From NCBI RefSeq assembly GCF_001468265.1, contig NZ_LNRZ01000005.1, positions 310,001 to 374,000 on the forward strand: a stretch of 64,000 nt of DNA, in the 5' to 3' direction. Shown in pieces: positions 1 to 64,000 of the stretch. Origin of the DNA: Sphingopyxis sp. H050. Lineage in GTDB: Bacteria; Pseudomonadota; Alphaproteobacteria; Sphingomonadales; Sphingomonadaceae. The notes beneath the pieces were generated by a model. The model saw only the letters and a program-made list of their open reading frames with translations, was not told where the DNA came from and did no database searches. Each line of letters opens with the position of its first letter. Position 1 is the stretch's first letter. Both the position numbers and the translations under genes were made by a program.

Positions 1-514
1 GGGGGATATGGACGGTCAGCGGCACGACGCGCAATTTCGGCCCCGCCAGCATCATTACCGCATTGGTCGCGGTGACGCCGCAGCGCTCGGCGATGAATTC
101 GGTCTGCCCCGGATGCGTATAGCCGATGCCGTGCAGCGCGTGCTTCGAGACGGGGCCGGTGACGAGCGCGCAGCTTGCGCCGTTCCGTGTCAGCCCGATG
201 CCGGTTTCGAGCGCGTGGAGCGCGCAGGTTGCGCCTGCCTGCGTCGGACTCCCGGGGGTCAGCGGCCCGCTGTCTTCCAGATGCCAGACGGGCAGCGCGG
301 TGTCGAAGACGCGCGCCGCCTCGTCCATGTCGGCGATGCGACGGTACGGGCCGTCCCAAACGGCCTCGATCGCCGCGGCGTCGCCGACGACGACGAAAGG
401 CGGCAGGTCGTGCTGATGGCGCGCCGCCCAAGCGAGCGCGGCCACCTCTGGTCCGACCCCCGCCGGGTCCCCCATGGTGACCGCGATCGGGTGTCGTTGA
501 CTAGGACCGGACAT
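1..514 (-). CDS. pdxA: 4-hydroxythreonine-4-phosphate dehydrogenase PdxA, N-terminal part (cut by window edge)
   Basis: PdxA oxidises and decarboxylates 4-phosphohydroxy-L-threonine in the DXP-dependent pyridoxal-phosphate pathway (cytosol). Reading the minus strand from the ATG at 514 gives about 171 residues before the window ends. Visible family marks are VTMGDPAGVGPE near residue 12, a VTGPVSK block near 117, and LRVVPLTVHIP at the cut end. The block usually written GHTE reads GQTE here, so a substrate-contact His appears to be Gln. The gene starts 6 bp after the surA stop, and lptD-surA-pdxA is a conserved proteobacterial order, so it is probably co-transcribed. The C-terminal half is outside the window. 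Confidence 0.9.
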   Translation of the reverse strand, partial: MSGPSQRHPIAVTMGDPAGVGPEVAALAWAARHQHDLPPFVVVGDAAAIEAVWDGPYRRIADMDEAARVFDTALPVWHLEDSGPLTPGSPTQAGATCALHALETGIGLTRNGASCALVTGPVSKHALHGIGYTHPGQTEFIAERCGVTATNAVMMLAGPKLRVVPLTVHIP

Positions 515-520
515 CAGCGA

Positions 521-1861
521 TCAGCTATATTCGATCACCGCGTCGCGGCGCAGGTCGCGCAGATATCGCTGGGCCCGCTTGCTGACCTTTTCCTCGAGCA
601 GGCGGTTTTCGATCTCCTGCAAATCGGGGGCGGTCGCCGTCTGCGGCATCTCGCGGCCACAGAGCACCAGCACGCTGATGCCTTCGCTCGCGGCGCCGAA
701 GGGCTGGGTCGTCTGGCCGATCTGCATATTGGCGAGCGTTGCCTGCAGCGGCCCGGGCAGGCCGCGCATCGCGATATTGTCGCGCGCGACGATGTTGGCG
801 CCCAGGCTGGCGGCGACTTCGTCGGCGGCGCCGCAACCGGCGATCGAGCGCGTTGCTTCGGCGAATTTACCGGCCAGTTCGGTCGCTTTCGCTTCGGTCG
901 TCCCCGGCGCGAAATCCAGCGAAATCTGCTTCAGGCTCAGCACCGCGTCGCGCGGATCGGCGGTCAGCACCTGACGCCGGTCGATCATCAGGATGATCGA
1001 CACGCCGCCGGGAACCTCGACGGGGCCGACGAGCTGGCCGGGCGCCATGCCGACGGCGGCTTCGGCGATCGACTGGGGTAGCTGTCCCGCCTTCACCCAG
1101 CCCAGGTCGCCGCCGACGACGGCGGTCGACGCCTCTGAAAACTGGCGCGCATAGGCGGCGAAGCTGCCGCCGGCCTGTAGCGCCTGTATGATCTTGCGCG
1201 CATTTTCAACGATCGCGGCGGCATTGTCGGGGGTCGCCGACAGATAGATTTCGCCGAGATGGAATTCGTCCTGGCCCTTGGCGTCGTTCATCCGCTTGAC
1301 CACCGCCTCGACCTCTTCGGTCGATACGTTGGTCGTCGACTGGATATTGCGCGACATCAGGCGGTCCCACGCGAATTCGCCGCGGATCTGCTGCTTCACC
1401 GCGGCGGACGACGATCCTTTGGAGGCCAGATACTGGTTGAACTGATCGGGGGTCTGCTTGAAGCGCGCGGCGAGACGGGCGTACTGCTCGTTGACGATAT
1501 TCTCGTCGATCTCGATCTTGGCGTCCTTCGCTGCCTGAATCTGGAGCTTTTCGTCGATCAGGTTGCTGAACACCTGGTTGCGCAGCCGCGCCACTTCCTC
1601 GGGCGGCAGTTCGACATTGTTGTTCGCGATGCGGATCAGCGCCATGCGCTGTTCGATGTCGGTGGCGGTAATGATTTCGCCGTTGACCGTCGCCGAGGGG
1701 CGATAGACGTTGGCTTTCTGATCGCCATATAGCTGGACGTTGCCCGGAATGTTCAGGCTGGTGGTCGGCACTTCATTGTCGCTGACGGTCTGCGCCAGCA
1801 CCGGCGTCACGCCTGCGGCAGCGACGGCGATCAGCCCGATCATGGTCGAAAATCTGGTCAT
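521..1861 (-). CDS. surA: Periplasmic chaperone / peptidyl-prolyl isomerase SurA
   Basis: SurA escorts unfolded outer-membrane beta-barrel proteins through the periplasm. The 446-residue protein starts with a signal peptide (cleavage near ALAQ, about residue 23). A SurA N-terminal chaperone domain follows (about 55-180, with NLIDEKLQIQAA), then a parvulin rotamase domain (about 205-300, with GGDLGWVKAGQLP and VGPVEVPGG). The C-terminal stretch resembles a second, degenerate parvulin repeat (GLPGPLQATLANMQIGQ). It sits between lptD upstream and pdxA downstream on the same strand. LptD is a classical SurA client, so the arrangement fits its role. Confidence 0.93.
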   Translation of the reverse strand: MTRFSTMIGLIAVAAAGVTPVLAQTVSDNEVPTTSLNIPGNVQLYGDQKANVYRPSATVNGEIITATDIEQRMALIRIANNNVELPPEEVARLRNQVFSNLIDEKLQIQAAKDAKIEIDENIVNEQYARLAARFKQTPDQFNQYLASKGSSSAAVKQQIRGEFAWDRLMSRNIQSTTNVSTEEVEAVVKRMNDAKGQDEFHLGEIYLSATPDNAAAIVENARKIIQALQAGGSFAAYARQFSEASTAVVGGDLGWVKAGQLPQSIAEAAVGMAPGQLVGPVEVPGGVSIILMIDRRQVLTADPRDAVLSLKQISLDFAPGTTEAKATELAGKFAEATRSIAGCGAADEVAASLGANIVARDNIAMRGLPGPLQATLANMQIGQTTQPFGAASEGISVLVLCGREMPQTATAPDLQEIENRLLEEKVSKRAQRYLRDLRRDAVIEYS

Positions 1862-1996
1862 TGCGATCCTATTCGAGAAATTCCGGCCCGCTCCGTATCA
1901 GCGGACGTGCCCGGTGGTCCAGTGCAATCGCGTCGATGCACATCATAACCGCCGCCGGATAGCGGGTCCACGCTGAACGCAGGCTGAGCGGGGGGA

Positions 1997-4306
1997 TCAG
2001 AATCCCAGGTTGCGGAACGCGATGCGGAACGAGAAGCTGTTGCCTCGCTTGGCGTCGCCGGTGTCGATATAGTCGCGGCGCCAGGTGAAGGCGATCGACA
2101 GGCATTCGTCGTCATAGGCAACGCCCAGGCGGTTGCGAATCGGATCGAACCCGTCGCCAAGGAAGCCCTGCGGATTGTCATTCTTGCTCGTCAGATCGAC
2201 GACCGCCGAGCCGAAGATAGACCAGTGCTTCGCAAAGGCGACGCGCCCGCCGACGCGCACTTCCTCGCGGTCCTGCAGGTCCTCGCCGAGCAGCAATATG
2301 TCGCGGTTGAGCCGCGAATACCCGATCATCGCATAGGTGGACCGGCTGCCGACCGTCGCGTCAATCTCGTTGCGGCGCACCGCTAGATCGTCCTTGTCGA
2401 GGCGGAAGCGGTGCGTCAGGCGCAGGAAATCCTTGTAGGCGACGGTGGTGCGCCCGACGATGTCCGACGTCCGGTCGGTCAGGCCGGTGCCGTCGGGGAA
2501 GAGGCTGGGCTTGTTCGACAGGCGATAGCTTTGGCCGACCACCGAGCTGATGTTGAAGCCCGGCCGGCTATAGTTCCATTCAAGGCCATAGGTGATGCGC
2601 GCGCCGTCCTCGAACCGGTCGTAGCCGGCAAAGCGGTTGATCGCGAACAGGTTGCTGTCCTCAAGGTCGAAGGCGCGGCTGTCCTCGTTCGGGATGTCGA
2701 GATTCTTGAGCGGCGGCGTGGCGACGATCTGGACGCGCGGGGTCAGCGTTTGCGTGCCGCCGGCGAATTCGCCGATGAACGGCCAGCGCATGTCGGCGGC
2801 GATCGCAGCGATTCCGCGGCCTTCCCAGCCCGATTTTCCCCGATATCCGGGGATTGCGGTCAAAAGATTTTCGTCGCTGTGATAGACGTCGCCGCGGACC
2901 ATCGCGGTCAGCACGACTTCCTGCCCCAGCCCGGTCAGCCGGCGGAGATCCCAACGCGCGCCGGCGAAGGCGCGCTGGGTATCCTGACCCGCCGTGCGGG
3001 CGATCGCGAGCGTATTGAGCTGAAGCTCGATCTGGCCGCCAAGCAGCGGATCGGCGAGGCGCTGGCGATAGTCGATGATCGGTAGCGCAATCGGCTGTTG
3101 CCCCTGGACGTCGTTGGCCCGCAGCGTCTGCGTCGCCCAGCCGGCGATCGAGAGATAGCTCTGCCCGCCGATCCGCTCGATCTCGAAGGTCGAGCGCAGT
3201 CGGTCGTCGCGGCTGATGTCGTAACGCCGCATGAAGGTGCGGTCGGTGGTGATGCGGCCCGAATAGCTGAGGCTCCAGCGCGGCGAGAACTGGAACTTGC
3301 CCGCGCTTTCGAGATAGCCGCGGAACTGCCGGTTGGGGTCGATCACCTGGCCCGACACCGGCACGACCGCGCTGTGCGTCGCGAAGCCGTTGATGCGGAA
3401 CGACCCGATGTCGGTCAGCGCGCGGAATTCGCCTTCGACCATCGGCGCCGAGCTGGTGTAGAGATGCGGCGTGATCGTGATGTCGCGGTCGGACGCGAGG
3501 CGCAGATAATAGGGAATGGCAATCTCGAAGCCGTTGGTCCGGTCGAGCCGGATTTCGGGGACGAGCAAGCCGCTGCCCGCCTCGCTGTTCGCGGGATGGC
3601 TGAGGCCCGGGAGCGGGATCAGCGGCAGCCCGAAAAGCTCGATCCGCGCGCCCTTGTACTTCACCTTGTTCTTGGCGCGGTCATAGATGACGCGGACGGC
3701 GCGGACCTGCCAGCTGGGGTTCTTGGGGCAACCGCTGTCGTCCGCCACCGGGCAGGGGGTGTAGGCGGCGTTCTCCAGCTCGATATTGCCATTGTCGAAG
3801 CGCGTGCCCTTTACGGCGGCGAGGCGCGCGCCATTGTCGAGCACGACGAGCATATTGTTGATCACCCCGTCGCGCAGGCTGTCGGTCAGCACCACGCGGT
3901 CGCCATAGGCCGTGTCGCCCTCGGGATTCTTGATCGCGACGCCGCCCTCGGCGACCACTTCGCCGGTCTTGCGGTTCCACGTCACCTTGTCCGCGCGCAT
4001 CTCGATCGCGTCGCGGTTCATTTCGACATTGCCCTCGGCCACGACGACTTCGGCGTCGCTGTCGTAATTCAGATTGTCGGCGGCAAAGCCGACCTGGTCG
4101 TCGGTGGCGGGGACGGGGGCGGTGTTGGTGTCAGGCGGAACGTCGCGGTCGAGCAGGTCCGGGGCGGTCGCGGGCGCCGGAACGACCGGCGGTTCGACCG
4201 TCTGCTGCGCCGCGACGGGACAGGCCATCAACGCCGCGCCGCTCGCGGTCGCAAGCCACAGGGAGCGCGCCCGCGTTGCATGGTGTTGGAACAAAGCCCA
4301 GCTCAT
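1997..4306 (-). CDS. lptD: LPS-assembly outer-membrane protein LptD
   Basis: LptD is the outer-membrane beta-barrel that, with LptE, inserts lipopolysaccharide into the outer leaflet. The 769-residue product has a signal peptide ending around ACPVAAQ. An OstA/LptA-like jellyroll follows (about 60-190, with NLNYDSDAEVVVAEGNVEM), then a long beta-rich barrel domain ending in FRIAFRNLGF with a terminal aromatic residue, as in barrel proteins. A Cys pair (CPVADDSGCP) lies after the jellyroll. I chose ATG 4306; an in-frame GTG at 4324 would add six residues. The 135 bp between this gene and surA hold nothing I can assign. The gene is divergent from pepA across about 130 bp. Confidence 0.92.
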   Translation of the reverse strand: MSWALFQHHATRARSLWLATASGAALMACPVAAQQTVEPPVVPAPATAPDLLDRDVPPDTNTAPVPATDDQVGFAADNLNYDSDAEVVVAEGNVEMNRDAIEMRADKVTWNRKTGEVVAEGGVAIKNPEGDTAYGDRVVLTDSLRDGVINNMLVVLDNGARLAAVKGTRFDNGNIELENAAYTPCPVADDSGCPKNPSWQVRAVRVIYDRAKNKVKYKGARIELFGLPLIPLPGLSHPANSEAGSGLLVPEIRLDRTNGFEIAIPYYLRLASDRDITITPHLYTSSAPMVEGEFRALTDIGSFRINGFATHSAVVPVSGQVIDPNRQFRGYLESAGKFQFSPRWSLSYSGRITTDRTFMRRYDISRDDRLRSTFEIERIGGQSYLSIAGWATQTLRANDVQGQQPIALPIIDYRQRLADPLLGGQIELQLNTLAIARTAGQDTQRAFAGARWDLRRLTGLGQEVVLTAMVRGDVYHSDENLLTAIPGYRGKSGWEGRGIAAIAADMRWPFIGEFAGGTQTLTPRVQIVATPPLKNLDIPNEDSRAFDLEDSNLFAINRFAGYDRFEDGARITYGLEWNYSRPGFNISSVVGQSYRLSNKPSLFPDGTGLTDRTSDIVGRTTVAYKDFLRLTHRFRLDKDDLAVRRNEIDATVGSRSTYAMIGYSRLNRDILLLGEDLQDREEVRVGGRVAFAKHWSIFGSAVVDLTSKNDNPQGFLGDGFDPIRNRLGVAYDDECLSIAFTWRRDYIDTGDAKRGNSFSFRIAFRNLGF

Positions 4307-4438
4307 TTGATATCTTTGTCCCACACCTTATCTTGCGTCCACCCGGACTGGACCGGCTGCTTTGTTTTTGCAACTCGCAGGCGAAACCCCTATCGGTCCG
4401 GCACGTTCCAATCAATCTCCGCATAAGAAAGTAATCGC

Positions 4439-5884
4439 ATGGACATCCAGTTTGTCGCGCAAATCGATGCGTCTGCCGACGTCGTCGCATTTCCGGTTCG
4501 CAAGGGCGAGGCGAGCGCGCTCGGGGCGCTGCTGGGCGCCGCCGCGAAGCAGGCGCGGTTCGAGGGCGCCGCCGGCGCGATCGCCGAGACCGCGGCGATC
4601 GACGGCGAGCAGGCGAAGCGGCTGCTGCTGGTCGGCATCGGCGAAGGCTCGGTCCATGATCTTGAGCGCGCCGGCGCGTCGCTCGTCGCGCGGCTCCAGA
4701 CCAGCGGCGTGACGAAAGTCCACGTCGATTTCGCCAGCGCCGGCCAGACCGACGAGGACGATGTGCTCGCCTTTGCGATGGGCGCGAAGCTCCGCAACTG
4801 GCGCATCGACACCTATCGCACGCGCCTCGCCGACAATGCCAAGTCGACGCTCCAGACGGTCGTCATCGCATCGCCCGCGGGCGATCTGTCGGCGCGCTGG
4901 GGCAGCTATTCGGCGGTCGCCGACGGCGTCGCGCTGACCCAGACGCTCGTCGCGGAGCCGCCGAACATCGTCTATCCCGAAACCTTCGTCGACCGCTGCC
5001 AGCATCTGGCCGACCTCGGCGTCGAACTCGAAGTGCTCGACGAACGCCAGATGAAGGCGCTCGGCATGGGCGCGCTGCTCGGCGTCGCGCAGGGCTCGAC
5101 GCGGCCGCCGCGGCTGCTCGCCATGCGCTGGAACGGCGGCACCCCGGGCGACGCGCCCGTCGTCTTCATCGGCAAGGGCGTGACCTTCGACACCGGCGGC
5201 ATCAGCATCAAGCCCGCCGCGGGCATGGACATGATGAAGTGGGACATGGGCGGCGCCGGCGCCGTGGCGGGCGCGATCAAGGCGATCGCCGGCCGCAAGG
5301 CGAAGGCGAACGTGGTCGGCGTCGTCGGCCTTGTCGAAAATATGCCCGACGGCAACGCGATGCGCCCCGGCGACATCGTCACCACCATGTCGGGCCAGAC
5401 CGTCGAGGTGCTCAACACCGACGCCGAGGGCCGCCTCGTCCTTTGCGACGCGATCACCTGGGCGCAAAAGGCCTATGACCCCAAGATCATCGTCGATCTC
5501 GCGACGCTGACCGGCGCGATGGTGATCTCGCTCGGCCACGAATATGCCGGCATCTTCGCCAATGACGACAAGCTGGCCGCCGATCTGATCGCGGCGGGCG
5601 AGGGGAGCAACAACAAGCTGTGGCGCTTCCCGCTGTCGCCCGCTTACGACAAGCTGATCGACAGCCCGATCGCCGACATCAAGAATGTCGGTCCGCGCGA
5701 AGGCGGTTCGATCACCGCGGCGCAGTTCCTGAAGCGCTTCGTCGGCGAAGGCGTCGCCTGGGCGCATCTCGACATTGCGGGCATGGCATGGGCCGACAAG
5801 GACGGCGCGGTCTATGGCAAGGGAGCGACCGGCTACGGCGTGCGCCTGCTCGACCGCTACATCGCCGACAACCACGAGGGTTGA
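4439..5884 (+). CDS. pepA: Leucyl aminopeptidase (M17, cytosolic)
   Basis: A two-metal M17 aminopeptidase that removes N-terminal residues from peptides in the cytosol. At 481 residues it has usual family length. The N-terminal half is the variable domain. The C-terminal catalytic domain shows the metal and active-site blocks KGVTFDTGGISIKPAAGMDM (about 245-264) and NTDAEGRLVLCDAI (about 325). It is divergent from lptD. The Pol III chi gene follows 16 bp downstream, a pepA-holC arrangement common in Proteobacteria, so the two are probably one transcript. Confidence 0.95.
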   Translation: MDIQFVAQIDASADVVAFPVRKGEASALGALLGAAAKQARFEGAAGAIAETAAIDGEQAKRLLLVGIGEGSVHDLERAGASLVARLQTSGVTKVHVDFASAGQTDEDDVLAFAMGAKLRNWRIDTYRTRLADNAKSTLQTVVIASPAGDLSARWGSYSAVADGVALTQTLVAEPPNIVYPETFVDRCQHLADLGVELEVLDERQMKALGMGALLGVAQGSTRPPRLLAMRWNGGTPGDAPVVFIGKGVTFDTGGISIKPAAGMDMMKWDMGGAGAVAGAIKAIAGRKAKANVVGVVGLVENMPDGNAMRPGDIVTTMSGQTVEVLNTDAEGRLVLCDAITWAQKAYDPKIIVDLATLTGAMVISLGHEYAGIFANDDKLAADLIAAGEGSNNKLWRFPLSPAYDKLIDSPIADIKNVGPREGGSITAAQFLKRFVGEGVAWAHLDIAGMAWADKDGAVYGKGATGYGVRLLDRYIADNHEG

Positions 5885-5900
5885 GCGAAGGGCGGGGAGC

Positions 5901-6350
5901 GTGGCGCGCGTCGACTTCTATCGGCTGACCCGCGACCCGGTCGAACGGGTGCTTCCCGCCATCGCGACGCGCATTCTCGGAAACGGCGACCGCTTGCTGG
6001 TGGTCGCTGCTTCGGCGATGCAGCGGCAGGCGATCGACGCGGCGCTGTGGACGCTGCAACCCGCGAGCTTCCTGCCCCACGGCAATGCCGGTTCGCCGGA
6101 CGAGGCGATCGAGCCGATCCTGCTTTCCGGCACGCTCGACCCGTCTCCGCCCAACGGCGCGAGCCATATCGCGCTCGCCGACGGCGAATGGCGCGAAGCG
6201 GCGCTGGCGTTCGAGCGCACCTTCCTCCTGTTCGACAACAGCCGCATCGACGACGCCCGCGCAACCTGGCGCTCGCTTGCGGCGCGCGACGATGTCGACA
6301 ACCGTTTCTGGAAGCAGGACGAAAGCGGCCGCTGGTCCGAAGGGCCCTAG
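5901..6350 (+). CDS. holC: DNA polymerase III chi subunit
   Basis: Chi links the clamp-loader complex to single-strand DNA-binding protein at the replication fork. The start is GTG 5901, placed by the GGGGAG ribosome site at 5894-5899 and by VDFYRLTRDPVERVLP, the usual chi N-terminus. The 149 residues include LPHGNAGSPDEAIEPILLS and the C-terminal ARDDVDNRFWKQDESGRW, both typical of chi. An upstream ATG in the same frame lies inside pepA and would give a longer product; I rejected it. The gene converges on the dioxygenase gene across a large palindrome. Confidence 0.9.
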   Translation: MARVDFYRLTRDPVERVLPAIATRILGNGDRLLVVAASAMQRQAIDAALWTLQPASFLPHGNAGSPDEAIEPILLSGTLDPSPPNGASHIALADGEWREAALAFERTFLLFDNSRIDDARATWRSLAARDDVDNRFWKQDESGRWSEGP

Positions 6351-6352
6351 CT

Positions 6353-6488
6353 TGTATCGGCATTCAGCCCATGGCGGGCTGCGCATGGCGATTTTACGGG
6401 CTTCCGGTGCTCACGTACCAAAGTGCGCCGCGCTCCGGGGCCCGTAAATTCATCATTTTCGGCTCCCCCTGAACTGAATGTCGATACG
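6353..6488. repeat. Large imperfect palindrome between convergent genes
   Basis: The outer arms TGTATCGGCATTCAG (6353-6367) and CTGAATGTCGATACG (6474-6488) are complementary except for one position. Inner arms TTTACGGGC (6393-6401) and GCCCGTAAA (6440-6448) pair perfectly, and the centre adds CACGTAC/GTGCGC-type pairing. It fills the whole gap between holC (+) and the dioxygenase gene (-). It probably acts as a bidirectional transcription stop, and may be a genome-wide repeat unit. Confidence 0.6.
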
Positions 6489-6490
6489 AG

Positions 6491-7135
6491 CTAGCCGTCC
6501 ATCATCACGACGTCCCAGCGATATTTCGCCGGCGTGTCGAGCTTGGCCAGCGCCGTATCGGCCCAGTCGCCGAGACCCTTGTAGAGCATATCGGCGGCGT
6601 TGGTCGCGGCATCGTCCGAAAAATACATCTGGGTGATCAGCCGTTGGCTCTTGCCATGGACGTCGAAATGGATGTGCGGCGTCCGTCGGCCGATCGGCGA
6701 GTCATAGGCGGCGGGCTTGATCGTCGTGATCCGCCAGTCACCGCCGGCGCCGGTGCGGATCCGCGCATACCCCTGAAAATCCGGGTCGAGCGGCGCCTTG
6801 GCGATGTCGTTGGCGTGCGCGTAGCGGCCGAGCGAATTGGCTTGCCAGACTTCGAGGATCGCGCCCCGCACCGGATTGCCGTGCCGGTCGAGCACGCGCC
6901 CGCTGACCTCGATCACATCGCCCGAGGCGCGTTTGGCGTGGCCCTTGATCCAGGTGAGATCAGCGTCTTCCTCGGCCAGCCTCTCGATCGGATAGAAGGG
7001 GCCAAGGTCGCCGAACGCCGTCGGGCGCAGCGGGGTCTCCGCGCCCTTCGCGCCGCTTGCCATCGCAGCCGCGGCCGCGAGCGCCGACCCCGCAAAGGCG
7101 CGGCGCGTCATTCCGTCGATGCGATCGTTCTGCAT
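6491..7135 (-). CDS. Tat-exported intradiol ring-cleavage dioxygenase (protocatechuate 3,4-dioxygenase-like)
   Basis: Non-haem Fe(III) dioxygenases of this fold open catechol-type rings between the hydroxyls. The 214-residue protein starts with MTRRAFAG at residues 9-16, a twin-arginine signal followed by an Ala-rich hydrophobic run, so export to the periplasm is likely. The core carries GPFYPIE, VSGRVLDRHGNPVRGAILEV (about 96-115), a candidate Tyr ligand in LGRYAHAND and the two-His block TPHIHFDVHG. The ATG at 7135 was chosen because the signal begins there; the reading frame stays open upstream into ndk but without family features. The substrate is unknown: the exported clade is not tied to the classical beta-ketoadipate operons, and no such genes are nearby. 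Confidence 0.85.
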   Translation of the reverse strand: MQNDRIDGMTRRAFAGSALAAAAAMASGAKGAETPLRPTAFGDLGPFYPIERLAEEDADLTWIKGHAKRASGDVIEVSGRVLDRHGNPVRGAILEVWQANSLGRYAHANDIAKAPLDPDFQGYARIRTGAGGDWRITTIKPAAYDSPIGRRTPHIHFDVHGKSQRLITQMYFSDDAATNAADMLYKGLGDWADTALAKLDTPAKYRWDVVMMDG

Positions 7136-7249
7136 GGCCCAACACTCCCCCTGTAGACCCGCACCGGAACATAGCATGGCTTGCGGCGGCACAAAAGCGC
7201 CGCTAGAGGCGCGCGCATCGCAGACCATAACAACACAGGAGCTTCCCCC

Positions 7250-7672
7250 ATGGCGGTCACCCGCACCTTCTCGATCATCAAGCCCGACGCCACGCGTCGC
7301 AACATCACCGGCGCCGTCACCAAGATGCTGGAAGACGCCGGCCTCCGCGTCGTCGCGTCGAAGCGCATCCACATGACCCGCGAACAGGCCGAGGGCTTTT
7401 ACGCGGTCCACAAGGAACGCCCCTTCTTCGGCGAACTCGTCGAATTCATGACCTCGGGCCCCGTCGTGGTGCAGGTGCTCGAAGGCGAGAATGCCATGCA
7501 GCGCAACCGCGACATCATGGGCGCGACCAACCCGGCGAACGCCGAGCCCGGCACGATCCGCAAGGAACTGGCCGAAAGCATCGAGGCGAACACCGTCCAT
7601 GGCTCGGACAGCGAGGAAAATGCGGCGATCGAGATCGCTTACTTCTTCAAGCCCGAAGAAATCGTCGGCTAA
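7250..7672 (+). CDS. ndk: Nucleoside diphosphate kinase
   Basis: Ndk balances nucleoside triphosphate pools by transferring the gamma-phosphate through a phospho-histidine. The 140-residue protein has standard family length. It begins [14 protein letters not shown] and carries the active-site His in NTVHGSDS near residue 117, with the [14 protein letters not shown] loop before it. Start ATG 7250 has AGGAG at 7237-7241. It is divergent from the dioxygenase gene across 114 bp and converges on the Imm11-like gene, overlapping its end by 4 bp. Confidence 0.97.
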
Positions 7673-8379
7673 GGCCGTTCTGCCTGCAGGCGCCGATACC
7701 AGGTGGTGGGAATGATATAGCGCGAACGGCGTTTCATTTCCGCCGCCGTCGGCCTTTGCAGAGGTGTAAACTGCGCACCGCGCAGTCCGGCCTTAATCCA
7801 GCCATCGACCAATATCTCATCCGCTACGAAACAGCGGATGTACCGGGAAAAGCGGAACGCGCGATGATCGTCGGGAAATCCGGCCATCAGGCGAATGTCG
7901 ATCAACTCCGATATCAGCGGATTGGTCGTTGTGTCTGGCGCTTCCGGGTTTCGTTCGGCATAGGTGATGAATTCGGATGCCTGCTCGTCGAAGTTCATGA
8001 CGAGCCGCGCAATATCCATCATCCAATAGGCCTCGAGCGCCTCTCCCTTGGCGCCCACCGTTTCGCATTCGACAAACTCGAAGGCGCTCGGATCGACGCT
8101 CAGCAAATGCTCGCGCGCGCGCGCCGAGACAAAATACGGCCCGTAGCCGTAAAAGTCCAAAAGCTGGCGGCGAGCATTCAGCCGCAGGCGCGGGCGTTCG
8201 AGCATTTCTGGAAGGCCGTAATAGCCCCGCAGGTCTGAGTTCGGCACGACATATAGATTGCGGCCGAGTTTGCTACTTTTGAACAGATCGTCCTCGTTCA
8301 ACAGGTCGTATCGCGTCGCATCGAGCGTCAAAGTATTCCTAAAGAGATAGAGCCGTCGATGCTCACCCGTCGGTACCAT
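7669..8379 (-). CDS. Imm11/DUF1629-family immunity-like protein, orphan
   Basis: No enzyme signature is visible. Over residues 75-230 the 236-residue product follows the layout of the Imm11 (DUF1629, Imm43) family: [20 protein letters not shown], then a Glu-rich EFVECETV strand, [17 protein letters not shown], and a C-terminal [15 protein letters not shown] with a helix and [10 protein letters not shown]. Family members are predicted to protect against polymorphic toxins. ATG 8379 shares one base with the purN-yjbR stop (TGATG), so translation is probably coupled. No toxin gene is visible in the neighbourhood. It could also be a housekeeping relative that keeps only the fold. Confidence 0.6.
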
Positions 8380-9329
8380 CAAAACTCCCCCACCACGCCC
8401 ATCAGCCCCGCCAGCTTCTTCGGCGCCACCGCCAGCCAGCTTTTGCGCAGCCATTCGCCGATCGCATCCCAGTCCGTGTCGCCCAAATCGAGGCGGATGC
8501 CGATCCAGCCGTCGCCGAAATAGGCGGGGCGGTAATAGCGGTCGGCGTCCATCTCGATCAGGGCCGCCTGCTCGTCGGCGCCGCTGATCTTGACCAGCAA
8601 CGCGGTCTTGCCGTCGCCATGATGATCCTGCGTGAAATAGGCGAATTTCTTGCCCTTCACGATCCCGAAGCAGGGCATGCCGTGCGAGGTGACCTCGTCG
8701 GCCTCGGGCAGCGCCATCGCGAGGTCGCGCACGCGACTGAGCAGATAGTCGGGCGAGCGTTCGCGTGCGACGAAGGCGGCGAGGGTGGCCGGATATAGCT
8801 GATGCTCGGCAAAGCGCACGCGTTCTGCCAGGGTTTCCGCGGTGTCACCGGGTACGATCGCGACCGGCGTCTGCGCCAGCACCGGGCCTTCATCGACGCC
8901 CGGCGTCACGATATGGACGCTGCAGCCGCCGAACCTGTCGCCGGCGTCGATCGCCTGGCTGTGCGTGTTCAGTCCCGGATATTTGGGCAGCAGGCTGGGA
9001 TGGATGTTGACCATCCTGCCTGCCCAGCGCTCGACGAAATCGTCGCTCAGGATGCGCATATAGCCCGCGAGCGCGACGAACTCGGCGCCCGCTTCGCGCA
9101 ATTGCGCATCGACCAGCGCGTCGAACGCGTCGCGGGTCATGCCCTTGTGCGAGAGACTCCAGGTCGGGACCCCCTCGGCCGCGGCGATCGCAAGGCCCGG
9201 CGCATCGGGGTTGTTGCTGGCGACGAGCACCAGCTCGTAGGGGCAATCGGCGGCTTTCGCGGCATAAAGCAGCGCCGCCATATTGGTGCCGGCGCCGGAG
9301 ATGAGGACGGCGACTTTGGCCTTCGTCAC
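8379..9329 (-). CDS. purN: Phosphoribosylglycinamide formyltransferase fused to a YjbR/MmcQ domain
   Basis: PurN uses 10-formyl-tetrahydrofolate to formylate GAR in de novo purine synthesis. The normal enzyme is about 190-215 residues; this one is 316. Residues 1-190 are PurN: VLISGAGTNMAAL, the catalytic block MVNIHPSLLPKYPGLNTH and GCSVHIVTPGVDEGPVLAQ. Residues about 195-316 (SPDYLLSRVRDLAMALPEAD, GKKFAYF, DADRYYRPAYFGDGWIGIRL) form a complete YjbR/MmcQ-type CyaY-fold domain. Its role is unknown, though the family is suspected of binding DNA or nucleotides. purM lies upstream on the same strand, a common pairing. Confidence 0.93.
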   Translation of the reverse strand: MTKAKVAVLISGAGTNMAALLYAAKAADCPYELVLVASNNPDAPGLAIAAAEGVPTWSLSHKGMTRDAFDALVDAQLREAGAEFVALAGYMRILSDDFVERWAGRMVNIHPSLLPKYPGLNTHSQAIDAGDRFGGCSVHIVTPGVDEGPVLAQTPVAIVPGDTAETLAERVRFAEHQLYPATLAAFVARERSPDYLLSRVRDLAMALPEADEVTSHGMPCFGIVKGKKFAYFTQDHHGDGKTALLVKISGADEQAALIEMDADRYYRPAYFGDGWIGIRLDLGDTDWDAIGEWLRKSWLAVAPKKLAGLMGVVGEF

Positions 9330-9346
9330 GACGTCACCCCTTCAAT

Positions 9347-9435
9347 CCGTTCGTGCTGAGCTTGTCGAAGCACTGCTCTTCTCTCTTCCACCTAAAAAAG
9401 GAAGGACTGCCCTTCGACAAGCTCAGGGCGAACGG
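9347..9435. repeat. Palindromic repeat, family A (copy 1 of 3)
   Basis: The arms TTCGTGCTGAGCTTGTCGAA (from 9350) and CCTTCGACAAGCTCAGGGCG (from 9411) are near-perfect complements separated by about 38 bp. It lies between purM and purN, both on the minus strand. The same arms recur at 51600-51684 and 57713-57801. The structure is REP/BIME-like. Confidence 0.85.
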
Positions 9436-9444
9436 GGGAGGGGT

Positions 9445-10551
9445 TCAACCGTGGTGCGTGGCGCTCCACGCGGCCATTGCGCTCCATGTCGCGGCGCCGC
9501 CGCTGACGGTACAGCCCTTTTCGCCTTCGCCGATATGGCCGATCCGGTGGACCGTCTCGCCCGCCGCTTCCAGCGCCGCCGTCACCTCGGCGACATCACC
9601 CTCCGCGACGACGACCGCCATGCCGATCCCGCAGTTGAAGGTGCGCGCCATCTCTTCGGGCTCGATATTGCCCTGCGCCTGCAGGAAGGCCATCAGCCGT
9701 GGCTGCTCCCACGCGTCGGCATCGACATACGCGTGCAACGTCTTCGGCAGGATGCGCGGAATATTCTCGAGCAAACCGCCGCCCGTGATATGCGCGAGCG
9801 CATGGACCTTGCCGGTCTTCACCAGCGGCAGCAGGCTCTTCACATAGATGCGCGTCGGCGCCATCAGCGCGTCGATCAGGCGGATAGTCTGGTCGAACAG
9901 GGCGGGGCGGTCGAGCTTCCAGCCCTTGTCGGCGGCAAGACGCCGTACCAGCGAAAAGCCGTTCGAATGGACGCCCGAAGAGGCGAGGCCCAGGATCACG
10001 TCGCCCGCCGCGACCTTGTCGGCGGTCAGCACCTGGTCGCGCTCGACCGCGCCGACGCAGAAGCCCGCGAGGTCGTAATCGCCGTCCGAATACATGCCCG
10101 GCATTTCGGCCGTCTCGCCGCCGATCAGCGCGCAGCCGGCCTGCTTGCAGCCTTCGGCGATGCTCGCGACGACTTCGGTCGCGATAGCGTTGTCGAGCTT
10201 GCCGGTCGCATAATAGTCGAGGAAAAACAGCGGTTCGGCTCCTTGCACGATCAGGTCGTTGGCGCACATCGCGACCAGGTCGATGCCGACCCCGTCATGC
10301 TTGCCGGTCTCGATCGCGAGCTTGAGCTTGGTGCCGACCCCGTCATTCGCCGCGACGAGCAGCGGGTCGTCGAACCCCGCCGCCTTCAGGTCGAAGAAGC
10401 CGCCGAAACCGCCAAGGTCGGCGTCCGCGCCGGGCCGGCGCGTCGAACGGGCGAGCGGGGCGATGGCACGGACCAGCGCATTGCCGGTCTCGATCGACAC
10501 GCCCGCTTGGGCATAAGTGTAGCTGGCGGGTTGGTTATGCTTGGAATCCAT
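9445..10551 (-). CDS. purM: Phosphoribosylformylglycinamidine cyclo-ligase
   Basis: PurM (AIR synthetase) closes the imidazole ring in purine biosynthesis using ATP. The 368-residue product shows [15 protein letters not shown] at the N-terminus, the [10 protein letters not shown] block near 75, [32 protein letters not shown] and [19 protein letters not shown] 10551 was chosen because [17 protein letters not shown] is the usual beginning; open frame upstream runs antisense into the next gene. It is divergent from the DUF2066-like gene (85 bp) and followed by purN after a palindromic repeat. Confidence 0.95.
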
Positions 10552-10636
10552 GGCCCGCGCGACTAACGCTTCCCGCCGACAAATGCCATGATTTCCTTGT
10601 CGGGCATCGCACTTCGGGGCAAAGACCAGAGACGAT

Positions 10637-11908
10637 ATGACCGCCGCCGCTTTCCCCCGTTCGACGCTCGGCCTTTCGCTCCGCGCTCTCGCCCCCCGCG
10701 ACTGGCGCTGGGCCGCGCTTTTCGGCCTGTTTTTCGCGATTCTGCTGGCCGGCATCGTGGAGGGGCAGATCAGTCGCGGCGACCGCGGCATCATCCCGAT
10801 CAACAGCAGCGGCGACTTCCTCGCCAGCGGAATCCGCGTCGATGTCACCGGCGACAATGCCGAGGATGCGCGCGAAAAGGGCTGGCGCGAGGCGCAGCGG
10901 CAGGGCTGGGCGCAGCTCTATCGCAAGATCAACGGTTCGGACGGCCCGGCGCTCGGCGATTCGGTGCTCGACGGCATCGTCACCGCGATCGTCGTCGAGG
11001 AGGAACAGATCGGCCCGCGCCGCTACGTCGCAACGCTCGGCGTGCAGTTCGACCGTGTTCGTGCCGGCCAGATCCTCGGCGTCAGCGGCCGCACGCTGCG
11101 CTCGCCGCCGTTGCTGGTCATTCCCGTCTATTCGGTCGACGGCATCCCGCAGGTCTTCGAACAGCGCAGCGCGTGGCAGCGCGCCTGGGCCGAATATAAC
11201 ACCGGACAAAGCGCGATCGACTATGTTCGCACCGCGGGCACCGGCCCCGACACCCTGTTGCTCAACGCCGGGCAGACCGGGCGGCGCAGCCGTGTGTGGT
11301 GGCGCGTCATCCTCGATCAATATGGCGCCGCCGACGTGCTCACCCCGATCGCCCGCGTCGAGTACAGCTATCCCGGCGGCCCGATCAAAGGCTATTTCGC
11401 GGCCCGCTTTGGCCCCGACAACAAGCTGATCGGCACCTTCACCATGACCGGCCCCAGCCCGGCCGCGCTCCCCGACATGATGGAGAAGGCGGTGGCGCGG
11501 ATGGATTCGATCTACACCGCCGCGCTCGCCGAGGGCGTGCTGCGCACCGACGCCTATCTCGTCCTGGAAAAGCCGGTCGCGAAGGAAGACCTGCCCGAAG
11601 AGGTCGCGACCGACGAAAGCGCGCTGCCCAGCGAAACCGACGCCAGCACCGCGGCGACCCCGGCGGCGGGGGTCCAGAGCTTCACCGTCCAGTATAGTTC
11701 GCCCGACGTCGAATCGGTATCGGCGACCGAGCGCGCAGTCGCCGGTGCGGCGGGCGTGCAGGGCGCATCGACGACCAGCCTCGCGCTCGGCGGTATGTCC
11801 GTGATGCGCGTGACCTTCCGCGGCGATTTGGCGGCGCTCAAGGCGGCGCTCGCCGCCCGCGGCTTCAAGGTTCAGGAAGGCGGCGGCCAGCTCAGGATCA
11901 GCCGCTGA
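10637..11908 (+). CDS. Membrane-anchored DUF2066-like protein with C-terminal ferredoxin-fold-like domain
   Basis: The function is not known. The 423 residues begin with a basic N-terminus, then one hydrophobic helix (about 29-43, [15 protein letters not shown]), so the bulk is probably periplasmic. A region around 60-250 ([44 protein letters not shown]) resembles DUF2066. A Pro/Ala-rich linker precedes a C-terminal domain of about 70 residues (about 350-420, [20 protein letters not shown]) that looks like a small alpha/beta ferredoxin-type fold. Its stop shares one base with the hdaA start (TGATG), so translation is probably coupled. Confidence 0.65.
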
Positions 11909-12561
11909 TGGCGGGGTCGGGCCAGATTGCGTTGCCGCTCGATTGGAGCGCGGGCGGCTCGAACGACGGCCCGCTGATCGTCGGCGCGAGCAACGCCGAC
12001 GCGGTGCGCTACCTCCGTCATGTCGCGACCTGGCCGGTGCGCACTGCGGTCCTGACTGGACCGCGCGGATCGGGACGCAGCCTGATGGGGCGGCTGTTCG
12101 CGCGCGAAACCGGCGGCCGCGTTATCGACGGCCACGACAGCGTTTCGGAGGAAGAGATTTTCCATGCGTGGAACGCCGCGCAGGCGTCGGGCACGCCGCT
12201 GCTGATCGTCGCCGACGCGCCGCCGTCGGATTGGAACATTCAGCTTCCCGACCTCGCCTCACGCCTGCGCGCCGTGCCGGTGCTGACGATCGGCGAGCCC
12301 GACGACTGCCTGGCGCGTGACCTGATCGAGGCGCTGTTCGCGCAGCGCGGCATGGCGATCGCGCCCGGAGTCGCCTCCTATATCGTGCCGCGGATGGAGC
12401 GTAGCTATGCGATGATCCACCGCATCGTCGCGGCCCTCGACGCCGCGTCGCTCGAAAAAGGACGCGGCGTTAGCGTTCGTCTTACGCGTGAAACATTACT
12501 GTCACAGGGGCTGATCGATCCCGATCTCCTCGAACGACAGGATGCAGCACAATGTCGATAG
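11908..12561 (+). CDS. hdaA: HdaA-type DnaA-related regulator of replication initiation
   Basis: Hda proteins work with the sliding clamp to stimulate ATP hydrolysis by DnaA and so block re-initiation; HdaA is the Caulobacter form. The 217-residue product has IALPLDW near the N-terminus, a clamp-binding type QxxLPLxW motif. A degenerate AAA P-loop (LTGPRGSGRSLMGRLFAR) and a C-terminal lid (PRMERSYAMIHRIVAALDAA) follow. The DnaA domain IV DNA-binding region is absent, as expected. It is coupled to the gene upstream, and its last 10 bp overlap ppk1. Confidence 0.87.
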   Translation: MAGSGQIALPLDWSAGGSNDGPLIVGASNADAVRYLRHVATWPVRTAVLTGPRGSGRSLMGRLFARETGGRVIDGHDSVSEEEIFHAWNAAQASGTPLLIVADAPPSDWNIQLPDLASRLRAVPVLTIGEPDDCLARDLIEALFAQRGMAIAPGVASYIVPRMERSYAMIHRIVAALDAASLEKGRGVSVRLTRETLLSQGLIDPDLLERQDAAQCR

Positions 12562-14720
12562 CGAGCGGCCCTCTTCGCGCCGATAATGACGCCGACGCGG
12601 CGACGCCGACCTTTGGTCCCGAACGCTTCTTCAACCGCGAACTCAGCTGGCTCGCCTTCAACCGGCGGGTGATGGAGGAGGCGCGTAACCCCGCGCATCC
12701 GCTGCTCGAACGCCTGCGCTTCCTGTCAATCTCGGGCAGCAATCTCGACGAATTCTTCATGGTCCGCGTTGCCGGCCTCAAGGGCCAGCAGCTCCAGGGA
12801 ATCGACGATCCGTCGGCCGACGGCCGTTCGCCGGGGCAACAGCTCGCCGAGATCGAGGCCGAGGTCCACCGCCTCGTCGATCAGCAGCAGAGCGAGTGGC
12901 AGCGGCTGCACCAGTTGCTCGCCGAGCAGGGGATCATCGTCCACGGAACCGGCTCGAACGTCGAGAAACTGCGCCGCGCGCTCCGCCAATATTTCCTGGA
13001 CCAGATTTTCCCGATCCTAACCCCGCAGGTGCTCGATCCCGCGCACCCTTTTCCCTTCATCCCGAACCGCGGCGTCGGCGTAATCTTCGATCTCGAACGC
13101 AAGGCGACCGGCGACACGGTGCGCGAACTGGTCATGATCCCGGCCTCGCTGCCGCGCTTCGTGCCGGTGCCGGGCGAAGCGGCCAGCTTCGTACCGATCG
13201 AATATCTGATCGAGCTGTTCGGCGACCTGATCTTTCCGGGCTTTGCCATCCGTTCGCTCGGCGTCTTTCGCATCATCCGCGACAGCGACATCGAAATCGA
13301 GGAAGAGGCCGAGGATCTGGTGCGTCTGTTCCGCACCGCGATCCGCCGCCGCCGCCGCGGCCGCGTCATCCTCATGGAGATCGAGGCCGACATGCCCGCC
13401 GAAATTGCGGCGGTCCTCAACGCCGACATCCAGGGGCATGAGGCGATCGTCGCGAAGATCGGCGGGTTCATCGGCCTCGCGGCGCTCTCGGCGCTCGTCG
13501 ATGTCGATCGCCCCGACCTCAAATTCCCTGCTTATTCGCCGCGCTTTCCCGAACGTATCCGCGAGCATGGCGGCGATTGTTTCGCGGCGATCCGCTCGAA
13601 GGACATCGTCGTCCATCATCCTTACGAGAGCTTCGACGTCGTGCTCTCCTTTCTGCGCCAAGCGGCGGCCGATCCCGACGTGGTCGCGATCAAGCAGACG
13701 CTTTACCGTGCGGGCAACCAGTCGCCGGTCATTCGCGCGCTGATCGAGGCCGCCGAGGCCGGCAAGTCGGTCACCGCGGTGGTCGAACTCAAGGCGCGTT
13801 TCGACGAGGAGCAGAATCTCCTCTGGGCGAACCAGCTCGAGCGTGCCGGAGTGCAGGTCGTCTACGGCTTCATCGAGTGGAAGACGCACGCCAAAATATC
13901 GATGGTCGTGCGCCGCGAAGGGCAGGGGTATCGCACCTACTGCCACTTCGGCACCGGCAATTATCATCCGGTCACCGCGCGCATCTATACCGACCTCAGC
14001 TTCTTCACTGCGGATCCGCGTGCGGGGCGCGACGCGGCGCAGCTGTTCAACTACATCACCGGCTATGTCGAACCCGAGCGGCTCGAACTCGTCACCATGT
14101 CGCCGCTCAACATGCGCGCGCACCTCAGCGACCTGATCGAGGCCGAGATTGCGGCGGCGAAGGCCGGGCTGCCCGCGGGCGTCTGGGCGAAGATGAACAG
14201 CCTTGTCGATCCCGACATCATCGACAAGCTCTACGAGGCGAGCGCCGCCGGCGTGTCCGTCGAGCTGATCGTGCGCGGCATCTGCTGCCTGCGTCCCGGC
14301 GTCCCCGGGCTGTCGGAGACGATCCGCGTCAAATCGATCGTCGGCCGCTTTCTGGAGCACAGTCGCATCTGGGCCTTTGCGAACGGCGCGCGCCTGCCGC
14401 ACCAGCGCGCCAAGCTCTATATCTCCAGCGCCGACTGGATGCCGCGCAACTTCGACCGCCGCGTCGAATATATGATCCCGATCGAAAATCCGACCGTCCA
14501 CGACCAGATTCTCGACCAGGTGCTCGTCGCGAACCTCATCGACAATGAACAGAGCTGGGTCTTGCAGTCCGACGGCGTGTATCGGCGGCTCGCTCCGGGC
14601 GACAAGCCGTTCAACCTGCACCATTATTTCATGAACAACCCCTCGCTGTCGGGTCGCGGCACCTCGCTGCATCAGCGCCAGGACGTCCCGACGCTCGACT
14701 TCCCGATGCGCGAGGCCTGA
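12552..14720 (+). CDS. ppk1: Polyphosphate kinase 1
   Basis: PPK1 makes polyphosphate reversibly from ATP. The 722-residue protein has family length, with ERFFNRELSWLAFNRRVMEE (N domain, about 25), LDEFFMVRVAGLK and the catalytic core. The autophosphorylated His lies in CHFGTGNYHP (about 460), and a second conserved His block is near 620 (SRIWAFANG). ATG 12552 lies inside the end of hdaA, and ppx follows 5 bp after the stop. A dense hdaA-ppk1-ppx transcript is therefore likely, placing polyphosphate turnover under the same control as replication control. Confidence 0.96.
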   Translation: MSIASGPLRADNDADAATPTFGPERFFNRELSWLAFNRRVMEEARNPAHPLLERLRFLSISGSNLDEFFMVRVAGLKGQQLQGIDDPSADGRSPGQQLAEIEAEVHRLVDQQQSEWQRLHQLLAEQGIIVHGTGSNVEKLRRALRQYFLDQIFPILTPQVLDPAHPFPFIPNRGVGVIFDLERKATGDTVRELVMIPASLPRFVPVPGEAASFVPIEYLIELFGDLIFPGFAIRSLGVFRIIRDSDIEIEEEAEDLVRLFRTAIRRRRRGRVILMEIEADMPAEIAAVLNADIQGHEAIVAKIGGFIGLAALSALVDVDRPDLKFPAYSPRFPERIREHGGDCFAAIRSKDIVVHHPYESFDVVLSFLRQAAADPDVVAIKQTLYRAGNQSPVIRALIEAAEAGKSVTAVVELKARFDEEQNLLWANQLERAGVQVVYGFIEWKTHAKISMVVRREGQGYRTYCHFGTGNYHPVTARIYTDLSFFTADPRAGRDAAQLFNYITGYVEPERLELVTMSPLNMRAHLSDLIEAEIAAAKAGLPAGVWAKMNSLVDPDIIDKLYEASAAGVSVELIVRGICCLRPGVPGLSETIRVKSIVGRFLEHSRIWAFANGARLPHQRAKLYISSADWMPRNFDRRVEYMIPIENPTVHDQILDQVLVANLIDNEQSWVLQSDGVYRRLAPGDKPFNLHHYFMNNPSLSGRGTSLHQRQDVPTLDFPMREA

Positions 14721-14725
14721 TCCGC

Positions 14726-16213
14726 TTGGCGCTGCTCAAATCTTCCAAACAGACGGTGCGCCGTTCGGCCGTGATCGACATCGGGTCGAACTCGGTTCGC
14801 ATCGTCGTCTATGAAGGGCCCGCGCGCGCGCCGGCGGTGATCTTTAACGAAAAGGTCGCGGCGGGACTGGGCAGGGGGCTGTCCTCCGATGGCCGCATCG
14901 CTCCCGAAGACGCCGAACGCGGCCTGCTCGCGCTCCGTCGCTACGCCTTGCTCGCCAAGCATATGGAGGTCGAGGATCTGCAATGCGTCGCGACCGCCGC
15001 CGTGCGCGACGCCGCGAACGGCCCCGCCTTCATCGCCGCGGCAGCCGAGGCCGGTCTGAAGATCCGGCTGCTCTCCGGCGAGGAGGAGGCCGAGGCTGCG
15101 GGCTATGGCGTCCTGTCGGCGATCCCCGACGCGCATGGCATTGCGGTCGATCTGGGCGGCGGCAGCCTCGAGCTTGCCGAAGTCGCGAACGGCAAGGTCG
15201 GCCGCCGCGCATCCTTTCCGCTCGGCGTGCTGCGCTTGCCCGCGCTGCGCAAGGACGGGGAGCAGGCGTTCGAACGGGCGATCCGCAAGATGCTGCGGGC
15301 CGCCGACTGGCCGGGCGAGGGACTGACCGGCCTGCCGCTCTATCTCGTCGGCGGGTCGTGGCGCGCGCTCTCGCGTCTCGATCTCGAACTCACCAAGGAC
15401 CCGCTCGCGGTGCTCGACCAGCACACGTTGCCGCGCAGCGCGCTCCGCCGCCTGATCCGCGCGAGCAAGCGGCTCACCTTCGAGGATTTGCGCGCGATCC
15501 CCGGCATGGCGTCGAACCGCGCCGCGACCTTGCCCGACGCGGCGGCGCTGCTCGCGGCGCTCGTCAACATCCTCGACGTGCCCGAGATGACCGTGTCGTC
15601 GTCGGGGCTTCGCGAAGGTCTGCTTTATCAGGCGCTTGACGAGGATGTGCGCGCGCAGGACCCGCTGATCGTCGCCGCCGAGTTCGAGGGCCGCCGCCTC
15701 GCGCGCTTCGCGCCGCACGGCCGCGCGCTCGCCGACTGGATCGCGCCGCTTTTTGCCGGCGAGCCGCCGGCCGACAGCCGCGTCCGCCTGGCGGCCAGCC
15801 TGCTCAGCGACGTCGCCTGGTCGGCGAATCCCGACTTTCGCGCCGATCGCGGCACCGAGATCGGGCTGCACGGCAACTGGCGGAGCATCGACATCCCGGG
15901 CCGCATCCTGCTCGCCCGCGCGCTCTTTGCGGGCTTCGGCGGTTCCGATTCCGATTTTCCCGCGATGGGCAATCTCGTCAGCGCCGATCGGCTGGAACGC
16001 GCGCGGCAATGGGGCCTTGCCATCCGTCTGGCGCAGCGCCTGACCGGCGGCGTCGAGGCGCCGCTCAAGGCCAGCGGCATCGCGCTGGTCGATGGGAAAC
16101 TGCGCCTCTGTCTCGATGCCGGCTGGCATCATCTGGCGGGCGAGTCGGTCGAACGTCGCCTCCGCATCCTCGCCCAGGCGCTCGACGCGAAGCCGGAGCT
16201 GGTGCTGCTCTAA
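14726..16213 (+). CDS. ppx: Exopolyphosphatase (Ppx/GppA family)
   Basis: It releases phosphate from polyphosphate ends, or removes the 5' phosphate of pppGpp. The 495 residues comprise an actin-like ATPase fold (IDIGSNSVRIVVYEG, AVDLGGGSLELAEV, CVATAAVRDAANG) and a C-terminal HD-type helical domain (about 310-495). The start is TTG 14726, 5 bp after ppk1, with no better in-frame ATG before the IDIGSNS block. It converges on rnd; the short spacer contains a family C half-palindrome that may end transcription. Confidence 0.92.
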   Translation: MALLKSSKQTVRRSAVIDIGSNSVRIVVYEGPARAPAVIFNEKVAAGLGRGLSSDGRIAPEDAERGLLALRRYALLAKHMEVEDLQCVATAAVRDAANGPAFIAAAAEAGLKIRLLSGEEEAEAAGYGVLSAIPDAHGIAVDLGGGSLELAEVANGKVGRRASFPLGVLRLPALRKDGEQAFERAIRKMLRAADWPGEGLTGLPLYLVGGSWRALSRLDLELTKDPLAVLDQHTLPRSALRRLIRASKRLTFEDLRAIPGMASNRAATLPDAAALLAALVNILDVPEMTVSSSGLREGLLYQALDEDVRAQDPLIVAAEFEGRRLARFAPHGRALADWIAPLFAGEPPADSRVRLAASLLSDVAWSANPDFRADRGTEIGLHGNWRSIDIPGRILLARALFAGFGGSDSDFPAMGNLVSADRLERARQWGLAIRLAQRLTGGVEAPLKASGIALVDGKLRLCLDAGWHHLAGESVERRLRILAQALDAKPELVLL

Positions 16214-16217
16214 ACAC

Positions 16218-16244
16218 CGTCGCCCCCGCGAAGGCGGGGGGCGT
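16218..16244. repeat. Half-unit of palindromic repeat family C between convergent ppx and rnd
   Basis: The arm CCGTCGCCCCCGCGAAGGCG continues into a G-run and folds on itself (CCCCCGC/GGCGGGGG). It matches the arms of the units at 43430, 59734 and 62359. Only one arm is present here. It could serve as a terminator for either gene. Confidence 0.6.
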
Positions 16245-16252
16245 TGACGGCC

Positions 16253-17440
16253 CTAAATTTCGATTGCGGCGGCCGGGTCGATTTCGCTCATCACCAGCTT
16301 GCCGTTGACGACCGCAAAGCCCATGCGCCCTTCGACCAGATCGACCGCCGCATGGCCGAACACGTCGTAGCGCCAGCCCCGCATCATCGCAATGCCGTCG
16401 CGCGCGCCCGCAGCAAGCGCTTCGAGGTCGTCGCTACGCGCGATCAATCGCGCCGCGACATTGAGCTCGCGCGCGCGAATCTTGAGCAGCAGCTTCAGAA
16501 GGTCGGCGACAAGCACGCCCTCCTTGCCGAGCCCCGGCCCGCGCGGCGCGCGGTCGGGCATGTCATCCTTCGACATGGTCCGGGCATTGGCGAGGGCGTC
16601 CATCAGGCGGCTGCCGATGTCGTTCGACTTCCATGTCGCCGACAGTCCGCGAACGCGGCCGAGGCCGTCCTGATCCTTCGGCGGATGCGCGGCGAGGTCG
16701 GCGAGCGTCTCGTCCTTGACGATGCGCCCGCGGGGCAGATTCTTGCTGCGCGCCTCGCGCTCGCGCCACGCGGCAAGCGCCTGAAGGCGGCCGAGCACGT
16801 CGGGCTTGCGCGACGGCACCTTGATCCGCTGCCAGGCGTCATTGGGATCGAGGTTGTAGTTCGACGGATCGGCGAGCTTTTCCATTTCCTCGTCGAGCCA
16901 GTGGCCACGGCCGGTCTTGACCAGCTTTTTCAGCATCATCGGGAAAATCTGCGCGAGATGCGTGACGTCGCCGATCGCATAGTCGATCTGGCGCTTGTCG
17001 AGCGGGCGGCGGCTCCAGTCGGTAAAGCGCGCGCCCTTGTCGAGCTGGATCCCGATCCACGCCTCGACCAGGTTCGAGTAACCGACCTGCTCGGCCTGAC
17101 CCAGCGCCATCTGGCCGATCTGGGTGTCGAAGATCGGGTGCGGCGTCTTGCCGGTCAGGTTGAAGATGATTTCCACATCCTGCCCGCCGGCATGGAAGAC
17201 CTTCAGCACATCCTCGTTGTTCACCAGCAGGTCGAGCAGGGGTTTCATGTCGATTCCGGGCGCCATCGGATCGATCGCCGCGGCATGCTCGCTGTCGGCG
17301 ACCTGGATCAGGCACAGCTCGGGCCAGAAGGTATTTTCGCGCATGAATTCGGTGTCGACGGCGATGAAATCGCTGCCTTTGATCAGATCGACAAATTCGA
17401 CGAGCGCGGCGCTGGTTTCGATAAGCGGATGGACTTGCAT
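16253..17440 (-). CDS. rnd: Ribonuclease D
   Basis: RNase D is a 3'-5' exoribonuclease that trims tRNA and other structured RNA ends. The 395-residue product has the DEDD exonuclease domain (FIAVDTEFMRENTFWPELCL, KVFHAGGQDVEIIF, TDWSRRPLDKRQIDYAIGDV) followed by one HRDC domain (about 205-290, DPNDAWQRIK and LNLPRGRIVKDETL-like). ATG 17440 (MQVHPLIETSAAL) is the family start. The spacer to aspS is 179 bp. Confidence 0.93.
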   Translation of the reverse strand: MQVHPLIETSAALVEFVDLIKGSDFIAVDTEFMRENTFWPELCLIQVADSEHAAAIDPMAPGIDMKPLLDLLVNNEDVLKVFHAGGQDVEIIFNLTGKTPHPIFDTQIGQMALGQAEQVGYSNLVEAWIGIQLDKGARFTDWSRRPLDKRQIDYAIGDVTHLAQIFPMMLKKLVKTGRGHWLDEEMEKLADPSNYNLDPNDAWQRIKVPSRKPDVLGRLQALAAWREREARSKNLPRGRIVKDETLADLAAHPPKDQDGLGRVRGLSATWKSNDIGSRLMDALANARTMSKDDMPDRAPRGPGLGKEGVLVADLLKLLLKIRARELNVAARLIARSDDLEALAAGARDGIAMMRGWRYDVFGHAAVDLVEGRMGFAVVNGKLVMSEIDPAAAIEI

Positions 17441-17619
17441 GGAGCGCCTATACAGCGACTTGGCGCGAGCGGCAGCAAAAATTGGCCGCTGCAAACAAAG
17501 AGCCGCGAAGGGGCAAATCGGGCCTTCGCCCTTGACAAACAGTGCGCTGTGCTGCCTTGGGCGCGACCATAAAACACGTTTTTGCGTGTTTGTTTCCCAT
17601 TCACCGAAAGACCAAGAAA
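17441..17619. promoter_or_regulatory. aspS/rnd divergent promoter region with a small leader hairpin
   Basis: The 179 bp hold no gene. A TTGACA hexamer lies at 17532-17537 in the aspS direction, but no good -10 sits 16-18 bp further on. AACACG (17573-17578) and CGTGTT (17585-17590) form a 6-bp hairpin with a T-rich loop about 30 bp before the aspS ATG. I do not see a T-box. Confidence 0.35.
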
Positions 17620-19410
17620 ATGCACGCCTATCGTACCCACACCTGCGCCGATCTTCGCGCCGCCAACGTCGGCGAGGACGTCCGTCTGTCGGGCTGGGTG
17701 CACCGGACGCGCGAGCATGCAAATGTGCTCTTCGTCGATCTTCGCGACCATTATGGCATCACCCAGATCGTCGTCGAAACCGGGTCGGACCTTTATCCCA
17801 CGGTCAACGGCGTGGGCCCCGAGTCTGTCCTGACCTTTACCGGCAAGGTCGCGGCGCGCTCGCCCGAGACGCTCAACCCGAAGCTCGCGACCGGCGAGAT
17901 CGAAATCTACCCCAGCGCGGTGACGGTCCAGTCGGCGGCCGAGCGCCTGCCGCTGCCGGTGTTCGGCGAGGCCGAATATCCGGAAGAGATCCGCCTCACC
18001 AACCGCTTCCTCGATCTGCGCCGCGAGCGGCTGCACAAGAATATCGTGCTGCGCTCGAACGTGATTTCGTCGCTGCGCCGCCGGATGATCGACCAGGGTT
18101 TCACCGAGTTCCAGACCCCGATCCTGACCGCGAGCAGCCCCGAGGGCGCGCGCGACTATCTGGTGCCCAGCCGCGTCCACCCCGGCAAATTCTATGCGCT
18201 GCCGCAGGCGCCGCAGATGTTCAAGCAGCTGCTGATGGTCGCGGGCTTCGACCGCTATTTCCAGATCGCGCCCTGCTTCCGCGACGAAGATGCGCGCGCC
18301 GACCGTAGCCCGGGCGAATTCTACCAGCTCGATTTCGAAATGAGCTTCGTCACGCAGGACGACGTCTTCAACGCGATCGAGCCCGTCCTGCACGGGGTGT
18401 TCGAGGAGTTCGCCGATTTCGACGGCAAGGGCCGCACCGTGTCGCCGCTGCCGTTCAAGCGCATTCCCTACCGCGAATCGATGCTGAAATATGGCAGCGA
18501 CAAGCCGGATCTCCGCAACCCGCTGCTCGTCCATGACGTGGGCGATTTCTTCAAGGGATCGGGCTTTGGCCGCTTTGCCTCGATGGTCGAGGAAGGACAG
18601 GTCGTCCGCGCCGTCGCCGCCCCCGAAACGCACGAGAAGAGCCGCAAATTCTTCGACGAGATGAACAGCTGGGCGCAGTCGGAAGGTTTCCCGGGCCTCG
18701 GCTATGCGACGCAGAAGGACGGCGTGTTCGGCGGGCCGATCGCCAACAACCACGGCCAGGACGGCATGAAGGCGATCGCCGACGCGATGGGTCTCGGCCC
18801 GAACGACGGCATCTTCTTCGCCGCGGGTGTCGAGGCGAAGGCGGCGAAGCTCGCCGGCCTCGCCCGCACGCGCGTTGCTGAACAGCTGGGCCTTATCGAC
18901 AAGAGCCGCTTCGAATTCTGCTGGATCGTCGATTTCCCGATGTTCGAGGCCGACGAAGAGACCGGCAAGATCGATTTCAGCCACAATCCCTTCTCGATGC
19001 CGCAGGGCGAGATGGAGGCGCTGACGACCAAGGACCCGCTCGATATCCTCGCCTATCAGTACGACATCGTCTGCAACGGCGTCGAACTGTCGTCGGGCGC
19101 GATCCGGAACCATCGCCCCGACATCATGTACAAGGCATTCGAGATCGCGGGTTACAGCCAGCAGGACGTCGACACCAATTTCGCGGGCATGATCAACGCC
19201 TTCAAGTTCGGCGCCCCGCCGCACGGCGGTTCGGCGCCGGGGGTCGACCGCATCGTGATGCTGCTCGCCGACGAGCCGAACATCCGCGAAGTGATCGTCT
19301 TCCCGATGACGCAAAAGGCCGAGGACCTGATGATGGGCGCCCCGGCGCCGGTCAGCGACAAGCAGCTCAAGGAACTGCACATCCGCCTCGTGGACGGCCC
19401 CAAGAACTGA
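17620..19410 (+). CDS. aspS: Aspartyl-tRNA synthetase
   Basis: It charges tRNA-Asp with aspartate. The 596-residue bacterial-type class II enzyme has an N-terminal OB anticodon-binding fold (about 1-105, [20 protein letters not shown]), then motif 1 with [11 protein letters not shown]. Motif 2 is [20 protein letters not shown] (about 225), the bacterial GAD insertion lies about 290-420, and motif 3 is [14 protein letters not shown] near 545. ATG 17620 ([14 protein letters not shown]) is the standard beginning. Whether it also charges tRNA-Asn cannot be judged from this window. Confidence 0.96.
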
Positions 19411-19440
19411 TCCTTGGATAAAGGTCATCCCCTCATGTCT

Positions 19441-19518
19441 CGTCATCCCGGCGAAAGCCGGGATCGCGCCATCTCGTTCCGCCGCAGCGGCGAGATCCCG
19501 GCCCGCGCCGGGATGACG
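19441..19518. repeat. Palindromic repeat, family B (GTCATCCCGGC type)
   Basis: The arms CGTCATCCCGGCGAAAGCCG (from 19441) and CCCGCGCCGGGATGACG (ending 19518) are complementary around a 28-bp centre. It lies between aspS and the hydrolase gene. Related copies are a half-unit at 23586-23610 and a full unit at 52865-52937. Confidence 0.8.
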
Positions 19519-19524
19519 ATATAA

Positions 19525-20397
19525 ATGGAACAGCCCCGGGAGCATCGGCAGGCGGCGCCCGAAGGCGACATCTGCTGGTTCGAATGGGGTCAGCAGGGCG
19601 AGGGGCCTTCGGTCCTGCTCCTCCACGCGACGGGCTTCCACGCCCGCCTCTGGGATCGGGTCGTCGCCGCGCTGCCCGCGGGGACGCATGTCATCGCGCC
19701 CGATCATCTGGGCCACGGGCGCAGCGCAAAGCCCGCCTCGCTCTCCGAATGGACGATCACCGCCGACGCGCTGCTGCCCTTGGTCGACCGCTTTGCAGGC
19801 ACGCCCCTCGTCGGCTGCGGCCACAGCATGGGCAGCTTTGTGCTGAGCCGCCTCGCGGCCGAACGCCCCGACGCGTTCCAGCATATCTTCCTGATCGACC
19901 CGGTGATCATGGACCCGGTCTTCTACGCGCAAGCCGCGGGTCGGTCGGTGCCCGATGCGTCGGAACATCCCGTGTCGCGCCGCCGCAACCGCTGGGATGG
20001 CTGGGAAGCGATGCTCGCGAGCTTCGCCGAGCGCCCGCCCTATGCCCATTGGCAGCCCGAAGTCCTCGCCGACTATTGCCGCCACGGCCTGCTCCCCGCC
20101 GCCGACGGCGAGGGATGGGAGCTCGCCTGCCCGCCCAGGCTCGAGGCATCGGTCTATCTCGGCGCCGCGCACACCGATCCCTATGCGTGGATCGGCCGCA
20201 TCACCGCGCCGTCGACCGTCATCCGCGCCCGCACCGGCGAGCGTTCGGGCAATCTCGATTTCTCGGTCAGCCCGTCGTGGCCCGGCCTCGGCGCCAGGCT
20301 CGGCGCGGCGCGCGACGAGCAATGGGCCGAGCACAGCCATTTCATCCCGATGGAAGTGCCGCAGCGCCTCGCCGACCTCATCGCCACCGCGCTTTGA
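19525..20397 (+). CDS. Alpha/beta-hydrolase fold protein
   Basis: A 290-residue single-domain hydrolase, probably cytosolic as no signal is visible. It shows LLLHATGFHARLWD (oxyanion loop, about 33), APDHLGHGRS (about 58), the nucleophile elbow GCGHSMGSF with Ser near residue 97, and a terminal His in HSHFIPME (about 273). The acid residue is not certain. The substrate cannot be named; such proteins include esterases, haloperoxidase-like and C-C hydrolases. The ATG is 7 bp after a family B repeat. Confidence 0.8.
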   Translation: MEQPREHRQAAPEGDICWFEWGQQGEGPSVLLLHATGFHARLWDRVVAALPAGTHVIAPDHLGHGRSAKPASLSEWTITADALLPLVDRFAGTPLVGCGHSMGSFVLSRLAAERPDAFQHIFLIDPVIMDPVFYAQAAGRSVPDASEHPVSRRRNRWDGWEAMLASFAERPPYAHWQPEVLADYCRHGLLPAADGEGWELACPPRLEASVYLGAAHTDPYAWIGRITAPSTVIRARTGERSGNLDFSVSPSWPGLGARLGAARDEQWAEHSHFIPMEVPQRLADLIATAL

Positions 20398-20453
20398 CAG
20401 CATGGGAGCGCTGCGATAGCTCCTCCTCGGGTCGATGAACCGGGGGGTGATTC

Positions 20454-21386
20454 ATGCTGCGTCCGCTGCTTGCCGCGACTGTCCTGTGCCTTGCCGCACC
20501 CGCGGCGGCCGAGACGCTGCCGATCAGCGGCAGCGATCCCGCGGCGGCGAACGTCAACGACCTGCTCCGTCTCGCGGTCGACCGTTTCGAGGGCGAGGAC
20601 GGCGGCGCGATCGCGCAAAAGCTGGAGGACGCACTCGGCAAGACGCAGTTCGGCGGCTATTCCTATTTCCGCATCGTCGCCCCGGAATCGGGCGTACCGG
20701 TCGACGGCCTACTCACGGGCACGACGCGCGCCAGCGTCGACGAGGCGCCGGTGACCGAGAAGCGCAAGAAATGCACCGAGTATGATCCCGCCGACAAGAA
20801 GAAGTGCGTGAAGGAGGTCGAGACCGACATCCGCTGCCGCCGCCGCACCATCAGCGTCGCGACCACTGCGCGGCTCGTCGCGATCGGCGACGGCTCGATC
20901 CGCTACACGCGCCCGCTCAACGCCCGCGACCAGCAGACCTATTGCCCCGACCGCGCCGCCTCGCGCGCCGTCGATGACTATATCGAAGGGGTGCAGGACG
21001 ATCAGGTGCAGGCAATCCGCCGCGATCTCGCCCCCACCCCCTATAACATCGCCGTTCGCGTCGACGAGAATCGCAAGGGCCTGTCCAAGGCGGCGTCCGA
21101 CAGCTTCAAGGAAGCGATCCGCCTGACCAAGACCGACCCCGCCGCCGCCTGCTCGACGTGGGCCGCCCTGACCCAAGCCGCCGAGCCGACCGCGGCGCTC
21201 GCCTTCAACCTCGGCCTCTGCGCCGAGATGAACCGCGATTTCGACGCGGCGACCGACTGGTACGAACAGGCGCAGCGCCTAGGCTCGAAGAATCGCGACA
21301 TCGGCGAGGGGCTGACGCGCGTCGCCAGCCACCGCCGCGCGCTGGGCGACTGGGCCGCGCGCAAGCGGCTGATGGGCGTCAAATAG
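20454..21386 (+). CDS. Exported protein of unknown function with Cys-rich middle and TPR-like end
   Basis: I do not recognise a named family. The 310 residues begin with a clear signal peptide (cleavage after APAAA, about residue 19). The first domain (LLRLAVDRFEGEDGGAIAQK, FGGYSYFRIV) is reminiscent of the start of CsgG/TolB-N-like folds. It is interrupted by a basic, Cys-containing section (KRKKCTEYDPADKKKC and RCRRRTISV). The C-terminal 90 residues look like one or two tetratricopeptide helices pairs (AALAFNLGLCAEMNRDFDAA). It is followed 68 bp later by ppk2 on the same strand. Confidence 0.55.
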   Translation: MLRPLLAATVLCLAAPAAAETLPISGSDPAAANVNDLLRLAVDRFEGEDGGAIAQKLEDALGKTQFGGYSYFRIVAPESGVPVDGLLTGTTRASVDEAPVTEKRKKCTEYDPADKKKCVKEVETDIRCRRRTISVATTARLVAIGDGSIRYTRPLNARDQQTYCPDRAASRAVDDYIEGVQDDQVQAIRRDLAPTPYNIAVRVDENRKGLSKAASDSFKEAIRLTKTDPAAACSTWAALTQAAEPTAALAFNLGLCAEMNRDFDAATDWYEQAQRLGSKNRDIGEGLTRVASHRRALGDWAARKRLMGVK

Positions 21387-21454
21387 CGCTTCTGTACCGG
21401 AACCGGACAAAACGCGCGCTTGGTCGGGTGAGGGCCGCCAGCTAGGATAGCGCG

Positions 21455-22240
21455 ATGACCATCCTGCTTTCCGATTATGAAACCGGCGCCAAATATGGCG
21501 GCGACTATGCCGACGATCTCGCCGCGCTCGAGGATCGTATCGAACGCCTGCAGGCGGCGCACATCACCCATGGCCAGCGCAGCATCATCATGTTCGAGGG
21601 CTGGGATGCGGCGGGGAAGGGCGGCATCATCCAGCGGCTGACCGCCTCGCTCGACCCCCGCTATTTCGAGGTTTGGCCGATCGCCGCGCCGAACGAGGAG
21701 GAAAAGGCGCGCCACTTTCTTTGGCGCTTCTGGAAGCGCCTGCCGGGCAATCGCGAAATCTCGATCTTCGACCGCAGCTGGTATGGCCGCGTCCTCGTCG
21801 AGCGCGTCGAGGGCTATGCGAGCGAGGCCGAATGGCGCAAGGGCTATGACGAGATCAACGAGTTCGAGGCGCAGCTGACCGGCAGCCGCACGAACCTGGT
21901 CAAGCTGTTCGTCCACATCACGCAAAAGGAACAGGACGAACGTTTCGCCGATCGGCTGAGCAACCCGTGGAAGCGCTGGAAGACCGGGCCAGACGATTAT
22001 CGCAACCGGTCGAAGCGCAAGGAATATCTTGCCGCGATCGAGGAGATGTTCCAGCAGACCGACACGCGCTGGGCGCCGTGGAAGGTCATCGACGGCAACA
22101 ACAAGAAGGCGGCGCGCATCGCGGCGCTGACCCATATCGTCGAAACGCTCGAGGCCGCCGTGCCGATGACGCCGCCCGATCTCGACCCCGCGGTCGTCAA
22201 GCTGGCGCAAAAGGCCTTCGGTTTCTCGCCCAAAGACTAG
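21455..22240 (+). CDS. ppk2: Polyphosphate kinase 2 (PPK2 family)
   Basis: PPK2 enzymes move phosphate between polyphosphate and nucleotides, usually toward nucleotide synthesis. The 261-residue single-domain protein has a Walker A variant FEGWDAAGKGGIIQRL near residue 50, the lid region RFWKRLPGNREISIF and Walker B IFDRSWYGRVLVERVEGY. PDDYRNRSKRKEYL and the C-terminal APWKVIDGNNKKAARI follow. Whether it prefers NDP or NMP (class I or II/III) cannot be decided from sequence reading alone. It is the third polyphosphate gene within 10 kb, after ppk1 and ppx. Confidence 0.92.
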   Translation: MTILLSDYETGAKYGGDYADDLAALEDRIERLQAAHITHGQRSIIMFEGWDAAGKGGIIQRLTASLDPRYFEVWPIAAPNEEEKARHFLWRFWKRLPGNREISIFDRSWYGRVLVERVEGYASEAEWRKGYDEINEFEAQLTGSRTNLVKLFVHITQKEQDERFADRLSNPWKRWKTGPDDYRNRSKRKEYLAAIEEMFQQTDTRWAPWKVIDGNNKKAARIAALTHIVETLEAAVPMTPPDLDPAVVKLAQKAFGFSPKD

Positions 22241-22294
22241 CTTTTCGGGCCAGCCGCCTAGCCAATCGGCGCCCTCGTTGCTACATGGGGTGGA

Positions 22295-22831
22295 ATGAGC
22301 CGCGCCAAGAGATCCGACGACTGGGGTTTTCCCCGCTGGCGCCCCTATGGCTCGTCGCGCGAGACGCAGAAGGTGCGTCTTTGCGACCGCCACGGCTGCA
22401 CCAACCCCGGCAATTGCCCCGCGCCCAAGTCGCCGAACAGCCCCGAACGCTGGTATTTCTGCGAGGCGCACGCCGCCGAATATAACCGCGGCTGGGACTA
22501 TTTCGCGGGCCTCAGCGCCGAAGACGCCGCGGCGCGCGCCGCCGAAGAGGCCGCCGGCGCGCGCAGCTATGCGCGCGCGCAGCATTATGCCTGGGGCGGA
22601 TCGGGCGATGGGAGCCGCAGCGCCGACGAAATGCGCGCGCTGGACGTGCTGGGACTGGACCCCGACGCCGATTTCGACGCGACCAAGAAAGCGTGGCGCG
22701 CTTACGCGAAGGAATGCCACCCCGACGTGAAGCCGGACGACGCTGACGCGGCGAAGCGCTTTGCCGCAGGACAGGCGGCGTTCGAGGTGCTGAAGCAGGC
22801 CGAAGAGCGGAAGAGCTGGAAGCCGGCTTAG
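22295..22831 (+). CDS. J-domain protein with N-terminal Cys/His-rich segment
   Basis: J-domains recruit and stimulate DnaK. The 178 residues begin with a Cys/His-rich region (RLCDRHGCTNPGNCPAP, then WYFCEAHAAEYNRGWDYF) that could bind zinc. A central Ala/Glu-rich helix follows, then a C-terminal J-domain (about 115-175) with ALDVLGLDPDADF and the essential HPD in KECHPDVKP. This layout is typical of a conserved alphaproteobacterial protein rather than classical DnaJ, and there is no G/F region. The rnpB gene begins 125 bp downstream. Confidence 0.85.
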   Translation: MSRAKRSDDWGFPRWRPYGSSRETQKVRLCDRHGCTNPGNCPAPKSPNSPERWYFCEAHAAEYNRGWDYFAGLSAEDAAARAAEEAAGARSYARAQHYAWGGSGDGSRSADEMRALDVLGLDPDADFDATKKAWRAYAKECHPDVKPDDADAAKRFAAGQAAFEVLKQAEERKSWKPA

Positions 22832-22943
22832 GGTAAGGTTGCGACCGAACCACAACATTCATAGCATGATGAGAATTGGGGGGCAGCCACCACCCCAAGG
22901 CCGCCATCCCGCACAATGTCTCGCAATCCATCTCTGTTCGCGC

Positions 22944-22949
22944 TATACT
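22944..22949 (+). promoter_or_regulatory. Likely -10 element of rnpB
   Basis: TATACT lies 7-8 bp before the first base of the RNase P RNA terminal stem. The sequence 17 bp further upstream (TCGCAA) is a poor -35 match. Confidence 0.55.
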
Positions 22950-22956
22950 CGGCCCC

Positions 22957-23339
22957 AGCCAGAGGGTCGGGCGATCGCCGCCGCGCAAGCGGGGGAGGAA
23001 AGTCCGGGCTCCACGGAAACCACGGTGCCGGATAACGTCCGGCGGCTCCGGGCAACCGGGGTCAGGGAAAGTGCCACAGAGAGCAGACCGCCAAAGGCTT
23101 CGGCCCGGCGAAAGGTGAAAGGGTGCGGTAAGAGCGCACCGCGCGGACGGTAACGGACGCGGCATGGCAAACCCCACCGGGAGCAAGGTCGAATAGGGAT
23201 GGCACGAGTTAACTCAGGGCTGGTTCCGGCCCCGCCGTCCGGGTTGACTGCTTGAGCGTTCGGGCAACCGCACGCCTAGAGGAATGATCGCCCATCCCCG
23301 CAAGGGGTGGACAGAACCCGGCTTACAGACCCTCTGGCT
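22957..23339 (+). ncRNA. rnpB: RNase P RNA, bacterial type A
   Basis: This is the catalytic RNA that cuts the 5' leader from precursor tRNAs. The first bases AGCCAGAGGGTC pair with the last, GACCCTCTGGCT, forming stem P1. The universally conserved GAGGAAAGTCCGGGCTCC follows near 22993. ACAGAGAGCAGACCGCC, the AGGGTGCGGTAAGAGCGCACC hairpin region, GAGCAAGGTCGAATAGGGAT and the 3' ACAGAACCCGGCTTAC complete the type A set. Length is about 383 nt, usual for Alphaproteobacteria. Confidence 0.95.
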
Positions 23340-23415
23340 CACTTGCCCTTTCGACAGGCGCGGAACCGCGCTGCGAAGACCGGCGTATTACCCGGACCAG
23401 AAAGGGAGACGGATC

Positions 23416-23571
23416 ATGCAAGTCGTCGATGACCATGTCGAGGTAACCGAAACCGAAGCGAGCAGCGGCGTGAAGGGGCAGGGCGTGCGTTACGTCCTCG
23501 CGATCTCGCTGCTTCTCGCGGTGATCGTCCTCTCGGCGATCTGGATCGTACCGGCGCTGCTCAACAGCTGA
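23416..23571 (+). CDS. Small single-helix membrane protein, unknown function
   Basis: The product is 51 residues: an acidic N-terminal half (DDHVEVTETEAS) and one transmembrane helix (about 28-48, YVLAISLLLAVIVLSAIWIV). The start ATG 23416 has GGGAG at 23404-23408. Open frame upstream to 23284 overlaps rnpB and should not be translated. It lies 76 bp after the end of rnpB. I recognise no family. Confidence 0.65.
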   Translation: MQVVDDHVEVTETEASSGVKGQGVRYVLAISLLLAVIVLSAIWIVPALLNS

Positions 23572-23585
23572 GCCCGCATATCGAT

Positions 23586-23610
23586 CGTCATCCCGGCGCA
23601 GGCCGGGATT
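23586..23610. repeat. Half-unit of palindromic repeat family B
   Basis: One arm, CGTCATCCCGGCGCAGGCCG plus five bases, is present without its full partner. It sits in the gap between the small membrane protein and the convergent exported-protein gene. The arm itself contains a short CCCGGC/GCCGGG hairpin. Confidence 0.55.
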
Positions 23611-23673
23611 TCACCGGAGCGGTGTTGCGCGAAGGGCGAGGGCCCGGCCTCCGCTGGAAGGGCGAACGGGGTT

Positions 23674-24336
23674 TTACTTCGCCTTGGTGGCGCGGACCAA
23701 TTCTTCCTCGGGATCGGGCGTATCTTCCATATAGACGGCCTTGACCGGCCGCTTCGCCTTGCGCGTGAACTGCTTGTCATAGCGCGCATCCTCGCCCTCG
23801 CCGACCAGCTTCAATTCGGACGCGACGATGTCGCCGGTCAGCAGGTTCCAGCTCATCTCGCTGCCGTCATGCGCCCATGTCCGGCTGTAGAGCATCGTAT
23901 CGAGCCCGATCAGCTGCATCCTCGGCGGCGTTTGCTTCTTGTCGGCGCGGAAGCGATAGGTCGACGCCAGCGCCGTCGTGCCGCCGGTCAGGTCCTTGAC
24001 CACCAGCACACCCTTGCTGATCGACAGATCGGCGGGCCCCAGCCGGTCTGCCGCCAGCTTGACGCTGCCCGCGGGATCGTGCCCCAGATCCACTTCGGTG
24101 CGATAGCTCAGCAACACGTGCAGCGTCCGCGCGTCGGGGCTTGCGACCACATAGGCCGTGTCGGGATCGCCGTCCCCGTTGAGGTCGCCGTCGACGCGCG
24201 TCTCGATCTCGTCGCCGAGTTCGAGGCCGTCCTGCAATATCTGGTCGGAAACCGGCGGCCTCGCCTCACGCGGCGGCGCGGCATGCGCGGCGCCGGAGAG
24301 CAGCAGGGTGGCGCTAAGGACCAGGCTTCGCTTCAT
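23674..24336 (-). CDS. Exported protein of unknown function with FG-GAP-like calcium loop
   Basis: The 220-residue protein starts MKRSLVLSATLLLSGAAHA, a signal peptide. Near residue 50 it has DGDLNGDGDPDTAYVV, the Asp/Gly-rich loop of FG-GAP or dockerin-like calcium sites. The remainder is beta-rich (LHVLLSYRTEVDLG, LSISKGVLVVKDLTGGTTA) and the C-terminus is charged. No catalytic motif is visible. A longer frame starting at 24387 would bury the signal peptide, so ATG 24336 was chosen. It is divergent from the caspase-Sel1 gene. Confidence 0.7.
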   Translation of the reverse strand: MKRSLVLSATLLLSGAAHAAPPREARPPVSDQILQDGLELGDEIETRVDGDLNGDGDPDTAYVVASPDARTLHVLLSYRTEVDLGHDPAGSVKLAADRLGPADLSISKGVLVVKDLTGGTTALASTYRFRADKKQTPPRMQLIGLDTMLYSRTWAHDGSEMSWNLLTGDIVASELKLVGEGEDARYDKQFTRKAKRPVKAVYMEDTPDPEEELVRATKAK

Positions 24337-24414
24337 CTTCGTTTCCCTCGCGAACAGACTAGCGTCCTTAGCCCGCCGTCCAGCCACCTGCGGTGATGTT
24401 GCGCACAGTTTGCG

Positions 24415-24428
24415 CTTTCCTACAATAT
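24415..24428 (+). promoter_or_regulatory. Shared motif CTTTCCTACAATAT (copy 1)
   Basis: The 14-mer is identical to the one upstream of the holin/endolysin cassette (44654-44667, opposite strand) and differs by one base from 52282-52295. Here it lies in the 230-bp divergent spacer, oriented toward the caspase-Sel1 gene (ATG 138 bp further). It may be an operator or part of a promoter, with TACAAT as a -10-like core. The rest of the spacer 24337-24566 contains no gene I can support. Confidence 0.5.
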
Positions 24429-24566
24429 GTCGCTGGCATACCCTTCTCGCCGGGGTCGCATCGGTCTGCCGCAGGGCGGCCGGGCAGGATGCAGAGTGTG
24501 CGAATTGCGAGTGAAGTTAGGCAGTTTTCTGCTGCTTTGTGATGCGCGGGGGATAGGAAAACCGGG

Positions 24567-26285
24567 ATGAGGCGTTCGCGATATCGGGCGGCATGGGCCG
24601 CGGCACTTTTAGCGCTCGGCGGGCTGGCGTCCCCGGCCGCGGCGCAGCCAGCGGGCAGTTGCGGCACCGCCCCGCTCAAGGGCGATCGCGTCGCGCTGCT
24701 GATCGGCAACAGCGCGTACAACGACTGGGAATGGCCGTCGCTCAAGAACGCCGTGAACGACATCGACTATGTTTGCGACGCCTTCGCCAAGGCGGGCATT
24801 GCGCCGCGCATCGTTCGCAACGCCGACAAGGCCTCGCTCGACACGGCACTTGCGGAATTCGCGGCCGAGGCGAAGGGCGCCAAGTCGGTGATCCTCTACT
24901 ATGCCGGCCACGGCTTCGAATATGGTGGCCGCAACTGGCTGGTGCCGATGGATGCGCCCCCCGCGACCCGCCGCGCCGATGTCGAGAAGCGCTATCTTTC
25001 GCTCGAAGCGCTGGTGAAGCGCGTCGTGCCCACGGGCGCCTTCACCCTGCTGTTCGTCGATGCCTGCCGCACGCCGGAGCCGGTCGTGCGGATCGAGGAC
25101 GTCAATATCGCGGGCGGGGAGGCGGGATCCGCTCCGGTGGGTCTGCTCGATATCGGGCAGGGCGCGGTCTTCTATTCGACCGCCAAGGGCCGACCCGCGC
25201 TCGACTTCGCGCCGGTCGGGTCGCCAGTCAGCCCGTTCGCGGCCGCGGTGGTCAAGGAACTCGGGATCCCGGGCCTAGAAATCTCCGACTATTTCAAGGT
25301 TGTCGCGCGCGACGTCTACAAACGCACTTATGGCATGGAGAAGGGGCCGCAGCAGCCCTTCCATTATGGCAGCTGGTTCGACGATTATTATCTCGTCGCG
25401 CCCGCCGACGTGCCGGAGGCCGGCAAGCAAGGGGGCGGCTTCGGGTCCTTCTCGGCGGCCCCGCCCGCGCCGCCCACCCCGTCGCCCGCTGTCCGCGGCG
25501 CGATCAATCCGCTCGCGGATATCTCGCTCGACCGCCTCGCGATCGAGGACGAACCGGTGCTGGTCGCTGACGTGCTCTCGCGCCATCCGGTGGGGGAGGT
25601 GATCGGTCTCGCCGACGGTGGGAACGCGCTGGCGCAGCATCTGGCGGGCTATATGTTCTCGCTCGGTGTCGGGGTGAAGAAGGACGTGCCGCGCGCGCGG
25701 GCCTATCTCGAGAAATCGGCGGCGCAGAATTTCCCGGCCGGGCAGCAGGAACTTGCCTATCTCCTCCTCGAAAACGACCCGACACCCGAAAATGTGAAGC
25801 GCGCCCACGATCTCTATGTGGCCTCATCGAACGCCGGCTTTTCGAAGGCGAAGACGCATCTCGCCTATCGCCTCGCGTCGGGCACCTTCGGTCCTGCCGA
25901 TTTTGTCCGGGCGCAGGCGCTTTATAGCGAGGCGGCGGCGAAGGGGCATCCGGCCGCGGTTTTTGCGCTGACCTTCTTTCCCGACGCGCGGGCCGCCAAT
26001 ATGGCGCGGCTGCGCGCCATCGCCGATGCCGGCAACCCCGAGGGCAATCATTGGCTCTGCGAGGCGCACTATGCCGACAAGACGCTGGCGCAGGCGATCG
26101 AGGACTGCGGCGTCGGCGCGCGCGCGGGTTTCGCAGGATCGCGGGCCATCCTGGCGTGGGCTTATGCGAACGGCAGCGGTGTTGCGGCCGATGTCAAGGA
26201 AGCGGTCTTCTGGGCCAAGCTTGCGCGCCACCTGCCAGAGTTGCGCAAGGACCAGCGCGACCTGATCGCGGGGATCGGCGAGTAA
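24567..26285 (+). CDS. Exported caspase-domain (C14) protein with Sel1-like repeats
   Basis: The 572-residue product has a signal peptide (cleavage near PAAAQ, residue 27). The caspase-like domain (about 40-270) has RVALLIGNSAY, the catalytic His in LYYAGHGFEYGG and the catalytic Cys in LLFVDACRTPE. A Pro-rich linker (PAPPTPSPAV) leads to Sel1/TPR-like repeats (about 340-560, LAGYMFSLGVGVKKDVPRAR and AWAYANGSGVAADVKEAVFW). Bacterial metacaspase-like proteins cut after Arg/Lys and have been tied to stress, cell death and defence; the Sel1 part suggests partner binding. Because it is exported, an intracellular death role is less obvious. AGGAAA at 24555-24560 supports the start. Confidence 0.87.
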   Translation: MRRSRYRAAWAAALLALGGLASPAAAQPAGSCGTAPLKGDRVALLIGNSAYNDWEWPSLKNAVNDIDYVCDAFAKAGIAPRIVRNADKASLDTALAEFAAEAKGAKSVILYYAGHGFEYGGRNWLVPMDAPPATRRADVEKRYLSLEALVKRVVPTGAFTLLFVDACRTPEPVVRIEDVNIAGGEAGSAPVGLLDIGQGAVFYSTAKGRPALDFAPVGSPVSPFAAAVVKELGIPGLEISDYFKVVARDVYKRTYGMEKGPQQPFHYGSWFDDYYLVAPADVPEAGKQGGGFGSFSAAPPAPPTPSPAVRGAINPLADISLDRLAIEDEPVLVADVLSRHPVGEVIGLADGGNALAQHLAGYMFSLGVGVKKDVPRARAYLEKSAAQNFPAGQQELAYLLLENDPTPENVKRAHDLYVASSNAGFSKAKTHLAYRLASGTFGPADFVRAQALYSEAAAKGHPAAVFALTFFPDARAANMARLRAIADAGNPEGNHWLCEAHYADKTLAQAIEDCGVGARAGFAGSRAILAWAYANGSGVAADVKEAVFWAKLARHLPELRKDQRDLIAGIGE

Positions 26286-26288
26286 CGA

Positions 26289-26771
26289 TCAGGGATAGCT
26301 GATCGTCACGATCTCCCATTCCTTCGGACCTGCCGGAAGCTGCACGGTGCGCAGATCGCCGACCGCCGCGCCGCGGAGAGCGCGGGCGAGGGGGCTGTTC
26401 CAGCCGATCCGGCCGTCGCCCGCCTCGGCCTCATCGTCTCCGACGAGCGTAACGATGCGGCGTGCATCGTCGTCGTCGGCCAGCTCGACCGTCGCGCCGA
26501 ACCAGATGCGGCTCTTGTCGGGCTGCGCCGCGGGATCGACGACGCGCGCCGCTTTCATCCGCCGCGCGAGGAAGCCGAGCCGCCGGTCGATTTCGCGGAG
26601 GCGCTTACGGCCATAGATATAATCGCCATTCTCGCTGCGGTCGCCATTGCCCGCGGCCCAGCTGATCACTTCGACCAGCTTCGGGCGCTCGTCGCCGAGC
26701 AGCTGCTGATATTCGGCGCGCAGCGCGGCGAAGCCCGCCGGGCTGATGATGTTGGTCTTCTCCCCCGCCAT
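26289..26771 (-). CDS. greB: Transcription elongation factor GreB
   Basis: GreB enters the RNA polymerase secondary channel and stimulates cleavage of backtracked RNA. The 160-residue protein has the N-terminal coiled coil carrying GDRSENGDYIYGRKRLREID, the Gre tip acidic region in its GreB form (YIYGRKRLREIDRR). The C-terminal FKBP-like domain (WFGATVELADDDD, NSPLARALRGAAVGDLRTV) follows. The ATG is 6 bp after the transglycosylase stop, so the two are probably co-transcribed. Confidence 0.93.
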   Translation of the reverse strand: MAGEKTNIISPAGFAALRAEYQQLLGDERPKLVEVISWAAGNGDRSENGDYIYGRKRLREIDRRLGFLARRMKAARVVDPAAQPDKSRIWFGATVELADDDDARRIVTLVGDDEAEAGDGRIGWNSPLARALRGAAVGDLRTVQLPAGPKEWEIVTISYP

Positions 26772-26777
26772 CGGGAC

Positions 26778-28805
26778 TTATCCCGGCGTGCGCTTGCCGA
26801 GGTAGAAGCTCAGCGGCGCCTGCGGCAGCGAGCGGCCGTCGCGCAGGGTGTCGTAAACGACGGCATTCTCGAGCACGCGCTGCACATAGTTGCGCGTCTC
26901 GAAGATCGGGATCGCCTCGATCCAGTCGACGATGTCGATCCCGCCGCCGCGCGGATCGCCGTTGGCGCGCAGCCATTTGTTCACATTGCCCGGACCGGCG
27001 TTGTACGCCGCGACCGCCAGCGGATAGCTGCCGCCGAAATAGCTCAGCATCTGCTGGAAATAGGTCGAACCCAGCGTGATATTGTAATTGGTGTCGGCGG
27101 TCAGCGACCCGGCGTCGTAGCTGAGCCCCAGCTTGCCCGCGACCTCGCGCGCCGTACCCGGCATCAGCTGCATCATGCCGCGCGCCCCGGCATGGCTCAC
27201 CGCCTGCCGGTCGAACTGGCTTTCCTGCCGCGTGATCGCATGGATGAAGGTCCAGTTGTTTTCATGGCCGCTGGGAACGCGGACGGTCGGGAAGCCCGAC
27301 ACCTCGACGGCGTCGAGGCTGTTCGCCTGCGCGCTGCGCCCTATCATGACGCCAAGGTCCGGGCGACCGATCGCCGACGCGAGCTGGCCCGCGAGCACAT
27401 GATCGGCGGGGGAGGTCGCGCGCTGGGCAATGGCGCGCAGGAACAGCGATTGCTCCCGCCACGCACCGATTTCGCCGAGCGCGCGCGACGCACGAACGAG
27501 CCGGTCGTCCTCGAACGCGCGCTTCTGGTCGCTATCGACCTTGATCGTCGGATTGGGCAGCGGCTTCGGCTGCGGCCGGCCGAGCCGTTCGAGTGCGAGC
27601 TGACCGTAATATTGGTCGTAGTGCTGCGCTGCATCGGCGAAATGGGCGTTGGCGGCGTTGCGGTCGCCAGCTGCAAGCGCGGCGCGACCGGCCCAATAGA
27701 AGCCCTTGGTCCGCGTCTGCGCCGACCTGGCGGCTTCGCCATAGGCGCGGAACAGCCCGACGGCTTCCCGCGGCCGGCCGACGCTCTTGAACGCGAGCTG
27801 TCCGGCAAGCCACGCCAGCGAGGTGTAATCGTCGCGCACGCTGAGCGGCGCTTCGCGGATGACGACGCCCGGCGGAAAGCTGTCGTCCAGCTGTTTCGCG
27901 ATATTATACGCCGTCATCTTGTCGCCCGCGGCATCGGCCGCGCGGGCGTTGGTGAGCAGCGTTTCGAGCCATTCCTCGGTATCGGTCGGCGGCTTCGCGA
28001 GCGAACGCGGCGCTGCGAGCAGTGCGCGCGCCTCGCCGACACGACCGGCTTTTCTGAGCCAGGTCGCCTTGTCGGTGATATATCCGGCATCGGTGCGGAG
28101 CAGCGAGGGATTTGCGCTCTCGACCGCCGAAGCCTGCAACGCGGCATCGACCGCCCCACTGCGCAGCGCGAGGCGGGCCGCAAATACCGCACGTTTATCG
28201 GACGAAACATAGGAAAGCTGACGGCTCGCGGCGCTCGTCGCGCCGATCCACAACAGCCGGTCCATCCGCGCGTCATGGTCGGCAGTGCTCAACGCCCCGG
28301 GAAACAAGCTCATCACCCGGCTGACCTCGAAATCGTCAAGCGTGCCGCCGGTCCAGGCGCGGCGGACGGCGGCGTTGGCCTCGTCGCGGCGTCCGGTCGC
28401 GTTGAGCGCCAGCGCATAGCGCAGCTCGCCGCTCGGCGTGCGCGGCGGATAGGCCTGGAAGAAGGCGAGGGTGCGCTGCGGATCGTAGCTGTCGAGCGAG
28501 ATCGCCTTTTCGGCGCGTACGCGCAGCTTTTCGTTGTCGGGCCAGTCGCGGTTCGCCATCAGGAAGCGCGAGAGCTGGTCGAACGACGCTGTGGTTCCGG
28601 CCGTCAGACGGCGCCACTCCATCACGGCATCGCCGACCGAGCTGGTCGACGGCGGCGGGCCCGACACCGAGGAGAGCCCCATCTGAGCGCGATACCAGGC
28701 CATCTGTTCGGGGGTAAGCTCGCTGGCATGCGCGGCGGTGGGAATTGCGAGGGCCAGCGCGAGCGCCAGGCGGGAAATGGAAGGCAGCGAGATCATGCCG
28801 GGCAT
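26778..28805 (-). CDS. slt: Soluble lytic transglycosylase (Slt70-like, GH23)
   Basis: It cleaves the MurNAc-GlcNAc bond of peptidoglycan to give 1,6-anhydro products in the periplasm. The 675 residues begin with a signal peptide (AIPTAAHAS, near residue 28). A long helical superhelix domain (about 35-480) follows, then a C-terminal lysozyme-like domain with the catalytic Glu in HAITRQESQFDRQAVSHAGA, then GMMQLMPGTA and AVAAYNAGPGNVNKWL. ATG 28805 is preceded by AAGGAG; a TTG at 28847 in frame is unlikely. greB is the next gene. Confidence 0.93.
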   Translation of the reverse strand: MPGMISLPSISRLALALALAIPTAAHASELTPEQMAWYRAQMGLSSVSGPPPSTSSVGDAVMEWRRLTAGTTASFDQLSRFLMANRDWPDNEKLRVRAEKAISLDSYDPQRTLAFFQAYPPRTPSGELRYALALNATGRRDEANAAVRRAWTGGTLDDFEVSRVMSLFPGALSTADHDARMDRLLWIGATSAASRQLSYVSSDKRAVFAARLALRSGAVDAALQASAVESANPSLLRTDAGYITDKATWLRKAGRVGEARALLAAPRSLAKPPTDTEEWLETLLTNARAADAAGDKMTAYNIAKQLDDSFPPGVVIREAPLSVRDDYTSLAWLAGQLAFKSVGRPREAVGLFRAYGEAARSAQTRTKGFYWAGRAALAAGDRNAANAHFADAAQHYDQYYGQLALERLGRPQPKPLPNPTIKVDSDQKRAFEDDRLVRASRALGEIGAWREQSLFLRAIAQRATSPADHVLAGQLASAIGRPDLGVMIGRSAQANSLDAVEVSGFPTVRVPSGHENNWTFIHAITRQESQFDRQAVSHAGARGMMQLMPGTAREVAGKLGLSYDAGSLTADTNYNITLGSTYFQQMLSYFGGSYPLAVAAYNAGPGNVNKWLRANGDPRGGGIDIVDWIEAIPIFETRNYVQRVLENAVVYDTLRDGRSLPQAPLSFYLGKRTPG

Positions 28806-28905
28806 ATTGGTGCCAAACTCCTTGCGGGGCGCTGAATAGACGTTCAATAGCGGGCGCGCTCGGCGATCCTATCGGCTGCGCGGAGTCTTTGTAAAGGAGC
28901 AGGGC

Positions 28906-29781
28906 ATGTTTTCGGGGTCGATTCCCGCCTTGGTGACGCCATTTCGCGACGGTGCGTTCGACGCGCCGACGTTCAAACGGCTGGTCGAATGGCAGATCGA
29001 TCAGGGAACGAGCGCGCTGGTGCCGTGCGGCACGACGGGCGAAAGCCCGACCTTGGGTTTCGATGAACATTATCGAGTCATCGACTGTTGCATCGAAGCC
29101 GCGGCGGGCCGCGTCCCGGTGATCGCCGGCTGCGGTTCGAACGACACCGCGACCGCAATCCGGCACATGCGCTACGCCCAACAGGCCGGTGCCGCGGCAG
29201 CACTGGTTGTCGCGCCCTATTACAACAAGCCGTCACAGGAGGGGATGATCGCGCACTACACGGCGCTTGCCGATGCGTGCGACCTGCCGATCGTCGTCTA
29301 CAACGTCCCTGGCCGCACCGTTGCCGACATCAGCGCCGAGACGCTATGCAAACTCGCCGAAATTCCGAGCATCGTCGCGATCAAGGACGCCAGCGGCGAT
29401 CTCGCCCGCGTGACGATGCATCGCGCCGGAGCCGGGGAGAACTTCTGCCAGCTCAGCGGCAACGATGATTTGTGGCTGCCGCATGCCGTGCTCGGCGGAG
29501 CCGGCTGCATTTCGGTCACCGCCAATGTCGCGCCGCGCCTGTGCGCCGATTTCGCCGCCGCCTGCGCCGCGGGCGACTGGACCGGGGCGCTCGCGCTGCA
29601 CGACCGGCTGTTCGATCTGCACAAGGCGATGTTCTCCGACGCGTCGCCGGGCCCGGCAAAATATGCGCTGGCGCGTATCCACGACTGGTTTTCGCCCGAA
29701 GTGCGCCTACCTATCGTTCCGGCGTCCGAAGCATCGCGCAAAGCCGTCGATGCCGCACTTGTCGCGGCGGGAGTAATCTAG
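28906..29781 (+). CDS. dapA: 4-hydroxy-tetrahydrodipicolinate synthase
   Basis: DapA condenses pyruvate with aspartate semialdehyde, the first step toward lysine and diaminopimelate. The 291-residue TIM-barrel protein has SIPALVTPF at the start, the substrate loop [10 protein letters not shown] (about 43), the catalytic Tyr in [10 protein letters not shown] and the Schiff-base Lys in [11 protein letters not shown] near residue 160. AAAGGAG at 28893-28899 supports the start. smpB follows 8 bp downstream. Confidence 0.96.
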
Positions 29782-29789
29782 GTTCCGAA

Positions 29790-30275
29790 ATGGCTCGTCC
29801 GCAGTCCGCCGCCGAATTCGACAAGAAGAAAGTCGTCGCCGAGAACCGGCGCGCACGCTTCGACTATGCCATTGAGCAAGTGTTCGAAGCGGGTATCGCG
29901 TTGCAAGGCACCGAGGTGAAATCGCTCCGTTTCGGCGAGGGCACGATCGCCGAAAGCTATGCCGAAGTGACCGGCGGCGAGGTGTGGCTGATCAACGCCA
30001 ATATCCCCGAATTCAGCCACGGCAACCGCTTCAACCACGAGCCGAAGCGCCCCCGCAAGCTGTTGCTCAACGGCCGCGAGATCAACAAGCTGCACGCCGG
30101 GGTGATGCGCCAGGGCATGACGCTCGTCCCGTTGTCGGTCTATTTCAACAGCCGCGGCCGCGCGAAGGTCGAGCTCGCGCTCGCCAAGGGTAAGAAGGCC
30201 CACGACAAGCGGGAGTCGATCAAGGAACGCGACTGGAAGCGCGACAAGGAGCGGCTGATGAAGGACCGCGGATGA
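29790..30275 (+). CDS. smpB: SsrA-binding protein SmpB
   Basis: SmpB delivers tmRNA to stalled ribosomes (trans-translation). The 161 residues include [33 protein letters not shown], the [12 protein letters not shown] block and the basic C-terminal tail [19 protein letters not shown], all diagnostic. ATG 29790 was chosen because MARPQS leads directly into the conserved domain. A dapA-smpB pairing is seen in other Alphaproteobacteria. Its stop overlaps the next gene (ATGA). Confidence 0.96.
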
Positions 30276-30895
30276 GCGGGGGCAAGCCGAAAGACAAGGC
30301 GTTTCTGATGAACTGGATCCGCCGCAACTCGCCGACGCGCGAGGAGCTGCTGGAAAGCCGCTTCGTCAAACCCTTTGCGCACCGCGTGGCGCACAGCCAT
30401 TTGTGGCGCTTCTCCCGCACCTCGGTGCGCCGCGGGACCGCGCTGGGCCTGTTCGTCGGCATCTTCTTCCTAATCCCCGGCGTGCAGATTCTGGGCGTTG
30501 CGCTCCTCGCGTTGCCGTTTCGCGCCAATATCCCGATCGGCGCGGCGATGACGTTTCTCTCGAACCCGGTGACGACGCCGCTGATCCTCGCCGCCTCGGT
30601 CTGGCTGGGCAACGCGCTGTTCGGACTGAATACCCGCATGTCGGACCTCTATATCCTCTACGACGAGGGCGCGTCCTTTACCGAATGGTGGCATTGGATC
30701 AGCGACAATGCGGGGCCGACGCTGGTCGGCGGTCTGGCAGGCTTATTCGTCATTTCGGTGGTGTCGGCCATCGTCGGATATATCCTCGCCTCGGTGATCT
30801 GGGACAATTGGATTCGCCTGCGCTGGCGCCGCAAGATTCGCCGCGCGCGCGACCAACGACTTGAGGCATCGACGAGCGACGCCGCCGCCGGTTGA
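30272..30895 (+). CDS. DUF2062 inner-membrane protein
   Basis: The 207-residue membrane protein of the DUF2062 family has no established function. A basic N-terminus ([20 protein letters not shown], about 50-70) leads into two adjacent hydrophobic segments with [20 protein letters not shown] and the family mark [13 protein letters not shown] third transmembrane pair lies near 150-180 and the tail is very basic ([15 protein letters not shown]). Its start overlaps the smpB stop by four bases, so expression is probably coupled to trans-translation. Confidence 0.82.
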
Positions 30896-30991
30896 ACCGC
30901 CGATAGGCGGGCCTATAGCTATCGCCATCGCAAGATCGTGCCGGCGTTGGAAGCGGCGGCGCGCCCTTCTTTTGTTTCACTGGGGAATCTC

Positions 30992-33055
30992 ATGACTCGT
31001 TCGAAACTTTCTTCGCGCCTCATGGCGACCGCCGCGCTGGGCGCTGTTCTGCTCAGCCCGTTACCTGCCCTTGCCAAGGATGAGGCCGCAAAAACGCCCG
31101 CGACCACCACGGCGACCGCCAAGCCTGAAATCGGCGACTTCGGCTTCGACCTCTCTGGCATGGACAAGAGCGTCCAGCCGGGCGACGATTTCTACGCGTT
31201 CGCCAACGGAACCTGGGCGAAGAACACGCCGATCCCGGCCGACAAGTCGAACTATGGCATGTTCACCGCGCTCGCCGACCTGTCGCAGAAGCGCACCCGC
31301 GAGATTCTCGACGTCGCGAAGGGCGATCCGAACAGCATGATCGGCCGCGCCTATGCGTCCTACCTCGATTCCGCCGCGGTCGAGGCCAAGGGCCTTGCCC
31401 CGATCCAGCCATGGCTCACCAAGATCCGCAGCGTCGACAAGGCCGGCCTGGCCAAGTTGCTGGCGGAAGCCGACCGCAGCGGCGTCCAGCATTTCTTCGG
31501 CGGCTACGTCGGGCAGGACGACAAGAATCCCGACGTCTATATCTACACGATGTTCCAAGGCGGCATCGGCATGCCCGACCGCGACTTCTATCTGAAGGAC
31601 GGCGACCGCAACACGAAGCTGCAGGCCGCATACCTGAAGCATCTGGAAAATGTGCTGGGGCTCGCTGGCGAACAGAATGCGGCGGCGCGGGCCAAGGCGA
31701 TCTACGACTTCGAAAAGCAGATCGCGACCGTCCATTGGGACAAGAACGACAGCAGCGACGCGGTCAAAGTCTATAACAAGATGACCATTGCCGAACTGGC
31801 GCAGGCGGCGCCCGGCTTCGACTGGTCGACCTTCATCCGCGGTATCGGCGTCAACGAGGATACGCTCCTCGTGGCGCAGCCGAGCGCCTTCACGGGTGAG
31901 GCAAAGCTGATCGCCGCTGCGCCGATCGAGGTGATCCGCGACATCCTGACCGTCCGCAGCCTCGACGGCTTCTCGGGCGTCCTGCCCGACGCGGTCGCCA
32001 AGGAAGCCTTCTCCTTCTATGGCACTGCGCTGTCGGGTACGCCGCAGATGCAGGAGCGCTGGAAGCGCGCGGTCGACTTCACGACCAACAATATGGGCGA
32101 GGCCGTCGGCCAGGATTATGTCGCGAAATATTTCCCGCCCGAAACCAAGGCGGCGATGGACGTGCTGGTCAAGAATGTCCTCGCGGCGCTCGACACGCGT
32201 ATCGGCAACCTAACTTGGATGCAGCCGCAGACGAAGGTCAAGGCGAAGAAGAAGCTCGCCAACTTCACGACCAAGATCGGCTACCCCGATCGCTGGAAGG
32301 ATTACAGCAAGCTGGACATCCGCGCCGACGACCTGTTCGGCAACGCGCTCCGCTCGAACCAGTTCGCGCACGATGACAATATCAGCCGCCTCGGCGGTCC
32401 GATCCGCCGCTGGGAGTGGGGGATGACGCCGATGGAGGTCAACGCCTACGCCAATTTCGGCATGAACGAGATTGTCTTCCCCGCCGCGATCCTGCAGCCG
32501 CCCTTCTTCGATCCGAAAGCCGACGCCGCGATCAACTATGGCGGTATCGGCGCCGTCATCGGACACGAAATCAGCCATCATTTCGACGATCAGGGCGCAA
32601 AGTACGACGAGACCGGCAAGCTCGCCGACTGGTGGACGCCGCAGGACGTCGCGGCGTTCGAGGCCGCGGGCAAGGCGCTCGTCGCGCAATATGATGCCTA
32701 TGAAATCCTGCCCGGCGAACGCCTCGACGGCACTTTCACCCTGGGCGAGAATATCGGCGATCTCGCCGGGCTGACGATCGCTTACGACGCGTACAAGAAG
32801 TCGCTCGGCGGCAAGCCGGCGCCGGTGATCGACGGCCTGACCGGCGATCAGCGCTTCTTCCTCGGCTGGGCGCAGGTGTGGCGTCGCAACTACCGCGAGC
32901 AGAATCTGTCGCAGCGGATCACAACCGATCCCCATTCGCCCTCGATCCAGCGCGCTTGGGTCTCGCGCAACCTCGATCCTTGGTATAAGGCGTACAGCGT
33001 CAAGGAAGGCCAGAAGCTGTATCTGGCGCCGAAGGATCGTGTCCGCATCTGGTGA
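30992..33055 (+). CDS. Exported M13-family zinc metallopeptidase (neprilysin-like)
   Basis: A periplasmic M13 peptidase acting on peptides; physiological substrates in bacteria are mostly unknown. ATG 30992 gives 687 residues starting with a signal peptide (SPLPALAKD, about residue 28). PGDDFYAFANGTW marks the M13 N domain near 60. The zinc site is IGHEISHHFDDQGAKYD (about 527), with the third ligand Glu in GENIGDLAGL (about 587). An ATG at 30938 would place the signal inside the protein. cckA follows after 24 bp. Confidence 0.9.
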   Translation: MTRSKLSSRLMATAALGAVLLSPLPALAKDEAAKTPATTTATAKPEIGDFGFDLSGMDKSVQPGDDFYAFANGTWAKNTPIPADKSNYGMFTALADLSQKRTREILDVAKGDPNSMIGRAYASYLDSAAVEAKGLAPIQPWLTKIRSVDKAGLAKLLAEADRSGVQHFFGGYVGQDDKNPDVYIYTMFQGGIGMPDRDFYLKDGDRNTKLQAAYLKHLENVLGLAGEQNAAARAKAIYDFEKQIATVHWDKNDSSDAVKVYNKMTIAELAQAAPGFDWSTFIRGIGVNEDTLLVAQPSAFTGEAKLIAAAPIEVIRDILTVRSLDGFSGVLPDAVAKEAFSFYGTALSGTPQMQERWKRAVDFTTNNMGEAVGQDYVAKYFPPETKAAMDVLVKNVLAALDTRIGNLTWMQPQTKVKAKKKLANFTTKIGYPDRWKDYSKLDIRADDLFGNALRSNQFAHDDNISRLGGPIRRWEWGMTPMEVNAYANFGMNEIVFPAAILQPPFFDPKADAAINYGGIGAVIGHEISHHFDDQGAKYDETGKLADWWTPQDVAAFEAAGKALVAQYDAYEILPGERLDGTFTLGENIGDLAGLTIAYDAYKKSLGGKPAPVIDGLTGDQRFFLGWAQVWRRNYREQNLSQRITTDPHSPSIQRAWVSRNLDPWYKAYSVKEGQKLYLAPKDRVRIW

Positions 33056-33079
33056 TGCGCCAACAGGAAAGTCTGACAT

Positions 33080-35524
33080 TTGACCGCGCATAGCCTGCCT
33101 TCCGCTGAAACAGATTTCAGCCGGGGGGCGGGTTCCGCGGGGGCTTTTCAGCTTCCGGCAAACCTGTCGCGGATCGATGTCGCCATCATCGGCGGTCTGG
33201 CGCTGGCGTCGGTGGCGTTGTTCTTTTGGGCGACGCGCGACGCGGTGCTGGCCGCCGGCTTCCTTGCCGGACTGTCCCTCGTCGGCGGCGGCGTGCTGTT
33301 CGTCCGCCGGCTCTTCCCGGGCACGGCCGCCGGGGAATCCGGTTTCTCTGACTGGACCATGCTGCGCACCGCGGTCGATCATGACGATGTTGCGATCGCG
33401 GTGACCGACCGCGCCGGCCGCCTTGTCTGTGCGAATGACCTTTTCGCGACTTGGATGGGCGGGTTCGCAACCCCTCCGGGCCTGCCGCTTGAGGGCCGCG
33501 GGGTCGAACTGCTGAAAAATGCCGGCAAGAGTGCATGGCGCGACGGTGAGGGCATTGTCGACGATGTCGCGGTCGGTTCGTTGCACCTGCGGGCGCAGGT
33601 GACGCGCACCGGACAAGCCGAGGATTATCTCGTCTGGCGCTTTTCTGCGCTCGAACGGGTCGACATTGCCACCGAAATCTTGCGCCATCTTGAGGGCCCG
33701 GCCGGCCTCACGCTCGGCAACGCGGGGGTTATGGCCGCGCTGGTGAACGCCGAGGGGCGGCTGCGTGTCGCGAACAGGGCCTTCCTCCTCCGCGCCTTGG
33801 GCGAGGTCGATGCGACCCATTATGCGGGCCGCGACGTCGCGCCGATGCTGCGCCTCGACGATGCGGGTTCGCTCTATTTCGCGCGTGAGGGCGACCGCGC
33901 GACGCCGGTGCGGATGATCCAGATTCCGCTCGTCCCCGCCGACCCGCACGGGCCGATCCTGCTCGCAATGCTTGACGAGGAAATGGGCCCGGCCGATCGC
34001 GGCACGGCGCAGGCCTATGTCGAAACCTTGCTGTCGCTGCTGCCTTTCGGCCTCGCGCTCGTCGATCGCGACGGGCGTTTCCTTTACATGAACCGGGCCT
34101 TTGGCCGGGCGGCCGGCATCGGCGACGGCAAGCCGCCGCGCTACCCCGGCGACCTCGTCGTTGGCGAGGACAAGAGCCCGCTCGCCGACATGATCCGCCG
34201 CCACAGCAGCGGGCAACAGGTCGGCGGCGACCTGTCTATCCGCCTGGTGGGCCAGAGCGACGAGCCGGTGTCGATGCGCGTCGTCGGCGTCCGGGGGCTC
34301 GGCGAGGCGGCGGTGCTGCTCAGCCTCAAGGATTCGAGCGAGGAGTCGCGCCTCAAGCGCCAGGTCGCGCAGGCCTCCAAGATGCAGGCGGTCGGCCAGC
34401 TTGCCGGCGGCGTCGCGCACGACTTCAACAATATCCTGACCGCGGTACTCGGCGCCTGCGACCTGATGCTGATGCGGCATACGCCCGGCGACAGCGATTA
34501 TGACGATATCCAGCAAATCCGCAGCAACGCGAACCGCGCCGCCAGTCTGACACGGCAATTGCTGGCCTTCTCGCGCCAGCAGACGCTGCGACCGCAGATC
34601 CTGCAGCTGCCTGACGTGATTTCGGAAGTGTCGCACCTGCTGAAGCGGCTGATCGGCGATACGGTCCAGCTTTCGGTCCATCACGGCCGTGGTCTCGGCG
34701 CCGTGCGCGCCGATCCGGGGCAGCTCGAACAGGTGATCATCAACCTGGCGGTGAACGCGCGCGACGCGATGCCCGGCGGGGGTACGCTGACGATCGAGAC
34801 CTATCCGGTGTCGGCCGCCGATGTGCGCCAGATGGGCAACGAGTTCATGCCGCCCGCCGATTACAGCGCGCTCAAAGTGAGCGATACCGGGACCGGGATC
34901 CCGGCCGATATCCTGCCCAAGATTTTCGAGCCTTTCTTCACGACCAAGGATGTGGGGAAGGGTACGGGCCTTGGTCTGTCGACGGTCTATGGCATCATCA
35001 AGCAATCGGCCGGGTTCATTTTCGCCGACAGCAAGCCGGGCGAGACGAGCTTTACCGTTTATCTGCCCGTGCATCGCGCCGAAAATGGGGCGCCCGCAAC
35101 CCCGCAGCCGCCGGTCAAGCCCAAGAAGAGCCAATGGGGCACCGGCACCATCCTGCTGGTCGAGGACGAGGATATGGTGCGCGCGGTCGCGGAACGAGCA
35201 CTGACCCGTGCGGGTTATAGCGTCGTCACCGCATCGCAGGGGGAAGAGGGGCTGGAACGGTTTGCCGCCATGGACAAGATCGACCTGATCGTCAGCGATG
35301 TCGTCATGCCGACGATGGACGGTCCCGCAATGGTGCGGGCGATGCGCGCGAAACGGCCGACCTTGCTGGTGCTTTTCATGTCGGGCTATGCCGAGGAACA
35401 GCTGCGCCAGTCGATCAACATCGACGATGTCGCTTTTCTGCCGAAACCCTTCTCGGTTGCCCAGCTGGCCGAGGCGGTGTCGGCGGCGCTCGACAATGCC
35501 GCGCATCGGATTGCCAATGACTGA
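33080..35524 (+). CDS. cckA: Cell-cycle hybrid histidine kinase CckA
   Basis: CckA feeds phosphate through ChpT to CtrA and CpdR in Alphaproteobacteria and is a master cell-cycle switch. The 814 residues carry two N-terminal transmembrane helices (about 37-75, [16 protein letters not shown] and [16 protein letters not shown]) and PAS-like sensory modules (about 95-410). The HisKA box is [16 protein letters not shown], with phospho-His near residue 452. An HATPase domain ([25 protein letters not shown]) and a C-terminal receiver (about 690-805, [13 protein letters not shown] with the Asp, and LPKPFS) follow. The start is TTG 33080 with AGGAAA before it. The last 8 bp overlap a second receiver gene. 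Confidence 0.92.
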
Positions 35525-35873
35525 CGCCCCCCGCATCCTGCTTGTAGAGGACGATGTGCTGATCGGCATGATGCTCGCCGACATGTTCGACGCGCTCGGC
35601 CTGCCCGAGCCGGCACAGGCCACCACAAAGGACGACGCTCTCGCCATCATTGCCTCCGAATCGATCGACGGTGCGCTCGTCGACATCAATCTTGGCGAGG
35701 AAAAGGGCTGGCCGGTTGCCGATGCGCTGACGGAACGCGGCATACCCTTCGCGTTCACCTCGGGCGGGGGTGATGTGATTCCAGCCGAGCATGCGAATCG
35801 CCGGTTGGTCACCAAGCCGTTCCGGATCGGCGACATCGAGGCGGCACTCGACGAATTTCGGTCCGAAACCTGA
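35517..35873 (+). CDS. Stand-alone response-regulator receiver protein
   Basis: The 118 residues form one receiver domain and no output domain. It has the acidic pair in ILLVEDDVL (about 7-13), the phospho-acceptor Asp in GALVDINLGEEKGW (about 55) and the switch Lys in RLVTKPFR (about 100). ATG 35517 lies inside the last codons of cckA, so translation is probably coupled and the protein may share phosphate with CckA or ChpT. CpdR is also a single-domain receiver, but the sequence here is not clearly CpdR. The 117-bp spacer to recA holds the SOS box. Confidence 0.87.
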   Translation: MTDAPRILLVEDDVLIGMMLADMFDALGLPEPAQATTKDDALAIIASESIDGALVDINLGEEKGWPVADALTERGIPFAFTSGGGDVIPAEHANRRLVTKPFRIGDIEAALDEFRSET

Positions 35874-35900
35874 GCAATTTTCACGCTCCAATTTTCTTTT

Positions 35901-35915
35901 GTTCCTTACTTGTTC
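35901..35915 (+). promoter_or_regulatory. LexA (SOS) box of recA, GTTC-N7-GTTC
   Basis: GTTC at 35901-35904 and GTTC at 35912-35915 with seven bases between form the canonical alphaproteobacterial LexA site, 76 bp before the recA ATG. The second GTTC is also part of a dyad, TTGTTCTACAAGAACAA (35910-35926). Confidence 0.88.
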
Positions 35916-35990
35916 TACAAGAACAAATGTGGCACATAGTCGGCCATTGCGATGCTTCTGCGGTCGCTTTAGAGCTGGAAAGGGACGGTC

Positions 35991-37073
35991 ATGGCCGGAC
36001 AGTTGTCACTCGTCGAATCGGGGAAATCAGTGAACGGAACGGATAGGCAGAAGGCGCTCGACGCCGCGCTCGCGCAGATCGATCGCGCGTTCGGCAAGGG
36101 CTCGGTGATGAAGCTGGGGTCGAAGGAAGCGATGCAGGTCGAGGCGATCTCGACCGGGTCGCTCGGGCTCGACATCGCGCTCGGAGTCGGCGGTCTGCCG
36201 CGCGGACGCGTCATCGAAATCTATGGCCCGGAAAGTTCGGGCAAGACGACGCTGGCGTTGCACACGCTCGCCGAGGCGCAAAAGACCGGCGGCACCGTCG
36301 CCTTCGTCGATGCCGAACATGCGCTCGACCCGGTCTATGCCCGCAAACTCGGCGTGAACATCGACGAACTGATCGTTTCGCAGCCCGACACGGGCGAGCA
36401 GGCGCTCGAAATCGTCGATACGCTGGTGCGATCGAATGCGATCGACGTGCTCGTCGTCGACTCGGTCGCCGCGCTCGTCCCGCGCGCCGAAATCGAGGGC
36501 GAGATGGGCGACAGCCATGTGGGCCTGCAGGCGCGCCTGATGTCGCAATCGCTGCGCAAGCTCACCGGCTCGATCAGCCGTTCGCGCTGCATGGTGATCT
36601 TCATCAACCAGCTGCGCATGAAGATCGGCGTGATGTATGGCAATCCGGAGACCACGACCGGCGGCAATGCGCTCAAATTCTATGCTTCGGTTCGTCTCGA
36701 CATCCGCCGCACCGGCCAGATCAAGAATGGCGACGAGATCGTCGGCAACACCACCCGCGTCAAAGTCGTCAAGAACAAGGTCGCGCCGCCGTTCAAGCAG
36801 GTCGAGTTCGACATCATGTACGGGCAAGGCATTTCGAAGATCGGCGAGATTCTCGACATCGGCGTTAAGGCCGGGCTCGTCGAAAAATCGGGCGCGTGGT
36901 TCAGCTACGACTCGATCCGCATCGGGCAGGGCCGCGAAAATGCGAAGAATTTCCTGACCGAGAACCCCGAACTGCGCGAACGTCTGGAAGCTGCGATTCG
37001 CGGCCGCACCGATGCGGTGGCCGAGGAAATGATGGCCGGTCCCGACGACGACGGCGACGACGGCGATATCTGA
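35991..37073 (+). CDS. recA: Recombinase RecA
   Basis: RecA forms filaments on single-stranded DNA, drives strand exchange and triggers LexA self-cleavage. The 360-residue protein has family length. The Walker A is [13 protein letters not shown] (about 78-90) and Walker [11 protein letters not shown]. The DNA-binding loops include [19 protein letters not shown] and [20 protein letters not shown], and the C-terminus is acidic ([10 protein letters not shown]). The LexA box upstream indicates SOS control. Confidence 0.98.
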
Positions 37074-37092
37074 TCGCCACAGCATACGCTAT

Positions 37093-37125
37093 CCGGCCGG
37101 TTTCCCCCTCCCATAAACCGGCCGG
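37093..37125 (+). terminator. Hairpin after recA
   Basis: CCGGCCGGTTT (37093-37103) pairs perfectly with AAACCGGCCGG (37115-37125) around an 11-base loop, 20 bp after the recA stop. It lacks a T-run, so it may be a weak terminator or a 3' stabiliser. Confidence 0.55.
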
Positions 37126-37130
37126 CCGAC

Positions 37131-37326
37131 GGCGGCGGGCCTCGCGGCTTCCTTGCGGCTGCCAAAGATCTGCACATGTCCCTCTCGCAGATCGGCCCGC
37201 CCGCCGTTGATCGGGCGTTCAGGCCAAGCCATTTTCCGCGTGGACATGGCGCTGTTGGGAAGGGCGGTGGTGCCCGCCCGGCTTAGGGAACCCCACGCGG
37301 ATGGTCCTTGCGCGGGTCCTGCTGCT
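37131..37326 (+). ncRNA. ssrS: Candidate 6S-like structured RNA (or rod-like regulatory RNA)
   Basis: The gap between recA and the arginase-family gene folds into a 6S-like rod. The closing stem pairs 37131-37146 with 37311-37326, 15 of 16 positions including four G-U pairs. The apical stem CATGTCC (37175-37181) pairs with GGACATG (37242-37248). Within it, GGCC-CGCCCG pairs with CGGGCG-TTCA-GGCC (37194-37225). The 3' side of the large internal loop has its own hairpin GGGCGG/CCGCCC (37262-37279), as the central bubble of 6S RNA can form. Length is about 196 nt. I see no strong promoter, and the strand is inferred from G-U pairing. It could instead be a leader of the next gene. Confidence 0.5.
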
Positions 37327-37341
37327 AGCTACAAGCAGCGC

Positions 37342-38157
37342 ATGCCCGCGATCCGCCTCTTCGGCTTGCCGACCGACATCAACAGCAGTTTCGAGCGAGG
37401 CGCCGCCGGTGGTCCCGCCGCCATTCGGGCGGCGCTGCGCAGCGATCGCGGCAATCTGGCGAGCGAGCTCGGGCCCGAGATCGGGACCGACATCGCCTTT
37501 TCCGATGATGGCGACCTTCCACTGACCGAAGACGCGGCGCGCGACGATGCGGCGATCCGGCGCCATGTCGCCATGCTCCAAAAGGATGGCGAAGTGCCGC
37601 TCGCGCTCGGCGGCGACCATGCGGTGAGCTTTCCACTCGTTGAAGCGGCCGCGACCTGCTTCGGGCCGGTAACTATCCTGCATTTCGATGCCCACCCCGA
37701 TCTCTACGACGATTTCGGCGGCAATCCGCGCAGCCACGCGTCGCCTTTTGCGCGTATCTGCGAGGCCGGCCATGCCAAGCGGCTGGTGCAGGTCGGGATC
37801 CGGACCTTGAATGGGCATTGCCGCGAACAAGCCAAGCGTTTCGGGGTCGAGATCGTCCCGATGGCGGGCTTCACGCCCGACGATGTGCCGGTGTTGGACG
37901 GCCCGCTCTATATTTCGATCGACCTCGACGGCCTCGACCCGTCGGCGGCGCCCGGCGTAGCGCATCCCGAACCCGGCGGGCTGACGGTGCGCGAGGTGCT
38001 CGCCGTGCTGCACAAGCAGACCGCGCCGATCGTCGGCGCCGACATCGTCGAGCACCACCCCGGCCGCGACGTCGGTGACGTGACAGCAATCCTAGGCGCC
38101 AAGCTGGTGCGCGAACTTGCGGCGCTGATCGACCGCAATGGAACTTACCCCCAATAA
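37342..38157 (+). CDS. Arginase/agmatinase-family ureohydrolase
   Basis: A dimanganese ureohydrolase of 271 residues that would release urea, or formamide/ammonia, from a guanidino or formimino substrate. Metal-ligand blocks are all present: LGGDHAVSFPLVEA (about 92), HFDAHPDLYDDFGG (about 114) and ISIDLDGLDPSAAPG (about 194). SHASPFARICE matches the substrate loop of agmatinase-like members. ATG 37342 starts MPAIRLFGLPTD; upstream frame is in the structured-RNA region. The exact substrate (agmatine, arginine, other) cannot be set from sequence. Confidence 0.85.
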   Translation: MPAIRLFGLPTDINSSFERGAAGGPAAIRAALRSDRGNLASELGPEIGTDIAFSDDGDLPLTEDAARDDAAIRRHVAMLQKDGEVPLALGGDHAVSFPLVEAAATCFGPVTILHFDAHPDLYDDFGGNPRSHASPFARICEAGHAKRLVQVGIRTLNGHCREQAKRFGVEIVPMAGFTPDDVPVLDGPLYISIDLDGLDPSAAPGVAHPEPGGLTVREVLAVLHKQTAPIVGADIVEHHPGRDVGDVTAILGAKLVRELAALIDRNGTYPQ

Positions 38158-38172
38158 GCGAAGGAGAGCGCG

Positions 38173-38823
38173 ATGAGCTTGATCGTCCACCATCTCAACA
38201 ACAGCCGCTCGCAGCGCATCTTGTGGCTGCTCGAAGAGATCGGCATTCCCTACGAGATCAAATTCTACGACCGCGACCCGATCACCAATCTCGCGCCGCC
38301 GGAGTTGGTCGCGGTGCATCCGCTCGGCAAATCTCCGGTGCTGGAGGACCGCAATGATTCCGCGTCCGGCGGGCGGGGCCGCATCATAATCGAGTCCGCG
38401 GCGATCGCCGAATATTTGTGCGACTATCATGGTGGCAGTGCGCTTGTGCCACAGCGTGGGACCGATGATCATGTCCGCCACCTGCAATGGATGCACTTCG
38501 CCGAGGGGTCGGCGATGACACCGATCCTGCTGCGCCTCTACACCGCGCGGCTTGGCGAAGCGGCAGCCACGCTCGAACCGCGGATCGCGCAGCAACTCGA
38601 TTCGCATTTTTCCTATATGGAGAACGAAGTCAGCGATGCCGGCCATTTCGTCGGCGACAATCTGTCGGCGGCGGACATCATGCTGAGCTTTCCGGCAGAG
38701 ATCGCGATCATGCAGGGCATGGCGCCGCGCTATCCTAAACTCGCGAATTTTGTGAACGCCTGCCACGATCGTCCGGCTTGGCGCCGCGCGAGAGAAAAGG
38801 GCGGCGCCTATTATGGCTATTGA
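38173..38823 (+). CDS. Glutathione S-transferase family protein
   Basis: A 216-residue cytosolic GST. The N-terminal thioredoxin fold starts LIVHHLNNSRSQRILWLLEE with a catalytic Ser candidate near residue 12. LGKSPVLED holds the cis-Pro, and ESAAIAEYLCDYHG is the Glu-Ser glutathione-binding pair. A helical C-terminal domain ends RPAWRRAREKGGAYYGY. This layout fits the alpha/beta-proteobacterial GstA-like group. The substrate is unknown. The next gene begins 11 bp inside its end. Confidence 0.88.
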   Translation: MSLIVHHLNNSRSQRILWLLEEIGIPYEIKFYDRDPITNLAPPELVAVHPLGKSPVLEDRNDSASGGRGRIIIESAAIAEYLCDYHGGSALVPQRGTDDHVRHLQWMHFAEGSAMTPILLRLYTARLGEAAATLEPRIAQQLDSHFSYMENEVSDAGHFVGDNLSAADIMLSFPAEIAIMQGMAPRYPKLANFVNACHDRPAWRRAREKGGAYYGY

Positions 38824-39385
38824 CCGCCGCTGGCTTGCTCTCGCGGTTCCGTTGCTTCTTCTCGGCGCGACCCCGCCGCTCGGCACGGACGTCGAACGCG
38901 ACGTGGTCGTGCCGGATGGCGTCGTTTTTAAGCCGACGTCTGTCGATGAAAGCGCCGCGATGGACCGTTTCGCCGCCTATACGATGGCACTCGCCAAACG
39001 GGACTTTGCGTCGGCCTACGCGATGCTGCGCCTTTCCTTCCAGGCTTCGAACCCACGGCTCGAGTGGGAGATGAACCAGCGCAAGCGGGCGACGCTGTGG
39101 GCCGACGGCCAAATCCGCGTGCTGCGTCTCAGCTGGTACCTCGATCCCGCAGGCCAGCCGCCGGGACTTTACGCTGCGTTCGATTTCCGCGGCGATCGCA
39201 AGGACGGCACGATGGATTGCGGCTATGTCGTCGTTCACCGTGCCGAGTCGGCAAGCGGCTTCACCGTCGTTCGCGTCGATACCTCCGAAGTTCCGCCGAC
39301 GCTGATCGAGGAAGGCGTCCCGAAGGCCGAGGTGCTGCGCGAGCTGCCCTGCTATCTGGGCAAGGGGATCGCGACCGCATTTTGA
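38813..39385 (+). CDS. Exported DUF4019-like protein, member 1 of an adjacent pair
   Basis: The function is unknown. The 190 residues start with a signal peptide (ALAVPLLLLGATPP, about 9-22). The mature part has a helix FAAYTMALAKRDFASAYAML and a sheet region PGLYAAFDFRGDRKDG then CGYVVVHRAESASGFTVVRV, an NTF2/cystatin-like layout as in DUF4019 proteins. The C-terminal half aligns by eye with that of the neighbour at 39482 (PGAYAYF, CGGLLVYR and terminal LID/LIEE). It overlaps the GST gene, so it is probably co-translated. Confidence 0.6.
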   Translation: MAIDRRWLALAVPLLLLGATPPLGTDVERDVVVPDGVVFKPTSVDESAAMDRFAAYTMALAKRDFASAYAMLRLSFQASNPRLEWEMNQRKRATLWADGQIRVLRLSWYLDPAGQPPGLYAAFDFRGDRKDGTMDCGYVVVHRAESASGFTVVRVDTSEVPPTLIEEGVPKAEVLRELPCYLGKGIATAF

Positions 39386-39481
39386 GATGTTGGCGGCCGC
39401 TATATAAATTTGCGGTTGCGGATCGGCACTGCATTGCACAATGTCCGCCCGGGTCGTTTCTGCATGGTAGGGACGGGGTAA

Positions 39482-40222
39482 ATGGGGATGATGGCGTTTG
39501 CGTTGCTGGCGGCGACGGCTGCCGGCCAGCCCGAGATCAAGATCGAGGCTGTTGCTGGTAAAGGTTATCTTGCAACGGTCGAGATGATCGACGCCGATCA
39601 GTACGACCCCGTTGTCGACCGCATCAAGGCGATCGCAATTCAGCGCTGCGGAAAGCTGAAGTCGCGCTTCGGCCGCTATTATTTCGACAACCAGGTGGAT
39701 GTTGAGCGCGGCGTGATGGTGATCAAGAATTTCCGCCAGCATTTTTCCTGTTTCGACCCCGCGACCGATCCTTACAAGGCGGTGCCGGCCGACTGGAAGC
39801 CCAGCGCCGCCGAAGTCGCCGCCGCGACGAAATTCGTCGCAGGCTTTCTCGAAAACTTGGACAAGGGCAATGGCGCCGCGCTGGCGAAGATGATGGACCC
39901 GGCGCTCGAAGCTACACCGGCCGAGATGCAACGCTTCAGCGAGGAAGCGAAGATGCACCAGACGGGAGCGGGCCGCTTCACGTCCAGGCTCGACGGCTGG
40001 CTGAACAACCCCGAAGATGCCATTTATCCTGGCGCTTACGCCTATTTCGCAGTGCTCAGTTCGCATCCCGGGATCGCCGGAACCTGCGGCGGATTGCTTG
40101 TCTACCGAGTCCGCGAGGGCGTTTACAATATCTCGCAATATGATGTGCGCTATATTTCCCAGCAGTTGATCGATGAGGCCGGATATAGCGACGAGGAACT
40201 TAATCGTCTCTGCCAGCGGTAG
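39482..40222 (+). CDS. Probable exported DUF4019-like protein, member 2 of the pair
   Basis: The function is unknown. The 246 residues have a short hydrophobic start (MGMMAFALLAATAAG) that may be a signal peptide. An N-terminal domain (about 18-110) contains two Cys (IQRCGKLKSRFG and RQHFSCFDP) and resembles no family I know. The second domain (about 110-246) repeats the layout of the upstream gene: KFVAGFLENLDKGNGAALAK, then PGAYAYFAVLSS, CGGLLVYRVREGVYNISQYD. The pair probably arose by duplication. alaS follows after 63 bp. Confidence 0.58.
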   Translation: MGMMAFALLAATAAGQPEIKIEAVAGKGYLATVEMIDADQYDPVVDRIKAIAIQRCGKLKSRFGRYYFDNQVDVERGVMVIKNFRQHFSCFDPATDPYKAVPADWKPSAAEVAAATKFVAGFLENLDKGNGAALAKMMDPALEATPAEMQRFSEEAKMHQTGAGRFTSRLDGWLNNPEDAIYPGAYAYFAVLSSHPGIAGTCGGLLVYRVREGVYNISQYDVRYISQQLIDEAGYSDEELNRLCQR

Positions 40223-40285
40223 GGCAGCGGCACGGCGACGCGCATGATGCTTGAGAAACGCGCCGCGCCGCACTAGATCGCGCGC

Positions 40286-42939
<2,654 letters not shown>

Positions 42940-42943
<4 letters not shown>

Positions 42944-43422
42944 AGCCGACCAAGAAGACGCGGCGCACCGATCATGCCGAAAGGCTGATCGCGGCGCCGC
43001 TGGTCGATGTCTTCGCGGCCTTTACCAGCGCCGACAAGCTGGCGCGGTGGCTGCCGCCGGAGGGCGCGACGGGGACGTTCGAGCATGTCGATCTGAGCGC
43101 GGGCGGCGGCTTTCTGATGCGGCTGACGTTCGATGACGCCGATGTCGAGACCAAAAGCGACGATGATAGCGATGTCGTCGAGGTCTATATCCCGACGCTG
43201 GACGACGGGCGACTGATCGTGTGGGAGGTCGAGTTCGAATCCGACGATCCACGCTTTTCAGGAACGATGGCGATGCACTGGTATCTGTCGCGGCAGGGGG
43301 GCGGCACGCTGGTCACGGTCGACGCGCATCAGGTGCCGCCGGGGATTTCGGCGAAGGATCATGTGGCGGGGCTGAATTCGTCGCTGGCGAATTTGGCGCG
43401 GGTGGTGGAGGGGGCGGCTTGA
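42940..43422 (+). CDS. SRPBCC/AHSA1-type START-fold protein
   Basis: A 160-residue helix-grip domain (Activator of Hsp90 ATPase homologue 1-like) probably binding a hydrophobic ligand; no enzyme role can be set. Family marks are [35 protein letters not shown] and, near the end, [18 protein letters not shown]. The start is TTG 42940 overlapping the alaS stop, so translation is probably coupled. It ends just before a family C palindrome. Confidence 0.8.
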
Positions 43423-43429
43423 AAAAGCC

Positions 43430-43517
43430 GTGCGCCCCCGCGGAGGCGGGGGCCCATCATCCGGCCGCGCCATTTCGAACTGGCGGGAGATGGGTCCCCG
43501 CCTTCGCGGGGACACAC
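43430..43517. repeat. Palindromic repeat, family C, full unit
   Basis: The arms GCGCCCCCGCGGAGGCGGGG (from 43432) and GGTCCCCGCCTTCGCGGGGA (from 43493) are complementary with a 30-bp centre. It lies between the SRPBCC gene and the convergent holin gene and may end transcription of both. Confidence 0.8.
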
Positions 43518-43520
43518 GAC

Positions 43521-43556
43521 TGAGAGCGAGGCTTGAAGTGAGAGCAAGGCTTGGAG
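43521..43556 (+). repeat. Tandem 18-bp direct repeat, two copies
   Basis: TGAGAGCGAGGCTTGAAG (43521-43538) is followed at once by TGAGAGCAAGGCTTGGAG (43539-43556), with two differences. It lies between the family C palindrome and the holin stop. Confidence 0.7.
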
Positions 43557-43561
43557 AAGCT

Positions 43562-43975
43562 TTAGCTCTCGATCCCCTTGACCTTCCCCCATGCCCGCGC
43601 CGCGGTGTAGCCGAGATAGCCCGTCCCGAAGAGCGCGTAGAGCGGCTCAGGAATGCCGGCGAGATAGGCGTTCATGCCCTCGGCGATACCCTTTGCCATG
43701 TCGGGCCGCGCGGCGGCGATGAGGCCCATCGGGATCGCCCACAGCAGCAATGCATACATGACATAAAGGAAGCTCGGCCGCGCGCGGCTGGTCCAGGGGT
43801 CGGCGCTGCTTGCTTCGGCGACGATCGCGGTCATGCGCGTCTTGATCGCCTCCATTTCCTGGCTGCCTTCGAGCTTTAAAAGTTCGAGCTTGGCGCGGTC
43901 GCGCGCTTCGGGGTCGGGGATGATCTTGTCGATCAGCTTGGCGACGGGGCCGATCAGGCCTTCGATGATGCTCAT
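43562..43975 (-). CDS. GTA-type holin (3TM holin family)
   Basis: Holins perforate the inner membrane so an endolysin can reach the wall. The 137-residue protein has an N-terminal amphipathic helix (IEGLIGPVAKLIDKIIP), a charged coiled stretch (DRAKLELLKLEGSQEMEAIK), then hydrophobic segments (about 70-90 SFLYVMYALLLWAIPMGLIA; about 110-125 PLYALFGTGYLGYTAARAW). This matches the GTA_holin_3TM family, first described for the Rhodobacter capsulatus gene transfer agent. It follows the endolysin gene by 61 bp on the same strand. Confidence 0.83.
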   Translation of the reverse strand: MSIIEGLIGPVAKLIDKIIPDPEARDRAKLELLKLEGSQEMEAIKTRMTAIVAEASSADPWTSRARPSFLYVMYALLLWAIPMGLIAAARPDMAKGIAEGMNAYLAGIPEPLYALFGTGYLGYTAARAWGKVKGIES

Positions 43976-44036
43976 TCGGCTACTCCTTTATTGTCAAAGT
44001 TCAGTGAAGTTCAGCCTCATGGCGGGCCCCGATGCG

Positions 44037-44606
44037 TCAGGCCTCGCCGATGCGGTTCGCGAGCCAGCCGTAGAGAAAGGCCTCCTGGCTGGGGCGGCGT
44101 TCGGCGAGCGCGATGTAGCGCTCACCCTGCAGCGCCTCCATCGCGCGCAGCAGGACGGTTTCGCCGCCTTTGCCGCGCGCTTTCAGGAAGCCGTCGAGCG
44201 CCGACAGCGTGCGCGGGCCGATGTCGCGGTCGACCGCAATGTCGGGATAGTCGCGCGCGGCGCGGTTGAGCGCGTTGAGCGCGCGCTGGAGGAAACCGGC
44301 TGCGGTGGCGGTTCCCATGTTGACGCCGGTATCGAACAGCTCGGCCGCGATCCTTGGTGCGCGCAGGGCCACCTTGTCGAAGCCGGGGCGCAGCCAATAG
44401 AGGCGGCGATAGATGGCGGCTGCATCGGCGCGAGGCAGTTCGCGCATGCAGCCTTCATAGCCCTGCGCGCGTGCCACCGCCTCGGTGATCCCCCAACAGG
44501 TCGGGCCGCCACGATCGGCGGGGTGGTTTACATATCGGCCTTCGCGGTCGATGACGGCATCGATCAACGCGTCGGCGTCGCTGATCGAGGGGTCGGGTCT
44601 TGGCAT
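44037..44606 (-). CDS. GH108 endolysin (N-acetylmuramidase) with peptidoglycan-binding domain
   Basis: The 189-residue protein has no signal peptide, as expected of holin-dependent endolysins. The GH108 domain (about 8-90) carries the catalytic Glu in DREGRYVNHPADRGGPTCWG and GITEAVARAQGY. The C-terminal half (DTGVNMGTATAAGFLQRALN, DRDIGPRTLSALDGF) is a PG_binding_3 domain. Domain order equals the RcGTA endolysin. The holin lies downstream and the shared 14-bp motif lies 47 bp upstream of the ATG. No capsid, portal or tail gene is in the window. Confidence 0.88.
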   Translation of the reverse strand: MPRPDPSISDADALIDAVIDREGRYVNHPADRGGPTCWGITEAVARAQGYEGCMRELPRADAAAIYRRLYWLRPGFDKVALRAPRIAAELFDTGVNMGTATAAGFLQRALNALNRAARDYPDIAVDRDIGPRTLSALDGFLKARGKGGETVLLRAMEALQGERYIALAERRPSQEAFLYGWLANRIGEA

Positions 44607-44653
44607 GATTCGCTCCTTTGGTTCTCGTAGATGTGATAACGAACCATATAGGA

Positions 44654-44667
44654 ATATTGTAGGAAAG
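44654..44667 (-). promoter_or_regulatory. Shared motif CTTTCCTACAATAT (copy 2, endolysin promoter)
   Basis: On the minus strand it reads CTTTCCTACAATAT, followed at once by TCCTATAT, giving two TTCCTA half-sites 11 bp apart, about one helical turn. It lies 47 bp before the endolysin ATG. On the plus strand, AGGAAAGGG at 44661-44669 also serves as the ribosome site of the oxidoreductase gene, so part of the match may be fortuitous. Confidence 0.5.
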
Positions 44668-44677
44668 GGCTTTTTCG

Positions 44678-45655
44678 ATGCGGGCGCTCCAGGTGCGCGA
44701 ATTGCTTTCCGATCATGGCGGCGCGGGGATCGTCGACCTGCCGATTCCGGATCCGGCTCCCGGTGAGGTGCGGGTGCGGGTGCGCGCGGCGGGGGTGAAT
44801 TTTCCCGACCTGCTGATGACCGGCGGCGGCTATCAGTTGAAGCCCGAACTGCCGTTCGTATCGGGCCTCGAGTTTGCCGGCGAAGTCGATGCGGTGGGTG
44901 CAGGCGTCGCCGATTGGGACGTCGGCGATGCGGTGGTCGGCGGCAACCGGTTTGGAGCCATGGCCGAATATGCGGTGGTTCCGGCGGGCGCGCTGCGCCC
45001 CAAACCGGCCGCGCTGGGTTGGGAGGAGGCCGCGGCCTACCCCGTCGCCTATCTCACCGCCTATGTGGCGCTGGTCCGTTGCGGGCGGATCGAGGCGGGC
45101 GAGACCTTGCTGGTGCATGGCGCAGCGGGCGGCGTGGGGCTGGCCACCGTCGATCTGGCGAAGGCGCTGGGCGCGAAGGTGATCGCGGCGGCGAGTAGCG
45201 CGGAAAAGCGCGACGCAATTGGGCGGCTCTACGCCCCCGACGCCGTGATCGCGGCCCATGCCGGCTTTCGCGAAGAGGTAAAGCGGCTGACCGGTGGCAA
45301 GGGGGCCGATGTGATTTTCGACCCGGTGGGCGGCGATGTGTTCGACGAATCGACGCGCTGCATCGCGTTCGGCGGGCGGCTGCTGGTGATCGGCTTTGCG
45401 TCGGGGCGGATCCCCGAGGTGTCGGTCAACATGCCGCTGATCAAGGGCTTTTCGATCGTCGGGGTGCGCGCGGGCGAATATGGCCGGCGCTTTCCCGAGC
45501 GCGGCGCCGAGAATGTCGCGGCGATCGATGCGCTGGCGGCGGCGGGGATGATCCGGCCGCATGTCCATGCTGCGCTGGACCTGGGCGACTGGCGCAAAGG
45601 CTTCGCGATGCTGGAACGGCGCGAGGTGATCGGCAAGGTCGTGCTGAAACCGTGA
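44678..45655 (+). CDS. Zinc-independent NADPH:quinone oxidoreductase (MDR superfamily)
   Basis: A 325-residue medium-chain reductase of the quinone-oxidoreductase group, lacking the zinc ligands of alcohol dehydrogenases. It shows RAAGVNFPDLLMTGGGY, the GroES-like N domain, LLVHGAAGGVGLATVDLAKA (Rossmann P-loop, about 145) and IFDPVGGDVFDESTRC. It probably reduces quinones or enones with NADPH in the cytosol. It is divergent from the endolysin gene, with overlapping control regions. Confidence 0.87.
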   Translation: MRALQVRELLSDHGGAGIVDLPIPDPAPGEVRVRVRAAGVNFPDLLMTGGGYQLKPELPFVSGLEFAGEVDAVGAGVADWDVGDAVVGGNRFGAMAEYAVVPAGALRPKPAALGWEEAAAYPVAYLTAYVALVRCGRIEAGETLLVHGAAGGVGLATVDLAKALGAKVIAAASSAEKRDAIGRLYAPDAVIAAHAGFREEVKRLTGGKGADVIFDPVGGDVFDESTRCIAFGGRLLVIGFASGRIPEVSVNMPLIKGFSIVGVRAGEYGRRFPERGAENVAAIDALAAAGMIRPHVHAALDLGDWRKGFAMLERREVIGKVVLKP

Positions 45656-45755
45656 CGAGCCGAGCTGCGCCGGCATAGTTTTGCGACGTTCAAGCTGGCA
45701 TGTCGGCGCCGGGGTATCCCGGCGCACGCGCCGTTCATGACCAAAAGGACGTAGA

Positions 45756-46082
45756 ATGAAGAAGTTTATGATGATCGCCGCTGCGGCGGGCCTGATTCCG
45801 GCCATCGCGTCGGCGCAGCCGCCAAAGGACGATGGCCGCCTTTTCGCGATGATCGACACCAATGGCGACGGCAAGCTCGACAAGGCCGAGGTCACCAAGA
45901 TGGCCGAGATGCGCGCCCAGAAGCAGGGCGATCCGAGCCTGGCGTCGCCCGACAAGGTCGATGCCTTCATCAAGCATGTTGACGCCAACGGCGACGGCAT
46001 GATCGACAAGGGCGAGATCGAAAAGATGCGCAGTGCCCGCGCCCCCGCGCCGCCGGCCGAGGCGCCGTCGGGCACGAACTAA
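45756..46082 (+). CDS. Exported EF-hand calcium-binding protein
   Basis: The 108-residue protein has a signal peptide (MKKFMMIAAAAGLIPAIASA) and two EF-hand loops, DTNGDGKLDKAE (about 34-45) and DANGDGMIDKGE (about 74-85), each with Asp/Asn/Asp and terminal Glu ligands. The C-terminus is Ala/Pro-rich. Role unknown; such small periplasmic calcium-binding proteins are common in sphingomonads. A strong terminator follows directly. Confidence 0.85.
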   Translation: MKKFMMIAAAAGLIPAIASAQPPKDDGRLFAMIDTNGDGKLDKAEVTKMAEMRAQKQGDPSLASPDKVDAFIKHVDANGDGMIDKGEIEKMRSARAPAPPAEAPSGTN

Positions 46083-46086
46083 GAAC

Positions 46087-46112
46087 AAGGGGCGGCTTGC
46101 GGGCCGCCCCTT
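46087..46112 (+). terminator. Rho-independent terminator after the EF-hand gene
   Basis: AAGGGGCGGC (46087-46096) pairs with GCCGCCCCTT (46103-46112) around a 6-base loop, followed by ATTCTCTTT. It lies 5 bp after the stop. Confidence 0.85.
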
Positions 46113-46179
46113 ATTCTCTTTAAAAGCAGACAGCTTAAAGCCAGACAGACCGCCGATTAAGCGACGATTGGGAGATGGA

Positions 46180-47022
46180 ATGCGGCCCTTGCTCGTTGCT
46201 CTTGCGCTCGCGATGCCGACGACCGCGTTCGGTCAGGACCGGGTTATCGATACGCACGTCCATTTGTGGAACGGAGAGGCGTCGATCCGCGAATATGAGG
46301 CGCAGCTCAAGGCGGCGGGTCAGTCGGTCTCCGCGTTCGGCGCGATGTGGTTCGGCGGACCCAATCAGGCGTTGGCGGGCAATCCCGACGATATTCGCGC
46401 GCGCAACGACGCACTGATCGCGCTGGCCGCGCAGCATAAGGGGATGATCGCGATTGCGACGGTCCATCCCTATGACGGCGACGCGGCGCTCGCCGAGGTC
46501 GATCGCGTCGCCGCGCGCGGCGTCAAGCTGCTGAAGATCCATCCGCACACGCAGCAGTTCGACGTGGCCGACCCGCGCGTGCTGGCGCTGGTCAAGCGGG
46601 CGGGCGAGGCGGGGCTGATCGTCGTGATGGACAATGCGAACATCTTGCCCGGCGACAGCGAAAATCTGTTCAACCTGGCGCTGAAAGCGCCGAAGACGCG
46701 CTTCATCTTCGCACATATGGGCGGGCTTAATTTCCGCTTCTGGAACATGCTGGCGCTGGCGCGGACAGCGGAAAATCTGTTCGCCGACAATATCTATTTC
46801 GACATCAGTGCTGGCGTGATCCTGGCCGCCGATTCCCCGATAGAAGCCGAGTTCGTCTGGACGATCCGCAACGTGGGGGTCGATCATGTGCTGCTGGCGT
46901 CGGACTTTCCGCAGATCTCGCTGCCGAAAACGATCGAAGCGTTCGAGAAGCTGGATCTGACAGCGGAAGAGAAAGCGAAGATCCGCGCGGGTAACGCGCG
47001 AAAATTGCTTGGGCTCGATTGA
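46180..47022 (+). CDS. Exported amidohydrolase-family protein (TIM-barrel metal hydrolase)
   Basis: The 280-residue product has a signal peptide (LVALALAMPTTAFGQ). The metal-dependent amidohydrolase_2 fold shows the HxH in VIDTHVHLWNG (about 27), GVKLLKIHPHTQQFD, FAHMGGLNFRFW and the Asp in LLASDFPQ (about 250). This group includes decarboxylases and lactonases of the ACMSD type; the substrate is unknown. ATG 46180 has GGGAG upstream at 46170-46174. tRNA-Pro follows on the opposite strand. Confidence 0.82.
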   Translation: MRPLLVALALAMPTTAFGQDRVIDTHVHLWNGEASIREYEAQLKAAGQSVSAFGAMWFGGPNQALAGNPDDIRARNDALIALAAQHKGMIAIATVHPYDGDAALAEVDRVAARGVKLLKIHPHTQQFDVADPRVLALVKRAGEAGLIVVMDNANILPGDSENLFNLALKAPKTRFIFAHMGGLNFRFWNMLALARTAENLFADNIYFDISAGVILAADSPIEAEFVWTIRNVGVDHVLLASDFPQISLPKTIEAFEKLDLTAEEKAKIRAGNARKLLGLD

Positions 47023-47066
47023 GCTAAGCGGCCAACCCGCCTTGAGGATATGGCCTTTGGTAAAAT

Positions 47067-47143
47067 TGGTCGGGACGAGAGGATTCGAACCTCCGACCCC
47101 CACACCCCCAGTGTGATGCGCTACCAGGCTGCGCTACGTCCCG
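47067..47143 (-). tRNA. tRNA-Pro (anticodon GGG)
   Basis: The acceptor stem CGGGACG/CGTCCCG, D-arm with AGCCTGGTAGCGC, anticodon stem TCACA/TGTGG with loop CTGGGGG (anticodon GGG), T-arm GGAGGTTCGAATCCTC and encoded CCA at the 3' end are all present; 77 nt. It reads CCC codons. Confidence 0.95.
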
Positions 47144-47421
47144 ACCGGCCCGATTGGGCAGGCGAGGCCCCTAGCGCGGCTTGGACGGCGATGCAAGGCT
47201 CTCCTGAGCAAAGACGAAGCACGGTGATGGCCGTTCGCCGACATTCTTTCCGCCCGCCCTTGACCTGCCTGCCGCGCTTCCCATTTCGGCGAGCGCCAAC
47301 GGGGGAGGGATGAAGCGACTTGCTTGCGCGCCCGGCCCCTGCGTGATAGGCGCCGCGCCATATTTTTCTTGGCCTTTCCGCACCGGATCGGCCGAGGCTG
47401 TAACGAGAAAGTTCTTCATTC

Positions 47422-47751
47422 ATGTCGACCAATCTGCTTCTGACCCAGGCGGCCGGATCGGGGGGCGGGGCCTTCGCCTTTGCCCAGATCATCCCGATGA
47501 TCCTGATCTTCGTCGTGTTCTGGTTCTTCCTGATCCGCCCCCAGCAGGTGCGGATGAAGGAGCATCGCGCCAAGATCGCAGCGGTGAAGCCGCGCGATCA
47601 GGTCGTGACTGGCGGCGGCATCGTCGGCAAGGTCACGCGCGTCGACGATGAATATGCCGACGTGGAAATCGCGCAGGGCGTGAAGATCAAGGTCGTGAAG
47701 GCCACTTTGTCGGATGTGGTTTCGCCGGGCGCAAAGCCCGCGAACGACTGA
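47422..47751 (+). CDS. yajC: Sec translocon accessory subunit YajC
   Basis: YajC joins SecDF at the Sec translocon. The 109-residue protein has one transmembrane helix (about 24-40, MILIFVVFWFFLIRPQQ) followed by the family mark RPQQVRMKEHRAKI and QVVTGGGIVGKVTRVDDEYA. secD and secF follow on the same strand. The 278-bp gap to tRNA-Pro shows no gene. Confidence 0.95.
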   Translation: MSTNLLLTQAAGSGGGAFAFAQIIPMILIFVVFWFFLIRPQQVRMKEHRAKIAAVKPRDQVVTGGGIVGKVTRVDDEYADVEIAQGVKIKVVKATLSDVVSPGAKPAND

Positions 47752-47758
47752 CGTTTCG

Positions 47759-47776
47759 GCGCCGCGATCGCGGCGC
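47759..47776. repeat. Perfect 18-bp palindrome between yajC and secD
   Basis: GCGCCGCGATCGCGGCGC is self-complementary throughout. It could form a cruciform or a tight RNA hairpin within the yajC-secD spacer and adjust secD expression. Confidence 0.6.
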
Positions 47777-47801
47777 TGTCCAGACCAACCGGAACATCAT
47801 C

Positions 47802-49418
47802 ATGCTCGATTTCCCGCGCTGGAAGACCATCGGCATCAGCATCATTCTGGTGCTGGGCATCCTGTTTTCCATTCCCAGCTTCCTGCCGCAAAAGGTGCAC
47901 GACAGCCTGCCGGGCTTCCTGCAGGCCAAGGTCAATCTGGGCCTCGACCTTGCGGGCGGCAGCCATCTGCTGCTCGAGGCCGATCTCGCCGACCTGCAGA
48001 AGACGCAGCTCGCCAATATGGAAAAGACCGTGCGCGCCGCGATGCGCGGCGACCGCGGGCCTGACGACGATATCGCGATCGGCGAACTGTCGAACGCCGG
48101 CGGCAAGATCAGTTTCCTGGTCCGCGACCAGCGCCAGCTCGACGCGGCGCGCGATCGGCTGTTCAACGAGACCGGCGGCGCGGGGATCGCGACCGGCCAG
48201 CGCGACTGGCGCATCGACGTCGTCGACACGACGCGGATCGTGCTGACGCCGACGTCGGCGGGGCAGACGCAGGCCGTGGCCAATGCGATGGACACTGCGC
48301 GCGACATCATCGACCGCCGCGTCAACGCGTTGGGGACGCGCGAACCGACGATCATCCGCGAGGGAACCGACCGCGTCGTCGTGCAGGTTCCGGGTCTGCA
48401 GGATCCGTCGGCGCTCAAGGAGCTGATCGGCAAGACCGCGCGCCTGGAGTTCCGCATGGTCGACGCCAACGCCGATCCCAACGAGGCCGCGGCGGGCCGC
48501 GCGCCGGTCGGCAGCGAAATCGTCCCCTATGCGGAAGGCGAGGGCAATGGCGCGCGCTTCGAAGTGCTGCGCCGTCAGGTGATGATCAGCGGCGAGCAGT
48601 TGATCGACGCCAAACAGAGCTATGATCCCCAGAATAACCAGCCGGTCGTGTCGATCCGCTTCGATTCGGGCGGGTCGAGCACCTTCGCCAAGGTGACGGC
48701 GCAGAGCGTCGGCCAGCGGTTCGCGATGGTCCTCGACGGCAAGGTGCTGTCGGCGCCGTCGATCAACGAACCGATCCTGGGCGGCAGCGCACAGATTTCG
48801 GGCAGCTTCAGCGTCGCAAGCGCGAACGCGCTGGCGATTTCGCTCCGCTCCGGCGCGCTGCCGGTGAAAATGGAAGTCGTTGAAGAGCGCACGGTAACCC
48901 CCGAACTCGGCAAGGATTCGATCGAGAAGGGCGCGATCGCGGGCATCATCGCGACCGTCTCGGTGCTGGTGCTGATGATCGTCGTATACGGCCGCTTCGG
49001 CGTCTATGCGTGCATCGCGCTGTTCTTTAACATCTTCCTGATCATCGCGATCATGGCGGCGTTCAATGCGACGCTCACGTTGCCGGGCATCGCCGGCTTC
49101 GTGCTGACGATCGGCGCCGCGGTCGACGCGAACGTGCTGATCAACGAGCGCATACGCGAGGAGTTGAAACGCGGGCGCAAGGTCTTCCAGGCGGTCGAGC
49201 TGGGCTATTCCGAGGCCAGCCGCGCGATCTTCGATGCGAACGTGACCAACGTCATCGCCGCCTCGCTGATGTTCTGGTTCGGATCGGGTCCGATCAAGGG
49301 CTTCGCCGTGGTGCTGACCATCGGCATCGTCACCAGCGTCTTCACCGCCGTCACCGTCACGCGCATGTTCGTTGCCCACTGGCTGCGGACCAAGCGCCCG
49401 ACGACGATCAACATTTAA
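47802..49418 (+). CDS. secD: Protein translocase subunit SecD
   Basis: SecD with SecF uses the proton gradient to pull proteins out on the periplasmic side. The 538-residue protein has an N-terminal transmembrane helix (about 10-25), the periplasmic P1 head (VNLGLDLAGGSHLLLEAD, DIIDRRVNALGTREPTI) and five further helices with IAGFVLTIGAAVDANVLINE, the D-containing helix conserved in SecDF. secF follows 15 bp later. Confidence 0.97.
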   Translation: MLDFPRWKTIGISIILVLGILFSIPSFLPQKVHDSLPGFLQAKVNLGLDLAGGSHLLLEADLADLQKTQLANMEKTVRAAMRGDRGPDDDIAIGELSNAGGKISFLVRDQRQLDAARDRLFNETGGAGIATGQRDWRIDVVDTTRIVLTPTSAGQTQAVANAMDTARDIIDRRVNALGTREPTIIREGTDRVVVQVPGLQDPSALKELIGKTARLEFRMVDANADPNEAAAGRAPVGSEIVPYAEGEGNGARFEVLRRQVMISGEQLIDAKQSYDPQNNQPVVSIRFDSGGSSTFAKVTAQSVGQRFAMVLDGKVLSAPSINEPILGGSAQISGSFSVASANALAISLRSGALPVKMEVVEERTVTPELGKDSIEKGAIAGIIATVSVLVLMIVVYGRFGVYACIALFFNIFLIIAIMAAFNATLTLPGIAGFVLTIGAAVDANVLINERIREELKRGRKVFQAVELGYSEASRAIFDANVTNVIAASLMFWFGSGPIKGFAVVLTIGIVTSVFTAVTVTRMFVAHWLRTKRPTTINI

Positions 49419-49433
49419 GGAGGGAGCAGAGAG

Positions 49434-50414
49434 ATGCGCTTGCTGAAACTCGTCCCCGACGACACCAATATCGATTTCCTGCGGTGGCGAAAATTCGCCT
49501 CGTTCATGAGCTTTTTCCTCGTTGTGGTTTCGATTGCGCTCGTCGCCGTGAAGGGGCTGAACTTCGGCGTCGACTTCGTCGGCGGCCAGTCGGTCCGCGT
49601 CGAATTTTCCCAGACAATGCCAGCGATCGACGAGATTCGCGAAAAGGTCGGTAACATCGGCCTTGGCGAAGCGACGATCCAGCAGTTCGGATCGGATAAG
49701 GCGGTGTCGATCCGCACCGCGCTGCCCGAAGGCGACAAGGCGGCCGCCGAACGCGCGGGCAAGCAGCTGGTGGACGGAATCCACAAAGCGTTTCCGACCG
49801 CCAAGACCGGCTCTGTCGAGACGGTGTCGGGCAAGGTGTCCGAGGAGCTGATCCGGACAGGCGCGCTCAGCCTGGGGCTCGCGATCCTGGGCATCTCGAT
49901 CTACATCTGGATCCGGTTCGAGTGGCAATTTGGCGTCGGCGCGCTCGGCCGCCTGTTCCACGAGGTATCGCTGACCTTCGGGCTGTTCGCGGTGACGCAG
50001 ATGCAATTCGATCTCAACAGCGTCGCGGCGCTGCTGACGATCGTCGGCTATTCGCTCAACGACACGATCGTCGTCTATGACCGCATTCGCGAAAACCTTA
50101 AAAAATACCGCAAGATGGAGATCATTCCGCTCCTTAATCTCAGCATCAACGAGACGCTGTCGCGCACGGTCATGACCACGGTCGCGATGGTGCTGGCGCT
50201 CGGCATGCTGTTGATCTTTGGCCCGGACGTGATCTTCGGCTTTACTGCCGCGATGCTGTTCGGCGTGTTCATCGGCGGTTATTCGTCGGTTCTGATGTCG
50301 ACGCCGGTGCTGGTGTGGTTGAAGGTTGGTCCCGACAGCTTCGTGCCGCGCACCAGCGCGGGCGCAGGCGGTGCGGAACGCGTCGAGCGCAAGGACGACG
50401 GCGCGGTTGTGTAA
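49434..50414 (+). CDS. secF: Protein translocase subunit SecF
   Basis: Partner of SecD in the inner membrane. The 326 residues contain NFGVDFVGGQSVRVEF near 42, six transmembrane helices, and the family blocks LTIVGYSLNDTIVVYDRIRE and NLSINETLSRTVMTT. AAGGAGGG before ATG 49434 is a strong ribosome site. The stop is one base from the end of the convergent glycosyltransferase gene. Confidence 0.97.
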   Translation: MRLLKLVPDDTNIDFLRWRKFASFMSFFLVVVSIALVAVKGLNFGVDFVGGQSVRVEFSQTMPAIDEIREKVGNIGLGEATIQQFGSDKAVSIRTALPEGDKAAAERAGKQLVDGIHKAFPTAKTGSVETVSGKVSEELIRTGALSLGLAILGISIYIWIRFEWQFGVGALGRLFHEVSLTFGLFAVTQMQFDLNSVAALLTIVGYSLNDTIVVYDRIRENLKKYRKMEIIPLLNLSINETLSRTVMTTVAMVLALGMLLIFGPDVIFGFTAAMLFGVFIGGYSSVLMSTPVLVWLKVGPDSFVPRTSAGAGGAERVERKDDGAVV

Positions 50415-50415
50415 G

Positions 50416-51585
50416 CTAGCGGCCAGCGCAGCAGCGGAGATGCTCCGCCAGCTCGCGGCCGTTGCGATCCCAGTCGAAGCGGCCGCCAAGGCTGGCAGCC
50501 ACGTCTTCGGGTGACGGCGGCGCCGCGAGGATCGATTGCACGGCCGCGGCGATGGCGCCCGGCGTCCGCTCGACGATGCGCCCGGCGACGGGCGACGTGA
50601 CGAGTTCGCCAGCGCCCCCTGCGTCGCTGATGACGATGGGGGTGCCGCAAGCGAGCGCCTCGACCCACGCATTGGCGAGGCCTTCGCTGATGGAGGGCGT
50701 CACGACGACATCGGCGGCGCGGTAGAGCCGTGGCAGATCGGCGTTGGCGACGGGACCCATCAGATGGACGCGGTCGGCGACGCCGAGGCGCTTGGCAAGC
50801 GCGCGATAGCGGCCTTCCTCTTCGCCGGCGCCGGCGAGCCAGTAGTGGACGCCGGGTAGCGCTGGCAGGGCTTCGATCACGAGGGCCTGGCCCTTGCGCG
50901 GAATGAGCGCACCCACGGTCGCGATCGCCGATGCATCGCCCATGCCGAGCGCGGCCCGCGCCGCGGCGCGGTCGCCGGGATGGAACCGCGTCGGGTCGAT
51001 GCCGGTGTAGTGGACCGCGACCTTCGCAGGGTCGATGCCGATGGCGGCCATATCGCGGCGCAGGGCGTCGGACACGGCGAGCAGGCCCGCGGCCCGGCGG
51101 CCCGCCTCGATCACCGGCGGCGCGGTCGCGGAGTCATGGCCAAAGTGGCTGATGTCGGCGCCGCGCGCCTTGGCCGAGAAGGGCAGGCCGAGCGCGTCGG
51201 CGACGCGCATCGCGGCGGGGCCGTCGGGATAGAAGAATTGCGCATCGACGACATCGAACGACCGGCCGCGAACCGCCGATAGGACCGCGCGGGCAACCTT
51301 CGCGGGGTTGAAGCGGGCGCCGTAACGCGGGATCAACGTGAAGCGCGGGCGGTGGACGGTCAGGCCGTGCCATTCCTCGGTGCGCGGCAGGCTCCGCAGC
51401 ACGCGGTAGCGCTTGTGGAGCGAGAGCGGGAACGGCGGCAGGCCAACTGGCGCGACGACCGTCAACTCGATGCCCGGCTGTGCGGCGAGCGCGCGCAGGC
51501 TTCTCTCGACGAACAGGCCGAAGTTAGGCCGCGCCGCATCGGGGAACAGGGTCGCGATGGAGAGGACGCGGAGAGGAGCAGTCAT
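50416..51585 (-). CDS. GT4-family glycosyltransferase
   Basis: A GT-B fold enzyme that transfers a sugar from a nucleotide donor, probably in exopolysaccharide or glycolipid synthesis. The 389 residues show the N-terminal LSIATLFPDAARPNFGLFVE, then GADISHFGHDSA, the acceptor/donor hinge ATVGALIPRKGQALVIEALP, and the GT4 donor block VTPSISEGLANAWVEALACG with the EX7E motif. ATG 51585 (MTAPLRVLS) is preferred; longer frame reads through a family A repeat. The donor and acceptor cannot be named and no partner polysaccharide genes are nearby. Confidence 0.88.
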   Translation of the reverse strand: MTAPLRVLSIATLFPDAARPNFGLFVERSLRALAAQPGIELTVVAPVGLPPFPLSLHKRYRVLRSLPRTEEWHGLTVHRPRFTLIPRYGARFNPAKVARAVLSAVRGRSFDVVDAQFFYPDGPAAMRVADALGLPFSAKARGADISHFGHDSATAPPVIEAGRRAAGLLAVSDALRRDMAAIGIDPAKVAVHYTGIDPTRFHPGDRAAARAALGMGDASAIATVGALIPRKGQALVIEALPALPGVHYWLAGAGEEEGRYRALAKRLGVADRVHLMGPVANADLPRLYRAADVVVTPSISEGLANAWVEALACGTPIVISDAGGAGELVTSPVAGRIVERTPGAIAAAVQSILAAPPSPEDVAASLGGRFDWDRNGRELAEHLRCCAGR

Positions 51586-51599
51586 CCGTGACACCTCAT

Positions 51600-51684
51600 C
51601 CGTTTGTGCTGAGCTTGTCGAAGCACCGTTCTTCCTTGGCGACATAGAAAAGGGACGGTCCTTCGACAAGCTCCGGGCGAACGG
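51600..51684. repeat. Palindromic repeat, family A (copy 2 of 3)
   Basis: The arms TGTGCTGAGCTTGTCGAAGC and GTCCTTCGACAAGCTCCGGG are complementary, and an extra ACCGT/ACGGT pair extends the stem inward. It lies between the XRE gene stop (four bases away) and the glycosyltransferase start, both minus strand. Confidence 0.85.
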
Positions 51685-51688
51685 GGGC

Positions 51689-52249
51689 TTAGAGGGTCCG
51701 AATCAGGCGCACGGCGATCGCCGCCCAGGGCGGGTTGCTGACGACCTGCTGGCGCTGACCGGTGCCGAACGGGAGCAGATGGAGCTTTTCGCCGTCGACG
51801 TTGAGCAGGCGGGCGAAGAAGAAGCGTCCAGCGGGCCGGGGGACGAGGATGTCGCGGTTGAGCGCGGTCGTCCAGTCGCCCTCGATCCGGCGGCACCAGA
51901 TTTCGTCGCCCGCGCGATAATCGCCGATCGACGAGGTTACGCGCACCGCGACCATGTCCTCGCCCGGCCGCGCGGTGAGCGCCTGTTCGACCCGCGTCGG
52001 CGCTTGCGCACCGTCGGCGCCGAGGTGCGCGGTTATGGTGAGCTGGGTATCCTGCGGCAATTGGACGAGCTCGGCGGCTTCGACCCCCAGCGCCTTGGCG
52101 ATGCGGTTCATCCAGCCCAATGACAGCGTTCGCGTGCCGGTTTCAAGGCGGCCGATCGTCTGTGCGGTCGTTGGCGGATCGCAGCGCTGGCCCACCTCCT
52201 CGAGCGTCAGGCCTTTGGCGCGGCGCACGGCGCGGATGCTGTTGATCAT
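51689..52249 (-). CDS. XRE-family regulator with S24-like C-terminal domain (phage/GTA repressor-like)
   Basis: The 186-residue protein has an N-terminal helix-turn-helix (about 1-62: SIRAVRRAKGLTLEEVGQRC, TIGRLETGTRTLSLGWMNRI). The C-terminal S24/LexA-like beta domain (about 95-186) shows SSIGDYRAGDEIWCRRIEGD and KLHLLPFGTGQRQ. Where LexA has the catalytic Lys this protein reads FFFARLLN, so self-cleavage is unlikely. It is divergent from the DUF6456 gene, with the shared 14-bp motif between them. Caulobacter RogA, a repressor of GTA activators, is also an XRE protein next to its targets; that parallel is inference. Confidence 0.8.
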   Translation of the reverse strand: MINSIRAVRRAKGLTLEEVGQRCDPPTTAQTIGRLETGTRTLSLGWMNRIAKALGVEAAELVQLPQDTQLTITAHLGADGAQAPTRVEQALTARPGEDMVAVRVTSSIGDYRAGDEIWCRRIEGDWTTALNRDILVPRPAGRFFFARLLNVDGEKLHLLPFGTGQRQQVVSNPPWAAIAVRLIRTL

Positions 52250-52281
52250 TGTCTATCCTTGAATAACCAAATCGGTTTCTA

Positions 52282-52295
52282 CTTTCCTACAAAAT
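52282..52295 (+). promoter_or_regulatory. Shared motif CTTTCCTACAAAAT (copy 3, XRE/DUF6456 spacer)
   Basis: It differs at one of 14 bases from the copies at 24415 and 44654. It lies 32 bp from the XRE start and 40 bp from the DUF6456 start, oriented toward DUF6456, as copy 2 is oriented toward the endolysin at a similar distance (47 bp). TTTCTAC just before it forms a partial direct repeat. Confidence 0.55.
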
Positions 52296-52335
52296 AATCC
52301 AATGTCAAGTGAGTCTTGCAACCAAGGAGAATCGC

Positions 52336-52818
52336 ATGACTGCACGCCGCCTCGACACGCGCATCCACCCGGACGACCGGCTCGATCCCGACAAGGTAGG
52401 GCCGCAAGTGATGCGGCATGTGACGGTGAATGTCGCGGAGAGCCCGATCGCCTGGCTTGCGGCGCGGGGGCTGTTGACCGGCGCGCAGTTGCAGGCCGGC
52501 GAGCGCCTGCGGGCCGATTATGAGCGCGCGGGATTGTCGGCGCGGGTGACGATGCGCTGGGATGCGGCCCCGCCGGCAAAGGGCCGCGGCGGCGCGCGGG
52601 CGTCGGACGCGTCGCTGGCGCGGATCGATGCCCGTCGGCGCTTTCATGCTGCGGTCGATCATGTCGGGCCCGGGCTTGCGGATATATGCTGGCGCGTGAT
52701 CTGTGCGGGCGAGGGGATCGGCGGCGCGGAGAAAGCGATGGGATGGCCTGCGCGATCGGGGAAGCTGGTGCTGGGGCTGGCGCTCGATCGGCTGGCGCGG
52801 TTTTACGGGATGGGGTGA
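52336..52818 (+). CDS. DUF6456-domain protein (GafA/GafZ-like regulator candidate)
   Basis: A 160-residue protein made almost wholly of DUF6456: SPIAWLAARGLLTGAQLQAG, AGERLRADYERAGLSARVTM, then a second half RRRFHAAVDHVGPGLADICW and WPARSGKLVLGLALDRLARF. DUF6456 occurs in alphaproteobacterial GTA activators of the GafA/GafZ type, where it takes part in transcription activation. Here no DNA-binding domain is attached, so a separate partner would be needed. ATG 52336 has AAGGAGA at 52324-52330. It is divergent from the XRE gene. Confidence 0.75.
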   Translation: MTARRLDTRIHPDDRLDPDKVGPQVMRHVTVNVAESPIAWLAARGLLTGAQLQAGERLRADYERAGLSARVTMRWDAAPPAKGRGGARASDASLARIDARRRFHAAVDHVGPGLADICWRVICAGEGIGGAEKAMGWPARSGKLVLGLALDRLARFYGMG

Positions 52819-52864
52819 GGAGGCCCAAGGTCCGCTCTCGACCGTTAGTCGCCGTCCCTTTTAT

Positions 52865-52937
52865 CGTCATCCCGGACTTGATCCGGGATCCACAACGGCG
52901 GTGCGGCTATGGATCCCGGATCAAGTCCGGGATGACG
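52865..52937. repeat. Palindromic repeat, family B, full unit
   Basis: The arms CGTCATCCCGGACTTGATCC (from 52865) and GATCAAGTCCGGGATGACG (ending 52937) are perfect complements over 27 bp with a 19-bp centre. It lies between the convergent DUF6456 and ABC-F genes. Confidence 0.85.
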
Positions 52938-52979
52938 AGGCTGGAGTAGGAACGGCCGCTTCCCACCCCAAAACGGACG

Positions 52980-54755
52980 CTAACTCAGCGCTTCAACCTC
53001 TTCGGCCAATGCCAGCCAGCGATCCTCGGCTGCCGTTTTCTCGTCGCGCAGCTGGTCCAGCTTCGTCGTCAGCGCGTTGAAGCGCGCGTTGTCGCGGGTG
53101 AACAGGCTGCTGTCGGAGAGTTCGGCTTCTATTGCGGCCATCTCCTTCTCGATCGCTTCGATCCGGGCCGGGAGCAGGTCGTAGTCGCGCTGGTCCTTGT
53201 AGCTCAATTTCTTGCGCGCTTGCGGCGGCGGCGCCGTTTCGCTGGCTGCAGCCTTGGCCTTCGTCGCGGCGGGCTTCACGCGCTTCGCTTCCCAATCGGC
53301 ATAACCGCCCGCGACGATATCGACCTTTCCCGACCCATCGAGCCCGAGCGTGACGGTCACCGTGCGGTCGAGGAAGTCGCGGTCGTGGCTGACGAGGAGG
53401 ACGGTGCCCTCATAGTCTGCGATGACCTCCTGCAACAGGTCGAGCGTTTCGAGATCAAGGTCGTTGGTCGGCTCGTCGAGGACGAGCAGGTTCGATTCGC
53501 GGGCAAATTCGCGCGCGAGGAGCAGCCGCGAACGCTCGCCGCCCGAGAGTGCGCCGACGTTGGCTTCGGCAATGCCCGGATCGAAGAGGAAGTCCTTCAG
53601 ATAGCCCTGGACGTGCTTCTTGACCCCGCGCACCTCGACCCAATCGCCTCCGTCGGCAAGGATGTCGCGGACCGTCTTGTCGGGGGCGAGCAGGCTGCGT
53701 TGCTGATCGATCACGATGCCGTCGAGCGTCGGGGCGAGCGTGACCGTCCCTTCGTCGGGCTGGATTTCGCCCGTGAGCAGCTTGAGCAGCGTCGACTTGC
53801 CCGCGCCATTGGCTCCGACGATGCCAATGCGGTCGCCGCGCTGGACGCGGAAATCGAAGTCCCTGATGATCGTGCGGTCGCCGAAGCGCTTGGTAATCCG
53901 GTCGGCGACGATCACCGATTTCGAGCGAACGTCGTCGTTGGCAAGGCCGAGCTTGGCGACGCCGGGCCCGCCGATCATTGCGGCGCGCGTTGCACGCATT
54001 TCCTTGAGCTTTTCGAGACGGCCCTGATTACGCTTTCGGCGTGCGGTGACGCCGCGTTCGAGCCAGTGCGCCTCGAGCCGCAGCTTCGAATCGAGCTTTT
54101 GCGCGGCGCGGGCTTCCTCGGCGAACACGGCTTCGGTCCATTCGTCGAAGCCGCCGAAACCGATTTCCTTGCGGCGGATGCTGCCGCGGTCAAGCCACAG
54201 CGTCTGGCGCGTCAGGCGCGTTAGGAAGGTGCGGTCGTGGCTGATGACGACAAAGGCGCCGGTGTAGCGCGCGAGCCAGTTTTCGAGCCAGTCGATTGCG
54301 GCGAGGTCGAGATGGTTCGTCGGCTCGTCGAGGAGCAGCACGTCCGGGTTCTGCGCCAGCGCACGCGCGATCGCGGCGCGGCGGCGCTCGCCGCCCGAGG
54401 CGCTTGTGGCGGTGCGGCTCATGTCGATGCCGAGCTGGTCGGCGATCGCGGCGACGTCATGTTCGGCGGGCGCGTCGGCGCCCGACGTCGCGAAATCCAT
54501 CAGCGTGTCGAAGGCCGACAGGTCGGGCTCCTGTTCGAGCATCACGACATGGGTGCCGGGGACGATCGTGCGCTTGCCCTTGTCGGCGTCGATGCGGTTC
54601 GCGAGCAATTTCAGCAGCGTCGTCTTGCCCGCGCCGTTGCGACCGATAAGCGCGAGGCGGTCGCGCGCGCCGACATAGATGTCCAGGTCCTGGAACAGCC
54701 AGCCGCTGCCTTGCACAAGGCCGAGGCCCTCATAAGATAAAATCGGTGCTGCCAT
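52980..54755 (-). CDS. ABC-F family ATPase (Uup-like)
   Basis: ABC-F proteins bind the ribosomal E site or, for Uup, also affect DNA transposon excision. They have two ATPase domains and no transmembrane part. The 591 residues show Walker A GRNGAGKTTLLKLL (about 40) and GANGAGKSTLLKLL (about 330), signatures SGGERRRAAIARAL and SGGERSRLLLAREF, Walker B LLLDEPTNHLDL and LVLDEPTNDLDL, and the inter-domain P-site linker. A C-terminal coiled coil (about 525-590) is the Uup mark. ATG 54755 (MAAPILSYEGLGL) is the natural start. Confidence 0.9.
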   Translation of the reverse strand: MAAPILSYEGLGLVQGSGWLFQDLDIYVGARDRLALIGRNGAGKTTLLKLLANRIDADKGKRTIVPGTHVVMLEQEPDLSAFDTLMDFATSGADAPAEHDVAAIADQLGIDMSRTATSASGGERRRAAIARALAQNPDVLLLDEPTNHLDLAAIDWLENWLARYTGAFVVISHDRTFLTRLTRQTLWLDRGSIRRKEIGFGGFDEWTEAVFAEEARAAQKLDSKLRLEAHWLERGVTARRKRNQGRLEKLKEMRATRAAMIGGPGVAKLGLANDDVRSKSVIVADRITKRFGDRTIIRDFDFRVQRGDRIGIVGANGAGKSTLLKLLTGEIQPDEGTVTLAPTLDGIVIDQQRSLLAPDKTVRDILADGGDWVEVRGVKKHVQGYLKDFLFDPGIAEANVGALSGGERSRLLLAREFARESNLLVLDEPTNDLDLETLDLLQEVIADYEGTVLLVSHDRDFLDRTVTVTLGLDGSGKVDIVAGGYADWEAKRVKPAATKAKAAASETAPPPQARKKLSYKDQRDYDLLPARIEAIEKEMAAIEAELSDSSLFTRDNARFNALTTKLDQLRDEKTAAEDRWLALAEEVEALS

Positions 54756-54889
54756 GATGAACGGCGCGCTACCGATACGTTCAGCATCATGCAAGCGCCA
54801 TGCGCGCAAAGGCCGGAACGGGTCCAGTCCGTCTGCGTTACGGGCTGGAAATCGGAAATGGCCGGGGGTCCGGCCGACAGGAGAATGAA

Positions 54890-55636
54890 ATGACGAAGCA
54901 ACTGCTCACCGTTATGGTCGCCGGAATGGCTTTGATCGCGGCGGCTCCCGCCATCGCGCAGCAGGGAGGCTCGACGGTGACCGCAGCAACGGCGCAAGGG
55001 CCGATCCTGAGCTTCAGCGTGAGCGAGGAAGTGCGCTCGCGCCCCGACCAGGCGACCGTCGGCGCCGGGGTGACGACGACCGCGCCGACCGCGGTCGAGG
55101 CGATGCGGCTGAATGCGACTGCCATGGACAAGCTGATTGCCGCGGCGAAAGCACGCGGGATCAAGGCCGAGGATATCCAGACAAGCGGCATCAGCCTGTC
55201 GCCGCAATATGACTATAGCAACAACGGCAACGGCCAGCCGCCGCGCTTCATCGGTTATCAGGTGTCGAACACCGTACGCGCGACGACGAACAAGATCGCC
55301 GACATCGGCCCGCTGCTCGACGCGCTGGTGGCCGCGGGCGGGACCAATATCGAGGGGCCGTGGTTCGGCATGAAAGACGCGGATGCGCAGCTGGTCGGTG
55401 CCCGCGGCGCGGCGATCAAGGAAGCCGAGGCGAAGGCCGCCGACTATGCACGCCTTGCGGGGTTCCGCAGTGCTGAACTGGTGTCGATCAGCGAGGGCGG
55501 CAGCTATGCTGGCCCGCCGCCGCCGGCGCCGCCGATGGTGCGCCTGCAGGCGATGGACGCCAAGGCCACTCCGGTCGAGCCGGGGCAGGTCGCGAACACG
55601 CTGACGCTGAGTTTTCAGTATCGGCTGGTGCGGTAA
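54890..55636 (+). CDS. Exported SIMPL-domain (DUF541) protein
   Basis: The 248-residue protein has a signal peptide (GMALIAAAPAIAQQ). A SIMPL domain follows: PILSFSVSEEVRSRPDQATV, AMDKLIAAAKARGIKAEDIQ, TSGISLSPQYDY and GYQVSNTVRAT. SIMPL proteins form periplasmic oligomers and have been linked to envelope stress, and in Brucella and mouse homologues to other roles; the exact function here is unknown. ATG 54890 has CAGGAGA upstream at 54878-54884. A second ATG at 54885 is out of frame. Confidence 0.87.
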   Translation: MTKQLLTVMVAGMALIAAAPAIAQQGGSTVTAATAQGPILSFSVSEEVRSRPDQATVGAGVTTTAPTAVEAMRLNATAMDKLIAAAKARGIKAEDIQTSGISLSPQYDYSNNGNGQPPRFIGYQVSNTVRATTNKIADIGPLLDALVAAGGTNIEGPWFGMKDADAQLVGARGAAIKEAEAKAADYARLAGFRSAELVSISEGGSYAGPPPPAPPMVRLQAMDAKATPVEPGQVANTLTLSFQYRLVR

Positions 55637-55685
55637 AACCATGGGGGTCGGCTAATGCCGGCTCCCAACGGGGGCTGACGCGGGT

Positions 55686-56366
55686 TTACCGCAGCTCCCC
55701 CTCCGCCCATGGCCACGGCCGCTCGCGGAACCATTTGGTGATGATATATTTGCGGCCCTTGCGGACCTTCATCCCATGGTGGAGCGTGTCGGGGTTCACC
55801 GTGCCGTCGGGCCGAATGTTGTTCCACGCGAGCAATTTGCCGGTTTCGGGCTGGTGCATTTTCCCTGTGGCGAGGAAGCGCGTCGCGCCGCCGGCGGCGG
55901 GCTCGTTGAGATAGATCATCAACGTCCAACTCCGCTGGCCGGGGATCGCGCAATAGGTTTCCCAGTCGGCGCCGTCGGGGTCGAAATAGTCGGTGTGCGC
56001 CTTGAATTCCTCGCCGACGTCATAGCGCTGCCCCTGCAGCGGCTCGCCATATTCGAGCGGGATGCCGGTGAGATCGTGGAGCTTGTTGTTGACCGCGATC
56101 ACCACCGGGTTGCGATGGTCGAGGTCGCAGGTCGAGCTGGTGCGGAACGCTTCGTCGCCGTTCGGATCGGCGATCGTCGACGGGCGCGCGTCGCCGTCGA
56201 TCAGCGCGATCAGCGCGGCGCAGGTTTCGGCGTCGAGGAAGCGCGGGAGCATGAACTGCTGGAGCTTGAGCGAGGGCGCGCGCCGGATGCCGGGGACGGC
56301 GGAGAGCCGCTCGGCGGTGCGGTCGGCGCCCGAGGTCGCCATGTCGACATGTTCGTTGCCAGCCAT
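55686..56366 (-). CDS. 2-oxoglutarate/Fe(II)-dependent oxygenase, prolyl-4-hydroxylase type
   Basis: A 226-residue dioxygenase that would hydroxylate a proline or other side chain using 2-oxoglutarate and oxygen. The double-stranded beta-helix domain has the facial triad HTD in FKAHTDYFDPDG (about 125) and the distal His in DTLHHGMKVRKGRKYIITKW (about 195), with the Lys that binds 2-oxoglutarate just after. The N-terminal part (SLKLQQFMLPRFLDAETCAA) is the usual helical cap. The target protein or small molecule is unknown. tRNA-His begins 102 bp beyond the start on the plus strand. Confidence 0.87.
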   Translation of the reverse strand: MAGNEHVDMATSGADRTAERLSAVPGIRRAPSLKLQQFMLPRFLDAETCAALIALIDGDARPSTIADPNGDEAFRTSSTCDLDHRNPVVIAVNNKLHDLTGIPLEYGEPLQGQRYDVGEEFKAHTDYFDPDGADWETYCAIPGQRSWTLMIYLNEPAAGGATRFLATGKMHQPETGKLLAWNNIRPDGTVNPDTLHHGMKVRKGRKYIITKWFRERPWPWAEGELR

Positions 56367-56467
56367 GGCGCGCTTTTAGGGGGCGACGCCAGCGCGAACA
56401 ATGCTTGACGCGACGGGGGCGCGCGCCTATCGCCGCGCGCTGTCGCAGGCGGTTTCGCCCGGCGTGT

Positions 56468-56545
56468 GGCGACCATAGCTCAGTTGGTTAGAGCGCCGGT
56501 TTGTGGTACCGGAGGTCGCGGGTTCGAGCCCCGTTGGTCGCCCCA
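56468..56545 (+). tRNA. tRNA-His (anticodon GTG)
   Basis: The acceptor stem GCGACCA/TGGTCGC has an extra 5' G opposite C73, the hallmark of tRNA-His. D-arm AGCTCAGTTGGTTAGAGC, anticodon stem CCGGT/ACCGG with loop TTGTGGT (anticodon GTG), T-arm GCGGGTTCGAGCCCCGT and encoded CCA are present; 78 nt. Confidence 0.95.
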
Positions 56546-56643
56546 TTTTCTCGATCTTCGCGCATATGCGCTATTGGGGGTGACACCCGCGATCCGACGG
56601 ATTATTACGTCCTAACGTAATTTTCTAACGCGAGGAGTCGCGC

Positions 56644-57693
56644 ATGTCTGCTGTCTGGGATTTCGCCGATTTCGACGATCATGAGCATGTCCACATGTTC
56701 CGCGATCGGGCGAGTGGACTGACGGCGGTCATCGCGGTCCACTCGACGCACCTTGGCCCCGGCGCGGGCGGGGTGCGCTATTGGCATTATCCGCAGCGCG
56801 CGGCGGCGATCACCGATGCGCTGCGCCTGTCGCGCGGCATGAGCTACAAGAACGCGATGGCCGGCCTGCCGATGGGCGGCGGCAAGGGCGTGATCCTGGC
56901 CGACGAGGGCGCCGCGAAAACGCCCGAGCTGCTCGCGGCGTTCGGCCGCGCGGTCGAATCGCTGGGCGGCGCCTATGTCACGGCCGAAGACGTCGGGATC
57001 ACCGACGCCGACATGGTCGAGATTGCCAAACATACCAAGCATGTCAGCGGGCTTCCGGTGGCCAGCGGCGAGGCCGGCGGCGATCCGGGGCCGTTCACCG
57101 CGCTCGGCGTCTATCTGGGCATCAAGGCGGCGATCCGCGAGGGCCTGGGCACCGACAGCGCCGCGGGCGTGCGCGTCGCGATCCAGGGCGTCGGCAGCGT
57201 CGGCGGCGGGGTCGCGCGGCGGCTGGCGGCCGAGGGCGCGAAGCTGACGCTGGCCGACGTCAATCTGGCGCGCGCGAAGGCGCTGGCCGAGGAACTGGGC
57301 GCGGATCTGGCCGATTCGGCGGCGATCATGGAGATCGAGGCCGACGTGCTGAGCCCCAATGCGCTGGGCGCGATCCTGACCGAGCGCAGCATCGAGAAGC
57401 TGCGCGTACCGATCATCGCGGGCGGCGCGAACAACCAGCTGGCGACCGCGGCCGACGGCCAGCGCGTCCACGACCGCGGCATCGTCTATGCGCCTGATTA
57501 TGTCATCAATGCGGGCGGCATCATCAATGTCGCGCTGGAATATCTGGGGCAGGGGAGCCAGGACGAGGTCGAGAGCCGCATCCACCTGATCCCCGGCCGC
57601 CTCGCCGAAATCTGGGCGGAGAGCAAGGCGAGCGGGACGCCGGCTTCGGTGGTGGCCGACCGGATGGCGCAGAAGCTGATCGGACGGGGGTGA
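56644..57693 (+). CDS. Leu/Val/Phe-type amino-acid dehydrogenase
   Basis: An NAD-dependent oxidative deaminase of the Glu/Leu/Phe/Val dehydrogenase family. At 349 residues it matches the leucine/valine dehydrogenase size rather than glutamate dehydrogenase. It shows the substrate-binding GMSYKNAMAGLPMGGGKGVI with the catalytic Lys (about 78), TAEDVGITDADM and the NAD fold VAIQGVGSVGGGVARRLAAE (about 178). Near the C-terminus YAPDYVINAGGIINVALEYL is the family block. Branched-chain amino acids are likely substrates; the exact one is not determinable by eye. Confidence 0.88.
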   Translation: MSAVWDFADFDDHEHVHMFRDRASGLTAVIAVHSTHLGPGAGGVRYWHYPQRAAAITDALRLSRGMSYKNAMAGLPMGGGKGVILADEGAAKTPELLAAFGRAVESLGGAYVTAEDVGITDADMVEIAKHTKHVSGLPVASGEAGGDPGPFTALGVYLGIKAAIREGLGTDSAAGVRVAIQGVGSVGGGVARRLAAEGAKLTLADVNLARAKALAEELGADLADSAAIMEIEADVLSPNALGAILTERSIEKLRVPIIAGGANNQLATAADGQRVHDRGIVYAPDYVINAGGIINVALEYLGQGSQDEVESRIHLIPGRLAEIWAESKASGTPASVVADRMAQKLIGRG

Positions 57694-57712
57694 ACGTCGC
57701 CCTTCTCATTTT

Positions 57713-57801
57713 CCGTTCGTGCTGAGCTTGTCGAAGCACCGTCCTTCTTGCTTCACGGTGGAAAGAGAAGAACGGCCCTTCGACAAGCTCAGGGCGAACG
57801 G
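57713..57801. repeat. Palindromic repeat, family A (copy 3 of 3)
   Basis: The arms TTCGTGCTGAGCTTGTCGAA and CCTTCGACAAGCTCAGGGCG pair as in copies 1 and 2, with inner CCGTCCTTCTT/AAGAACGG-type pairing extending the stem. It lies 20 bp after the dehydrogenase stop. Confidence 0.85.
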
Positions 57802-57869
57802 ATAGAGAGAGGGGCTCCCGATACGGATGTGGGTGGCAGTGCGGTTCAAATCCGCTAAGCCAGCCGTTG

Positions 57870-58223
57870 ATGAAACGGCATTTCTATCTGGTCGCAGGCT
57901 GGGCTTCGCTGGGACTCGGCGCGATCGGTGCGTTTCTGCCGCTGTTGCCGACGGTGCCGTTCGTCATCCTCGCCGCTTTCTGCTTTGCCAATTCGTCGCC
58001 GCGGCTCGAGGCGTGGCTGCTCGGTCATCCGCATTTCGGGCATCATATCGTCGCCTGGCGCGAGAAGGGCGCGATCAGCCGCAAGGGCAAGATCGCGGCG
58101 ACCGCCGCGTTTGCGGTGAGCATCGTCCTGGCGGCGGTGCTGTCGCCCTGGCCGTGGGTGATGGTGCCGGTGATCGCGGCGGCGGTGACGGGGACGTGGA
58201 TATGGACGCGGCCGGAGGGGTGA
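57870..58223 (+). CDS. DUF454 inner-membrane protein (YbaN-like)
   Basis: The 117-residue membrane protein of the YbaN/DUF454 family has no established function. The family marks are LVAGWASLGLGAIGAFLPLL then PTVPFVILAAFCFANSSPRL (about 6-45) and a His-containing loop LLGHPHFGHHIVAWRE. Two or three further hydrophobic segments end WPWVMVPVIAAAVTGTWIW. ATG 57870 is preferred over the overlapping TTG at 57867. A tRNA T-arm-like fragment lies just upstream (57841-57855), probably by chance. Confidence 0.82.
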   Translation: MKRHFYLVAGWASLGLGAIGAFLPLLPTVPFVILAAFCFANSSPRLEAWLLGHPHFGHHIVAWREKGAISRKGKIAATAAFAVSIVLAAVLSPWPWVMVPVIAAAVTGTWIWTRPEG

Positions 58224-58350
58224 GGTCGCGGGTTCACAGCGGGGCGAGGCTTGACCTTCTGCGCCTCACGGGCAAAACCGACGCCGCCGGGTCGCGCCGG
58301 GCAATTCACTGGACCGATAAATCGGCCTCACCTAAAGACGACGCGAACCG

Positions 58351-59082
58351 ATGCACGCTTACGCCAATCCGACCCGTTTTCTGGCGATCGCCAAGCCGCT
58401 GACGCCGTGGCTGCTCGGCGTCGGATTGCTGCTCGTGCTCGGCGGCGCCTTCGCGGGCCTGACGATGGTTCCCGGCGACTATAAGCAGGGCGAGACCGCG
58501 CGCATTCTTTATGTTCATGTTCCTTCGGCCTGGCTCGGCATGGGCGGCTGGACGAGCCTTGCGGTGGCAGGGCTGGTGCAACTCGTCTGGCGGCATCCGC
58601 TGTCGGGGATCGCGGCGCGGGCGATCGCGGTGCCGGGGATGCTGTTCACCGCGCTGTGCCTGGCGACCGGGTCGATCTGGGGCAAGCCGACGTGGGGAAC
58701 CTGGTGGGAATGGGACGGGCGGATGACGTCGATGCTGGTCCTCCTCTTTCTCTATGCAGGCTTCATCGCGCTGACGAACGGCGATGAGGGCCAGCGGCAG
58801 GGCGGATCGCTGTCGCGCGGCGCGGCGATCTATGCGCTGGTCGGTGCGATCAACATTCCGATCATCAACCGCAGCGTCGTGTGGTGGAACAGCCTGCATC
58901 AGGGCCCGAGCATCACGCTGGGCGGATCGAGCATCGACAAGGCGCTGCTGTGGCCTTTGGGCTTGACCCTGCTCGGTTTTTCGCTGCTATTCGGCGCCAT
59001 CGTGCTGATGCGGATGCGGCGGATCATCGCCGACAATCGCGTTGCGGCGCGGCTGCGGCGGCTGGCCGATGAAGAAGATTGA
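58351..59082 (+). CDS. ccmC: Heme exporter/handling protein CcmC
   Basis: CcmC loads haem onto CcmE during c-type cytochrome maturation (System I). The 243-residue protein has six transmembrane helices, periplasmic His residues in YVHVPSAWLG and NSLHQGPS, and the tryptophan-rich haem-binding block PTWGTWWEWDGRMTSM (about 111-126). It begins a run of seven ccm genes on the plus strand. ccmA and ccmB, which form the ABC exporter with CcmC, are not in the window. Confidence 0.95.
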   Translation: MHAYANPTRFLAIAKPLTPWLLGVGLLLVLGGAFAGLTMVPGDYKQGETARILYVHVPSAWLGMGGWTSLAVAGLVQLVWRHPLSGIAARAIAVPGMLFTALCLATGSIWGKPTWGTWWEWDGRMTSMLVLLFLYAGFIALTNGDEGQRQGGSLSRGAAIYALVGAINIPIINRSVVWWNSLHQGPSITLGGSSIDKALLWPLGLTLLGFSLLFGAIVLMRMRRIIADNRVAARLRRLADEED

Positions 59083-59103
59083 CGTGACCGGGGGACCTGA
59101 AGC

Positions 59104-59289
59104 GTGACGGGGGTGATCAGCGGGAGCGGGCAATGGGCCTATGTCGTGGCGGCCTATGCCCTGACCGCGCTGCTGACCGGCGCCGTCCTGTGGGCGAGTT
59201 GGCGCGCGATGGCGAAGGCCGAGAAGCGCAGCGATGCGCTCCGCACCGATGGTCGGCGCGGCGGCGCGCCGCGCGGGGACCCGAAATGA
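59104..59289 (+). CDS. ccmD: Heme exporter protein CcmD
   Basis: The 61-residue single-helix protein has a hydrophobic segment (about 12-31, YVVAAYALTALLTGAVLWAS) followed by a basic tail (RAMAKAEKRSDALR), the CcmD layout. It helps release holo-CcmE from CcmC. Its stop overlaps the ccmE start by four bases (ATGA). Confidence 0.87.
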   Translation: MTGVISGSGQWAYVVAAYALTALLTGAVLWASWRAMAKAEKRSDALRTDGRRGGAPRGDPK

Positions 59290-59723
59290 AGGCGAAGCAC
59301 CAACGATTGATCCTCGCGGCTTTCGCGCTGGTAGGCGTGGCAGGCGCCGGTGTGCTTGGGGCGAGCGCGCTGCGCGACGAAGCGGCCTATTTCCGCACCC
59401 CCGCCGAGGTGAAAGCCGGAAAGACCATCGTCAACGAGCCGATGCGGCTGGGCGGCATGGTCGCCGCGGGCAGCATCAAGCGACAGGCCGACGGGCTGAC
59501 GATCGATTTCGTCGCGACCGACGGCAAGGCGTCGATCCCGGTTCAGTTCACCGGCATCGTCCCCGACCTGTTCGCCGAAAATTCGGGGATGGTTGCCGAC
59601 GGCCGGATGCGCGCCGACGGCGTGTTCGTGGCCGACCGCATCCTCGCCAAGCATGACGAGCGCTATATGCCGCCGCAGATGGGCGACATGCCCAAGGATA
59701 TGAAGGTGGCGCCGAAGGTATGA
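59286..59723 (+). CDS. ccmE: Heme chaperone CcmE
   Basis: CcmE carries haem covalently on a His in the periplasm. The 145-residue protein has an N-terminal membrane anchor (RLILAAFALVGVAGAGVLGA), an OB-fold domain (RLGGMVAAGSIKRQADGLTI, VQFTGIVPDLFAE) and the haem-binding block ILAKHDERYMPPQM near residue 120, including the conserved His. ATG 59286 overlaps ccmD. A family C repeat separates it from ccmF. Confidence 0.94.
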   Translation: MKAKHQRLILAAFALVGVAGAGVLGASALRDEAAYFRTPAEVKAGKTIVNEPMRLGGMVAAGSIKRQADGLTIDFVATDGKASIPVQFTGIVPDLFAENSGMVADGRMRADGVFVADRILAKHDERYMPPQMGDMPKDMKVAPKV

Positions 59724-59733
59724 GGATGATTTA

Positions 59734-59813
59734 CCGTCGCCCCCGCGAAGGCGGGGGCCGCCATCAGCATAGCACAAGGTTGCCAGCGGCCCCCGCCTTC
59801 GCGGGGGCGACGG
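59734..59813. repeat. Palindromic repeat, family C, full unit within the ccm operon
   Basis: The arms CCGTCGCCCCCGCGAAGGCG (from 59734) and GCCTTCGCGGGGGCGACGG (ending 59813) are perfect complements over 28 bp with a 24-bp centre. It occupies most of the ccmE-ccmF spacer and could attenuate or stabilise the transcript there. Confidence 0.85.
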
Positions 59814-59835
59814 CGCGTTTGCGGGGCGGCGGAAA

Positions 59836-61806
59836 ATGATCGCCGAACTTGCCCTCGCCCTGCTCTGGATTGCGGCGGCGCTCGCGTGTCTGTCGCTGGT
59901 TGCCGGAATCGCCTTCGTCCGGACGGGCAAGGACGATCTCGCCGCGCTGGTGCGGCCCGCGAGCGTCGCACAGGGCGTGCTGACCGCGGTTTCCTTTGCT
60001 CTGCTCATCACCCTGTTCGTGCGGTCGGACATGTCGGTCGAGCTGGTGGCACGCAACAGCAACAGCCTGAAACCCATGCTGTTCAAGGTTGCGGGCGCGT
60101 GGGGCAATCATGAAGGGTCGATGCTGCTGTGGCTGACGATCCTGGGCCTGTCGGGGGCGCTGGTTGCGCTTTTCGAAAAAAGACTGCGCAAGGACACGCT
60201 CGTCGCGACGCTCGGAGCGCAGGCAGCCCTGAGCCTGGGCTTCTTCGCTTTCCTGCTCTTCTCGTCGAACCCGTTCAAGCGCCTGCCGGTCGCGCCGCCG
60301 GACGGGCAGGGGCTCAATCCGCTGTTGCAGGATCCGGGGCTCGCCTTCCACCCGCCGACGCTTTACGTCGGCTATGTCGGGATTTCGGTCGCTTTCAGCT
60401 TCGCGGTCGGCGCGCTGATCACGCGCGAAATCGGCCCGGCGTTCGCGCGCGCGATGCGGCCGTGGGTGCTGGGGAGCTGGATCTTTCTGACGCTGGGCAT
60501 CACCGCGGGCAGCTATTGGGCCTATTATGAGCTCGGCTGGGGCGGCTGGTGGTTCTGGGACCCGGTCGAGAATGTTTCGCTGGTCCCCTGGCTCGCGGGC
60601 GCGGCTTTGCTCCATTCGGTGAGCGTGACCGCGACGCGCAACGCGCTGCGCGCGTGGACGGTGATGCTGGCGGTGATCGCCTTTTCGATGTCGATGGTCG
60701 GCACCTTCATCGTGCGGTCGGGGTTGTTGACCAGCGTCCACAGCTTCGCGGTCGATCCCGAGCGCGGGACTTTCCTGCTGGCGCTGATGGCGATCTATAT
60801 CGGCGGCGCGCTGACGCTGTTCGCGCTGCGCGCCGGGGCGGTCGCCGAGGGCAAGAAATTCGCGCTGATGAGCCGCGAAGGCTCGCTGGTGATCAACAAT
60901 CTGTTGCTGACGACGATCCTCGCGCTGGTGCTGCTCGGCACGCTCTATCCGATCGTCGCCGAGGCGATGGGCGAGAAGATTTCGGTGGGGCCGCCCTATT
61001 ACAACAAGGTCGCGGGACCGCTCGCGCTGATCCTGTGCCTGGTGATGGTCGCGGGACCGCTGCTGAGCTGGCGCAAGGACGATGGCCGGAAATTATGGAC
61101 GCGGCTGCCGGTCGCGATTTTCGCGGGCGCGGTGGTGCTGTTCGGCCTGGTGCTGTTCGGCGGCAAGGTCGGCGTGCTGCCGCTGCTGGGCATGACGGTG
61201 GCGGGGGTCGTGGCGGTCGCCAGCCTGGCGCCGCTGTGGAAGCGCAACCTGCGCCGCACGCCATTGCCCACTTTTGGCATGGTCATCGCCCATTTCGGGG
61301 TGGCGGTCGCGCTGGCGGGGATGGGGGCCGAAAGCGCCTTCATCAAGGAACGCCTCGTCGCCGCGGCGCCCGGCGAGACGGTGAAGGTCGACGATTTCTC
61401 GGTGAAATTCGTCGGAGCCAAACCCGTCGCCGGGCCGAACTATACCGCGATCCGTGGCACGTTGGTGGCGTCGACCCCGGCGGGCGCGTCGTTCACGCTG
61501 CATCCCGAGGCGCGCATGTTTCCCGGGCTGATGGGCACCGCGCCGACCGAGACCAACGAGGCGGCGCTGCTGACGCGGCCGGGCGGACAGCTTTACGCCG
61601 TGCTGGGCCAGCCGGTGCCGAGCGCCGACGGTGCGTCGGCCGACCGCTATCAGCTGCGCCTGTGGTGGAAGCCGCTGGTGTGGTGGATCTGGCTCGGCGG
61701 CGGGCTGATCGCGGTCGGGGCGACGCTGTCGCTGCTCGGCCGCGCGCAGATCCTCGAAATCTGGCGGGCGCGCCGGGCGCGCAAGGCGCAGGAGCGTTTC
61801 GCATGA
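59836..61806 (+). CDS. ccmF: Cytochrome c haem lyase CcmF
   Basis: CcmF attaches haem to apocytochrome c together with CcmH/I. The 656-residue polytopic protein has the Trp-rich block WAYYELGWGGWWFWDPVENV (about 225-244), periplasmic His residues in NHEGSMLLW, FHPPTLYVGY and TSVHSFAVDPERG, and a C-terminal periplasmic loop. ccmG overlaps its end by four bases. Confidence 0.96.
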   Translation: MIAELALALLWIAAALACLSLVAGIAFVRTGKDDLAALVRPASVAQGVLTAVSFALLITLFVRSDMSVELVARNSNSLKPMLFKVAGAWGNHEGSMLLWLTILGLSGALVALFEKRLRKDTLVATLGAQAALSLGFFAFLLFSSNPFKRLPVAPPDGQGLNPLLQDPGLAFHPPTLYVGYVGISVAFSFAVGALITREIGPAFARAMRPWVLGSWIFLTLGITAGSYWAYYELGWGGWWFWDPVENVSLVPWLAGAALLHSVSVTATRNALRAWTVMLAVIAFSMSMVGTFIVRSGLLTSVHSFAVDPERGTFLLALMAIYIGGALTLFALRAGAVAEGKKFALMSREGSLVINNLLLTTILALVLLGTLYPIVAEAMGEKISVGPPYYNKVAGPLALILCLVMVAGPLLSWRKDDGRKLWTRLPVAIFAGAVVLFGLVLFGGKVGVLPLLGMTVAGVVAVASLAPLWKRNLRRTPLPTFGMVIAHFGVAVALAGMGAESAFIKERLVAAAPGETVKVDDFSVKFVGAKPVAGPNYTAIRGTLVASTPAGASFTLHPEARMFPGLMGTAPTETNEAALLTRPGGQLYAVLGQPVPSADGASADRYQLRLWWKPLVWWIWLGGGLIAVGATLSLLGRAQILEIWRARRARKAQERFA

Positions 61807-62333
61807 AGAGCCGCTGGGTCCTGTTCGTGCCGCTGGCGATCATGGGGCTGTTGTTCGGCGCCTTCGTCTATCGCCTGACGGTGCCCGCCGAGACGCTGAT
61901 CCGGTCGCAGTGGATCGACAAGCCGATGCCGCTGTTCGACCTGCCGCCCGCGACCGCGGGCGTCGAGGGGCTGAAGAGCAGCCAGTTGGCCGACGGCCGG
62001 CCGCGGTTGGTCAACGTCTTCGCCAGCTGGTGCATCCCGTGCCGCGCCGAGGCGCCGCAGCTCGAGGCGCTGAAGGCGGCGGGGGTGCCGATCGACGGCA
62101 TCGCGATCCGCGACCGGCCCGACGATGTCGCGGCCTTCCTGCGCGAAAACGGCAATCCTTTCGACCGCATCGGGTCGGACCAGCAGAGCAGCGTCCAGAT
62201 CGCGCTTGGCTCGTCGGGGGTTCCCGAAACCTTCCTGATCGACGGCAAGGGGATCATCCGCGAGCAGATCCAGGGCGTGATCCTGGCGGAGCAGGTGCCC
62301 GAGATCATCGCCAAGCTGGAGGCGATGAAGTGA
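61803..62333 (+). CDS. ccmG: Thiol-disulfide oxidoreductase CcmG/DsbE
   Basis: The membrane-anchored thioredoxin keeps the apocytochrome CXXCH motif reduced. The 176 residues have an N-terminal anchor (WVLFVPLAIMGLLFGAFVYR) and a thioredoxin fold with active site ASWCIPCRAEAPQL (Cys near 79 and 82) and the cis-Pro in SSGVPETFLIDG. ATG 61803 overlaps ccmF (ATGA); the following gene starts on its stop (GTGA). Confidence 0.94.
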   Translation: MKSRWVLFVPLAIMGLLFGAFVYRLTVPAETLIRSQWIDKPMPLFDLPPATAGVEGLKSSQLADGRPRLVNVFASWCIPCRAEAPQLEALKAAGVPIDGIAIRDRPDDVAAFLRENGNPFDRIGSDQQSSVQIALGSSGVPETFLIDGKGIIREQIQGVILAEQVPEIIAKLEAMK

Positions 62334-62875
62334 GCGGCAAACCCACTTTCTCTTCCTGCGTCCCTGCGAAAGCGGGGATCCGGGCCGGCAAGAAGCCGAC
62401 GCCGCGCAAACTCGCTTTGGACCCCCGCTTTCGCGGGGGAACAGGGGTGTTTTTAGCCGCGCTGTTGATGCTCGCGGGGCCACCGGCTGTGGCGCAGGAC
62501 CGGCTGCCGCCCGCGCCCTATGCCTATCAGCAGCTTGCCGATCCGACGCAGGAGGCGCAGGCGAAGCGGTTGATGGAGGAGCTGCGCTGCCTCGTCTGTC
62601 AGGGGCAGTCGATCGCCGACAGCGATGCGCCGCTGGCGGGCGACATGCGGCACGAGGTGCGCTCGAAGATCGCGGCGGGCGAAAGCCCCGAGGCGATCCG
62701 GAACTGGCTGGTCGCGCGCTATGGCAATTGGGTCGATTATGATCCGCCGTTCGACGCCGCGACCGCATTGCTGTGGTTCGGGCCCTTGCTCTTCCTGGCG
62801 CTCGGCGGCTGGCTCGCCTTCGGGCGGTTTCACCGCGGCGAGGATGCCGACGCGGCCGGGGAGGATGCGGCATGA
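62330..62875 (+). CDS. ccmH: CcmH/CycL cytochrome c maturation protein with repeat-derived N-terminal extension
   Basis: CcmH reduces apocytochrome thiols and passes them to the haem lyase. The core has the redox motif LRCLVCQGQSIADSDAPLAG (LRCxxC), a helical domain (DMRHEVRSKIAAGESPEAIR) and a C-terminal transmembrane helix (LLWFGPLLFLALGGWLAF). GTG 62330 overlaps the ccmG stop and gives 181 residues, but the first 37 or so (CVPAKAGIRAG, LDPRFRGGTG) are encoded by a family C palindrome. A second in-frame GTG at 62447, preceded by GGGGGAA, would start directly at the signal-like FLAALLMLAGPPAVAQ and give 142 residues, the usual size. I cannot decide which is used. Confidence 0.88.
   Translation: MSGKPTFSSCVPAKAGIRAGKKPTPRKLALDPRFRGGTGVFLAALLMLAGPPAVAQDRLPPAPYAYQQLADPTQEAQAKRLMEELRCLVCQGQSIADSDAPLAGDMRHEVRSKIAAGESPEAIRNWLVARYGNWVDYDPPFDAATALLWFGPLLFLALGGWLAFGRFHRGEDADAAGEDAA
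62359..62439 (+). repeat. Palindromic repeat, family C variant, inside or just before ccmH coding sequence
   Basis: The arms CCCTGCGAAAGCGGGG (62362-62377) and CCCCCGCTTTCGCGGGGG (62422-62439) are complementary. If ccmH starts at 62330 the whole unit is translated in frame without a stop. Confidence 0.8.
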
Positions 62876-63546
62876 TCTGGCTGTGGGTCATGCTGGCGGC
62901 GATCGTCACCGGCGCGGGGGTGGTCGGGCTGGGCAAGCTGCCCGCCGCGGCGCGGCCGCTGGCCGGAGCGGCGATCATGCTGGGGCTCGCGGGCTATGCG
63001 CTGCAGGGCAGCCCGTCGCTGCCCGGCAAGCCGGTCGCGGCGGCGGCCGAGCCCGACGGCTTCGGCGAGGCGATCACCGACCGCCAGCAGGGGATGGCCG
63101 ACCGCTTCGGCCCCGCGGCGCAGTGGATCGGCATGTCCGACGGCTTCATGCGGACGGGCAAGACCGCGCTGGCGGCGCAGGCGCTCGAAAAGGGGCTGGA
63201 TAAATATCCCGACAATGTCGATTTGTGGGTCGGCCTCGGCAATGCGCTCGTCGCGCATGGCGGCGGGGTGATGTCGCCGGCCGCGGCGCTGGCCTTCGAC
63301 GAGGCGGCGAAGCGCGATCCGGCGCATCCGGCGCCGCCCTTCTTCGCCGGCCTCGCGCTGGCGCAGGGCGGCGACCTGAAGGGCGCCGAGGCGGTGTGGA
63401 GCCAGCTGCTCGCGCGTTCGCCCGAGGGCGCGCCCTGGCGGCCGGACCTCGAAATGCGGCTGGCGCGGATCCGCGAGGCGATGGGGCCGCAGCTGCCGCC
63501 TGCGACGCCGGTCGCCCCGCCGGCCGAGGCCCCGGCGGGTCCGTAG
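62872..63546 (+). CDS. ccmI: CcmI/CycH-type TPR protein of cytochrome c maturation
   Basis: CcmI binds apocytochrome and CcmH near the haem lyase. The 224-residue protein has two N-terminal hydrophobic segments (about 2-18 and 27-42), then a TPR region (TGKTALAAQALEKGLDKYPD, AALAFDEAAKRDPAHPAPPF, FAGLALAQGGDLKGAEAVWS) and a Pro-rich tail. It is shorter than the two-part CcmI of Rhodobacter. ATG 62872 overlaps ccmH (ATGA), ending the ccm run. Confidence 0.87.
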   Translation: MIWLWVMLAAIVTGAGVVGLGKLPAAARPLAGAAIMLGLAGYALQGSPSLPGKPVAAAAEPDGFGEAITDRQQGMADRFGPAAQWIGMSDGFMRTGKTALAAQALEKGLDKYPDNVDLWVGLGNALVAHGGGVMSPAAALAFDEAAKRDPAHPAPPFFAGLALAQGGDLKGAEAVWSQLLARSPEGAPWRPDLEMRLARIREAMGPQLPPATPVAPPAEAPAGP

Positions 63547-63602
63547 GTCGCGTCCCGATTTGGAACCTGTTCCGATGGCGCAAGCTCGTCTAAAGGCGCG
63601 CA

Positions 63603-64000
63603 ATGACTGCTGAGTCGCCACAGGCGGCGGGCGGCGGCGCGAACGCCGCGACTGCCGACGCCGAAACGGCCCATTATGGCCATGGACATCATAGCGATGG
63701 CAAGCTGAAGCTTGCCGTCGGGGCGGTCGGCGTCGTGTTCGGCGACATCGGGACGAGTCCGCTGTACGCGTTCCGCGAGACCTTTTCGGGCCACCATTCG
63801 ATCGAGGCCGACCAGCTGCACATCTATGGCGTGCTGAGCCTGGTCTTCTGGTCGATGATGCTGGTCGTGACGTTCAAATATGTGCTGACGATCATGAAGG
63901 CCGACAACAAGGGCGAGGGAGGCAGCCTGGCGCTGCTCGCGCTGATCAGCCGCCAGTCGGAGGGCAAGCGCTGGACCTGGCCGATCGTGCTGCTGGGCGT
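63603..64000 (+). CDS. kup: Kup-family potassium uptake protein, N-terminal part (cut by window edge)
   Basis: Kup is a proton-coupled potassium importer of the inner membrane. From ATG 63603 about 132 residues are visible. A hydrophilic, His-rich N-terminus ([11 protein letters not shown]) leads into [20 protein letters not shown], the diagnostic first helix. [20 protein letters not shown] and the family mark [16 protein letters not shown] follow. The rest lies beyond the window. Confidence 0.93.

Follow-up and report, generated by a model that had tools for sequence, protein, structure and literature searches.

Results

The divergent gene pair

The window, the whole 64,000-nucleotide stretch of Sphingopyxis sp. 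H050 DNA that was analysed, contains an XRE-type regulator gene and a DUF6456 gene that diverge from a common 86-bp spacer, an arrangement described in an earlier reading of the letters alone (the sequence-only reading) and borne out by the coordinates. Sphingopyxis is a soil and water bacterium, and the nearest named matches to the XRE protein are from Sphingopyxis sp. H073 (99%) and S. soli (97%). The pair and its spacer comprise the following features.

51689-52249, minus strand: XRE/S24-like regulator, 186 aa (HTH_31, E 1e-9; HTH_31 and HTH_3 above the Pfam cut-off)
52250-52335: divergent spacer, 86 bp (85-139 bp in same-genus loci)
52265-52277: predicted XRE operator AACCAAATCGGTT, one of three exact genome-wide matches to AACCNWATNGGTT
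52282-52292, minus strand: shared motif TTGTAGGAAAG (plus strand CTTTCCTACAA), with a −10-like TACAAA at 52288-52293; putative promoter element
52303-52308, minus strand: possible −35 (TTGACA) of the XRE gene, kept as TGTCAA in most same-genus spacers; putative promoter role, and a matching −10 would be weak
52336-52818, plus strand, from ATG: DUF6456-only, GafZ-like protein, 160 aa (PF20057, E 8e-43, residues 30-158)

No good −10/−35 pair was found for the DUF6456 and XRE promoters. The common motif that the sequence-only reading had placed in the spacer is most likely TTGTAGGAAAG, of which an exact copy lies at 52282 on the minus strand. Directly 3′ of the DUF6456 gene, an inverted repeat of the CCGGACTTGATCCGGGA type (52864-52940) resembles a dispersed repeat.

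An AlphaFold2 model of the XRE protein (pLDDT 84, pTM 0.59) has an HTH at residues 1-66 and a second domain at residues 68-186 that matches LexA (3k2z_B, Z 10.2, r.m.s.d. 3.1 over 107 residues; 1jhh_B, Z 9.7). With the LexA catalytic motif taken, as we assume, to mark the Ser and Lys positions, the catalytic-Lys position is Ala or Gly in 33 of the 34 alignment rows (the frameshifted L125 row is unaligned there) and the catalytic Ser is not conserved. For these two reasons self-cleavage is unlikely, the Ser-Lys dyad of self-cleaving LexA/cI repressors being absent. A PHROGs search matched general repressor families, and the description of a phage-type repressor without the catalytic Lys agrees with this fold and alignment. 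The protein thus has the RogA-type architecture of an HTH plus a LexA-like domain without catalytic residues.

Since PF20057 spans residues 30-158 of 160, the DUF6456 protein consists of that domain only, as the sequence-only reading had it (an activator-type domain alone), and it is the single PF20057 match in its genome. In its model (pLDDT 75), residues 82-160 best resemble sigma region 4, with mostly sigma factors among the top rows at a Z of only 6.4, below the tool's safe level; this likeness agrees with the description of GafZ in PMC11150451. No relative of solved structure was found by sequence at E up to 1. Matches to three phage families whose function is unknown, phrog_21451, phrog_31864 and phrog_31762 (E 7e-7 to 1e-3), hint that the protein has phage-borne relatives. 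A tree of 58 DUF6456 domains places the window protein among gafYZ-adjacent and GTA-adjacent proteins, and a branch with support of 95/93 parts it from eight of the nine divergent DUF6456 rows; a grouping with non-GTA housekeeping DUF6456 proteins, which the sequence-only reading had named as counting against it, was not seen.

Spread of the pair and search for GafY

Sixty genomes were searched: that of the window, 35 of the same genus (36 with the genus label) and 24 of the same order. The XRE protein is matched in 50 of them (in G042 by the HTH only) and DUF6456 in 49. Among the best 80 of 141 named XRE loci, 78 have an adjoining DUF6456 match, which is decayed in L080 and L081 and broken in L125; the two loci of this set with no match are L122 (S. 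flava) and L123 (contig end). At the level of the family, DUF6456 was found in 103 of 119 genomes, and a divergent XRE gene stands beside it in all 27 newly fetched loci (L195-L221, the best-scoring among the 103 matching genomes), found with an XRE profile built from sequences that include those loci. A scan of the class found DUF6456 in 29 of 152 genomes.

The DUF6456 gene had been described as lacking a DNA-binding partner gene beside it, and this holds for the genome as a whole: a profile built from 12 GafY proteins gives a single match, which is DnaA, so that no GafY was detected and its relocation elsewhere in the genome was rejected. Neither a DnaA-like N-terminus nor a GafY partner is therefore seen for the 160-aa protein. 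Over the 60 genomes the best profile match is a DnaA-sized frame in 59, with none in G021; a short second match occurs in G018, a genome with 7% contamination, and at a contig edge in G059, while G055 has a weak one.

Outside the family, six loci (L167, L168, L169, L171, L172 and L175) have an XRE homologue within ∼1.5 kb of DUF6456, with the match covering most of the homologue. In these a gafY-like gene sits between XRE and gafZ (PF08299 in the two checked), and the six XRE/gafYZ spacers bear 6-5-6 dyads such as TTTGCGTAAAACGCAAA, TTAACGAAATACGTTAA and TGTACGCATTTCGTACA, the dyad of L172 being imperfect. In four further extra-family loci the XRE match is at HTH level only. From the six loci and their dyads, an XRE gene facing gafYZ is probably older than the order. 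DUF6456 frames elsewhere in the order are ∼250-310 aa long, and the simplest history would be that the order lost GafY and the family of the window then lost the N-terminal half of GafZ.

The predicted operator and the GTA promoter

The spacer dyad AACC-N5-GGTT is present in 47 of 48 loci whose XRE protein is at least 87% identical, the exception, L123, being a cut locus. In its strict form, AACCNWATNGGTT, it occurs three times in the 4.36 Mb of the genome: in the spacer, at the GTA promoter and at C13:62771. The reversed control gives one match, so about one of the three is expected by chance. In genomes outside the genus the count of the pattern does not clearly exceed that of the reversed control, and a loose version (2 mismatches) shows no enrichment in the window (6 versus 3.95 expected).

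The genome carries an RcGTA-like cluster away from the window, with its promoter at C6:9056-9103. Terminase, portal, protease and capsid homologues lie on C6 and homologues of later tail genes on C8, in the gene order of G057 and G024, with the contig break falling inside the cluster. The promoter core TTGACATCGTCACGCTGATATGGCACA (up to 3 mismatches) is found in 30 of 36 genus genomes, once each except in G003, and in none of the 24 others; its reversed control has no match. ACC-N5-GGT lies at −19 or −20 from TTGACA in all 30 promoters, which were chosen by core sequence and not by dyad, and this places the dyad centre near −50. The −10 (CACAAG) is weak. Between −35 and −10 the sequence hardly varies, and it is to this interval of the GTA promoter that the GafZ element was mapped in Caulobacter (PMC11150451, passages). 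The conserved leader that follows the promoter has a predicted hairpin of 13 pairs, of which five show changes on both sides, although some rows break several of the upper pairs and the covariation term is small. By analogy, the hairpin is a candidate target of GafZ-type antitermination.

Similar dyads precede GTA promoters in outgroup clusters, in four of five judged by eye; in the five outgroup loci fetched for these promoters the terminase starts within ∼1.3 kb of the DUF6456 domain. At the DUF6456 gene itself, seven of ten outgroup loci (same-genus L043, which gave no match, left out) carry TTTACC-N17-TATAAC (one TTTGCC, two N18) with the −10 running into ACC-N5-GG, a pattern, TATAACC-N5-GG, that was written after viewing the sequences. 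A −10 overlapping ACC-N5-GG is, on sequence grounds, the layout of a repressor site. Two other candidate elements were rejected 5′ of TerL: the Caulobacter motif GGAA-N4-TTCC (1 of 18 loci, ∼75 bp downstream of TTGACA) and DnaA boxes (1 of 18).

Other Sphingomonadaceae (L133, L136, L139, L143, L150, L203 and L215) have the CTTTCCTACA motif followed by GCC-N5-GGC, one-sided in L203, suggesting an operator that drifts along with its repressor. In several species (L311, L330, L359 and L345) genes that look by eye like small terminases lie outside the main cluster behind a promoter with motif and dyad; two that were tested have no Pfam match, and the copy in the window's genome (C1 near 9015) is short.

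Lysis genes and the shared motif

Some 8 kb from the spacer and within the window lie two lysis genes and their promoter. These are listed with the third copy of the shared motif.

43562-43975, minus strand: GTA holin (GTA_holin_3TM, PF11351, E 4e-33)
44037-44606, minus strand: endolysin (Glyco_hydro_108 and PG_binding_3, E 3e-26 and 1e-18)
44640-44656: half-degenerate predicted XRE operator of the lysis promoter with core AACCATATAGGAA; PWM 4.4, ranking fifth within the window
44657-44667, plus strand: shared motif TTGTAGGAAAG of the lysis promoter, exact copy
24415-24425, minus strand: shared motif TTGTAGGAAAG, third copy, upstream of a caspase-domain gene, where no operator was seen

In the lysis promoter region, CTTTCCTACAATATTCCTATATGGTTCG, the shared motif comes first and then a dyad, one half of which is poor, around the expected transcription start. 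CTTTCCT plus CCnATATGGTTC precedes the endolysin gene in 32 of the 33 same-genus loci that have an endolysin match, a count that leaves out G009 and G017 (no holin match) and L391 (no endolysin match); in the exception, L374, the endolysin match is partial and the site was seen in the PWM scan. By hand count, the site has the top PWM score in 28 of 34 same-genus loci, the exceptions being L369, L372, L384, L391, L395 and L397; the PWM is blurred, having been trained on 30 GTA sites cut at a fixed distance, eight of them one base off. Because the site in the window ranks only fifth, its assignment rests on conserved position. Strong operators were found 5′ of the holin gene in three other families (L399, ∼100 bp, score 27.0; L400, ∼80 bp, 24.8; L401, ∼700 bp, 23.4) and weaker ones near it in L402 (12.0) and L403 (17.4); the PWM scan gave no convincing operator near the holin gene in L404-L406.

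The window has the shared motif TTGTAGGAAAG three times without a mismatch, where 0.11 copies would be expected with up to one mismatch allowed, and none of 100 shuffles reaches three. Its six copies in the genome include these three, and the reversed control has none. Elsewhere in the genus the number per genome ranges from 0 to 15, with no copy in five genomes (G001, G002, G026, G027 and G031). Matches in L346, L348, L350 and L351 fall within coding frames, and we regarded them as chance occurrences. The third copy in the window lies upstream of a gene for a caspase-domain and Sel1-repeat protein (24567-26285), which is possibly a further GTA-linked member, or its motif is there by chance.

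Joint decay of DUF6456 and the GTA promoter

Five genomes (G010, G013, G016, G034 and G035) have a broken DUF6456 gene or none, in each case away from contig ends; in G013 and G016 the damage is a simple frameshift that could stem from a sequencing error. In four of the five the GTA promoter is absent, and in G016 insertion-sequence-like DNA comes after it. Among 30 genomes with an intact DUF6456 gene, the GTA promoter is missing from two (G012 and G015) and is followed by an insertion of this kind in two more, which makes the promoter absent or interrupted in 5/5 defective genomes versus 4/30 others. With kinship ignored, Fisher p values are 0.0014 for absence, 0.0004 with insertions counted and 0.026 for the TIGR02218 marker; G027, where DUF6456 is split over contigs, was left out. 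TIGR02218, found in 25 of 36 genus genomes, is on its own a poor GTA marker, and the promoter pattern was therefore used too. Similar-looking insertions lie directly behind the GTA promoter, separating it from the cluster, in three genus genomes, at L252, L271 and L274 (G016, G023 and G021).

Of these genomes, G010 and G013 have a broken endolysin gene, and in G034 and G035 the gene is more diverged. The XRE gene is whole in all five DUF6456-defective genomes (L070-L074), and for this reason XRE may have other work besides the control of DUF6456.

A proposed switch

We propose, with a probability of about two in three, that the pair is a GTA control switch in which a RogA-like XRE repressor acts on the activator, structural and lysis modules and DUF6456 is a minimal GafZ-like activator. 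The sequence-only reading had also seen a repressor-activator switch here, and that core is sustained by the conserved pairing, the dyad between the genes, the GTA cluster in the genome and the joint decay; its Caulobacter-like layout did not stand, and the predicted sites are not restricted to the spacer. XRE, a LexA-fold repressor probably unable to cut itself, would bind ATAACC-N5-GGTTAT dyads. Since the spacer dyad overlies the DUF6456 promoter region and the predicted XRE start, bound XRE would silence the DUF6456 gene and limit its own expression. At the dyad just 5′ of the GTA −35 and at the weaker lysis-promoter dyad, it would hold the particle and lysis genes down directly. Loss or titration of XRE would allow DUF6456 to be made, which would then act at the GTA promoter in the manner of GafZ, through the conserved −35/−10 block and without GafY, and would carry polymerase past the structured leader. 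Cleavage being absent, possible inducers are an antirepressor, dilution or a modified XRE. Because the predicted site recurs before the genes for the particle and for cell lysis, a single repressor may restrain the entire lethal programme.

A dyad centred near −50, as at the GTA promoter, is not an evident position for repression. XRE could instead be a dual regulator that represses DUF6456 and itself and, at the GTA promoter, helps polymerase or DUF6456 to bind, replacing the lost GafY. The fixed operator distance in 30/30 GTA promoters, the failure to detect GafY in the genome and the weak CACAAG, which suggests that help is needed, are all consistent with such a role; however, the lysis site, around the expected start, is in a repressor position and repressors are able to act from −50 too, and we regard this alternative as unlikely. 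Much less probable is a housekeeping role for XRE, with a purely local link to DUF6456 and with the GTA and lysis sites as by-products of a wider regulon: the persistence of XRE in all five DUF6456-defective genomes would fit, but a genome of 4.36 Mb with only three exact operators, two of them at GTA genes, and the close pairing with DUF6456 argue against it. That the pair is a relic of a lineage whose GTA is no longer made, with sites persisting through slow decay, accords with the broken parts in several relatives and is the least probable, given a promoter core within three mismatches in 30 of 36 genus genomes and the terminase, portal, protease, capsid and tail homologues of the genome itself.

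The proposed switch can be extended into a wider and distinctly more tentative picture, which we think has less than an even chance of being right: that in sphingomonads a cleavage-dead repressor sits on all three GTA modules beside a stripped-down DUF6456 without GafY, is kept after GTA loss as an antitoxin-like guard against leftover lysis genes, and perhaps also serves as a GafY-like upstream helper at the GTA promoter.

Discussion

GTA production kills the producing cell, and how lineages keep the GTA off is therefore a central question; its control differs between the two model species. The locus predicts a one-repressor design for this control. GafA homologues are already known from sphingomonads, in 196 of 208 surveyed genomes, and the order of the window's genome shows the strongest codon selection on GTA genes (both from passages of PMC9765227). 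Literature searches, covering listings and passages of some papers, found no study of GTA regulation in sphingomonads. Within these searches, the novel elements seem to be the occurrence of the pair in sphingomonads, the GafY loss and an operator set that spans three modules.

The closest known system is that of Caulobacter crescentus, in which RogA, like XRE, has an HTH and a LexA-like domain without catalytic residues and represses a DUF6456 (GafZ) activator of an RcGTA-like cluster, according to passages of PMC9632790 and PMC11150451. The layout was said to mirror that of RogA and GafYZ. It does not, because rogA (CCNA_00080) is not beside gafYZ (CCNA_01111/2) in Caulobacter (PMC9632790, passages); in sequence terms it mirrors the XRE/gafY-gafZ loci of other alphaproteobacterial families. 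The RogA motif GGAA-N4-TTCC differs from the predicted XRE dyad AACC-N5-GGTT. In PMC9632790, RogA ChIP enrichment is described only at gafYZ and CCNA_02002 and not at the GTA promoter, whereas the predicted XRE operator is at 30/30 GTA promoters. Caulobacter also has GafY, in contrast to the genome of the window, in which it is not detectable. Further XRE proteins of Caulobacter, RtrA, RtrB, CdxA and CdxB, repress gafYZ, and CdxB also represses the lysis operon lypABC (PMC10688885 and PMC13236601, passages). Caulobacter thus uses several paralogous XRE factors with RogA as the dominant gafYZ repressor, whereas the window's genome has one predicted operator type at activator, structural and lysis promoters. 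The lysis genes differ too: passages of PMC13236601 report no holin-endolysin homologues in Caulobacter, with LypABC under CdxB instead, whereas the window has a holin and an endolysin, and holin-endolysin release is described there for the GTA of Rhodobacter capsulatus.

The Hyphomicrobiales loci in which a DnaA-like gene precedes DUF6456 are similar in their short gafZ-like gene and in the regulator upstream of it, annotated as mucR or HTH (PMC9638019, passages), but in the window's genome both GafY and the N-terminal half of GafZ are missing. The DUF6456 protein resembles the C-terminal half of R. capsulatus GafA, a part that binds DNA and dimerises (PMC9638019, passages). GafA, however, is one 42-kDa protein whose DnaA-like N-terminus is needed for GTA promoters, and that part was not found in the window's genome. 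The 160-aa DUF6456 protein, in a genome without detectable GafY, is thus a natural test of the minimal requirement for GafA function.
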